From a virus, in IMG/VR virus record IMGVR_UViG_3300033993_002057, positions 1-33,466 of that record: a stretch of DNA of 33,466 bases. One strand, 5' to 3'. The position numbers and the translations under genes were made by a program. Position 1 is the stretch's first letter. Every line of letters starts with the position of its first letter. The notes under the pieces are model-generated. The model was not told the DNA's origin, did no database searches, and saw only the letters and a program-made list of their open reading frames with translations. Shown one piece after another: positions 1-33,466 of this stretch.

Positions 1-93
1 AAACTCGTCTTTGCTGGTTGTGGCGTCGGGGTCAACGTACTCTTGCCAGAGCGCAAAACTGTTGGCTAGCTCGTGATAGGTGGGGCTGGTCAT
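1..93 (-). CDS. Small hypothetical protein, 3' part missing (runs off left end)
   Basis: The frame opens with ATG at 93-91 and stays open for 31 codons to the window edge. It begins MTSPTYHELANSF and continues with an acidic stretch (LWQEYVDPDA). I do not recognise a domain; short acidic proteins of this style occur in cyanobacterial phages, which is recollection and not a search result. It is the first gene after a good promoter (143-171) and is separated from the sigma-like gene by about 105 bases, so it starts its own leftward transcription unit. Its function cannot be stated. Confidence 0.6.
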   Translation of the reverse strand, partial: MTSPTYHELANSFALWQEYVDPDATTSKDEF

Positions 94-117
94 GGCTGGC
101 AGTGGCGGTGTGGTGGC

Positions 118-171
118 GGGGCTCTCTCGCCCCTGTGATCACACTGTAACCCGTGGCGGACAGACTGACAA
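118..171 (-). promoter_or_regulatory. Sigma-70-like promoter with hairpin leader for the leftmost gene
   Basis: Read on the minus strand, TTGTCA (171-166) and TACAGT (148-143) are 17 bases apart, a standard -35/-10 layout. The predicted transcript starts near 136. Its leader contains a small hairpin (arms GGGGC/GCCCC, plus-strand 118-122 and 129-133) and then GCCACCAC, a leader element shared with other promoters in this window, before the ATG at 93. Confidence 0.6.
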
Positions 172-198
172 CCACTCGCCAGGCCGGTTCACAATCCG

Positions 199-993
199 TC
201 ACGCCACCAACAGCCCCATCTGCAGCGCCGTCGCCTCGATCGCCTTCCTGCTACGGCCGCGTGGCCGCCGTGCTGGTTTCTCCACTGCCACGGTCTCCAC
301 CTCCACCGCCAGCGCCAGCTGCAGCACCTCCGACGGCCGGCGCCCCTGCAGCAGGGCTTTCATGCACCGGTGGAACTGCTGCATTGGCCCGGCAGGGTAT
401 GCCAGGCGCCGTGGTGCACCCCACCAGCTGAGCAGTGACGTGCGGTCGCCCTTGTGGATGCTGTCCCAGGCACGCAGCACCAGTTCCTTCAGCGGGTCGA
501 TCCGTGGCAGCTCCAGCTCAGGCGTGCTGTAACCATCAGCGCCGTGGATGTCGTCGAGGTTGGATGTGCCCGTCATACTGGCGAGCATCTCGCTGAGCTC
601 GCTGATCGTGAGGCCAGACTGTTCAGCCACGTCCTGAGCCGACAGGTCAGGGTCTGACATGAGGCGCTGCACCTTGCCCCACTTCTCCCGCCACTTGGTT
701 GGGAACTTCATGGCGAACCCACGATCGCGGAACCAGTGCAGGATCTCCCCTTGGATGAACGGCACCACGATGGTGGATAAGGCGTAGGGTTTGCCTGAAC
801 CTGGGTTGAGGCGGTCGGGGTCATACCGCCGGCAGCCACGGATCAGGCCGACGTAGGCGATCGCCTCCAGCTCGTCATAGGGCTGGGCGGTCTTGCGATG
901 GAAGCGCCAAGCGGACTGCCGTGCCAGGCCGAGGTTGGCGGTGATCAGATCCTCGCTGATCGCGGTGGGGGTGGGGAAGGTGGTTGCGGTCAT
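199..993 (-). CDS. Phage-encoded sigma-70 region-2-like protein
   Basis: The 264-aa protein carries a recognisable sigma-70 region 2 at about residues 15-92: an acidic/aromatic helix (YDELEAIAYVGLIRGCRRYD) followed by the -10-recognition type segment IQGEILHWFRDRG. A helix-turn-helix-like stretch follows at about 117-140 (LSAQDVAEQSGLTISELSEM), similar to region 3. I see no clear region 4, the usual -35 binding part; the C-terminus is Arg-rich instead (KPARRPRGRSRK). The ATG at 993 is preferred over an in-frame start at 1068 because it overlaps the upstream stop codon in an ATGA. It lies last in the packaging operon. It may redirect host RNA polymerase to late phage genes; this is inferred from the domain and position. 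Confidence 0.8.
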   Translation of the reverse strand: MTATTFPTPTAISEDLITANLGLARQSAWRFHRKTAQPYDELEAIAYVGLIRGCRRYDPDRLNPGSGKPYALSTIVVPFIQGEILHWFRDRGFAMKFPTKWREKWGKVQRLMSDPDLSAQDVAEQSGLTISELSEMLASMTGTSNLDDIHGADGYSTPELELPRIDPLKELVLRAWDSIHKGDRTSLLSWWGAPRRLAYPAGPMQQFHRCMKALLQGRRPSEVLQLALAVEVETVAVEKPARRPRGRSRKAIEATALQMGLLVA

Positions 994-1313
994 GGCGAAC
1001 AGCTGGTGTTGCAGTCTTGAATCGGAACCACCTCGCCTGTGCTGTGGAGCACAGCAGTCGATGAACACATCAGGGCCGAGTCACGAATCATGGCGAACGC
1101 GACACCGCCAGTGGGGCAATGGCGCAGGACGTGAGAAATGAGCCCGATCGCGCTGTGTTCAGCTACGCAGCGGTTGAGCTGGGCGGGAGTGCCGTCACAG
1201 GTGCGGAGGATCTCGATCTCCGCATCCGTCAGCGGCGTGGTGGGGATGAGCGTGCAGGGATCGCCGTTCCAGAGCGGGTAGGTCTTGCGGAACCAATGGC
1301 AGTCGGCGGTCAT
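990..1313 (-). CDS. Hypothetical protein (107 aa)
   Basis: The protein is not recognised. It has a short motif LTDAEIEILRTCDGTPAQLNRCVAEH-like helical segment in the middle and many Cys and His residues spread through it (CHW, HVLRHC, CNTSC), without a clean zinc-finger spacing. Start and stop codons overlap both neighbours by four bases (ATGA at 990-993 and at 1310-1313), which strongly supports translation and coupling within the leftward operon that ends in the sigma-like gene. A regulatory partner of that sigma-like protein is possible but has no direct support. Confidence 0.7.
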   Translation of the reverse strand: MTADCHWFRKTYPLWNGDPCTLIPTTPLTDAEIEILRTCDGTPAQLNRCVAEHSAIGLISHVLRHCPTGGVAFAMIRDSALMCSSTAVLHSTGEVVPIQDCNTSCSP

Positions 1314-1435
1314 GGGTGGAAGGCCTCGCGCTCACCGTTGCCAACGATGTAGGCCACATCCCCACTAGGCGGCAGCAGGCGGCCTTTCAGGTGGCGAACA
1401 AAGTCACCAATAGCCCAGAGGGTTAAGTTCCTCAT
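1310..1435 (-). CDS. Small hypothetical protein (41 aa)
   Basis: A 42-codon frame starts MRNLTLWAIGDFVRHLKGRL and ends REAFHP before TGA. It exactly fills the space between its neighbours: the upstream gene's stop overlaps its ATG (TGATG at 1437-1433) and its own stop overlaps the next ATG (ATGA at 1313-1310). That double coupling is the main evidence that it is real. No domain is recognised; the composition (amphipathic N-terminal helix) says little. Confidence 0.65.
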   Translation of the reverse strand: MRNLTLWAIGDFVRHLKGRLLPPSGDVAYIVGNGEREAFHP

Positions 1436-1455
1436 CACGACTGCACCTCTGGCTG
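1435..1455 (-). repeat. 21-nt direct repeat at gene 3' end, copy 1
   Basis: This stretch, beginning at the stop codon (plus-strand tca), is identical to 2112-2132. Both copies encode the C-terminal residues PEVQS plus stop of two otherwise different small proteins. Confidence 0.9.
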
Positions 1456-1797
1456 CCGTGGGGTGATCGTGAGCGGCTCATGGCGCGACTGAAGCTCGGC
1501 CAAGCTGCCTGAGCTAAGAGGCAGCTGAATGCGATGAACAATCAAGGGTGAAGACCGTGAGCTGCGAGTAAATCGATAAACTGCAGCTTCATTGCCAGCG
1601 GCAAACGCATCAAAAAAGGCGCCCGAAAACTCTTGGCCGCGAATGGTGTAAGTGTCGAGAAGCGGGTTATAAAACCTGCATCCGATCGAATCCAAGGGGA
1701 ACAGGCAAGACCTGACAACAACTGCCCACCAGGGCGATATCTGATCTGGTGGGACTCCGCGTGTGATCAAGCGGAAGAGTCGTATGCGGATGGCCAT
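1435..1797 (-). CDS. Hypothetical protein, 'twin' A with shared leader and tail
   Basis: The 120-aa product has no recognised domain; it is rich in Arg near the N-terminus (MAIRIRLFRLITRG) and ends PRQPEVQS. Two features stand out. Its ATG lies three bases after an 18-bp element (1801-1818) that also precedes the gene at 2112-2357. Its last seven codons are encoded by the same 21 nucleotides (1435-1455) as the end of that second gene, although the middles differ. The pair may be cassettes exchanged by recombination between these flanks. A 63-base gap separates it from the upstream gene; downstream it is coupled by TGATG. Confidence 0.65.
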   Translation of the reverse strand: MAIRIRLFRLITRGVPPDQISPWWAVVVRSCLFPLDSIGCRFYNPLLDTYTIRGQEFSGAFFDAFAAGNEAAVYRFTRSSRSSPLIVHRIQLPLSSGSLAELQSRHEPLTITPRQPEVQS

Positions 1798-1800
1798 AGC

Positions 1801-1818
1801 GTGTGCGGTGGGTAAGTG
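1801..1818 (-). repeat. 18-bp leader repeat, copy 1
   Basis: The minus-strand sequence CACTTACCCACCGCACAC is found perfectly at 1801-1818 and at 2361-2378. In both places it ends three bases before an ATG. It contains no Shine-Dalgarno-like purine run. It may be a translation or protein-binding element, or just a recombination flank. Confidence 0.9.
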
Positions 1819-1860
1819 GTTAGGCGTTGAGAAGGTGACGCAGGGGGTCGCAGGAGCGCT

Positions 1861-2115
1861 TCAAGTATTGGCATGGGTCGCTTCCGGCTTTCCAGTCAAC
1901 CTGTCCCTGAGAGCCGCAATCGCCGCGTCAACCTGATCTGCCTCGCAGAACATGTGAAGGGTGTGATAGGCGTCGATTCGAACCGTAAGCTGAACCATCG
2001 GCTCATAAAAGCTATGCACCTCGTCGGCGCAGCATTCCCAATCACCTAGATCACTGACGACAACTTGGCGGCTTTTGCGCTTAGGTGGGAGCTTAATGTC
2101 GTGGAGGACGCTCAC
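1861..2115 (-). CDS. Hypothetical protein (84 aa)
   Basis: The protein starts MSVLHDIKLPPKRKSRQVVV and contains an acidic mid-section (DLGDWECCADEVHSFYEP) and a C-terminal helix (DQVDAAIAALRDRLTG). No domain is recognised. Its ATG at 2115 overlaps the stop of the upstream gene (ATGA), so it is translationally coupled to twin B. After its stop there are 63 bases containing the 18-bp leader repeat before the next gene. Confidence 0.65.
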   Translation of the reverse strand: MSVLHDIKLPPKRKSRQVVVSDLGDWECCADEVHSFYEPMVQLTVRIDAYHTLHMFCEADQVDAAIAALRDRLTGKPEATHANT

Positions 2116-2132
2116 GACTGCACCTCTGGCTG
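2112..2132 (-). repeat. 21-nt direct repeat at gene 3' end, copy 2
   Basis: It is identical to 1435-1455 and starts at the stop codon of the 2112-2357 gene. Confidence 0.9.
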
Positions 2133-2357
2133 GGGCTCACGCCTCTGCAGAGTGTAGGTGGTCTCACCAAGTTGGATAGCCTCGACGTTCTCGGTGACGT
2201 ACCACTCGCTCAGTGCGTCGATTTCCTCTGCTGTGAGGATTCGTTTAATCGTCATTTCCGCCAAGCCAGTGGCAGGCAGCCGGATGGTTACATCAGTGAC
2301 GTTGCCTGGCAGGTTGAGAGCCTTGGCTAGGCGGTGAAGGGCGGGTTGGTGGGTCAT
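2112..2357 (-). CDS. Hypothetical protein, 'twin' B with shared leader and tail
   Basis: The 81-aa product starts MTHQPALHRLAKALNLPGNV and contains TIKRILTAEEIDALSEWYVT, a helical segment, then ends EPQPEVQS. The ATG at 2357 is chosen over a longer in-frame start at 2465 because the longer form would overlap the terminase gene by 86 bases and because this ATG sits three bases after the 18-bp leader repeat (2361-2378). The 21-nt tail is identical to that of twin A at 1435-1797. The function is unknown. Confidence 0.65.
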   Translation of the reverse strand: MTHQPALHRLAKALNLPGNVTDVTIRLPATGLAEMTIKRILTAEEIDALSEWYVTENVEAIQLGETTYTLQRREPQPEVQS

Positions 2358-2360
2358 GGA

Positions 2361-2378
2361 GTGTGCGGTGGGTAAGTG
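2361..2378 (-). repeat. 18-bp leader repeat, copy 2
   Basis: It is a perfect copy of 1801-1818 and lies immediately after the stop codon of the terminase gene (2380), three bases before the ATG of twin B. Confidence 0.9.
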
Positions 2379-2379
2379 A

Positions 2380-3966
2380 TCACCTGAAACCCGGCATCGT
2401 GGAGAGCCGGCGCTGCCTGGGTTTGAAGGTGTCGCGGTCAGCGAACGGGTCTGGTGGCGGTGCACCAGACCCGTGGCCGTAGTGGACTGTGGAGACGCGC
2501 ATCGGGCCGGTGCCCTGCACGTGGTTCACCAGCTGGGTCATGGCATCCACCTGGTCGTCGTAGGTGTCGCCGGGGAACTTCAGCAGCTGAGACACGATCA
2601 GCGGCGTCAGCGGGTGATGGCGAGGCAGGAACACCCGGCCCTGGTTGAACTGTGGTGTGGCGGCATTGGCGCGGCTGACCTTCCCGCCATCGGGCTGCAC
2701 GGCGTGGAGGGAGTAGGAAACGGCGGCCTCCTTCAACACCGAGATCACGGCCGATCCGTTGGCCTTGTCCTCCACCAGCAGCTCGCCGAACTGCCACTGC
2801 GGCCACAGTCCGGTGATTGCTTTCACCGTGGCGCTGAAGTCCATCCGGCGGTTCACCGCATCGAGCAACCACAGGCCGGCGTTGTTCTGCCCCCAGTTCT
2901 GCAGGGCTACCATGTCGGTGCCGGCGGTGTCCTTGAACGTGCAATCGATCGAGCCGAGCGTTCGCACGAACCGCTCGGGCAGCACCGCATCGCCCTCATA
3001 GCCAGGCCGGTCAGTGGTGCCGTAGAACCGGAACATCGCCTCACTGAAGATCGTGCCGCCTGATGGTGACGGCCGCTGCTGGTAGAGCGCCTCCCAGTCC
3101 CGCACCGGGGTGTTGAGCTGTTTCCGGCGTGCCCAGTCGGCATCGAACCGGTCAGGGTCGAGGGCCTCGCCAGGCTGGCGATCATCCGGCTCGCGGGTGC
3201 AGAGCGCCGGCAGCGGCACTTGGACCGGTTCGGCAATGATCGGCATGTTGATCACGTGCCAGGGTTCTGCGGCATCGGCGTGGCCGTCGCGCTCTAGGTC
3301 CTCCACCTGCTGCAGCAACCAGCCGATGAGGTCGGCATCAGCCCAGCGGGTGTGGGTGATGAGCTTGCTGGCGCCGGGTTCCTCGCGGGTGTTCAGCACC
3401 GTGCTCCACCAGTCATAGAGCTGCCTGCGGTAGGCGGCGGATTCGGCCTCCTGGCGGTTTTTGATCGGGTCATCAACGTTCAGGAAGTCAGCCGGCAGGC
3501 CGGTGCCTTTGCCGACGCCTGCACCCCAGAAACCACCAAGGGAACCAGCGACCTTCCAGCGGCCCTTGCCGGCGCTGCTGGGGTCGAGAGCACCACCTGA
3601 TGCGACGAAGTAATCCCTTGCGGCCTGGCCGAACTCTTCGGCGAGGGTTTGGGTGTGAGCGCCTTGGCCCCATGTGCGGTCGGGATACCGGCGGAGGAAG
3701 AAAGAGGGCAGGAACCGGCTGAAGATGGTGGACTTGTAGTGCCGGGGCGGCAGCATGAGCAGCAGCCGGGGGAGATCACCATCAGCAACACGCTGGCCGA
3801 TCTCCACCAGGCGGGCGGTGTGGCGTGTGAACTCAAAGGCTGGGTAGACAGCGGCGATGTGGTCGCCGAAGGAGCGGGTGTAGGGATCGGGTGCCTGCAG
3901 GGCGTAGGACGGCAGTGGCTCCGTGAGCACATGGCCGCCTGATCGATCGGCGGTGAGGATGCTCAT
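2380..3966 (-). CDS. terL: Terminase large subunit (DNA-packaging ATPase/nuclease)
   Basis: The 528-aa protein powers DNA packaging into the prohead and cuts the genome. The N-terminal ATPase has a terminase-type P-loop at about residues 73-80 (PPRHYKST; Tyr replaces the common Gly) and a Walker B with acidic pair at about 165-166 (FLNVDDPIKN). The C-terminal RNase H-like nuclease shows spaced acidic residues: D341 (GSIDCTFKD), about E399-D400 (LLVEDKANGSA) and D470/D471/D474 (GDTYDDQVDAMTQ). The length is typical. The ATG at 3966 overlaps the TerS-like stop (ATGA); an in-frame start at 4062 would run deep into that gene. It forms an operon with the TerS-like and ParB-methyltransferase genes. 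Confidence 0.95.
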   Translation of the reverse strand: MSILTADRSGGHVLTEPLPSYALQAPDPYTRSFGDHIAAVYPAFEFTRHTARLVEIGQRVADGDLPRLLLMLPPRHYKSTIFSRFLPSFFLRRYPDRTWGQGAHTQTLAEEFGQAARDYFVASGGALDPSSAGKGRWKVAGSLGGFWGAGVGKGTGLPADFLNVDDPIKNRQEAESAAYRRQLYDWWSTVLNTREEPGASKLITHTRWADADLIGWLLQQVEDLERDGHADAAEPWHVINMPIIAEPVQVPLPALCTREPDDRQPGEALDPDRFDADWARRKQLNTPVRDWEALYQQRPSPSGGTIFSEAMFRFYGTTDRPGYEGDAVLPERFVRTLGSIDCTFKDTAGTDMVALQNWGQNNAGLWLLDAVNRRMDFSATVKAITGLWPQWQFGELLVEDKANGSAVISVLKEAAVSYSLHAVQPDGGKVSRANAATPQFNQGRVFLPRHHPLTPLIVSQLLKFPGDTYDDQVDAMTQLVNHVQGTGPMRVSTVHYGHGSGAPPPDPFADRDTFKPRQRRLSTMPGFR

Positions 3967-4283
3967 GAGACCAGCTTCGCCAGCCTGGCGGCGGTGTTGA
4001 TCGCGCCCAGGGCAATGTGGTATTGCTTCGCCTTGCGGGCCTCCAGCTGCAGGGTGCTGCACTGGCTGAGCAGATCAGCGATCATCTGCGGGCGTTCTAG
4101 GTCCCAGTCGGCGCGGAGTTGATCGCGTGCGGCGGCGAGGTAATCACTGCATACGCGATCTGATACCCCCCACTTTTCAGCGGCAAATCGCACGCAATCA
4201 GAACGGCGACCACCATTAGCAATGATCTGCGCGAACTTACGGACGCGAAGCTCAAACTCTGCAGATGTCGCCCTGGCTGCCAT
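3963..4283 (-). CDS. terS: Probable terminase small subunit
   Basis: The 106-aa protein is helical, with a helix-turn-helix-like N-terminal half (RKFAQIIANGGRRSDCVRFA then EKWGVSDRVCSDYLAAARDQ) and a helical C-terminal half ending ARLAKLVS. Small size, DNA-binding look and the position directly before terL, with an ATGA overlap, fit a small terminase subunit that recognises the packaging site. The assignment rests on gene order plus the HTH, not on a strong family motif. Its start overlaps the stop of the methyltransferase gene (TAATG). Confidence 0.7.
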   Translation of the reverse strand: MAARATSAEFELRVRKFAQIIANGGRRSDCVRFAAEKWGVSDRVCSDYLAAARDQLRADWDLERPQMIADLLSQCSTLQLEARKAKQYHIALGAINTAARLAKLVS

Positions 4284-5833
4284 TAGGTTTCCGCCGGGAA
4301 CGGCTCGCCAGTGGATTCAAGCGTTGCGGTCTTGCCGGTGAACTGCTGCCAGCGGCGAACGATCACGTCCACATAGACCGGGTTCAGCTCCATCGCGTAG
4401 CAGGCCCTAGCAGTTTTCTCTGCCCCCATCAAGGTGCTGCCACTGCCGCCAAACGGCTCGACGCACAGGCCGCCGCCAGGCAGGCTCGACTTCATCACCC
4501 GCTCCATCATCACCACCGGCTTGGGTGTGGCATGGCCGTGGCGCTCGTCGCCAGTGACCCGCCCGAACTCCCAAACGTCGCGCATCACGTCGTGCGAGTT
4601 ATCGAAGTAGCTGCGGGTCTCGCGCTTTAGCTGGTCGTACTCGCGCTTTAGCTGGTCGTACTCGCGCTTGAAGGCTTTACCTGCTGCAGCATCTTGGATC
4701 TTTTGGTATTGCTCAGCAGTAGGAAACGCCCACTGCGATTTGGTGACCCAGTGGCCGCCCATAAAGGTGTCGGTGGCTCTGTTTAGGTCGGCCACCTTCC
4801 AACCAATCGACTTCATTTCTTGTTCTAGGTATGCACGCAGTGGCTCCCACCCTTGCCAGTAATCGGCGGCATTTACACTGCCTATTAACTGATTGCCCAA
4901 CTGAAAAAACAGGCAGTGCTCAGTTGCAACGGGATAACAAGTGATGCCTTCTTTGCCCATCAAAGAACACCCTCCGCCACCTGCAGCCTTCTTGTCCCAC
5001 ACGATCTGGTTCCGCAGCTCCATCAGCTCGCTGCTGCCAAGTCCAGCCTTGTACCAAAGACGCCACAGCTCCGGTGCGTTGCCCCAGATATAGGCACTGG
5101 CGTTGTCTTCCAGGAAGGGGCGGAAAGTCGCCCACCAATCCATCTGGAAGTTGTCGAGGTCGTCGTTGTAGAGGTTGTCGTTGGCGACGCCGTCTGATGC
5201 CTTGCCCATCCCGTAGGGCGGGTCCGCGTGCATCAGCTGCGCCTTTTTGCCATCCATCAACCGCTCCACCTCCGTCAACGATGTGCTATCCCCACACATC
5301 ACCCGATGCTTCCCAAGCAGCCACACATCACCTGGCTTCGTGACCGGCTCCGCCGGTGGCTCTGGCACCGCGTCAGCGTCCGCATCCTCCGGCGGCAGCT
5401 CTTCCGCCTCGGGCATTAGCTCTGCCAGCTCATCGCCCGACCATCCCAGCAAGCTCAGATCGAAGTCCTCGGTTTGGAGCGCCTGCAGCTCACCCACCAG
5501 CACGGCATCATCCCACCCAGCATTCAGCGCCAGCTTGTTGTCGGCGAGCACGTAGGCCCGGCGCTGGGCCGGTGAGAGGTGATCGAGCACCACCACGGGC
5601 ACGGTTGCCATGGCCAGCTCACGGGCGGCCTGTAGGCGGCCGTGGCCGGCGATGATGCCGTCTTTACCGTCAACCAGGATCGGGTTGGTGAATCCGAACT
5701 CTTGGATTGAGGCAGCGATCTGCGCAACCTGCTCAGCGCTGTGGGTGCGTGCGTTGCGGTCGTAGGGGACCAGTCGATCCAGCGGCCAGTGCTCAATGCG
5801 CTGGGCGGCCTGTACAGCGGCTGCGGCTGGCAC
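4283..5833 (-). CDS. ParB-like nuclease domain fused to DNA methyltransferase
   Basis: This is a 516-aa two-domain protein with a GTG start at 5833. Residues about 12-110 form a ParB/sulfiredoxin-like domain with the GHGR motif (63-66). Residues about 168-505 form a beta-class amino-methyltransferase with DPPY at 204-207 and the AdoMet-binding FGGSGS at 461-466, an order typical of N6-adenine or N4-cytosine enzymes. Such ParB-methylase fusions are common in phages beside terminase genes. A heptad-like tandem repeat (KREYDQL) lies in the spacer, coded by 4621-4669. It may protect phage DNA from restriction or mark packaging substrates; this is inference. It is the first gene of the packaging operon after the promoter at 5858-5891. 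Confidence 0.9.
   Translation of the reverse strand: MPAAAAVQAAQRIEHWPLDRLVPYDRNARTHSAEQVAQIAASIQEFGFTNPILVDGKDGIIAGHGRLQAARELAMATVPVVVLDHLSPAQRRAYVLADNKLALNAGWDDAVLVGELQALQTEDFDLSLLGWSGDELAELMPEAEELPPEDADADAVPEPPAEPVTKPGDVWLLGKHRVMCGDSTSLTEVERLMDGKKAQLMHADPPYGMGKASDGVANDNLYNDDLDNFQMDWWATFRPFLEDNASAYIWGNAPELWRLWYKAGLGSSELMELRNQIVWDKKAAGGGGCSLMGKEGITCYPVATEHCLFFQLGNQLIGSVNAADYWQGWEPLRAYLEQEMKSIGWKVADLNRATDTFMGGHWVTKSQWAFPTAEQYQKIQDAAAGKAFKREYDQLKREYDQLKRETRSYFDNSHDVMRDVWEFGRVTGDERHGHATPKPVVMMERVMKSSLPGGGLCVEPFGGSGSTLMGAEKTARACYAMELNPVYVDVIVRRWQQFTGKTATLESTGEPFPAET
4621..4669. repeat. 21-bp tandem repeat inside the methyltransferase gene
   Basis: Two perfect 21-bp units (4621-4641 and 4642-4662) and the start of a third encode repeated YDQLKRE heptads. 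The array is in frame, so copy-number change would lengthen a coiled-coil-like linker without breaking the gene. Confidence 0.85.
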
Positions 5834-5857
5834 GGTGGCGGTGCGGTGATCGGCTAC

Positions 5858-5891
5858 AGCTTAGCCCCCTGCGTAGCGGTTGTGCAACCGC
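5858..5891 (-). promoter_or_regulatory. Leftward promoter with perfect palindrome (packaging operon)
   Basis: On the minus strand TTGCAC (5887-5882) and TAAGCT (5863-5858) are 18 bases apart. The -35 lies inside a perfect palindrome, GCGGTTG-TG-CAACCGC (5876-5891). The same boxes occur at the other promoters of this window (10550-10593, 18473-18501, 31033-31061), so a phage regulator probably reads them. The GTG of the methyltransferase gene is 25 bases downstream of the -10, after a GCCACC element. Confidence 0.65.
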
Positions 5892-5892
5892 A

Positions 5893-6759
5893 CTACACGG
5901 CGGGTTCCAGGGCGATGTCCACGCCATCAGGGCCGGGTGTGAGGCGCAGCCAGACACCACCGAGCGATTTGGGCATGACGATCCGCTCGACGGCCCAGCC
6001 AGAGCCGTCTGCAAACTCTTCCTTGTAGGTGCCGGTTTGGACGTGCCAGCGCTGTGCGATGCGTTGGCGGCCGGCTTGGGTGAGGCGGTAGCAGGGGTGA
6101 GAGACGATGGTGCGCTCGTGGTTGTGGCCGTTGACGTAGAGGTCGGCTTCAGCGACGGCTGCATAACGCATGCCACCGAGGGTGCCTTTGGTCACGATGC
6201 CGCCCCATGCACCGTGATGAAAAAATAGGGCAACGCGGCGGGTGCGTTCAGAACGGGTTTTGCCAGGGCGGTAGAACGTGAACCAGAGCCAGCCCTGGTA
6301 CCGCATGTGCTCGACCGGTGAGCTGTAGCGATCCCGCATGAGGCGGGTCATGTTGCCGAGCGGGTCGATTTCGTTGTGATTGATGATGGCGGTTTCGTGG
6401 TTGCCATCGGACATCATGAGAATGGTTTGCGCGAAGGGTTTAAGCCATTCGGCGCATTCGCTGAACACTAGATCGAAGTAGTTGCTACCGAGGTGCTCGG
6501 GGCGAATGGAGCCCTTGGAACCACGACGGTCTTTCTTGCCCTGCATGAGGCAGAGGACATCACCAAAGAACAACGCATGACCACCGATGCCTTGAACGTG
6601 TTTGAGGTGTTTGCGTAGGAGGTCGCGTTGGCAGTGCGGGTTATCGAGGTGGATGTCTGAGGCGAGGAGGAAGGTATGGGGTTCGGCGTGACCGTATGGG
6701 ATACGGATGTCCAGCAGCTCAGGTGAGCGACGAACCAGGCGGATGGATGGTGTCGCCAC
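5893..6759 (-). CDS. Calcineurin-like metallophosphoesterase
   Basis: The 288-aa protein shows the ordered metal-binding motifs of this superfamily: D35-x-H37 (ASDIHLDN), GD at 66-67 (FFGDVL), GNHE at 119-122, H181-H182 (FFHHGAW) and GHNH at 211-214. All expected metal ligands are present, so it should be an active di-metal phosphoesterase or nuclease. The substrate cannot be told; phage relatives are often annotated as DNA repair/recombination exonuclease-like. The only sensible start is GTG at 6759. It lies just below the putative replication origin and is separated from the primase gene by a minus-strand terminator, so it probably has its own transcription. Confidence 0.9.
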   Translation of the reverse strand: MATPSIRLVRRSPELLDIRIPYGHAEPHTFLLASDIHLDNPHCQRDLLRKHLKHVQGIGGHALFFGDVLCLMQGKKDRRGSKGSIRPEHLGSNYFDLVFSECAEWLKPFAQTILMMSDGNHETAIINHNEIDPLGNMTRLMRDRYSSPVEHMRYQGWLWFTFYRPGKTRSERTRRVALFFHHGAWGGIVTKGTLGGMRYAAVAEADLYVNGHNHERTIVSHPCYRLTQAGRQRIAQRWHVQTGTYKEEFADGSGWAVERIVMPKSLGGVWLRLTPGPDGVDIALEPAV

Positions 6760-6840
6760 CGGTTGATGGTGTCGGTTGCTGCAGGTTGCGGGGTTGGGTT
6801 AAGCCGTCACTGAGGGCTGATTTTGGCGTGGATGTGGCGG

Positions 6841-7197
6841 CGGACGTAAAAACCCAGGCTGTGACTGGGTTCGGACGCAAGTGCAGGCAAGTCGGACGCA
6901 AAAAACCTAGTGATAGCAAGGGAGGACGCAAAAACGGGATTTCCCCTATCCCCCCTATTAATTTCATAATGTTCACTACGATACATTCCTGCATGTTTTT
7001 TTCTCTACTTGATTTTATTCCTTGACTTGCGTCCGAAAGGTGAGAACCTTAATGGATACTGGGTTTTTGCGTCCGCAACTTGCGTCCGACTTGCGTCCGA
7101 ACGGACGCAACTAGCGTCCGTGATCAGTGCCAGGTGTCTAGCTTGAGACCCTTAATGAGACGCTCGCGGGACCTGCCGTTGCCCCTGTCGGACGCAA
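6841..7197. other. Putative replication origin: iteron cluster around an AT-rich core
   Basis: A 9-bp word, CGGACGCAA (or its complement TTGCGTCCG), or a close variant, occurs eleven times: CGGACGCAA-type at 6841 (variant), 6872, 6893, 6923 (variant), 7102 and 7189; TTGCGTCCG-type at 7027, 7067, 7080, 7091 and 7112 (variant). The left group points one way and most of the right group the other, flanking an AT-rich stretch (about 6935-7025) that is unlike the GC-rich surroundings. This is the usual architecture of an initiator-dependent origin with a DNA-unwinding element. The last copy lies inside the 3' end of the primase gene, the likely initiator, as in P4-type systems where the initiator binds iterons. 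No start codons of real genes lie in 6760-7123. Confidence 0.7.
6847..6871 (-). terminator. Rho-independent terminator after the primase gene
   Basis: On the minus strand AACCCAG-TCACAGC-CTGGGTT forms a perfect 7-bp stem followed by a T-rich run (TTTAC; five T in total with the stem end). It would end leftward transcripts from the primase operon before the phosphoesterase gene. It lies within the iteron region, between the first two repeats. Confidence 0.6.
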
Positions 7198-9526
7198 CTT
7201 TGGGGAAGATCTGCTTCAGCGCAGCGACCAAAAGACGGCTTGCCTTGACGGTGTGATCGCTTGGCTGGTCGATTACCCAGTGGCCTGCCTTGTCGAGGTA
7301 GCCCTCGTCGCGGTACCAGTCGCGGAGCCTGTCGTAGACCGTGGCAACGGTCACCTGGCCGTCTGGGTCGTAGCGAAGGCCTACCGCATCGCAGAACTCC
7401 CATAGGTGGCAGCTAGAGCGCCTCACCTCTTCCATCGCCTCGTGGCCGGTGCTGTAGTCGATGCCGTCTGAAACGGACAGCATCAGGCCTTCTAGGAGCC
7501 AGTTGAGGAAGGCAGGGCAGATCATCTCCTGGATGAACTCAGGGTCATCCTTGAGGCGCGGATCGGCCTGGATGTGGTTCGGTTCCGTTGGTGTGGCCAT
7601 GAACGTCTTCATGAACCGGAAGACGTGAAAGCGGGTTTCAACGGCGATCTGATCGCCTGACAGCGAGGGGTCTTTGTTTAGGTTAAAAACGAACAGAGCA
7701 GAAGGTACAAATTGCGACTCTTGAACACCTTTCAATTCGTAAGACAGTTCTTCGCCGCTAATGGCTGCCTTAAGAGATTGTAGGTTGTCAATATGAACAA
7801 ACTGGCTGTTTTCTGAAGACCAGTTGACAGATGCACCACGCAATGGGGCGATAGGAAACTTACGGCCGCTGTCATATTGACGGAAGTCAGCAAGTGTGCA
7901 AGAGGTAAAGTTACGGGCGCCGAGGGTATCACGCAGGGCCGTGCGTATGGTGTCTTTGCCGTTACTGCCTTCGCCAATCATTAGAACAGCGCGAGGTCTG
8001 CCACGTGATGCGCGATATTTGGCGAGGTGAAGACCGCTGCCTAGGATGCGTTGCAGGGTGTCACGATCACTGGGTTCAACGGCTTCTAAAAGCCTTGAGA
8101 GGTGCTGCGGATTCGCGCCAGGGTCGTAGTCGTACTCAGTGACATAGGTAAAGAATGTCTCTGGCGTATGCGGCTGAAACTGGATGTCAATTGCGCGGTC
8201 GTTCCATGTCCAGCTAACGATGCCATTGCGGCAGTTGATCGATGATTGGGGATTGACGGCAACGGGTGGCAGTAGCCGGCGCATCCATGCAAGGGCTTCA
8301 TCGATATATTTCGGGCGCTTCCATGGGTATTCATGCTGACCAGTTTTGTGGTCAACAACATGGATAGAGGACAGAAATGCAGCCAGTGAAGGCGTAATTT
8401 CTTCATCTGCAACGGGTTTGTAGTGATTGCCGCTCCAGCAATGAAGGATGCCGTCTACGCAGATCCACTGCTGGGCGGGGTACTGGAAGACGTGTTCAAC
8501 GACCAGATCCAACCATTCAGTTGTTGATTTGCTGGACAGCTGAAGGTTGATCGCCTGATCAGGGTCTGTCGCTGTAGTTGCTGGTGAGTGTATGCGGCGG
8601 GTTGGTTGTGTTTTGAGCGGTGGTGTGTTCTGGTAGCCGTGATACCGAGCCCAATACCAAAAAGTGCCAGGGTTAATTTTATCGCCACCTGAACGAGCGA
8701 TTTGCGATACGTTCCAACCACAGACGCCGGATGGCGAATGTGACTCCATCAATGAGATCGCCTGATCTTCGCCAGCGATTGTTTTAAGGGACCATAAGAT
8801 ATTTCTGTATTTCTCGTAAGTGTTATCGCCAGGCACCCGTTGTGGGATGTGTGATAGTGCGGCCTTGATTTCGTCTAGCGTGGCCGGTTCGTATTGCTGG
8901 TATGGTTCGCGTTGCGCTTTGGATTGATGAGCGTAGAAGGTGTCATCAGGCAGCGTTGCCTCAATGTCGAACACTTTGTAGCGAGTACCGGTAAAACCGA
9001 CGATCTTGCACATTTCACCGAGGCTGCCATCAGCGCCAGCGTGATAGGTGCCAGGCAGCCGCATGACGCGAGCGAGGTTCTTGGTGCTGCGGTCTGCGTC
9101 GGCGTAGTTGAGTAGCCGTGTTTGGATCAGCTTCCAGTGCTCGGTTGTGATGGCATCGGATAGCACCCAGTAGTTGTGAATTGATTTACCACCGGTCGAG
9201 ACCTGCATGGTGGGTTCTGGTAAGCCCAGTTCCTGCCATGCGGTGAGCTGCCATTCAACGGGTCGATTGTCCCATTCGCAGAAGAAAGCGCGGCAGGTGG
9301 TGATGTCTGCATCCTTGTCGCCGCCGTCATTGATGACGACGTAGACACCACGGCCATCGGTTTGCCATTGAGTGACAAGGGATCGTGACATGCCGCCTTT
9401 GCGGCCCTGATCACCGGCCTTGTCAGGGTGTTCCTTGTGGAGGAATGCTCGGAGCCTAACGGTACCTGGCGGCTTGCCAAGCGCCTCTACAAAGCGCTGA
9501 CCTTCAGCGAAATCAAGAGGTTTCAT
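7124..9526 (-). CDS. Primase-polymerase / SF3 helicase replication protein
   Basis: The 800-aa protein combines three parts. Residues about 1-190 resemble an archaeo-eukaryotic primase: acidic pair E84/D86 (FFCEWDNR), SIHNYW at 115-120 and RVMRLPGTYH at 153-162. Residues about 216-300 resemble PriCT-2 (YEKYRNILWSLK). Residues about 330-700 are a D5-type SF3 helicase with Walker A GEGSNGKDT (518-526), SE at 571-572 and polar motif FVFNLN (612-617). It should prime and unwind phage DNA at the origin. The C-terminal winged-helix-like end may bind the iterons next to the gene, one of which is within its coding sequence. Its ATG overlaps the upstream stop (TGATG at 9528-9524). Confidence 0.92.
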   Translation of the reverse strand: MKPLDFAEGQRFVEALGKPPGTVRLRAFLHKEHPDKAGDQGRKGGMSRSLVTQWQTDGRGVYVVINDGGDKDADITTCRAFFCEWDNRPVEWQLTAWQELGLPEPTMQVSTGGKSIHNYWVLSDAITTEHWKLIQTRLLNYADADRSTKNLARVMRLPGTYHAGADGSLGEMCKIVGFTGTRYKVFDIEATLPDDTFYAHQSKAQREPYQQYEPATLDEIKAALSHIPQRVPGDNTYEKYRNILWSLKTIAGEDQAISLMESHSPSGVCGWNVSQIARSGGDKINPGTFWYWARYHGYQNTPPLKTQPTRRIHSPATTATDPDQAINLQLSSKSTTEWLDLVVEHVFQYPAQQWICVDGILHCWSGNHYKPVADEEITPSLAAFLSSIHVVDHKTGQHEYPWKRPKYIDEALAWMRRLLPPVAVNPQSSINCRNGIVSWTWNDRAIDIQFQPHTPETFFTYVTEYDYDPGANPQHLSRLLEAVEPSDRDTLQRILGSGLHLAKYRASRGRPRAVLMIGEGSNGKDTIRTALRDTLGARNFTSCTLADFRQYDSGRKFPIAPLRGASVNWSSENSQFVHIDNLQSLKAAISGEELSYELKGVQESQFVPSALFVFNLNKDPSLSGDQIAVETRFHVFRFMKTFMATPTEPNHIQADPRLKDDPEFIQEMICPAFLNWLLEGLMLSVSDGIDYSTGHEAMEEVRRSSCHLWEFCDAVGLRYDPDGQVTVATVYDRLRDWYRDEGYLDKAGHWVIDQPSDHTVKASRLLVAALKQIFPKVASDRGNGRSRERLIKGLKLDTWH

Positions 9527-10161
9527 CAGATGCTGAAGGTTGGCGTTTCGCCGTGCTCAAAGCGGGCGGATCTGGCTGCGGCGCAAGCGTTGTGAAGCTT
9601 GTTGACTAAATCCTGATGTTGGTCAATAGTGGCAAGTATCGATCCTTTATGAGGGCGGCATAGGTTGCCAGCAAATCCATATTCGTAAGGATGCCCACCA
9701 CCTCCAGGCGTGGACGAATCGCAGGGAAAGCAAAGATACTCCCACTCTTCATGCCGATTGAATGGAGCCTGTATGTCGCTTGGCTCTAAATAGCCACCGC
9801 ACCTAGGACATACAGATCGCCCGTCGCCGAACACGGCGAAGGGATCTCCGTGTACAAGTCGAACCTCAAGATTCATTGGCGCGTATCCATGCTCTCTCTC
9901 GTGGGAATAAATGAGCATGTCCGCAAACCGTTCAAACTTGGGACATGAGTCGGCGCCTAGCGGTTTGATCTCATACCAGTAGACAAGATCCCCAGTTGTG
10001 ACACGGAAATCAGGCAGGTAGAACTCCCCGTCAAGATCAAAACCTTCGGGTTCGTATTCCCACTGAACGCCGAGGGTTTCAAAGAAAACCGCCCAGCGAG
10101 CTTCCAGCCGGCTACGGAAGCGATGGCCGTAGGCGCGTGTTTCGATTGGCTTGATCGGCAT
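9526..10161 (-). CDS. PD-(D/E)XK-like nuclease with zinc ribbon
   Basis: The 211-aa protein has an N-terminal half with a restriction-endonuclease-like signature: E20 in RSRLEARWAVFFETLG, then D51 (FYLPDFRV) and E64-x-K66 (YWYEIKP). The second half has two CxxC pairs, C118/C121 (CPRCG) and C144/C147 (CFPC), consistent with one zinc ribbon. It could be a DNA nuclease acting with the replication protein, whose gene it directly precedes with a one-base stop/start overlap. The nuclease fold is inferred from motif spacing only. Upstream it is three bases from the double-RHH gene, so the three genes form one leftward unit. Confidence 0.7.
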   Translation of the reverse strand: MPIKPIETRAYGHRFRSRLEARWAVFFETLGVQWEYEPEGFDLDGEFYLPDFRVTTGDLVYWYEIKPLGADSCPKFERFADMLIYSHEREHGYAPMNLEVRLVHGDPFAVFGDGRSVCPRCGGYLEPSDIQAPFNRHEEWEYLCFPCDSSTPGGGGHPYEYGFAGNLCRPHKGSILATIDQHQDLVNKLHNACAAARSARFEHGETPTFSI

Positions 10162-10164
10162 TGG

Positions 10165-10545
10165 TCAAGCTCCCGCTGCTGAGTTAGCAGCGACGGGGCC
10201 TTGGCGGCGGATGTCAGCGGAGACGATGGAGCGGATCGCTGCAGCTCGTGAGCAGTGGTTGGCGGTAGCGAGGCCGTCGAGGTAGGCGATCAGTGGAATA
10301 GGGAGCTCGAAGGTGACGGTGCGTTTTCCGTTGCCGGCGAGTTCTGGTGCGGTGATGGCTGGCGATCGTGAGCGGTCGCGGTGGCCGACGATGATGGAGC
10401 GGAGGTAGGCGGCACGTGTGCAGCCCTGGTAGGCGGCCTGATGATCAAGGTGCCGGATTTGTGCGGCACTGAGATCGAGGGTGATGGTGCGACGGCCTGG
10501 GGCTGGCGGCCAGGTGGGCATGGGTGCTGCGTGGTGGGGGCTCAT
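10165..10545 (-). CDS. Double ribbon-helix-helix DNA-binding protein
   Basis: The 126-aa protein contains two similar units, about 18-54 and 74-110. Each starts with a basic strand (RRTITLDL; KRTVTFEL), followed by two helices ending in TRAAYLRSII and SRAAAIRSIV. That is the ribbon-helix-helix (Arc/CopG) pattern, normally present once per chain and dimerised. Two units in one chain would make a self-contained dimer. The first gene of the leftward replication unit, it sits next to the bidirectional promoter at 10550-10593 with its inverted repeat, so it is the best candidate to read the GGTTGC/GCAACC boxes and to autoregulate. The ATG at 10545 is preferred over 10578, which lies inside the promoter. 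Confidence 0.75.
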   Translation of the reverse strand: MSPHHAAPMPTWPPAPGRRTITLDLSAAQIRHLDHQAAYQGCTRAAYLRSIIVGHRDRSRSPAITAPELAGNGKRTVTFELPIPLIAYLDGLATANHCSRAAAIRSIVSADIRRQGPVAANSAAGA

Positions 10546-10549
10546 GTGC

Positions 10550-10593
10550 AGCTTACCGTAGCGGTTGCGCAACAGCAACCGATGGGGTAGGGT
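10550..10593. promoter_or_regulatory. Bidirectional promoter/operator between replication and helicase units
   Basis: Leftward: TTGCTG (10578-10573), 17 bases, TAAGCT (10555-10550). Rightward: TTGCGC (10565-10570), 17 bases, TAGGGT (10588-10593). Both -35 boxes lie within one inverted repeat, GGTTGC-N6-GCAACC (10563-10580), so one bound protein would affect both directions. The leftward start would fall at about the ATG (10545), giving an almost leaderless mRNA. The rightward transcript begins in GGGAGCCACCACCA (10596-10609), identical to the leader at 18505-18518. Confidence 0.7.
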
Positions 10594-10622
10594 TTGGGAG
10601 CCACCACCAGGAAGCCCTCTCC

Positions 10623-10814
10623 ATGATCATGCCAGCTGCTGCCCGGCTCAGGCGGTGGGTGCTCTGCGTTAGAGCGCAGGGTGTGGCCTCTGATCTGCGA
10701 ATGGTCCCATCGAGGACTGCCGCTGACGCCAACGTGTCAAGACGTTCCAGGGCGGCAGCAAGGGGGCTGGGGGTGGTTGTTATTTCTCACTCGCCAACGA
10801 AGCTCCATGAATGA
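10623..10814 (+). CDS. Possible small basic protein (63 aa)
   Basis: The frame starts MIMPAAARLRRWVLCVRAQG and is Arg-rich; its composition is not clearly protein-like, so it could be a leader region. In favour: it follows the rightward promoter and the conserved leader at the same distance as the RecT-like gene follows its own, and its stop (TGA at 10812-10814) overlaps the next ATG by eight bases, as seen elsewhere in this genome. No function can be suggested. Confidence 0.4.
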   Translation: MIMPAAARLRRWVLCVRAQGVASDLRMVPSRTAADANVSRRSRAAARGLGVVVISHSPTKLHE

Positions 10815-10977
10815 CATTCAACTTGCTTGTCTCATTAAGCGGATTGCAGATGCAATTGATGAAAACTTTGGCGTTGGCTATGCAAGCCAACACCCAGAAC
10901 TTGTGGCCGCGCAGCTTCAAGCAGGAGCAATCATGCAATTAGCGAGTGCTGTTTGCATGATTGCGAACCGACGATGA
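10807..10977 (+). CDS. Small hypothetical protein (56 aa)
   Basis: The protein starts MNDIQLACLIKRIADAIDEN and is mostly helical, with a tail LQAGAIMQLASAVCMIANRR. It has a more protein-like composition than the frame before it. Its stop overlaps the ATG of the SF2 helicase (ATGA at 10974-10977), which supports coupling. No domain is recognised; a small helicase cofactor is conceivable from position only. Confidence 0.65.
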   Translation: MNDIQLACLIKRIADAIDENFGVGYASQHPELVAAQLQAGAIMQLASAVCMIANRR

Positions 10978-12371
10978 CCGCCATCACCCTCCGCCCCCGC
11001 CAAACCCAAGCCGTCAAGGATCTGCGCTTCGCCTACGCCTCAGGCGCCCGTGCACCAATCCTGGTGGCGCCGACCGGGTTCGGGAAGACCCACGTCTCCG
11101 CTGAGATCGTGCGCCTCACCATCAGCCGCGGCCGCAGCGTGTGGTTCCTGGCGCACCTGCGCGAGATCCTCGATGACACGGCCGACAGGCTGCAACAGGC
11201 CGGGATCCCGTTCGGTCAGATCAGAGCAAATCGATCATCTGATTACAGCCAGCTTGTGCAAGTGGTCGGCGTGCAAACCGCTGTTCGGCGCCCTCGACTG
11301 CCCCGGCCTGATCTGATCATTATCGATGAATGCCATTTGGCCGTGGCCGAGTCCTACCGCAAGGTGATCGCCGCTGCTGGCCATCCCAGGCTGCTGGGCC
11401 TCACTGGCACGCCACAGCGGCTTGACGGTCGCGGCCTCAGCGAGGTGTTTGATTACATCGTAGAGACGTGCTCCACCGCCGAGCTGATTGATGAAGGCCT
11501 ACTGGCCCCGATCCGACTGTTTAGGCCACCATCGCCAGACCTGAGCGGGATTAGCCGCCGTGGCGGTGATTATGACCAGGGGCAGGCTGGATCAGTGCTG
11601 GCCAAGCCTGCCGTTGTTGGCGATGCGTTAAGCCACTGGCGGAAGTTGTGCTATCGCCGCCGTGGCGTGGCGTTCTGCACAACTGTGGCGCATGCGCATG
11701 CCGTGGCCGAACAGTGGCAGCGTGCGGGCTACCGAGCGATGGCCGTTTCCGGCGGCAGTGATGATGCCGAGCGCCGCGAAGCTGTGGCTGGACTGCGTGC
11801 TGGCCGCCTGGATCTGGTCGCGTGTGCGCAGCTGTGGATCGCTGGTGTTGACGTACCGGAGATCGACGCGGTTGTATGGCTCAGGCCAACCGCAAGCCTC
11901 ACGGCATGGCTGCAAGGAAATGGTCGTGGACTAAGAATTGCGCCAGGCAAGCGGGATTTGATTGTTGTTGATCATGTGGGCAACAGCGATCCTTTGCGGC
12001 TAGGTAGTCCGTTAATTCCGCATGAGTGGTCACTAGAGGGCAAGGCGAAGCGGAAAGAAGGCGAGCGAGCGCTGTCCGTGAAGATCTGCCCTAGCTGTTT
12101 TGCCAGCATGGAAAGCCGGCGCGGCGAATGTCCCGAGTGCGGCCACGTATTCACTCCGGAACGCCGGCAGCTTGAACACGTGGATGGGGAGCTTGAGGAA
12201 GTTGATGCCAGCGAGCTCAGGCGCGAAGCGAAACGTGAGCAGGCCCAGGCCACCACCGTCGAACAGCTGGTCGCGCTCGGCAAACAGCGCAGGATGAAAA
12301 ACCCCCACGGCTGGGCCCGGCACGTGATGGCTGCCCGGCAGGCGAAGGGGCAGTGGAGGAGGGTGGCGTGA
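10974..12371 (+). CDS. SF2 DEAD/DEAH-family helicase with zinc finger
   Basis: The 465-aa protein has the SF2 motifs in order: APTGFGKT (32-39, Walker A), DECH (118-121, Walker B), TGTPQR (144-149, motif III), then the second RecA-like domain with GVDVPEID (291-298, motif V) and QGNGRGLR (314-321, motif VI). A C-terminal C4 zinc finger follows (C372, C375, C386, C389; ICPSC and CPECG). It resembles UvsW/RecG-like phage helicases and the motor part of type III restriction enzymes; no nuclease domain is attached. It probably remodels replication or recombination intermediates. The ATG at 10974 is chosen because of the ATGA overlap. Confidence 0.92.
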   Translation: MTAITLRPRQTQAVKDLRFAYASGARAPILVAPTGFGKTHVSAEIVRLTISRGRSVWFLAHLREILDDTADRLQQAGIPFGQIRANRSSDYSQLVQVVGVQTAVRRPRLPRPDLIIIDECHLAVAESYRKVIAAAGHPRLLGLTGTPQRLDGRGLSEVFDYIVETCSTAELIDEGLLAPIRLFRPPSPDLSGISRRGGDYDQGQAGSVLAKPAVVGDALSHWRKLCYRRRGVAFCTTVAHAHAVAEQWQRAGYRAMAVSGGSDDAERREAVAGLRAGRLDLVACAQLWIAGVDVPEIDAVVWLRPTASLTAWLQGNGRGLRIAPGKRDLIVVDHVGNSDPLRLGSPLIPHEWSLEGKAKRKEGERALSVKICPSCFASMESRRGECPECGHVFTPERRQLEHVDGELEEVDASELRREAKREQAQATTVEQLVALGKQRRMKNPHGWARHVMAARQAKGQWRRVA

Positions 12372-13174
12372 GCACTCAGTACGTATTCAGCTGCGGCGGC
12401 GGCGTTCAGTCCACGGCCTGTTTGGTGCTGGCGGCCCAGGGTGTCATCCCATACCGCATCTTCGTCTTTGCCAACGTCGGCGACAAGGCCGAGGATCCCC
12501 GCACCATCGCCTACGTGACAGACGTGCTCAAGCCTTACGCGGCACGGCACGGGATTGAGTGGGTTGAGATCCAGCGACGCCGGCGTGATGGCAAGCCTGT
12601 GGATCTGTATGAGGATCTGCACCGTCCATTGCGTGCCATCAACATTCCCGTGCGGATGGCCAACGGATCACCAGGGAATCGCAACTGCACGGTTGAGTTC
12701 AAGATCAAGCCCATTGCGAGATGGATTAAGGCCAACGCGCCAGGCTGTGTACTGGGGAAGGGCATCAGCACGGATGAGCCACACCGCGCCACGCCCAGCC
12801 GCGAATCCGACTGCTACAGCAGCGCCTACCCGCTAATTGAGCTGGGCTACAGCCGCCAAGACTGCCTGCGGGTGGTGGCCGATGCTGGCCTGCCACAGCC
12901 GCCGAAATCCAGCTGCTGGTTCTGCCCCTACAAGACCACCGATCAATGGATCACGATGCGACGCGAGCGACCTGAGTTGTCCGCCAGCGCTGCGGAGCTG
13001 GAGAATCGCCTCAACGCCAAGCGCGAGGCGATCGGCAAGGATCGGGTCTTCATGTCAGGCGTTGGCGCCAGGCGGAGGCAGTCACTGGACACTGCAATCC
13101 CTGATCAGCTTGGCCTGTTCTCGGAATGGATTGATGAGCAAGACGGCTGCGAGTCTGGCTACTGCATGACATGA
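12368..13174 (+). CDS. PP-loop ATPase, phosphoadenosine-phosphosulfate-reductase-like
   Basis: The 268-aa protein has an N-terminal PP-loop, SCGGGVQST (8-16), and a later cysteine pair in CWFCPYK (C183, C186). The family binds ATP-like nucleotides; members include PAPS reductase and DndC-type enzymes. In phages such genes are often linked to DNA or tRNA modification, not sulfate assimilation, and no other sulfate genes are here. The GTG at 12368 overlaps the helicase stop (GTGA) and follows a strong GGAGGAGGG; a GTG at 12353 in the same frame would contain that sequence. The gene continues the rightward operon. Confidence 0.85.
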   Translation: MSTQYVFSCGGGVQSTACLVLAAQGVIPYRIFVFANVGDKAEDPRTIAYVTDVLKPYAARHGIEWVEIQRRRRDGKPVDLYEDLHRPLRAINIPVRMANGSPGNRNCTVEFKIKPIARWIKANAPGCVLGKGISTDEPHRATPSRESDCYSSAYPLIELGYSRQDCLRVVADAGLPQPPKSSCWFCPYKTTDQWITMRRERPELSASAAELENRLNAKREAIGKDRVFMSGVGARRRQSLDTAIPDQLGLFSEWIDEQDGCESGYCMT

Positions 13175-13320
13175 CCACCCATCCCCCCACCTTCCAGATC
13201 ACCGACAAGGGCGGCTGCATCGGCCGGTTCTGGTGGGTCAACACCATCCCCCACACCGGCCGGGAGTGGTGGCCGGAGCTTTTCCCGTTCTGGGGAACGT
13301 CGCACTGGTATCGGTCATGA
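13171..13320 (+). CDS. Small Trp-rich hypothetical protein (49 aa)
   Basis: The frame starts MTTHPPTFQITDKGGCIGRF and ends with an unusually aromatic tail (WWPELFPFWGTSHWYRS); six of 49 residues are Trp. It overlaps both neighbours by four bases (ATGA at 13171-13174 and 13317-13320), which is good evidence of translation. It is not recognised. Confidence 0.65.
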   Translation: MTTHPPTFQITDKGGCIGRFWWVNTIPHTGREWWPELFPFWGTSHWYRS

Positions 13321-13976
13321 CCCCGCCCCCACGCTGGACACAGGCCGAGGCTGAGTTTATAGAAAACCTTGCTGGTGATCTACCGCTGCTGGAGATCCAC
13401 CGGCTGTATCAGCAGCAGGCAAAGTCCCATGGCTGGCGACAGCGATCAGCGATGGCAATCAAGCTCAGGCTGAGGCGAACCGGTCACCATTCAATGGTCA
13501 GGACTGGTCAGTGGCTGACACCGAATGGCACGGGCGAGGTGCTGGGTTGTGCTGGGTCACGGGTTGCTAGCTGGCTGAAACGACCTGACGTGCTGGCGAT
13601 CGTCCGGCCGGTATGGCGTGGGAACGCGCGGTATGTGAGCAGGGCAGGCTGGCGACGGCTTGCGCGGGAGCTGCCAAAGGTGCTCGGCGGGTTTGATGCG
13701 AATCGGTTGTTTCAGCTGCTGGAGGATCGCGAGCTAGCTGAAGCTGTCGCGGCTCAGTATCGCAGGCCGTTAGGTGATTACCAGATCCAGTGCATTGAAA
13801 CCGGTCAGCGGTGGCCGAATGCGGTGAAGGCTGCCGCAGAGCTGCACGTCAGCCACACAGCGATCACGCTGGCGATCAGGAAACGCCGGCCGTTGTATGC
13901 GCTGGGAATGACATTCGAGGCCCTGCGGAGCGTAGCTCACGGCGCCAACCGTGCCTTGCCCCAGCGCTTCTGCTGA
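13317..13976 (+). CDS. Putative DNA-binding protein (219 aa)
   Basis: The N-terminal third is helical (PRWTQAEAEFIENLAGDLPL, SANT/Myb-like spacing), followed by SAMAIKLRLRRTGH. The C-terminal part has CIETGQRWPNAVKAAAELHV then SHTAITLAIRKRRP, resembling the NUMOD1/HTH modules found in homing endonucleases and phage regulators. No nuclease motif is visible. It ends the rightward operon and its last 40 bases overlap, tail to tail, the end of thyX on the other strand. A transcriptional or recombination DNA-binding role is inferred. Confidence 0.6.
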   Translation: MTPPPRWTQAEAEFIENLAGDLPLLEIHRLYQQQAKSHGWRQRSAMAIKLRLRRTGHHSMVRTGQWLTPNGTGEVLGCAGSRVASWLKRPDVLAIVRPVWRGNARYVSRAGWRRLARELPKVLGGFDANRLFQLLEDRELAEAVAAQYRRPLGDYQIQCIETGQRWPNAVKAAAELHVSHTAITLAIRKRRPLYALGMTFEALRSVAHGANRALPQRFC

Positions 13977-14659
13977 TACCAGGCTGCGATCTGCGGTGTC
14001 CACGACCCCACCAACGGCCAGATCATGCCGCACAGCTGCCGAATCTCATCTTGCGCGTCAGCCTTCGACCTGAGGTCGAGGAAGTGCAGCAGTGCCCGCA
14101 AGGTAAACGACACCACGAAGTGCTGGCGGTAGTCGAACGGCAGGATGCTGCGGGCGTGTTCTTCGGCGAAGCCGGCCAGCAGCAGCTCGCGGTAGCGCTC
14201 CGCAGCGACGCGGCAGTACTGCCAATCGATTTCCCGTTGATCTGCGGTGTAGCTGTACTTCTTGCCCTGGCGATCGGTGTAGTCTCCAACCGGGCGAAGA
14301 TAGAACACTTCTTCAAGCTCCAGCTCGCCCAGTGCGGCGCGGCAGATGCGCTCGCCCGTATATCGCATTGACTGCACATCGAACGACACCCCCACCCGAT
14401 GTGTGCGTGCCTGCTGCATCACCGAATGGGGAAACCAGCCCACGTTCAGCGTGATCTGCGGATGCTCCAGCGGGCCGTAGTGCCCACGCTCACCAGACAG
14501 CAAGCGCCGCACACAGATCTCCCCGGCGCGGGTTTCATCGGGCGATTCTTGATCCCCAACGAATCCCTCGCTGTAGTCCTGGTGCATGGCCTGCCAGATC
14601 GCGGTCTGCGGCAGCGGCGTCTGCGCCAGCAGGGCAACGCGAAACCGTGGGTCAATCAT
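13937..14659 (-). CDS. thyX: Flavin-dependent thymidylate synthase ThyX
   Basis: The 240-aa enzyme would make dTMP from dUMP using FAD, NADPH and methylenetetrahydrofolate. The ThyX signature is present in a variant form at residues 85-100: RTHRVGVSF then QSMRY, matching the RHR...S...S.RY layout with an extra residue after the first Arg. The preceding GHYGPLEHPQITL segment (59-71) and a C-terminal RALLHFLDLRSKADAQDEIR are also typical of the family. It should support phage DNA synthesis together with the Dcd-family enzyme at 28411-28923. Its ATG overlaps the HNH gene's stop (ATGA at 14659-14656). Confidence 0.93.
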   Translation of the reverse strand: MIDPRFRVALLAQTPLPQTAIWQAMHQDYSEGFVGDQESPDETRAGEICVRRLLSGERGHYGPLEHPQITLNVGWFPHSVMQQARTHRVGVSFDVQSMRYTGERICRAALGELELEEVFYLRPVGDYTDRQGKKYSYTADQREIDWQYCRVAAERYRELLLAGFAEEHARSILPFDYRQHFVVSFTLRALLHFLDLRSKADAQDEIRQLCGMIWPLVGSWTPQIAAWYQQKRWGKARLAP

Positions 14660-14982
14660 GCGGCGTGTGTGGTGGGTGGATTCAGCCAGCCGTCGATGCG
14701 TGTGGCACGATCAGGGCAGAACCAGGACTGGGCGGCGAACCACTCGCGCCAGGTGGTCGATTGCTTCAGCCCATTACATCGCTGGCAGGCTGGCACTAGA
14801 TTTCCTGCCACGGTCAGTCCACCAGCAGATCGTGGGACGACGTGATCAAGGGTGTCTGCGGGTTGACTACAGTAGGCACACTGGTGATCCCAGGCATCGA
14901 AGATCGAGGCGCGAAATCGGAGCTTGGTGGTGCGTTTGGTCTGGAGTTCAGTCTCGGAGATGTGAGCTGAGAACTCGGCCAT
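14656..14982 (-). CDS. HNH endonuclease (108 aa)
   Basis: A compact HNH fold is visible: C35/C38 (CAYC), D46-H47 (LDHVVPRSAGG), N61 (NLVPACQRCN) and C66/C69, giving a structural zinc site around the catalytic His and Asn. The C-terminus is Trp-rich. In phages, small HNH proteins near packaging genes assist terminase; here the gene is coupled to thyX instead, so it may be a free-standing homing-type or a repair nuclease. The start at 14982 leaves 23 bases to the stop of the endolysin gene, so transcription likely continues from the lysis operon. Confidence 0.85.
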   Translation of the reverse strand: MAEFSAHISETELQTKRTTKLRFRASIFDAWDHQCAYCSQPADTLDHVVPRSAGGLTVAGNLVPACQRCNGLKQSTTWREWFAAQSWFCPDRATRIDGWLNPPTTHAA

Positions 14983-15005
14983 CTAGCTGGTGGTGAACCA
15001 CTGGG

Positions 15006-16211
15006 TCATCGTTCCTGATGCACTCCGATGTAGACGGTGCCTTTCTTGGTGAGCGGCAGCACCTTGTCGCGCAGATCGATGTTGTGCATCCGCAGGCAGC
15101 CAAAGGTGGAATGCAGCCGTTGCTTGGGTGCCCATGCACCAGGCCATCCGCAGGCAGTGCCACCACCGTGGAGCATGATGCCGGCGCGGCCGTGCTTAGC
15201 CTCCTGGTTCTCCAGCTCGATCATGTCGAAGGAATACCAGCCGTAGGACCGCAGTGTTGCGTCAAATGCTGGCTTGTCTCCAACCCGCTCGTAGTCCTTG
15301 TAGATCTGGCCGATTTTGTAAAGGCCAGGCGGTGTGTCGCTGTTGCGTGTGCGCCAGTCGTTATCAGCACCCTGGCCACGTGCCAGGCATGGAGCCTTCC
15401 ACAGCAGCTTGCCCGTGTGGTCGTAGGCCTCAATCTGCTGATCACGGTCGTTGACCAACAGATAGCTGTCGCCAGGTTTGACGGGTGCTTTCTTGGCCGG
15501 GCCAACCATGCCGGATTCCTCTGTACCGCGAGGATCGAGGCCGCCGACAGGGGCAACCGGCGGGGCAGCCGGCGGGGCCTGCTGCAGCTGGCGGCCAACG
15601 AACAGCTCCACTTCGGCCTTGCGGCGGCGGGTCAGGCCAGCCAGCGGGGTGCCGCCTGATTTGTTCCAGCGCGGCAGTTCTGCGGCGACCACCACCGCCG
15701 GATCCTCTCCTGCCAGGATCCGTTTACGCAGGGTGGAATTCTGCATCGCCCCTACGCCGAGGTTGTATGTCCAGCTGAGCAACGCAGCGATACGGTTTGG
15801 TTGCCAGCTGCTTACCGCAGGAATGGCTCTCACCAAGGCTTCATGGAACCGCTTCAGGTCTGCATCAAGCTGCGCGTCAGCCTGCGCCTGGGTGATGCTC
15901 TGACCCTCTCTCACCACCTTGCCGCTGATGGTGGTCGAGCCCCAGCCGATGGCCCATGCGCCGGCATCGGGGTAAGCCTGGAGCCTGAGGCCCTCGAACT
16001 CCTTGATGATTTTTCGTGCTGAGGGCAGCCATGCCGGTTCAGGCACCGGCGCTGCGGGACTGCCCTGTGCCCTCCACAGCTCGGTGAACTCCCGGCGCTG
16101 CTCCGCGGTCAGCGATTCATCCAGCCGACCCAGTGCGGCCAGCTGATGCGGCGTCAGATGGCCCTGGCGTATGGCGTGCTGAGTGGCAGCGCGGACTGTG
16201 GCGAAAGTCAT
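15006..16211 (-). CDS. Two-domain endolysin: GH24 lysozyme plus L,D-transpeptidase-like domain
   Basis: The 401-aa protein has an N-terminal helical segment (1-50), a T4-lysozyme-type GH24 domain (about 60-205), a Pro/Ala-rich linker, and a C-terminal YkuD-like domain (about 245-400). GH24 shows catalytic E73 (EFEGLRLQAYPD) and D82; the usual Thr before IGxG is Ala (A87, WAIGWGST). The YkuD part keeps the signature H348 (MLHGGG) and HSTFGC with nucleophile C372. GH24 cuts the glycan strands. The second domain would normally form 3-3 peptide crosslinks; in an endolysin it may hydrolyse or exchange them, or merely bind peptidoglycan. The joint occurrence is directly seen; the second activity is inferred. 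No signal peptide is visible. Confidence 0.9.
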   Translation of the reverse strand: MTFATVRAATQHAIRQGHLTPHQLAALGRLDESLTAEQRREFTELWRAQGSPAAPVPEPAWLPSARKIIKEFEGLRLQAYPDAGAWAIGWGSTTISGKVVREGQSITQAQADAQLDADLKRFHEALVRAIPAVSSWQPNRIAALLSWTYNLGVGAMQNSTLRKRILAGEDPAVVVAAELPRWNKSGGTPLAGLTRRRKAEVELFVGRQLQQAPPAAPPVAPVGGLDPRGTEESGMVGPAKKAPVKPGDSYLLVNDRDQQIEAYDHTGKLLWKAPCLARGQGADNDWRTRNSDTPPGLYKIGQIYKDYERVGDKPAFDATLRSYGWYSFDMIELENQEAKHGRAGIMLHGGGTACGWPGAWAPKQRLHSTFGCLRMHNIDLRDKVLPLTKKGTVYIGVHQER

Positions 16212-16384
16212 TTCAGATCAGGCAAGCGATCACCAAGCAGGCGATCAAGGAAGTGCCACCCATGGCGGCCGGCCCAGAACGCGGCTGGTTCGAGGAAGGC
16301 CTTGAGGACAATCAGCCGCACGCCACCGGCCAGCAGCGAGCCGAGCACGATGTCGGTGATGATCCGGCCGTCGTCTGCGCTCAT
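16208..16384 (-). CDS. Small membrane protein, candidate holin component (58 aa)
   Basis: The frame starts MSADDGRIITDIVLGSLLAG and has one hydrophobic segment (about residues 8-30, ending VRLIVLKAFLEP), then an aromatic/basic tail (FWAGRHGWHFLDRLL). It overlaps both neighbours by four bases (ATGA at 16384-16381 and 16211-16208). A one-span membrane protein directly before an endolysin fits a holin or pinholin-like role, but no family motif was recognised. Confidence 0.65.
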   Translation of the reverse strand: MSADDGRIITDIVLGSLLAGGVRLIVLKAFLEPAAFWAGRHGWHFLDRLLGDRLPDLK

Positions 16385-16839
16385 CGCTGCTTCAGGAGGC
16401 GTTGCACGGTGGAACGGAAGACACCGAGCGCATCGGCGATCTCCTGCTGGGTGTAACCGCGGCCGTGCAGTTCCTGCGCCAGATCGGCTCGATCCACTGG
16501 TTCCTGATCCGGGTCGTCGATCAGCGCGACGGGTTCCGGCAGAGGTTCCGGCAGAGGTTCAGGCAGAGGTTCCGGCTGGTACTCCAGCTGGGGCTCAGGT
16601 TCATCTTGGCGGCGGCGCAGTGCTGGGTTGTAGGTCCACAGGCCACCGAAGGATCCAGCGATGGCGGCAACACCAGCCACCAGCGGCAGGGTGTTTTCCG
16701 AGATCACCTGATCGCAGGCGCCCTGCTCAGCGCGGAACTGCACGCAGTCCACGATGCGGTATCCCGAAACGAGCATGGCGGCGACACCAGCAACGACCGA
16801 ACCGCCGAAGGCTGCAGGGGCAAGCATGGGCTGGCGCAT
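16381..16839 (-). CDS. Two-TM membrane protein with cytoplasmic helix-turn-helix
   Basis: From the ATG at 16839 the product has 152 residues: two hydrophobic segments (about 5-30, APAAFGGSVVAGVAAML; and about 49-70, TLPLVAGVAAIAGSFGG) separated by a loop with two Cys (VDCV...GACDQ), a linker with repeated EPLP, and a C-terminal HTH (YTQQEIADALGVFRSTVQRL). A GTG at 16893 would add 18 residues, but it lies inside a terminator-like hairpin. It heads the lysis operon. The membrane part looks holin-like, while the HTH suggests DNA binding at the membrane, so lysis could be coupled to gene control. Both ideas are inferences. Confidence 0.7.
   Translation of the reverse strand: MRQPMLAPAAFGGSVVAGVAAMLVSGYRIVDCVQFRAEQGACDQVISENTLPLVAGVAAIAGSFGGLWTYNPALRRRQDEPEPQLEYQPEPLPEPLPEPLPEPVALIDDPDQEPVDRADLAQELHGRGYTQQEIADALGVFRSTVQRLLKQR
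16532..16576. repeat. 12-bp tandem repeat coding EPLP
   Basis: Nearly four copies of GGTTCCGGCAGA (plus strand; one copy differs by one base) encode the Pro-Glu linker between the membrane part and the HTH. The repeat keeps the reading frame at any copy number. Confidence 0.85.
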
Positions 16840-16882
16840 CACGGTGGTGGGCGAGCTGCTGTAGCTTTCCAGTGCGCCAATG

Positions 16883-16908
16883 AAAAACCCCACCGGACCA
16901 GGGCGGGG
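16883..16908 (-). terminator. Terminator-like hairpin in the leader of the lysis operon
   Basis: On the minus strand CCCCGCC-CTGGTCC-GGTGGGG is followed directly by TTTTT. The seven-bp stem has one G-T pair. It lies between the divergent start region (about 16934-16955) and the 16839 start codon, so it could act as an attenuator of the lysis operon. No minus-strand gene lies immediately upstream that it would otherwise terminate. Confidence 0.55.
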
Positions 16909-16933
16909 CTTGATGTGTTCTCGGTGGCAGTAT

Positions 16934-16955
16934 GGCGTTGTGCAACCGCAACGCC
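16934..16955. promoter_or_regulatory. Operator-like inverted repeat between divergent genes
   Basis: GGCGTTG-N8-CAACGCC is a perfect 7-bp inverted repeat and includes GTTGTGCAACCGC, the core found at the promoters at 5876, 10563, 18479 and 31043. A clear -10 at the correct distance is not visible on either strand. GCCACC follows just before the ATG at 16962. Confidence 0.55.
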
Positions 16956-16961
16956 GCCACC

Positions 16962-17408
16962 ATGTCAGCCGAACACCATATTCAGCAGCGGATCCTGCTC
17001 GCGTGCGGCAGCGGCGATGCGCGGCTGTGGCGGAACAACGTGGGCACGGGCTGGGCAGGGGCTACCACCAGGATCACCGCCGGGAATGTCAGGGCAGTGG
17101 CAGCTCAGTTGAGGCCTGGTGATGTGGTGGTGCGCAACGCCAGGCCGCTGCATGCGGGCCTGTGCGTCGGATCCTCCGACCTGATCGGTTATTCGGCGCT
17201 GGTGGTGGGGCCTGAGCACGTTGGGCAACGGCTAGCGGTGTTCGCCGCGGTGGAGGTGAAGACCGCGAAGGGGCGACCATCTGCAGAGCAGGTGCAGTTC
17301 CTGAACCACATCGAGCAGGCGGGCGGCATGGCTGGGATTGCTCGCAGCGTTGACGAAGCACATCTGATCCTTCGTGGCCCGAGCGCAAACGCTACCGCTA
17401 CGGTTTAA
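16962..17408 (+). CDS. VRR-NUC domain nuclease (148 aa)
   Basis: The protein matches stand-alone phage VRR-NUC nucleases: N-terminal RLWRNNVGTG (21-30), D73 in GSSDLIGY, E98-x-K100 in AAVEVKTAKGRPSAEQVQFL and Q112 later in that segment, then GGMAGIARS. These are the PD-(D/E)XK-type catalytic positions. Related enzymes cleave branched or flap DNA; the stand-alone phage forms are thought to act in recombination or junction resolution. The ATG at 16962 is preferred over 16932, which lies in the operator. It is followed after two bases by the next gene. Confidence 0.88.
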   Translation: MSAEHHIQQRILLACGSGDARLWRNNVGTGWAGATTRITAGNVRAVAAQLRPGDVVVRNARPLHAGLCVGSSDLIGYSALVVGPEHVGQRLAVFAAVEVKTAKGRPSAEQVQFLNHIEQAGGMAGIARSVDEAHLILRGPSANATATV

Positions 17409-17410
17409 CT

Positions 17411-18259
17411 ATGAAGCTCACCGCAGGGGCCCACCCCGATCTGTTGATGCCATTTTCAAATGGCCCCGAGCCGCCACCCGAGCCGGTGCAGGGATTGCCG
17501 GAACCGTTGCGATTGGCCACCGAACGGCACGACGAGGGGCGGAAGGCGCTTGCCGCGATGGTGGGTCACTGGATGGTGCGCAGCAGCCTGAGCCTGGAGC
17601 AGCTGTCGCTGATCGCGGCATGGGGGCTGAATGAACGGGGCCTAATGGACAAATCGATCCTGAGCCGGATTCGGACGGGCGCGAAAGTCCGCGGCGCCAG
17701 CCTGCCGCAGGTGGATGCGTTGGCGTCCGCCAACATGGCGATCTGGCTATGGCAGGTGCGTGGGAAGCAGAAAGCGTGGGCGAAGCTCGGCCCGCACAGC
17801 GGCTGGGGCGTGAAGGATGAGTGGCTCGACAGTGCCTGCTGGCTGGCGCATCCAGACCACCCTGCCGATCCGCTGGAGTTCGGCGACATGGCGGAAGTGC
17901 TCGCGGGCTACCTAGACCTGCCGTACGTGGGTCCGGCACCGCTGTCGGCTGCTGATGCACGGGTAGCGAGCGACCAGCTGGCCAGGCTGCTGGACCGGCT
18001 GTGCGCCGATCGCGGGTGGGGTGCGATGGCGGGGCTGCGAAACCTGATGGCGGCGTATCCGGTGACCGATCGCGGGCGGCAGCAGCGGATGCGCCGGGTG
18101 ATCACCGGCGATCAGCTGCTGAGCGGCGATGAGCTGGCCGGCGAGCTGCATGCGCTGGCGGAGATGGTGCGGCAGGTCAGGCAGCTAGAGCCGGGGGAGT
18201 ATGGGCCGCGGGAGCTGCAGGCAGAACTGATGTCTGGTGGCCGTCCGGGTCGCGGGTGA
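17411..18259 (+). CDS. Hypothetical protein with HTH-like segment (282 aa)
   Basis: Residues about 58-95 (LSLEQLSLIAAWGLNERGLM then SILSRIRTG) resemble an XRE-type helix-turn-helix, and the rest is helical and Trp-rich with no recognised domain. A C-terminal region (RGRQQRMRRVITGDQLLSGD, LAEMVRQVRQLE) is charged. The gene follows the VRR-NUC gene by two bases. A regulator of the early operon that starts at 18473 is possible. Its last 83 bases overlap a convergent minus-strand frame. Confidence 0.55.
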   Translation: MKLTAGAHPDLLMPFSNGPEPPPEPVQGLPEPLRLATERHDEGRKALAAMVGHWMVRSSLSLEQLSLIAAWGLNERGLMDKSILSRIRTGAKVRGASLPQVDALASANMAIWLWQVRGKQKAWAKLGPHSGWGVKDEWLDSACWLAHPDHPADPLEFGDMAEVLAGYLDLPYVGPAPLSAADARVASDQLARLLDRLCADRGWGAMAGLRNLMAAYPVTDRGRQQRMRRVITGDQLLSGDELAGELHALAEMVRQVRQLEPGEYGPRELQAELMSGGRPGRG

Positions 18260-18383
18260 CGGTGTAGAGCTCAGCGCCGTTCAGGTGCAGGCTGCAGGGC
18301 TGGAACTCGGAATCCGGGACGTGGAGGAGCATGCGCCAGGCGGCGTCGGCATCCTCGTGAGTGGTGCAGTGGATTTGCAGCAT
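18177..18383 (-). CDS. Possible small hypothetical protein (68 aa), convergent overlap
   Basis: The frame starts MLQIHCTTHEDADAAWRMLL and has a plausible protein-like composition up to DPDGHQTSV, with a Pro/Ala tail. It overlaps the 3' end of the plus-strand gene 17411-18259 by 83 bases. No domain or good ribosome-binding site is seen. Convergent overlaps occur elsewhere here (13937-13976, 25658-25698), which makes it credible but unproven. Confidence 0.4.
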   Translation of the reverse strand: MLQIHCTTHEDADAAWRMLLHVPDSEFQPCSLHLNGAELYTVTRDPDGHQTSVLPAAPAAHTPPALAA

Positions 18384-18431
18384 GGTGCAGCGGCGGCTTA
18401 GTGCTGGTGGAAGTTTCTAGTACGAATGCAC

Positions 18432-18441
18432 GGGGGGGGGG
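18432..18441. other. Run of ten G
   Basis: A G10 homopolymer lies in the intergenic stretch 18384-18472, flanked by GCAC/GTGC. It is about 30 bases upstream of the -35 at 18473. It could vary in length by slippage, or be a sequencing artefact. Confidence 0.8.
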
Positions 18442-18472
18442 TGCTTGCAGAAATTGCATAGCCCTGGCGGTG

Positions 18473-18518
18473 TTGCAGAACGGCAACCGCAACGGTATGA
18501 TGTGGGGAGCCACCACCA
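18473..18518 (+). promoter_or_regulatory. Strong rightward promoter and conserved leader (recT operon)
   Basis: TTGCAG (18473-18478), 17 bases and TATGAT (18496-18501) form a near-consensus promoter. The spacer holds GCAACCGCAACGG, shared with the promoter at 31033-31061. The transcript start region GGGAGCCACCACCA (18505-18518) is identical to 10596-10609. The ATG of the RecT-like gene follows at 18526 without a clear Shine-Dalgarno sequence. Confidence 0.75.
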
Positions 18519-18525
18519 CAAAACC

Positions 18526-19455
18526 ATGGCATCGAACGCGCTGGCCCTTGCCGGGCCCGCCAGCACCAGCCTCAGCCTGCAGCTCAACGGCATCGAAGAC
18601 CTGCAACGCCTGGCGCGACTGTTTGCCGCCAGCGGCCTGTTCGGTCGTTCTGGCAACGCTGAGCAGCACATGGCCGAATGCGCCATCAAGATCCTGGCTG
18701 GCGCTGAGGCGGGCTTCGGCCCGTTCGCCAGTGCCGGCGGCGTGACCGTGATCAACGGCCGGCCGGGATTCGGCAGCAACCTGCTGGCGCAAGCGATCAA
18801 GCGGCACCCGCAGTATGACTACCGGGTGCTGGAAAAGACCGATCAGGCCTGCAAGATCAAGTTCATGGCCGGCCGGGAAGAACTGGGCATCGAGTGGTTC
18901 ACGATGGAGATGGCCAGGCGTGCCGGGCTGGTGAAGGCCTCCGGCCCGTGGGCGCAGTACCCCGAGGCGATGCTGTTCGCCCGGTGCCTGTCGGCCGGGA
19001 TGCGGACGCACTGCCCTGATGCCCTTGGTGGTGTCTCGGCGTACACGCCAGAGGAACTGGGCGCACAGGGAGAGATCGACGAGAACGGCGCTGTGGTTGC
19101 GGTGACCGTCACCGAGCAGCCGCAGGCACCCACCAGGGACCAGTTGCAGGCGCAGGCGATGCGTCGGCTGAAGGATCAGGGGATCACCAGCGACGGAATG
19201 CAGGCGATGCTGAACCAGCTCGGCGGCGAGGGCGCCAGGCTGGGGCAGCTCAGTGATGAAGTACTGGGCAAGCTGGCGCGTGTTGGCGCATCGGCTGAAA
19301 CGATCCAGCGGTGGAACGCTGATGGCGCACCGGCGGCGGCACCGGCGCCAGCTGCCGATGACTCTGTGCCGGCTGAGGTGTTCAGCGAGCCTGGATTCCC
19401 AGATCCCGACGAGCAGGACGACCCGGACGACCTGCCAGCAGCATGGGCGGCCTAA
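18526..19455 (+). CDS. RecT-like single-strand annealing protein
   Basis: The 309-aa protein should anneal complementary strands in phage recombination. The central region matches the RecT/phage annealase style: GPFASAGGVTVINGRPGFG, HPQYDYRVLEKTDQACKIKF, EWFTMEMARRAGLVK and YPEAMLFARCLSAGMRTHCP. The C-terminal 100 residues are a helical/acidic tail (DEQDDPDDLP). It is first in the long rightward operon and is followed by ssb, a usual pairing. The ATG at 18526 is preferred over 18445, which lies upstream of the promoter. A partner exonuclease could be the VRR-NUC protein at 16962-17408; that link is a guess. Confidence 0.82.
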   Translation: MASNALALAGPASTSLSLQLNGIEDLQRLARLFAASGLFGRSGNAEQHMAECAIKILAGAEAGFGPFASAGGVTVINGRPGFGSNLLAQAIKRHPQYDYRVLEKTDQACKIKFMAGREELGIEWFTMEMARRAGLVKASGPWAQYPEAMLFARCLSAGMRTHCPDALGGVSAYTPEELGAQGEIDENGAVVAVTVTEQPQAPTRDQLQAQAMRRLKDQGITSDGMQAMLNQLGGEGARLGQLSDEVLGKLARVGASAETIQRWNADGAPAAAPAPAADDSVPAEVFSEPGFPDPDEQDDPDDLPAAWAA

Positions 19456-19500
19456 TCGGCTGCCCTGCTGCGATGCTGTTTAGAAACCACAACACTCACC

Positions 19501-19950
19501 ATGAACGCTCTAGTCCAGACCCTGCTCCGCGCCCAGACCTACAGCTTCCGTGGCCGACTGGCTGCAGACCCTGAGATCAAGTACCTCGCCAACTCCATGG
19601 TGGCCAACGCCAAGATGGCAGTTGATAACCCTGAGAAGAAGGGTCGTGATGACGGCAAGGAGCCTGATTGGCTGAAGCTTGAAATCTGGTTTGAACCAGC
19701 TGAAGAGTTCGCCAACAACGCCAGGAAAGGCCAGTTGATCGACTGCAGCGGCCGGATCCGTTTCGAGTCGTGGACCGATAAGCAGACCGGCGAACCGCGC
19801 CACCAGCCGGTGTTGAAGATGCACAGCTGGTCACCGGTTGACACTGCCGCGCCGGCCGCTGCTGCCAGGCCTGCCGCCCCGGCGCCCGCTGGTGGGTCGG
19901 TGTGGGAGTCAAGCGGCGGCGACGTTAGTGACGACGACATTCCGTTCTGA
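19501..19950 (+). CDS. ssb: Single-stranded DNA-binding protein
   Basis: The 149-aa protein has an OB-fold-like N-terminal part (TYSFRGRLAADPEIKYLANS; LKLEIWFEPAEEFANNARKG; LIDCSGRIRFESWTDKQTG), a disordered Ala/Pro linker and the acidic tip DDDIPF that in SSB proteins recruits replication and repair partners. The core is shorter and diverged from bacterial SSB. It lies 45 bases after the RecT-like gene; that gap shows no promoter I can support. It would coat single strands during replication by the 7124-9526 primase-helicase and aid annealing. Confidence 0.88.
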   Translation: MNALVQTLLRAQTYSFRGRLAADPEIKYLANSMVANAKMAVDNPEKKGRDDGKEPDWLKLEIWFEPAEEFANNARKGQLIDCSGRIRFESWTDKQTGEPRHQPVLKMHSWSPVDTAAPAAAARPAAPAPAGGSVWESSGGDVSDDDIPF

Positions 19951-19952
19951 TC

Positions 19953-20225
19953 ATGCAATTAGCAGCACTACGGGCAACCCTCGACGAGATCCTTACCGAA
20001 GCTGCTGCAGACCTGGACCGCCAGGCTGCAGCACGTGCGGCGGAAGTAGCTGAAGCGCTGGAGCAGCACACACCAGCGGCGGTAACAGCAGCCGTCAGCG
20101 ATGCACTGGCCCAGCAACGGCAATGGTTCGCTGATCTGATCAATGAACAGCTCGGCTACCTGGAACGCCACAGCACTGCAGCAACGCTGCTTCGGCATCT
20201 GCGCGGGGTGGTGGCAAATGACTGA
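19953..20225 (+). CDS. Helical Ala-rich hypothetical protein (90 aa)
   Basis: The protein (start MQLAALRATLDEILTEAAAD) looks like one long amphipathic helix or coiled coil rich in Ala, Glu and Gln. It starts two bases after the ssb stop and its own stop overlaps the next ATG by eight bases. The coiled coil suggests oligomerisation. No function is recognised. Confidence 0.65.
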   Translation: MQLAALRATLDEILTEAAADLDRQAAARAAEVAEALEQHTPAAVTAAVSDALAQQRQWFADLINEQLGYLERHSTAATLLRHLRGVVAND

Positions 20226-20424
20226 CCCCAGCACGATCGCCGCGATGGAGCGGCTGAGAACTACACCACCAACCAGTGATCAGGCGATGAGCAACAGTGA
20301 AACCCGTCGGCTGACGGTGGTGCTTCCGCTGCCGGAAGTGGAGCGTCTGCGGGCACACCTGCATCCTGGCGAATCGATGTCCGACCTGCTGCGGCGTGTG
20401 CTGCAGGAGGTGGGGCGTGGCTGA
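20218..20424 (+). CDS. Small ribbon-helix-helix-like protein (68 aa)
   Basis: After a Thr/Pro-rich N-terminal segment, residues about 30-66 read RRLTVVLPLPEVERLRAHLH then SMSDLLRRVLQEV, a basic strand plus two helices as in CopG/Arc DNA-binding proteins. The C-terminal PGESMSDLLRRV resembles PGEGMDDLLRRI in the protein at 22949-23122. A second in-frame ATG at 20287 (MSNSETRR) would give just the RHH part. A regulator of the early operon is likely by fold. Confidence 0.65.
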   Translation: MTDPSTIAAMERLRTTPPTSDQAMSNSETRRLTVVLPLPEVERLRAHLHPGESMSDLLRRVLQEVGRG

Positions 20425-20653
20425 TGTGATCTACATGGCCGACCGCTGGCGCATCGAGCGGGACCCGACCATGGCACCCCGGCCTGATCTGGTTCGGTTT
20501 GTTAAGCACAGCACCGTGCGCAAGCTGCTGGATCAAACCGCTAGGTGGACGGGCGATGGCTGGGATCCGCAACGGTGGGTGCCACGGGTGCCGATCGTGC
20601 CCCAGACCATCCTCGACCTGGTGGAGCAGCGCATGCGGGGGGTGGGGACATGA
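20417..20653 (+). CDS. Hypothetical protein (78 aa)
   Basis: The GTG start at 20417 follows a strong purine-rich site (GGAGGTGGGGC) within the previous gene. The product (start VADVIYMADRWRIERDPTMA) contains LVRFVKHSTVRKLLDQTARW and ends QTILDLVEQRMRGVGT. It is basic and helical and is not recognised. Its stop overlaps the next ATG (ATGA at 20650-20653). Confidence 0.6.
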   Translation: MADVIYMADRWRIERDPTMAPRPDLVRFVKHSTVRKLLDQTARWTGDGWDPQRWVPRVPIVPQTILDLVEQRMRGVGT

Positions 20654-21267
20654 AAGAACGCCCGATCCTATTCAGCGGCCCGATGGTGCGGGCCATCCTC
20701 GACGGCAGCAAGACTCAGACGCGGAGGGTGGTGAAACCGGTCCGTCGTTATGAGCACAACAACATCTGCCGCCCCGATCTAGTTGAAGACCCCTATGCCG
20801 TTTGGTGGCATGGAGTAAGTGAGAACGTTGGATGTTTCCAAATATGCCCCCACGGCGCCCCCGGCGACCGGCTGTGGGTACGGGAGACGTTCGCCATGAA
20901 CAAAGCCAAAGCAGGCCCGCCGGTGGTCTATCGCGCTGATCACGGGGAGGCGCAATCTGTTTTCGTTGAGCGTCCCCACTCGGCTGAATGGGATGTTGTC
21001 GTCACACGCTGGCGCCCGTCGATCTTCATGCCCCGAGCCGCATCGCGGATTCTGCTGGAGATCACCGACGTTCGCGTGCAGCGGCTGCAGGAGATCAGCG
21101 AAGCGGATGCACGGGCGGAAGGTGTAACGCCAAACGCATTTGAACAAACGTCCGATAACTGGGGCGGCGTGCTTTACCGCCGGCTTTGGGAGCAGATCAA
21201 CGGCCCCGGATCATGGGACGCCAACCCGTGGGTGTGGGCGATCACGTTTCAGATGTTGGAACCATGA
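20650..21267 (+). CDS. ASCH-domain-like phage protein (205 aa)
   Basis: The N-terminus KERPILFSGPMVRAILDGSK followed by TQTRRVVKP is the hallmark start of a widespread phage family related to ASCH/PUA-like domains. Further typical elements are GDRLWVRETFA, RPSIFMPRAASRILLEITDV and RVQRLQEISEADARAEGV, and a C-terminal WVWAITFQMLE. ASCH domains bind or modify RNA/nucleosides; what the phage members do is not established. All expected segments are present, so the gene appears intact. Confidence 0.85.
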   Translation: MKERPILFSGPMVRAILDGSKTQTRRVVKPVRRYEHNNICRPDLVEDPYAVWWHGVSENVGCFQICPHGAPGDRLWVRETFAMNKAKAGPPVVYRADHGEAQSVFVERPHSAEWDVVVTRWRPSIFMPRAASRILLEITDVRVQRLQEISEADARAEGVTPNAFEQTSDNWGGVLYRRLWEQINGPGSWDANPWVWAITFQMLEP

Positions 21268-21359
21268 CCCTCTCCATCCTCGCCGGCATGGTCGAGATCC
21301 TCGCCACCCTGGCCACGTCGCTGTGGTGGGCCCTATGTGAGCGGTTGGTGGGGGAGTGA
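21264..21359 (+). CDS. Tiny membrane peptide (31 aa)
   Basis: The frame MTLSILAGMVEILATLATSL continues into WWALCERLVGE and is one hydrophobic helix with an acidic/basic end. It overlaps the upstream stop (ATGA at 21264-21267) and its stop overlaps the following ATG (TGATG at 21357-21361). Coupling on both sides is the support. Function unknown. Confidence 0.5.
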   Translation: MTLSILAGMVEILATLATSLWWALCERLVGE

Positions 21360-21505
21360 TGGCCTGGTACACCCCACCCGCGATCCTCGCCGCACTGCGC
21401 GGCTATCAGCCCTCCGCCGGCACTGGCGGGTTCCTGCTGCAGGCGCCAGCTCCAGGCCCGGTGCTGGCCAATCCGCCGTTCAGTGTGGAGGCCTGCCGTG
21501 TTTAA
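21359..21505 (+). CDS. Small hypothetical protein with NPPF (48 aa)
   Basis: The frame starts MAWYTPPAILAALRGYQPSA and ends VLANPPFSVEACRV. NPPF is the catalytic motif of N6-adenine methyltransferases and also occurs in the next gene, so this might be a decayed methyltransferase start or coincidence. It overlaps the next gene's GTG start (21498) by eight bases. Confidence 0.5.
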   Translation: MAWYTPPAILAALRGYQPSAGTGGFLLQAPAPGPVLANPPFSVEACRV

Positions 21506-22952
21506 CCCCGACTTCTACCCCACGCCGCCCGAAGTGGCGGCCACCATGCTTGACCCACTCGACCTGCGCGGCCGGGTGGTGGTGGAGCCTTCCGCCGGCT
21601 CGGGCAACCTGGTGCAGGCCTGCCTAGAACGCGGCGCCGCCGAAGTGCTTATGGTTGAGCCTGAGCCGAAGCTGCGGGCGATCCTGGCGGCCATCCCCAA
21701 CGGCCGCCTGATCGCCGCGGACTGGCTCACGGTGACGGCCGAGCAGATCAGCCACGTCGATCTGATCGTGATGAACCCGCCGTTCTCGGCCGATGAGCGG
21801 CACATCCTGCACGCCTGGGAGATCGCCCCGCCAGGCTGCGAGATCGTCGCGCTGGCCAACTGGAACACGGTCTGCGATGAGTACGTGCATCGCCTCACGC
21901 AGCGCACCGGAAGCGGCCTGAAGAAACAACTGGCGAAGCTGATTGAGGGCTACGGCAGCAAGGAACACCTGGGCGAGTGCTTCACCACCGCCGAGCGTCC
22001 CACCAAGGTGAGCGTCGGCCTAGTGCGGCTGACCAAACCTGGCAGCCGGCCTGGTGGCGACGAGTTCGACGGGTTCTACCTGGGCCCGGACGACATCGAG
22101 GCCCAAGGCGAGGGGCTAATCCCCTACCGCCGCAGCCGGGACATCGTGCAGCGCTACGTGGAGGCCTGCAAGATCTTCGATGAGCAGGTGGCCGCGGGCA
22201 CCAGGCTGCGGGGTGTGCTGGATGGATTCTTCGGCCAGGAGCTGGGCTTACAGGTGACCGTCGAAGGTGCGCCGGTGACCCGCAACCGGTTCCGCAAGGA
22301 TCTGCAAAAGCAGGCCTGGAAGCACGTGTTTGATGAGTTCCTGCCGCAGCAGATGGCCACCAGCCAGCTGGCGAAGGACATCAACCGGTTTGTGGAGGAG
22401 CAGTCGAAGATCCCGTTCACCGAGCGGAACATCTACCGGATGCTGCAGATCGTCGCCGGCACCCAGGAGCAGCGGATTGACCGGGCGGTGGAAGAGGCCG
22501 TCGATTCGATCACTCGCCACACGGTGGAAAACCGCTACGGCGTGGAAGGCTGGGTAACCAACTCGGGCTACATGCTGAACAAGCGATTCATCCGGCCTTA
22601 CATGGCTGAGCTGGCCTACAGCGAACCGCGCAAGGTGCGGCTCAAGACCTACGGCGGCCAGTGGGATGAGATCCAGGATCTGATCAAGGCGCTGTGTTTC
22701 ATCACCGGTCGGTCGATTGAAGAGGTGCGCCTGCCGGAGCAGTTTGGCGAGAACCAGTACTGGCCAGGTGACTGGCACGACTGGGGCTTCTTCCTCTTCC
22801 GCCCCTACAAGAAAGGCACCGTGCATTTCGAGTTCAAGGATCAGGAGGTCTGGGCGGCGCTCAATGCCCGCTATGCCCGCATCAAGGGCCAGGTGCTGCC
22901 CGAACAGCAGCGCCGGGCGAAGCAGCGCAGACGGCAGGGGGTGGCGGCATGA
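21498..22952 (+). CDS. N6-adenine DNA methyltransferase with DUF4942-like C-terminus
   Basis: The 484-aa protein has an N-terminal AdoMet-binding domain with PSAGSGN (31-37) and NPPF (93-96), the motifs of gamma-type N6-adenine methyltransferases. The C-terminal half (about 180-470) resembles DUF4942: VENRYGVEGWVTNSGYMLNK, then an aromatic GFFLFRPYKKGTVHFEFK. It likely methylates phage DNA, for protection against restriction; the target site cannot be read from sequence. The GTG at 21498 places the start just before the FYPTPPEVA motif usual for this family. No restriction partner lies alongside, so it is probably an orphan enzyme. Confidence 0.9.
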   Translation: MFNPDFYPTPPEVAATMLDPLDLRGRVVVEPSAGSGNLVQACLERGAAEVLMVEPEPKLRAILAAIPNGRLIAADWLTVTAEQISHVDLIVMNPPFSADERHILHAWEIAPPGCEIVALANWNTVCDEYVHRLTQRTGSGLKKQLAKLIEGYGSKEHLGECFTTAERPTKVSVGLVRLTKPGSRPGGDEFDGFYLGPDDIEAQGEGLIPYRRSRDIVQRYVEACKIFDEQVAAGTRLRGVLDGFFGQELGLQVTVEGAPVTRNRFRKDLQKQAWKHVFDEFLPQQMATSQLAKDINRFVEEQSKIPFTERNIYRMLQIVAGTQEQRIDRAVEEAVDSITRHTVENRYGVEGWVTNSGYMLNKRFIRPYMAELAYSEPRKVRLKTYGGQWDEIQDLIKALCFITGRSIEEVRLPEQFGENQYWPGDWHDWGFFLFRPYKKGTVHFEFKDQEVWAALNARYARIKGQVLPEQQRRAKQRRRQGVAA

Positions 22953-23122
22953 CCCCCATCAAACTCCGCATCGCCGCCGAGACCGTGCTGGCCCAGCTCC
23001 GCATGGAGGCCCAGCGTCCGGCTGCCATGCCGATCCGCCAGCTCCGGCCTGGCGAGGGGATGGATGATCTGCTGCGGCGGATCGTGAACGACCGGATCCG
23101 CAACCCCACCTCATCACGATGA
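22949..23122 (+). CDS. Small RHH-like protein (57 aa)
   Basis: The frame starts MTPIKLRIAAETVLAQLRME; its second half (PIRQLRPGEGMDDLLRRIVN) resembles the end of the RHH-like protein at 20218-20424. It overlaps the methyltransferase stop and the next ATG by four bases each. It could be a DNA-binding protein; the first strand is not clearly conserved. Confidence 0.55.
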   Translation: MTPIKLRIAAETVLAQLRMEAQRPAAMPIRQLRPGEGMDDLLRRIVNDRIRNPTSSR

Positions 23123-23376
23123 GTTACGTAACCCGAACTACTGAAGTTGTCATCTACGACGCCGACGCCCTTGATGGCCCGTTTTCTGACGTGGCGCTCA
23201 GGCTGGTACTGGTGCCTGACAGTGGCGACGAATGCCTAGAACTGCACTACGGGGAGACCGAGATCCCTGTCAGCGTCGAAGAGCTGGAAGTGCTAGCTGC
23301 CGCGGCCAAACAGCTGCTGCATGGTGAGGGCGGCCGTGATCACCTACACCACCCCCACTCTGGAGATGAACGATGA
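23119..23376 (+). CDS. Acidic hypothetical protein (85 aa)
   Basis: The protein (start MSYVTRTTEVVIYDADALDG) looks like a small alpha/beta fold with strands VALRLVLVPDS and LELHYGETEIPVS and a helix VEELEVLAAAAKQLL, then a His-rich tail (HLHHPHSG). It is strongly acidic, a property of DNA-mimic proteins, but no family is recognised. It is coupled to both neighbours by ATGA. Confidence 0.65.
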   Translation: MSYVTRTTEVVIYDADALDGPFSDVALRLVLVPDSGDECLELHYGETEIPVSVEELEVLAAAAKQLLHGEGGRDHLHHPHSGDER

Positions 23377-23828
23377 GCACTGATTACCGCACCGAACTGC
23401 AGCGCCTGGTGAAGGCGTATGACGAGCATGGTGGGAGGTGGCCTGACCACCATGAACAGGCCCTGCACAATGCCGTTGAAGCCGCCCGCACCGCCCTGGC
23501 CCAGCCCGAGCCGGAGGGGGTGCCCCCAAGGGTTGGCCACATCCTGCGCCTGGCTGAGATCATCCGCGAGGTGGACGGCAACCACGACAAGGGAGCCGCC
23601 GCGCTGGCTGAGGCGATCCTGTCTCACCCTGGCAGCAGATGGAGCCCCGCCATCGAGCCCGTGCCCGTCGCTGAGGGGCTGCCGGGGCCGGAGGATTGCG
23701 ATGCGGAAGGTATTTGCTGGTGGTATGACAGCCCCGGCGGCGGCTGGTACATGGATGCATTACAAGGCAACTACAGCCACTGGCGCCCCCAGCACGCCCT
23801 GCCGGTGCCCGGTGCGGAGGTGGGGTGA
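23373..23828 (+). CDS. Hypothetical protein (151 aa)
   Basis: The N-terminal part is helical (ELQRLVKAYDEHGGRWPDHH; RLAEIIREVDGNHDKGAAAL); the last 50 residues are aromatic and acidic with WWYDSPGGGWYMDALQ. Proteins with this N-terminal helix and Trp-rich end are frequent in cyanobacterial phages as far as I recall, without known role. It starts in an ATGA overlap and ends in a TGATG overlap. Confidence 0.65.
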   Translation: MSTDYRTELQRLVKAYDEHGGRWPDHHEQALHNAVEAARTALAQPEPEGVPPRVGHILRLAEIIREVDGNHDKGAAALAEAILSHPGSRWSPAIEPVPVAEGLPGPEDCDAEGICWWYDSPGGGWYMDALQGNYSHWRPQHALPVPGAEVG

Positions 23829-24058
23829 TGGCTGAGATCGTATGCCGACACGCTGAAGATGATTTCTTCGCCCTAATGACCGCGCGAGGCATGGAAGACG
23901 CTAATTGCTGCGTCTTTTCTATTACTCATGTCCCAGGTGCTCCTTCAATGCTCAGGTGGATTGTTTGGGGCCGTTTTGACCCAGCCAAAACAACCTTTGA
24001 CAAGATCGACGTTTGCATTAAAAAAAGACTTTTTCCAGCGGACGAGGAACAACCATGA
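23828..24058 (+). CDS. Hypothetical protein (76 aa)
   Basis: The protein starts MAEIVCRHAEDDFFALMTAR and includes WIVWGRFDPAKTTFDKIDVC and a basic end (KKRLFP). Local base composition is a little more AT-rich than its neighbours, which may mark recent gain. A GTG one codon upstream (23825) is an alternative start. Its stop overlaps the next ATG. Not recognised. Confidence 0.6.
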   Translation: MAEIVCRHAEDDFFALMTARGMEDANCCVFSITHVPGAPSMLRWIVWGRFDPAKTTFDKIDVCIKKRLFPADEEQP

Positions 24059-24324
24059 CCACCCCAACCCAACCCCTATCCCCGGCCGCGCAGGCTGTAT
24101 GGGATGCCTGGAATGACGCCTACGAAGCTCAAGGGCCGCTGGAAGACATGGGCCATCCGCTTGCCGCCGCGCTGATTGCTGCAGTGGATCAGGTGGTGCC
24201 GCTTGAGTTATGTCTTCCTGAGCAGGCGCCCATAGAAGGTCACATTAGACAGGATCAGCGAGGCAAGATCCGCCGCCAACTCCTAGCCATCGCCGCCGAG
24301 CTGCGGCAGGAGGGGCAGTCGTGA
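24055..24324 (+). CDS. Hypothetical protein (89 aa)
   Basis: The start MTTPTQPLSPAAQAVWDAWN is typical of small cyanobacterial and phage proteins with a PLSPAAQAV segment. The rest is helical (PLAAALIAAVDQVV; IRRQLLAIAAELRQEG). It overlaps both neighbours by four bases. No function is known to me. Confidence 0.65.
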   Translation: MTTPTQPLSPAAQAVWDAWNDAYEAQGPLEDMGHPLAAALIAAVDQVVPLELCLPEQAPIEGHIRQDQRGKIRRQLLAIAAELRQEGQS

Positions 24325-24551
24325 GCATGCCTCTGTGGAAGGTGATGAACGAGGTGTATCGGTGCGGCTATAAAGAACCGGCCAGCGGTTCCATCCTGCA
24401 CAGGGAGAGGGTGAGGCTGGGGCATGCCGCCCAAATCCGCGCCCTTGCCCAGATCATCGAGCAACGCGGCACCCAGGACATCGACCGTGACCCCGGCGAA
24501 ACTGCCGACTGGTTGCGGGCTGAGGCTGACAGGGCGGAGGGGTCCCCATGA
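24321..24551 (+). CDS. Hypothetical protein (76 aa)
   Basis: A GTG at 24321 overlaps the upstream stop (GTGA); an ATG two codons later (24327) is also possible. The product contains WKVMNEVYRCGYKEPASG and a helix AAQIRALAQIIEQRGTQDID followed by a WLRAEADRAE tail. Not recognised. Confidence 0.6.
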   Translation: MSMPLWKVMNEVYRCGYKEPASGSILHRERVRLGHAAQIRALAQIIEQRGTQDIDRDPGETADWLRAEADRAEGSP

Positions 24552-24949
24552 CCCACCAGCTCTACATCAAACAGGGCAGGCGTTACATCCCGTGGGGCAA
24601 TGGCCGGCACTGGGATGCCGATCACGATGCGATGGAGGCAGGCAGCTTCCGGCTAATCCATTGCCCCGATCCTGGCCACTACCGTACGCGGCATGACGTG
24701 ACACCGGATACGGCGAGATGGGCTGCAGCGGCGATGATCGCGCAGCAGGCAATGGAGGATGCAATGCGAAAACGTGCGATTGCACAACCACAAGTTCAGC
24801 CGTACACCGATCGCCAACTGAGGCTGATCGAGCAGTTCCGGCGTGACATGGCTGCAGCCGGTGGCCTAGTGCCCAGCTACTGGCGCCACGGCACAGCGTT
24901 CGAGATCGCGCAGGCAGGCATCGATGCAGTGCGGAAACCTGAGCCATGA
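24548..24949 (+). CDS. Hypothetical protein (133 aa)
   Basis: The start MTHQLYIKQGRRYIPWGNGR is followed by an aromatic region (HYRTRHDVTPDTARWAAAAM) and a C-terminal helix (RQLRLIEQFRRDMAAAGGLV). The N-terminal segment YIKQGRRYIPWG appears as a unit in other phage proteins as far as I recall. The gene is coupled by ATGA on both sides. Function unknown. Confidence 0.65.
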   Translation: MTHQLYIKQGRRYIPWGNGRHWDADHDAMEAGSFRLIHCPDPGHYRTRHDVTPDTARWAAAAMIAQQAMEDAMRKRAIAQPQVQPYTDRQLRLIEQFRRDMAAAGGLVPSYWRHGTAFEIAQAGIDAVRKPEP

Positions 24950-25140
24950 GCACCACACCCGACCGCCTAGCCCTCGCCGCATGCCCGATGTCAACGCTGA
25001 GGCGCTGCGTCGAGCCATGCGACAACTGCCGCCAAACCGCGGCGCAGGTCGCTGGTGAGCTGTGCCTGGTGCTGCTGGAACACTCCAGTGACACCACCAC
25101 CGCAGCGGCCGACTGGATTTCCTGCCACGCCATGCCATGA
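24946..25140 (+). CDS. Cys-containing hypothetical protein (64 aa)
   Basis: The small protein has five Cys in a pattern CPM, RRCVEPCDNCRQ and ELC plus a late SCH; this could bind zinc, but the spacing is not a known finger. It overlaps both neighbours by four bases. Confidence 0.6.
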   Translation: MSTTPDRLALAACPMSTLRRCVEPCDNCRQTAAQVAGELCLVLLEHSSDTTTAAADWISCHAMP

Positions 25141-25316
25141 CCTGGACCACCAGCCGCCTGCCCACCGCTGCCGATGGCGACCTCCACGGCATGGTGCGCT
25201 GGGATTCACGCCTGCCAGGGATGCTCAGCCACTGGTCAGACGTTCGTCCCGGTGAGCAGTGGCGGCGATCTGCAGCGTGGCAGCCGCCGGTGGAAAACTC
25301 AGAGCATGGAAACTGA
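25137..25316 (+). CDS. Trp-rich hypothetical protein (59 aa)
   Basis: The frame starts MTWTTSRLPTAADGDLHGMV and ends AAWQPPVENSEHGN, with Trp at several positions (RWDSRLPGMLSHWSDV, QWRRSAAWQ). Short proteins starting this way are common in phage early regions in my recollection. It overlaps the upstream stop (ATGA) and the next gene's start by eleven bases. Confidence 0.6.
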   Translation: MTWTTSRLPTAADGDLHGMVRWDSRLPGMLSHWSDVRPGEQWRRSAAWQPPVENSEHGN

Positions 25317-25698
25317 GCCCGGTTCGCTGTCGCTGCAGCTCGTTGATCGGCTCGGGAAGCTGGAAGGGCTGATCATCGGTTTGCAGACCAGCATCGGCCA
25401 GTCCCAGGCGCAGACCACAGCGTTCATGGGTCGTGTCGAGCGCCTCGAAGCCCGGCAAGTGGAGCTGGAGCGCAACATGATCACCAAGCAGGACATCAGC
25501 CAGCTGGTGGAGAAGGTCGATCAGCTCACCACCAGCGAAGCACGGCAGCAGGGTGGCACTGCAGTGGCCAGCTGGTCAGCGCAGGCTATCGGCACCTGGG
25601 CTGCCGTGATCATCGCCCTGCTCGCTCTGGTGGGTGTGGGCGTGCAGCGCGAGCGGCTTAACCACCAGGCGCCAGTCGGTCGCTCTGCTTCGCCTTGA
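25306..25698 (+). CDS. Coiled-coil protein with C-terminal membrane anchor (130 aa)
   Basis: From the ATG at 25306 the product has a long heptad-like helix (about 10-85, including LQLVDRLGKLEGLIIGLQTS and MGRVERLEARQVELERNM) and one hydrophobic segment near 95-115 (GTWAAVIIALLALVGVGV), then a short basic tail. This tail-anchored shape fits a membrane-tethered phage protein such as a superinfection-exclusion or lysis-control factor; the role is a guess. It ends the long rightward operon and overlaps the convergent gene by 41 bases. Confidence 0.65.
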   Translation: METEPGSLSLQLVDRLGKLEGLIIGLQTSIGQSQAQTTAFMGRVERLEARQVELERNMITKQDISQLVEKVDQLTTSEARQQGGTAVASWSAQAIGTWAAVIIALLALVGVGVQRERLNHQAPVGRSASP

Positions 25699-25966
25699 AC
25701 GTGTCCACCAGCTCGGTGTAGTAGGGCGTGATCTGCGCCACCGGTGATCCACGGATGCCGTAGACCATCAGCGGATCACCGGTGGCGACGCTCCACTGCT
25801 CCGGTGCAGCCTTTGATGCGGTAAAACCGATCACGCCGGCCAGGATCTGCTGCGCACCGAACATGGTGCCCGACGGCAGCACCTGAAACTCGCGGCCATA
25901 GATGTGGACGCCATCGCTGAACTGGAACACCTGGAGCTCGCCCCAGGCGATCGAGGTTTCGGGCAT
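25658..25966 (-). CDS. Hypothetical protein (102 aa)
   Basis: The product is beta-rich by eye (ELQVFQFSDGVHIYGREFQV; SGTMFGAQQILAGVIGFTAS), with a C-terminal ITPYYTELVDTFKAKQSD. No domain is recognised. It faces the coiled-coil protein tail to tail with a 41-base overlap. It is followed upstream by another minus-strand gene, 31 bases away. Confidence 0.6.
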   Translation of the reverse strand: MPETSIAWGELQVFQFSDGVHIYGREFQVLPSGTMFGAQQILAGVIGFTASKAAPEQWSVATGDPLMVYGIRGSPVAQITPYYTELVDTFKAKQSDRLAPGG

Positions 25967-25997
25967 GGGCCGCCAGCGCCTAGCTCAGGTTTCCGAA

Positions 25998-26261
25998 TCA
26001 GACGCCGGGTTCGTCCGATTCATCCGGCCCACGGCACGGCAGCTCGGGGTTGGCGCATGGCGGGGTGATGCCCCGGCCAGCGCAGAGCGCTCGGAACGTT
26101 GCCATGGCGCGAGTGCCGCTGGCGTCCTCGACGCACATCCCAGCACCGCACACCTGCCAGATTGCCTGGCCGTCACGGATGATCATCTCCTGGGTTGGGA
26201 GCTTCCTGATATCCATCCGTCCGGTGCTGGTGGCATAGGTTGCCGGGTGTGCACCGTTCAC
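25998..26261 (-). CDS. Hypothetical protein (87 aa)
   Basis: A GTG at 26261 or, perhaps better, an ATG at 26216 (MDIRKLPTQEMIIRDGQAIW) begins this frame. The rest holds several Cys (WQVCGAGMCVED, CAGRGITPPCANPELPC), possibly a metal site or disulfides. The end is acidic. Not recognised. Confidence 0.5.
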   Translation of the reverse strand: MNGAHPATYATSTGRMDIRKLPTQEMIIRDGQAIWQVCGAGMCVEDASGTRAMATFRALCAGRGITPPCANPELPCRGPDESDEPGV

Positions 26262-26411
26262 GCACCACCGCCGAGACTGCCTGCCAGGACAGGCTCGGCA
26301 CTACGACATCCGCGAAACGCCAGAGGATCTCTATGCTGCTGTGTTGGCCTGTCGCAGAGCGCAAACCGTAGGCCAGGACAGCGATCAGGGGGCAGCAGCA
26401 GATCAGCAGCA

Positions 26412-26437
26412 AGGGACTGTAAGGGACAGCAAGGGAC
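26412..26437. repeat. Three AGGGAC direct repeats with 10-bp period
   Basis: AGGGAC occurs at 26412-26417, 26422-26427 and 26432-26437, so the copies are on the same face of the helix. They may be arm-type binding sites for the integrase or sites for the excisionase-like protein. Confidence 0.75.
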
Positions 26438-26453
26438 CATAATTCTCGCCGGT

Positions 26454-26470
26454 ATGCACGGCCCGTGCAT
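26454..26470. promoter_or_regulatory. Palindrome upstream of integrase
   Basis: ATGCACG-GCC-CGTGCAT is a perfect 7-bp inverted repeat ending 42 bases before the integrase ATG. It could be an operator or a recombination core site. Confidence 0.55.
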
Positions 26471-26512
26471 CGTTGCATCGGCCACGGTTTCTGCGCGTCG
26501 TATTCCCCCCCC

Positions 26513-27493
26513 ATGGCATCGATCAACGTCCAGCGCGGCCGGCTTTACCTGCTGGCTCGGGTGCCCCGCCGTGACGGCAGCCCTGGCCTGGCGCAGCAGC
26601 GGATCGCCCTGAGGCTGGACGACACGCCTGTGAACCGTCGCGTTGCCGCCAAGCAGCTGCAGACCTTGGAGCGGCAGCTGGCCACCGACACGTTTGAGTG
26701 GGGGTACTGGACCGACCAAGGGGAGGGGATCACCTGGCGTGAGGCCATCGCCCGGCTGCATCGCGCCAGGGTGGTGCTGGGGCGCACGTCGGAGCGGACA
26801 TGGGAGATCAACTACATGGGCCGGCTGCGGCAGATCCCGCCGGCCAGCACGGTCACGACAAAGGCCATCGCCCAGGCGCTGCAGCGCTACGACCGCTCGA
26901 CCTGCTCATACAAGGAGCTGTGGTATCTGCTTAAGCAGCTGGCGCAGCTGGTCGGCGTGCCGTTTCCTGAGCTGCCAGTGCCGACGTATAGCAGGGCTGA
27001 GCTGGTGGCGGTGCCGACTGATGCGGAGATCATCCGCTGGGTTGAGGCAGCGCCGGATCCTGCGTGCTGGTATCTGGGGATGATGGCCACGTACGGTCTC
27101 AGGCCGCATGAGATCGAGGGTGCGGCGCTGATCGAGCGGGATTATCTGCAGGTGGCAGAGGCGAGCAAGACCGGATTCAGGACGGTGGTGCCGGTGCCCC
27201 GTGAGTGGGTGGAGCTGTTCAGGTTGAGAGATCGCCGGGTCAGGAGCAGCCCGACGGATGTGGCGAAGTGGCTCTCGAAGACCACCCACCAGCTGGGGCT
27301 GAGCTGGCGACCGTATGCGCTCAGGCATGCGTTCGCCGGCCGGCTGTGGCGGCAGGGTGGGTCGCGGTTGGATGTGTATACGGCGGCCCGGCTGATGGGT
27401 CATAGCCCCGGCCAGCACTCACGAACCTACCGGGCGCACATTCAGCCCCACCAGGTGGCGGAGGCGGCGGAGAGGGCGTTAGGGGGTGGGTGA
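26513..27493 (+). CDS. int: Tyrosine recombinase (phage integrase)
   Basis: The 326-aa protein would insert and excise the phage genome. Catalytic residues of the family are visible: R197 (TYGLRPHEIEG), K219 (EASKTGFR), R271 (YALRHAF; the box II His is Tyr268 here), H297 (LMGHSPGQH) and the nucleophile Y306 (SRTYRAH). The N-terminal 110 residues are the arm/core-binding part. The ATG at 26513 follows a C-rich leader without a good ribosome-binding site; an in-frame ATG at 26465 would overlap the palindrome. The gene lies inside the phage map, not at an end, so the window is either free phage DNA or a prophage whose att site is not near this gene. Confidence 0.92.
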   Translation: MASINVQRGRLYLLARVPRRDGSPGLAQQRIALRLDDTPVNRRVAAKQLQTLERQLATDTFEWGYWTDQGEGITWREAIARLHRARVVLGRTSERTWEINYMGRLRQIPPASTVTTKAIAQALQRYDRSTCSYKELWYLLKQLAQLVGVPFPELPVPTYSRAELVAVPTDAEIIRWVEAAPDPACWYLGMMATYGLRPHEIEGAALIERDYLQVAEASKTGFRTVVPVPREWVELFRLRDRRVRSSPTDVAKWLSKTTHQLGLSWRPYALRHAFAGRLWRQGGSRLDVYTAARLMGHSPGQHSRTYRAHIQPHQVAEAAERALGGG

Positions 27494-27754
27494 GCGCCAT
27501 CCCATCTCTTCTGGGTCGTGCGCTTCGGCCCATTCCAGCGCTTCGGCCTTGGTCGCAAACGGTCCGGCATGGCCTGATCCGTCAAAGGTCATTCCGCCGT
27601 TATCGGGCCACTCGACTTTCCCTGCAGTTGCCCACGCAGCACCGGGAAACATTCCCTCTTCGACCTCATAGCAGCGGATCACAGCAAACCACCCATCAAC
27701 AGGCGGCAGCGGATCCCAGCACCAGTCCTGCGGAGCGCTCACTGCTTTGCTCAT
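27479..27754 (-). CDS. Hypothetical protein (91 aa)
   Basis: The ATG at 27754 (MSKAVSAPQDWCWDPLPPVD) overlaps the upstream stop (ATGA); longer in-frame starts would enter that gene. The product includes GWFAVIRCYEVEEGMFPGAA and ends FATKAEALEWAEAHDPEEMG, a pattern of small phage proteins with an AEALEWA helix. It overlaps the integrase 3' end by 15 bases, tail to tail. Confidence 0.65.
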   Translation of the reverse strand: MSKAVSAPQDWCWDPLPPVDGWFAVIRCYEVEEGMFPGAAWATAGKVEWPDNGGMTFDGSGHAGPFATKAEALEWAEAHDPEEMGWRSPTP

Positions 27755-27978
27755 CGACCAACTCCAGTATCCGGCACCACCGCCCCAACATTCACCCGAA
27801 CCACCCGCCGCTGTGCCTGAGCAGGCGCCAGGTTGATCAGTTCTCGACCCCAGCGCCAACGCGAACGACGGCAGCTGTCGGCTTCATGGATCAGCCGTTT
27901 GATGTGGCGATCGGAGACACCAAGCGCTTCGGCAGCTTCCGCCACGGTGAGCAGCAGTCTGGAGTTGCGGTTGTCCAT
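27751..27978 (-). CDS. Excisionase-like / MerR-type HTH protein (75 aa)
   Basis: The protein starts MDNRNSRLLLTVAEAAEALG and continues VSDRHIKRLIHEADSCRRSR, a winged-helix DNA-binding motif typical of excisionases and other small MerR-like proteins, then a WRWGRELINL wing-like segment. Proximity to int supports an Xis role (directing excision), though the wing segment is also compatible with a plain regulator. The ATG at 27978 overlaps the upstream stop in TGATG. Confidence 0.75.
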   Translation of the reverse strand: MDNRNSRLLLTVAEAAEALGVSDRHIKRLIHEADSCRRSRWRWGRELINLAPAQAQRRVVRVNVGAVVPDTGVGR

Positions 27979-28280
27979 CAGCAACGCTCCCTGCCGAATA
28001 GGGAGCAGTCACGGGCAAACCCTGGACCCTCCAGCGCCGGGTCTGGAAACCCCAGCCCGCACTCGCCGTGATGCCAGTGCATGCACCGCTCGCAGCTTGG
28101 ATCGTTTGGCTCTGGTGGTGGACGGTAACCATCAGGCAACACGTCGCGGTAGATCTTGCCGATCCGTATCTGGCGGATCGTTTCACGGCTGACCCCATAC
28201 ACGTGCCCTAGAGCACGGTGCGTTTCAGGTGATGCAATGATCGCCGCGATCTGCTCAGCGGTGAACTTCCGGGTGGTCAT
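27978..28280 (-). CDS. HTH plus Cys/His-rich protein (100 aa)
   Basis: The N-terminal half is an HTH (FTAEQIAAIIASPETHRALG, VYGVSRETIRQIRIGKIYRD), as in phage regulators that sense position in arrays of HTH repeats. The C-terminal half has SCERCMHWHHGECGLGF and later DCSLFGRERC, six Cys and several His that can form a zinc site. Both stops and starts overlap neighbours. A transcription factor is likely. Confidence 0.7.
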   Translation of the reverse strand: MTTRKFTAEQIAAIIASPETHRALGHVYGVSRETIRQIRIGKIYRDVLPDGYRPPPEPNDPSCERCMHWHHGECGLGFPDPALEGPGFARDCSLFGRERC

Positions 28281-28414
28281 CCCTTGCTGCCCGTAACCTG
28301 CTGATCAAGCCATGCCCAACAGCGGCCTTTACGGCGTGAGCTGGCCATCCGAATCACACGGCCAGTGTCGCTGACCAAAAGCGCCGGAGCGCTAGGAGGA
28401 ACTGCCCACTTCAT
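28277..28414 (-). CDS. Tiny protein with NUMOD4-like segment (45 aa)
   Basis: The frame MKWAVPPSAPALLVSDTGRV continues IRMASSRRKGRCWAWLDQQV. The VSDTGRVIRMAS part resembles the NUMOD4 motif of HNH homing endonucleases, so this may be a trimmed remnant or a small DNA-binding protein. It overlaps both neighbours by four bases. Confidence 0.55.
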   Translation of the reverse strand: MKWAVPPSAPALLVSDTGRVIRMASSRRKGRCWAWLDQQVTGSKG

Positions 28415-28923
28415 CCCAGTGAGCCCATGACGGTCTTGTGTTCATTATAACGCCCCGTTTTGGCATAGGACCGCATGGGTCGATCTGACATCTTGTGGAA
28501 CACCATCTGTCCAATCTTCATCCCCGTCCATAGCAGCTGGGGCCAGAGCTGGCGGTTGTTGCGCAGCTCCAGCGTGAGAACACTGCCATGCCAGCCGGGG
28601 TCGGCCCAGACGGCGAGCGCCTGATCGAGGCCTTCGCGCGCGCGGCTGGATTTCAGCCTGAACTCAGCGGCGATGGTGTCAGGGATGTTGAAGGTCTCGC
28701 GGGTGGGCGCCAGCAGGAACTGTCCCGGTTTCATCTCATAGGGATTGGCTTCACTGTGCCAAGCCAGGGGGTACTGCACCAGCTCACGGGATTGCGCCGA
28801 TTCGATCAGCAGCGTGTCACCGAGGCGAACGTCCAGGCTGGCGGGGTTGATCAGGTCAGGGTCGAATCCTTCCACCATGCCTTGGTTGCAGAGGTCGAGG
28901 ATTTCGTGGTCGCAGAGGATCAT
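28411..28923 (-). CDS. dcd: dCTP deaminase / dUTPase-family enzyme
   Basis: The 170-aa protein has the Dcd/DUT fold motifs: NPASLDVRLGD (26-36), KSSRAREG (91-98), the segment WADPGWHGSVLTLEL with the catalytic-type Glu (E119) and a late GQMVFHK. Dcd makes dUTP (or dUMP) from dCTP, feeding thymidylate synthesis; the family is hard to split by eye from dUTPases. With ThyX at 13937-14659 this gives a complete dCTP-to-dTMP route. The ATG at 28923 lies one base after the upstream stop; a longer in-frame start at 29055 would overlap that gene. Confidence 0.88.
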   Translation of the reverse strand: MILCDHEILDLCNQGMVEGFDPDLINPASLDVRLGDTLLIESAQSRELVQYPLAWHSEANPYEMKPGQFLLAPTRETFNIPDTIAAEFRLKSSRAREGLDQALAVWADPGWHGSVLTLELRNNRQLWPQLLWTGMKIGQMVFHKMSDRPMRSYAKTGRYNEHKTVMGSLG

Positions 28924-28924
28924 T

Positions 28925-29167
28925 TCAGGAATCAGCGTCGGGGATGGATTCGAGGGCGCGGCGGATGGGGAAAGGCTTGGACCTGAGCAGGATCTGCGCG
29001 ATCTGCCATTCGCGGCCGTCTGGGTCAACCACCCAGTAACTGGGGACCAATCCACCAGCGAAGCCTGTCACCTTTCCGGAGTTAGACCACTGGCGGCAGT
29101 ACACCTCATCACCAGGCTTGAATCGCGACCGGCGGCTTGTGTTAGTGAGCATTGCGGTCAAAGCCAT
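28925..29167 (-). CDS. Hypothetical protein, KOW/SH3-like (80 aa)
   Basis: The protein has the segment RFKPGDEVYCRQWSNSGKVT, which has the shape of a small SH3/KOW barrel, then GGLVPSYWVVDPDGREWQIA. Start is ATG at 29167, or ATG at 29152 (MLTNTSRR). No precise family is recognised. It overlaps the upstream gene by ten bases. Confidence 0.6.
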   Translation of the reverse strand: MALTAMLTNTSRRSRFKPGDEVYCRQWSNSGKVTGFAGGLVPSYWVVDPDGREWQIAQILLRSKPFPIRRALESIPDADS

Positions 29168-29394
29168 GCGGCCTTCTTCTTGCTGAGGATGGTGATTTTG
29201 TTGGCATTGGGATGGCGGTTCTGCGCGAACCGCTCGGCCTGTTGTTTACCGGTGGCGCGAATGGTGCCGCGCATCGGTCGGCCTTGCGGGAACCGTGCCT
29301 CAAACGGCCACAGGGTTGCCCGTGGGTTGGTGGTGCGGGTGATCCCTTCGCCTGCAGACAGGCAGGGGTCATCATCGAAACTGAGCGAGTTCAT
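29158..29394 (-). CDS. Hypothetical basic protein (78 aa)
   Basis: The ATG at 29394 (MNSLSFDDDPCLSAGEGITR) gives a 78-aa basic protein with RGTIRATGKQQAERFAQNRH and a Lys-rich end (ILSKKKAAWL). The upstream gene's 3' end overlaps it by 23 bases. Not recognised. Confidence 0.55.
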   Translation of the reverse strand: MNSLSFDDDPCLSAGEGITRTTNPRATLWPFEARFPQGRPMRGTIRATGKQQAERFAQNRHPNANKITILSKKKAAWL

Positions 29395-29539
29395 TGTCCG
29401 TTGGTGTGGTGGATTGAAGTTCCCAGTGCTTGCACCAGTTGGATGGATGAACACTGGGCCAGGGCGGTAGATCGAGCAGGTGGCATGTGAGCCCAGTGCC
29501 GTCGTGCCGAACGTGCCGGCATGTCTGGCACGTGGTCAC
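29372..29539 (-). CDS. Small Cys-rich protein (55 aa)
   Basis: A GTG at 29539 opens a frame (VTTCQTCRHVRHDGTGLTCH) with CxxC and two later Cys (TCHL, NWCKHW) that would form one zinc site. The GTG overlaps the upstream TAG by one base, and the frame ends at TGA 29372-29374. It is absent from standard-length ORF lists, but the zinc pattern and coupling favour it. Confidence 0.6.
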   Translation of the reverse strand: MTTCQTCRHVRHDGTGLTCHLLDLPPWPSVHPSNWCKHWELQSTTPTDNELAQFR

Positions 29540-29640
29540 TACCACCGCTCGGTGCGCTGCAGCTCGGTTTCGCGGTGCATGGTGTAACCGGCGGCGATGA
29601 AACCAGCGATCACGATCACCGTGAGCAGAGCAGTTCTCAT
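29539..29640 (-). CDS. Tiny membrane peptide (33 aa)
   Basis: The product MRTALLTVIVIAGFIAAGYT plus a charged tail (MHRETELQRTERW) is a single transmembrane helix. It is coupled on both sides (ATGA at 29640-29637; TAGTG at 29541-29537). Longer in-frame starts would overlap two genes. Function unknown. Confidence 0.6.
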   Translation of the reverse strand: MRTALLTVIVIAGFIAAGYTMHRETELQRTERW

Positions 29641-29723
29641 GCTTCCGCGACGGGCATGGGTCTGGGCAGCAGCTGCAGCACGTCGGCGTTGCGCTCGAAA
29701 CGCATCCAGGGAAACCACTTCAT
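29637..29723 (-). CDS. Tiny hypothetical protein (28 aa)
   Basis: The frame MKWFPWMRFERNADVLQLLP continues to PMPVAEA. It fills the space between two genes with ATGA overlaps at both ends, which is the only support. Confidence 0.45.
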   Translation of the reverse strand: MKWFPWMRFERNADVLQLLPRPMPVAEA

Positions 29724-29878
29724 GGCTTGGGTGTGATGCTGAGGATTTCGGTTTGCGGGCCGTACTGGAACGCGAAGGCGTCCTTGATGGCGTCGTTGCC
29801 CCAGCCGGTTGGAACGATCCATTCGAGTGTGGTTTCATCGGGGGAATCAGGGCGGCGGTACTTGATCTCGATGGTCAT
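29720..29878 (-). CDS. Small hypothetical protein (52 aa)
   Basis: The frame starts MTIEIKYRRPDSPDETTLEW and continues IVPTGWGNDAIKDAFAFQYG, a compact alpha/beta-like sequence with good composition. It is coupled by TGATG upstream (29880-29876) and ATGA downstream. Not recognised. Confidence 0.65.
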   Translation of the reverse strand: MTIEIKYRRPDSPDETTLEWIVPTGWGNDAIKDAFAFQYGPQTEILSITPKP

Positions 29879-30297
29879 CAGACGAGCTCCTTTCCGGTCA
29901 TGGACGGGAGGCTGAACACCTGTGCCGGTGCTGGTGGTTTGGCGTGGGTGGCGGACTGGATCTGCGCAGCGATGTGCTGGGTCTGCTGCACCAGGCCGGC
30001 GGCTAGATCGCGGTCGATCGGCGTGAAGTCGTCCCAGGCGTTTTCGGCCATCGCCGTGGCGACGGCCTGGGTTGCGTCGAGCAGCGCCACCAGCAGCGGC
30101 AACACGGGGCGGTTGAGGCGGCCGGGATCAGCGATCAGCAGCGAGCGATAGGGATCAGCCGGCATGGCGGCACGGGCGGCCTGCAGGATCGTGTCGGACA
30201 GCTCGCCGTTGCAGGTCATGGGATGGCCGGTGATGCAGGGCAGGGTTGATGTCATAGCGGGGTGTTGCGGTTGGGGAACGGATACGGTGCGGGTCAC
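29878..30297 (-). CDS. Hypothetical helical protein (139 aa)
   Basis: The GTG at 30297 overlaps the Gp157-like stop (GTGA); an ATG at 30255 (MTSTLPC) is an alternative. The sequence is helical: LSDTILQAARAAMPADPYRS, LLVALLDATQAVATAMAENA and LAAGLVQQTQHIAAQIQSAT. No domain is recognised. Confidence 0.6.
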   Translation of the reverse strand: MTRTVSVPQPQHPAMTSTLPCITGHPMTCNGELSDTILQAARAAMPADPYRSLLIADPGRLNRPVLPLLVALLDATQAVATAMAENAWDDFTPIDRDLAAGLVQQTQHIAAQIQSATHAKPPAPAQVFSLPSMTGKELV

Positions 30298-30845
30298 TTA
30301 ATGGTCCAGCTGCGGCGTTCGACCAGGCATGCGCCATCGATGGCCTGGCCAGCAGCGAGTGCAGCCTTGAGTGCCGTCTTGTCGGCGGTGTAGGTGGTCT
30401 TGACCCGCTGGAACTGCTCCGGCAGGTCAGCGGCGAGCAGCTCAGGATCGAGCTCCACGCTGGTGACGCGGCGGCTGGTGATGCTGTGCTCGGGGAGCTT
30501 CCAGGTGGTCTCTTCAGGGTCAACCCGTTGCAGTGCACTGATCAGCCGGTCCTGTAGCACTTCTGCCTGATGCTCAGCAGCTTTGGCCAGCTCAGCCAGC
30601 CGGCGTGCATGATCAGCCCGTACTGCAGCTTGTGCGCGGATGTGATCGATCGCCCAGCACCAGGCGTCGGCCTTGGTTTCAACAGCCTTGCGGTTGTCCG
30701 CTTCGGCATCGATCAGGGTCTCAAGCTGAGCGGTAGCCTCAGCCACCTCTGCCGGGTCATCAGAGAACAGCAGCTCGGCGGCAGCGTTGATGCGGCCCTG
30801 CAGCCGCAGGGCGTCGCCGGTCAGGTCGAAGAGTGTTGCGGTCAT
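30294..30845 (-). CDS. Siphovirus Gp157-like protein
   Basis: The 183-aa protein fits the Gp157 family: N-terminal TATLFDLTGDALRLQGRINA, a long coiled coil (EATAQLETLIDAEADNRKAV, ADHARRLAELAKAAEHQAEV), then HSITSRRVTSVELDPELLAA and DKTALKAALAAGQAIDGACL. Family members occur in many siphoviruses near recombination and replication genes and are proposed to act in phage DNA metabolism; the activity is not established. The ATG at 30845 is chosen as it fits this conserved start. It follows the small acidic gene by four bases. Confidence 0.82.
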   Translation of the reverse strand: MTATLFDLTGDALRLQGRINAAAELLFSDDPAEVAEATAQLETLIDAEADNRKAVETKADAWCWAIDHIRAQAAVRADHARRLAELAKAAEHQAEVLQDRLISALQRVDPEETTWKLPEHSITSRRVTSVELDPELLAADLPEQFQRVKTTYTADKTALKAALAAGQAIDGACLVERRSWTIK

Positions 30846-30849
30846 GGGA

Positions 30850-31005
30850 TCAGCGGAGCGATGGGTTGCGATCAGCAGCGGAGAGGGACGGGTGACGATC
30901 AAGCCAGCAGCGTGGTTCGAGGTCGCTGCCAAACCCGGAGTCCTCGGCCTCGGGCACGTCGTCGGTTTCGTCCCACGCATCCGCGTAGGCCTCGTCGAAA
31001 GTCAT
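30850..31005 (-). CDS. Small acidic protein (51 aa)
   Basis: The frame MTFDEAYADAWDETDDVPEA then EDSGFGSDLEPRCWLDRHPS is first after the promoter at 31033-31061, with a leader of about 20 bases. The first half is strongly acidic. A longer in-frame start at 31158 would include the promoter. Not recognised. Confidence 0.65.
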   Translation of the reverse strand: MTFDEAYADAWDETDDVPEAEDSGFGSDLEPRCWLDRHPSLSAADRNPSLR

Positions 31006-31032
31006 GGTTGCAGTGGTGTGGTGGCCTTCCAA

Positions 31033-31061
31033 ATCATACCGCTGCGGTTGCGCATCTGCAA
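31033..31061 (-). promoter_or_regulatory. Strong leftward promoter (Gp157/Dcd operon)
   Basis: On the minus strand TTGCAG (31061-31056), 17 bases and TATGAT (31038-31033). -35, -10 and most of the spacer (GCAACCGCAGCGG) match the recT promoter at 18473-18501. The leader GGCCACCACACC follows, then the ATG at 31005. Confidence 0.75.
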
Positions 31062-31120
31062 CGGTCTGGAGCGGCTTGATCGCTGCCGGAACGCTGAGGC
31101 GGTGGGTTGCTGACCCCTGA

Positions 31121-31144
31121 AACCCCCGTGGTGACAGGGGTTTT
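31121..31144 (+). terminator. Terminator-like hairpin
   Basis: AACCCC-N10-GGGGTT (31121-31126 and 31137-31142) followed by TTCCTTT on the plus strand forms a plausible terminator. No plus-strand gene lies close upstream, so it may block readthrough or belong to antisense control; confidence is limited. Confidence 0.4.
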
Positions 31145-31200
31145 CCTTTGGCTGGCACGGGTTACGATTGATGGAGCAGCTGGGGTGGTTCCCGGCTGCC

Positions 31201-31249
31201 GACACCGTGACCCGTGTCACTGTGTGGTGGCTGGGGCCTTCGGGCCCCA
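31201..31249. other. Two strong hairpins before the lyase-like gene
   Basis: GACAC-N9-GTGTC (31201-31219) and TGGGGCC-TTCG-GGCCCCA (31232-31249), the latter a 7-bp stem closed by a UUCG-type tetraloop, lie in the stretch 31145-31296, which has no well-supported gene. They lack T-runs and may protect mRNA 5' ends or act as processing sites. Confidence 0.6.
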
Positions 31250-31296
31250 CTTACCACAACGGAGCACCGGAAACCTGAGCCAGTTGCGGCTCTGCG

Positions 31297-31989
31297 GTGA
31301 CGCTCTGGTTCCGAATGTTTCCGGGCCGCGGTCGCATCAAGGGGATCGCCACCAACCAGATCAGCGAAGGCGGCAACTATGTGGTGCGGCGCCGGCACAG
31401 GGAGCAGGACACCTCGGGGTGGGTGCGGACGTTGCGAGGTAAGGCAACCGATGGCAGCACGATCGCGCTAGTCGAGAAACGCAACGCAGCACAGGAGTTC
31501 GTTCGGTTCGGCGTGGACCCCGTGACCGGCATCGGCCAGGGTGCGCCACGGTCAGAGCTGGCACCAAGGCGGCTGATTGATTTTGGGGACACCGTGCACC
31601 TGAGGCTGGAGTTTCGCGTGCGTGCTGAGAACCTCGACCGGTTGAGCGGCTACGTGCTCCAGTTCTGGCAGCCAGTGATCTCTCCTATCGCCGGGATTCG
31701 CGTCAGCGGTGGCCGGCTGGAAGCGGTGAGCCGTTCAGCTGGTGGCGCTGCCAGTGCGCCGCTCACGCGGGGGTGGAATGAGATCAAGTTGACGTTCAGA
31801 CCTGGCGACGATGGCCTGTTCAAGCTGCGGGGTGATCTGAACGGGTCGGTAGCGGGGCGGATCAACGGGGGCAGCCAGGCGGGGCTGGCGACTGACGACA
31901 TCTACCGCCCGAAGTTCGGATGGTACGGATCGCCAGGGCAGAACGTGGCCGTGGACTACCGCCGGTTCGTGCAGTGGGCCGAGAGCTGA
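31297..31989 (+). CDS. Polysaccharide-lyase-like protein (230 aa)
   Basis: The sequence has features of beta-jelly-roll polysaccharide lyases (heparin-lyase/glucuronan-lyase style): RSELAPR early, a strand pair HLRLEFRVRAENLDRLSGYV, LQFWQP, then GWNEIKLTFRPGDDGLFKLR and KFGWYGSPGQNVAVDYRRFV. It may degrade host capsule or sheath sugars as a tail-associated or released enzyme. I recognise the fold, not the exact family. Starts are GTG at 31297 or ATG at 31315. It is the only plus-strand gene in this part and stands alone between two minus-strand groups, one base before the stop of the next. Confidence 0.65.
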   Translation: MTLWFRMFPGRGRIKGIATNQISEGGNYVVRRRHREQDTSGWVRTLRGKATDGSTIALVEKRNAAQEFVRFGVDPVTGIGQGAPRSELAPRRLIDFGDTVHLRLEFRVRAENLDRLSGYVLQFWQPVISPIAGIRVSGGRLEAVSRSAGGAASAPLTRGWNEIKLTFRPGDDGLFKLRGDLNGSVAGRINGGSQAGLATDDIYRPKFGWYGSPGQNVAVDYRRFVQWAES

Positions 31990-31990
31990 C

Positions 31991-32134
31991 CTACGGCTGC
32001 ACCAGATCAAACACCACCCAGGCGACGACGACCGCGACGCCCAGCGCCACCGGTAAAGGCACGGCACTCAGCAGCCAGACCAGCAGGCCGGCCACCAGCG
32101 CAACGGCCACTGTGAAGCGGATCAGGTACGCCAT
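31991..32134 (-). CDS. Small two-TM membrane protein (47 aa)
   Basis: The frame MAYLIRFTVAVALVAGLLVW then LSAVPLPVALGVAVVVAWVV consists almost wholly of two hydrophobic helices with a short turn, ending FDLVQP. It overlaps the upstream stop in TGATG (32136-32132). Its size and shape recall small holins or membrane effectors. Confidence 0.6.
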   Translation of the reverse strand: MAYLIRFTVAVALVAGLLVWLLSAVPLPVALGVAVVVAWVVFDLVQP

Positions 32135-32232
32135 CACTCCCATCCAATTCGCAGCAGCGCCACCAGCAGCACCGCAACGGCAACGCTGGCTGGGGCCATC
32201 ATCGCGGCGATCATTGCGACATCACAGGTCAT
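32134..32232 (-). CDS. Tiny membrane protein (32 aa)
   Basis: The frame MTCDVAMIAAMMAPASVAVA then VLLVALLRIGWE is a single hydrophobic helix. It is coupled at both ends (ATGA at 32232-32229; TGATG at 32136-32132). Confidence 0.5.
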   Translation of the reverse strand: MTCDVAMIAAMMAPASVAVAVLLVALLRIGWE

Positions 32233-32291
32233 GGGATAGCAGCTCCGAACGTGTTGATCAGTGTGGTGAGTAGGAGTAGGAGGGTGGTCAT
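32229..32291 (-). CDS. Tiny hydrophobic peptide (20 aa)
   Basis: The frame reads MTTLLLLLTTLINTFGAAIP and overlaps the next gene by four bases. Hydrophobic throughout; it may serve as a leader peptide coupling translation of the two following membrane proteins, or be real itself. Confidence 0.4.
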   Translation of the reverse strand: MTTLLLLLTTLINTFGAAIP

Positions 32292-32304
32292 CGAGGCCGG
32301 GACA

Positions 32305-32769
32305 CTACGGGGCACTCAGGCCGTCAATGAATCGCTGCGGCAGGTCGTAGCCGCTGGACATGCTGATCAAGTGTTGCTGCAGGTCGGAGGGGATCATCTC
32401 GGCGGCCAGGCCCAGCCCCCACGCCTCTAGAAATGTGCGCACGTCACCTTGTGCGGCTTGACCGAGGCCCACTCCGATCATCAGGTGCAGCACGGGGGCA
32501 GCCTGAGCGATGGCGGCGACGAACTGGTTGATCGCTGGATCAGCAGCAAGCGCAGCGCCAAACTCCAGCCACTTGTCAGCGGTGGCGCCATTGATACCGA
32601 AATACGATTCGGCCTCTGATTGGCTGTTGAACCAAAACCAGCCGTTGACAGGAAATGCAATTGTTACGTGATTCTCGGCCAGCAGGGTGTAGTTGGGTGC
32701 ATACACGCTGGTCGCCGCGTAGCTGAGCAGCTCGCGGTCGAACTTGTAAAAGCCAGGATTTATGGTCAT
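32305..32769 (-). CDS. Hypothetical protein after the repeat protein (154 aa)
   Basis: The protein starts MTINPGFYKFDRELLSYAAT and is aromatic (NGWFWFNSQSEAESYFGING) in its first half, then helical (GATADKWLEFGAALAADPAI; VLHLMIGVGLGQAAQG). It overlaps the stop of the repeat protein (ATGA at 32769-32766), so the two are coupled and probably function together, likely as tail or adhesion components. No domain is recognised. Confidence 0.65.
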   Translation of the reverse strand: MTINPGFYKFDRELLSYAATSVYAPNYTLLAENHVTIAFPVNGWFWFNSQSEAESYFGINGATADKWLEFGAALAADPAINQFVAAIAQAAPVLHLMIGVGLGQAAQGDVRTFLEAWGLGLAAEMIPSDLQQHLISMSSGYDLPQRFIDGLSAP

Positions 32770-33466
32770 GCTGTCACCGTCCATCCTTTGGCCGTGGCAA
32801 TGGTTGGGTTGTAGCCAGCCTCATTGATGCCGTAGTTTCCCGTGACCGTAATAATCTGGCCGGTGACAGTAGGCAGCCCGGCAAAGATCTCGTTGAGTGC
32901 GACAGCGGATAAGCGTTGGTTGGCGACGGAGAATGTAAATCGCTGCCCGGTGGCTTGAATACGGGCGAGCCCGCCAGCGATGTAGATGTTGGCGAAATTA
33001 GCCGATGACGATACGCCTGATGTGTCCATCGGCGGTATCGTTTGCAGGCTGGAGCAGTTCTGAAACATGCCGCTCATGTTCGTTACTGCTGCAACGCTGT
33101 CAGGGAATGGCGGTATCGTTTGCAGGCTGGAGCAGCCAAAGAACATGCTGCTCATGGTCGTTACTGCTGCAACGCTTCCTGGGAATGGCGGTATCGTTTG
33201 CAGGCTGGAGCAGCTCTGAAACATGCTGCTCATGTTCGTTACTGCTGCAACGCTGCCTGGGAATGGCGGTATCGTTTGCAGGCTGGAGCAGCCAAGGAAC
33301 ATGTTGTTCATGATCGTTACTGCTGCAACGCTGTCAGGGAATGGCGGTATCGTTTGCAGGCTGGTGCAGCCCTGAAACATGCTGCTCATGGTCGTTACTG
33401 CTGCAACGCTTCCTGGGAATGGCGGTATCGTTTGCAGGCTGGAGCAGCCAAAGAACATGGTGGTCA
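32766..33466 (-). CDS. BspA/DUF285-type leucine-rich repeat surface protein, N-terminus beyond window
   Basis: At least 233 residues are seen. Six repeats of 26 residues (SSLQTIPPFPGSVAAVTTMS then SMFFGC) belong to the BspA-like LRR/DUF285 class, which is known for adhesins and some phage tail proteins. The repeats alternate GSV and DSV and TTM/TNM/TIM. A different C-terminal domain follows (about 95 residues, with ALNEIFAGLPTVTGQIITVT). The reading frame is open to the right edge (codons TTM before the first full repeat), so the start is outside. A receptor- or cell-binding role is inferred. Confidence 0.8.
   Translation of the reverse strand, partial: TTMFFGCSSLQTIPPFPGSVAAVTTMSSMFQGCTSLQTIPPFPDSVAAVTIMNNMFLGCSSLQTIPPFPGSVAAVTNMSSMFQSCSSLQTIPPFPGSVAAVTTMSSMFFGCSSLQTIPPFPDSVAAVTNMSGMFQNCSSLQTIPPMDTSGVSSSANFANIYIAGGLARIQATGQRFTFSVANQRLSAVALNEIFAGLPTVTGQIITVTGNYGINEAGYNPTIATAKGWTVTA
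33031..33466 (-). repeat. 78-bp near-identical tandem repeats
   Basis: The word GGCGGTATCGTTTGCAGG (plus strand) recurs at 33031, 33109, 33187, 33265, 33343 and 33421, exactly 78 bases (26 codons) apart. Most of each unit is identical at DNA level, with differences limited mainly to the variable positions of the encoded repeat. Confidence 0.9.

Follow-up and report, generated by a model that had tools for sequence, protein, structure and literature searches.

Enzymes of the YkuD fold form a cysteine acyl-enzyme at the bond between meso-DAP and D-Ala of the peptidoglycan stem peptide, which is resolved by water in L,D-carboxypeptidases and by an amine in transpeptidases (PMC10653827, PMC9638812). 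Two residues of Csd6, Tyr132 and Trp158, are said to mark the L,D-carboxypeptidases (PMC10653827), and the antibacterial type VI effector Tlde1a provides a precedent for a wall-damaging enzyme of this fold (PMC9638812). YkuD is already known as a listed but rare domain of endolysins. PhaLP counts it among the enzymatic domains of phages, with 10 occurrences (PMC8310338), three homologues are reported from Yellowstone viromes (PMC5017753), and gut phages include one protein that combines GH25, choline-binding and YkuD domains (PMC13284279). A further relative, gp063 of Synechococcus phage S-CBS4 (phrog_3513), is annotated as the N-acetylmuramidase/endolysin of that phage, with the YkuD domain unmentioned. 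In the literature, which was covered in part, no paper testing a phage YkuD endolysin was found.

The gene considered here comes from a 33.5-kb virus record, and the window is that record in full (33,466 nt). It carries terminase, helicase/primase, RecT, thymidylate synthase and integrase-like genes, and the virus is one of picocyanobacteria. The integrase-like ORF (26465-27493, plus strand) and the RecT-like ORF (18445-19455, plus strand) point to a phage that is temperate or related to a temperate one. The endolysin ORF starts with ATG and lies on the minus strand, with two small ORFs upstream of it. The features are as follows.

16381-16893, minus strand: holin-like ORF of 170 aa; two hydrophobic stretches, and a helix-turn-helix at the C-terminus (ORF, homologues)
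16208-16384, minus strand: hydrophobic ORF of 58 aa, overlapping the endolysin start codon (ORF and overlap, homologues)
15006-16211, minus strand: endolysin of 401 aa with helical N-terminus, GH24 domain, linker and YkuD domain (ORF, Pfam, phrog_7, AlphaFold2)
16038-16211, minus strand: N-terminal helical segment, aa 1-58, with a 'TPHQLAAL' motif (AlphaFold2 model and relatives)
15591-16031, minus strand: GH24 muramidase domain, aa ~61-207 (Pfam, fold match, dN/dS)
15993-15995, minus strand: Glu73 of the GH24 site
15966-15968, minus strand: Asp82 of the GH24 site
15951-15953, minus strand: Ala87 of the GH24 site, in place of Thr
15516-15590, minus strand: Pro/Ala-rich linker, aa 208-232, closing with the junction motif 'LDPRGTEE' (low pLDDT)
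15009-15515, minus strand: YkuD (L,D-transpeptidase-fold) domain, aa 233-401 (Pfam, model, fold match, conservation)
15168-15170, minus strand: His348 of the YkuD site
15096-15098, minus strand: Cys372 of the YkuD site
15090-15092, minus strand: Arg374 of the YkuD site

The full-length AlphaFold2 model has a mean pLDDT of 83. Helices are predicted in the N-terminal segment at aa 6-15, 21-33 and 36-48, and this segment is common to relatives with other catalytic domains (e.g. L014, L134 and L205). Residues 208-227 of the linker are disordered in the model (pLDDT <50), and variants of the type 'LDPRGSEE' stand just before the YkuD module in many relatives. Pfam finds both Phage_lysozyme (PF00959, aa 70-200, E 5.6e-35) and YkuD (PF03734, aa 249-381, E 2e-5), the latter at 25.7 bits with a curated cut-off of 23.4 bits. 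Each match exceeds its cut-off and each predicted fold has counterparts among solved structures, bearing out the sequence-only reading that a lysozyme and a YkuD domain are joined in one protein. NCBIfam returned GH24-type models only, far under cut-off, and among the matches listed for the full-length model against the PDB GH24 alone appears, with T4-lysozyme chains dominant.

The YkuD domain searched alone matches PF03734 at E 2.7e-6 (28.5 bits), and all 21 related modules searched match it at E <= 1 (best 1.1e-9), so the assignment is not due to chance. A sequence-only PDB search with the YkuD profile returned no YkuD relative, only chance Piwi matches, and a PHROGs search with the single window domain returned no family. 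Modelled alone, the domain reaches a pLDDT of 91.7 and a pTM of 0.88. A fold search with this model (VIA) gives Csd6 (Z 13.4 over 138 residues), Pgp2 (13.3 over 137), YkuD of B. subtilis (13.3 over 112), Bd1075 (12.7 over 131) and LdtMt2 (10.9 over 113), with other L,D-transpeptidases near 11. Csd6, Pgp2 and B. subtilis YkuD are tied, their Z scores differing by no more than 1; the alignments to Csd6 and Pgp2 extend over 136-138 residues, compared with about 112 for YkuD and LdtMt2. Foldseek ranks Bd1075 and Pgp2 at the top. There are 87 chains at Z >= 8, and among the matches listed all are YkuD-fold enzymes.

The catalytic motif of this domain, His348 followed by Thr369-Phe-Gly-Cys372-Leu-Arg374, fits the pattern of a His and then (S/T)-X-G-Cys-X-Arg. 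The gap between His and Thr is 20 residues, compared with 14-17 in classical YkuD enzymes (PMC9638812). Across 124 distinct modules, a set that spans down to about 50% identity, His348, Gly349, Trp356, Trp360, Gly371, Cys372 and Asn377 are invariant, and Thr369 and Arg374 are each kept in all but one. This is the pattern that an active enzyme shows, and it favours predicted activity. Many transpeptidases have an arginine at the position of Arg374, which the amidase DpaA lacks (PMC10653827).

The GH24 half is assigned to its fold family by profile and by predicted fold (pLDDT about 90; Z 21 to 9kbs and 20.4 to 6et6). The motif of the family is Glu-X8-Asp/Cys-X5-Thr (PMC8228626), and the window has Glu73-X8-Asp82-X4-Ala87, in which both acids are kept and the Thr and the spacing are not. 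Glu73 and Asp82, like His348 and Cys372 of the other half, are thus found where the sequence-only reading had placed them, and the Thr-to-Ala change that it flagged as an oddity is real and is accompanied by a loop shorter by one residue. Among 60 aligned relatives the position holds Thr in 55 and Ala in five (the window, its identical copy L001, L203, L204 and L214). The shorter Asp-to-Thr loop occurs in the window and in L203 and L204; the loop of L214 has the normal length. The dN/dS of the GH24 domain between the window and L203 is 0.14, and across L203, L204 and L227, which share the change, it is 0.14-0.15. These ratios, together with the Ala of L214 at normal spacing, indicate that Ala87 is tolerated under selection. 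For the YkuD domains of the window and L203 the ratio is 0.24, with dS (about 1.6) near saturation. The values point to purifying selection on both domains, which in the GH24 half argues against decay and would be compatible with altered activity. A pseudogene or sequencing accident was rejected in view of this selection and of the identical 401-aa protein found on two other IMG/VR contigs, although these may be near-identical viruses.

The endolysin gene comes last in a cassette of translational overlaps, behind two small genes for membrane-protein-like products. The order on the one strand is the 170-aa ORF, the 58-aa ORF and the endolysin, linked by successive ATGA stop/start overlaps, an arrangement that supports the earlier description of a lysis operon. 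The 170-aa product is a putative holin. Its combination of holin-like hydrophobic stretches with a C-terminal helix-turn-helix is odd, and the helix-turn-helix matches are weak. Homologues of the 58-aa ORF adjoin the endolysins of L203 and L204 and GH73-YkuD genes in L009, L011 and L013, and homologues of the 170-aa ORF adjoin other YkuD endolysins in L018, L170, L203 and L204; in L170 the neighbour of the cassette small-protein homologue is a GH73-YkuD gene. Homology to lysis genes (phrog_7 endolysin, 2.8e-46) and the overlapping membrane-protein-like ORFs mark the protein as a probable phage endolysin.

Relatives of the YkuD module are encoded on 461 stretches found in a profile-guided scan of IMG/VR. 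In genomes taken one per species there are 41 matches, all cyanobacterial and mostly from Cyanobium, Synechococcus and Vulcanococcus, and among annotated phages only three Synechococcus phages (S-CBS4, B23 and S-CRM01) carry the YkuD family above background. This range, cyanobacteria and their phages only in the collections searched, is compatible with the proposed adaptation to the cyanobacterial wall. The partner of the module is mostly a glycan-cutting domain, and may be GH24, glucosaminidase (GH73), a GH19-like domain, PF18013 lysozyme or none. Conversely, the C-terminal slot behind a closely related N-terminus and GH24 holds the present YkuD in 17 ORFs (two of which, L014 and L134, match through the N-terminus only), C39_2 in 15, M15_3 in 14, a divergent YkuD in four and little or nothing recognised in eight, with four ended by a contig edge; this census is approximate, since it was built from motif searches and Pfam on examples. 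The GH24 domains of L203 and L204 are close to that of the window (dS 0.43-0.46, dN/dS about 0.14) and their YkuD domains belong to another subclade than the window's (dS about 1.6), which implies a recombination point between the two domains. The YkuD of L014 is nearest to that of L203, yet is joined to a different lysozyme domain, and on the YkuD tree the phage GH24 label must have changed at least three times, given the well-supported branches.

Several variants of this arrangement were seen. In L118 (3104-4534), L111 (3113-4516), L120 and others, a chromosomal GH24-YkuD gene of Cyanobium/Aphanothece type overlaps an upstream membrane-protein gene. In L118 the neighbours of this gene are a katG-like peroxidase and a Na/Ca exchanger, phage genes were not seen in the vicinity, and the pair is perhaps a domesticated lysis cassette. 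In L082 (3207-4516) the 'endolysin' and 'hypothetical' genes g113 and g112 of S-CRM01 together make up a GH24-YkuD gene, each half in its own reading frame, a split that is either real or a sequencing error. The C-termini of L217, L218, L219 and L257 carry a second, divergent YkuD-like domain with a 'SPGTAGC' motif fused to GH24, and in L257 a PG_binding_1 domain lies between the two. Chromosomal YkuD modules with a short helical N-terminus and without a glycosidase occur in L085-L109 (e.g. L091, Synechococcus sp. WH 5701), some adjoining transposase or Fic genes. That a canonical L,D-transpeptidase was recently captured from the host is unlikely, as those found in picocyanobacteria bear little resemblance to the module: their N-termini look like signal peptides and their motif is of the SHGCVRM type.

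The protein is probably a modular bicatalytic cyanophage endolysin, in which the YkuD domain is predicted to cut stem peptides mainly by hydrolysis. Observed here are the fold, motif, conservation, cassette and module exchange; what we infer is the activity itself, the bond it is directed at, and the use of water and not an amine as acceptor. No obvious export signal is seen in the endolysin sequence, so the adjoining holin-like proteins would presumably open the membrane and let the endolysin through to the wall. The GH24 domain would then cleave glycan strands, while Cys372, assisted by His348, would attack the bond between meso-DAP and D-Ala, with hydrolysis as the main fate of the acyl-enzyme. 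The fit of the stems would decide whether tetrapeptides are trimmed or 4-3 cross-links opened, and the wall mesh would be opened by cutting a 4-3 cross-link at its donor L,D bond. Both sugar and peptide bonds would be broken, and host transpeptidases would be deprived of donors.

The sequence-only reading had left it between cutting, exchanging and just binding peptides. Cutting is preferred since the longest structural matches are hydrolases (L,D-carboxypeptidases), and the simplest reading of a module that trades its slot behind the same lysozyme with peptidases of families C39 and M15 is a further enzyme acting on stem peptides. Arg374, present in 123 of the 124 modules, leaves room for transfer to an amine acceptor. 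An active L,D-transpeptidase or exchange enzyme would move the tripeptide acyl to free D-amino acids or other amines, so that stems would be capped or re-linked during lysis and the host could not repair its wall. Tlde1a combines two activities, the trimming of tetrapeptides and the exchange of D-amino acids (PMC9638812). Its fold aligns with the model over 131 residues (Z 11.2), and the Tlde1 profile is weakly matched by four of 21 modules; against these stand the carboxypeptidase folds and the peptidase slot-mates, and exchange as the main role appears unlikely. A broader version, in which cyanophages widely lyse by acyl transfer, with YkuD shifting stem peptides onto free amines and so opening cross-links after lysozyme has loosened the glycan, is distinctly improbable; among the papers searched there was no description of wall breakage of this kind by an endolysin. 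Least probable is an inactive YkuD module that would hold GH24 on stem peptides. Like wall-binding domains, the module is common to endolysins with different catalytic domains, but a binder would have no need of catalytic positions invariant across all 124 modules, other peptidases occupy the same slot, and stand-alone versions exist without any glycosidase.

A separate doubt concerns the other half, as in this subclade GH24 might be weak or altered and YkuD the main lytic activity. The catalytic water of T4 lysozyme is held in place by Thr26, and a His at that position gives an altered mechanism (PMC2976769), so that the Ala and the shortened loop of the window could matter. However, both catalytic acids are kept, and the substitution is shared by relatives under purifying selection and occurs at normal spacing in L214; a weakened GH24 half is rather doubtful. 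The description of a crosslinking fold in an endolysin as counter-intuitive loses some of its force, since hydrolytic YkuD enzymes are known and YkuD stands in the PhaLP set of phage lytic domains.

A domain that endolysin lists treat as a curiosity appears here to be a common second enzyme in the lysis proteins of cyanophages, and an exchangeable one. The neglected question of whether a transpeptidase-fold enzyme can serve as a lytic peptidase is made testable, and the family yields named candidate enzymes for opening picocyanobacterial walls, as well as a case of a GH24 site without the usual Thr.

PhaLP and other endolysin domain lists treat YkuD as very rare, and they yielded neither a cyanophage family nor an exchange of slots nor any biochemistry. 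As far as the papers were searched, the new points are how large and modular the family is in cyanophages, its trading of places with C39 and M15, and its intact site. Like T4-family GH24 endolysins (6et6, 9kbs, R21), the window protein has the fold (Z about 20) and the Glu73/Asp82 pair; it differs in the Ala for Thr, the loop one residue shorter and the extra C-terminal enzyme domain. Tlde1a shares the YkuD fold, but is only 12% identical, is secreted by bacteria and has no glycosidase fusion. The L,D-carboxypeptidases Csd6, Pgp2 and Bd1075 are the best or joint-best folds over 131-138 residues, but at 16-19% identity, and the YkuD of the window shares a phage lysis gene with a lysozyme. S-CBS4 gp063 has a C-terminal YkuD module 66% identical to that of the window, whereas its N-terminal partner is of glucosaminidase type and not GH24.
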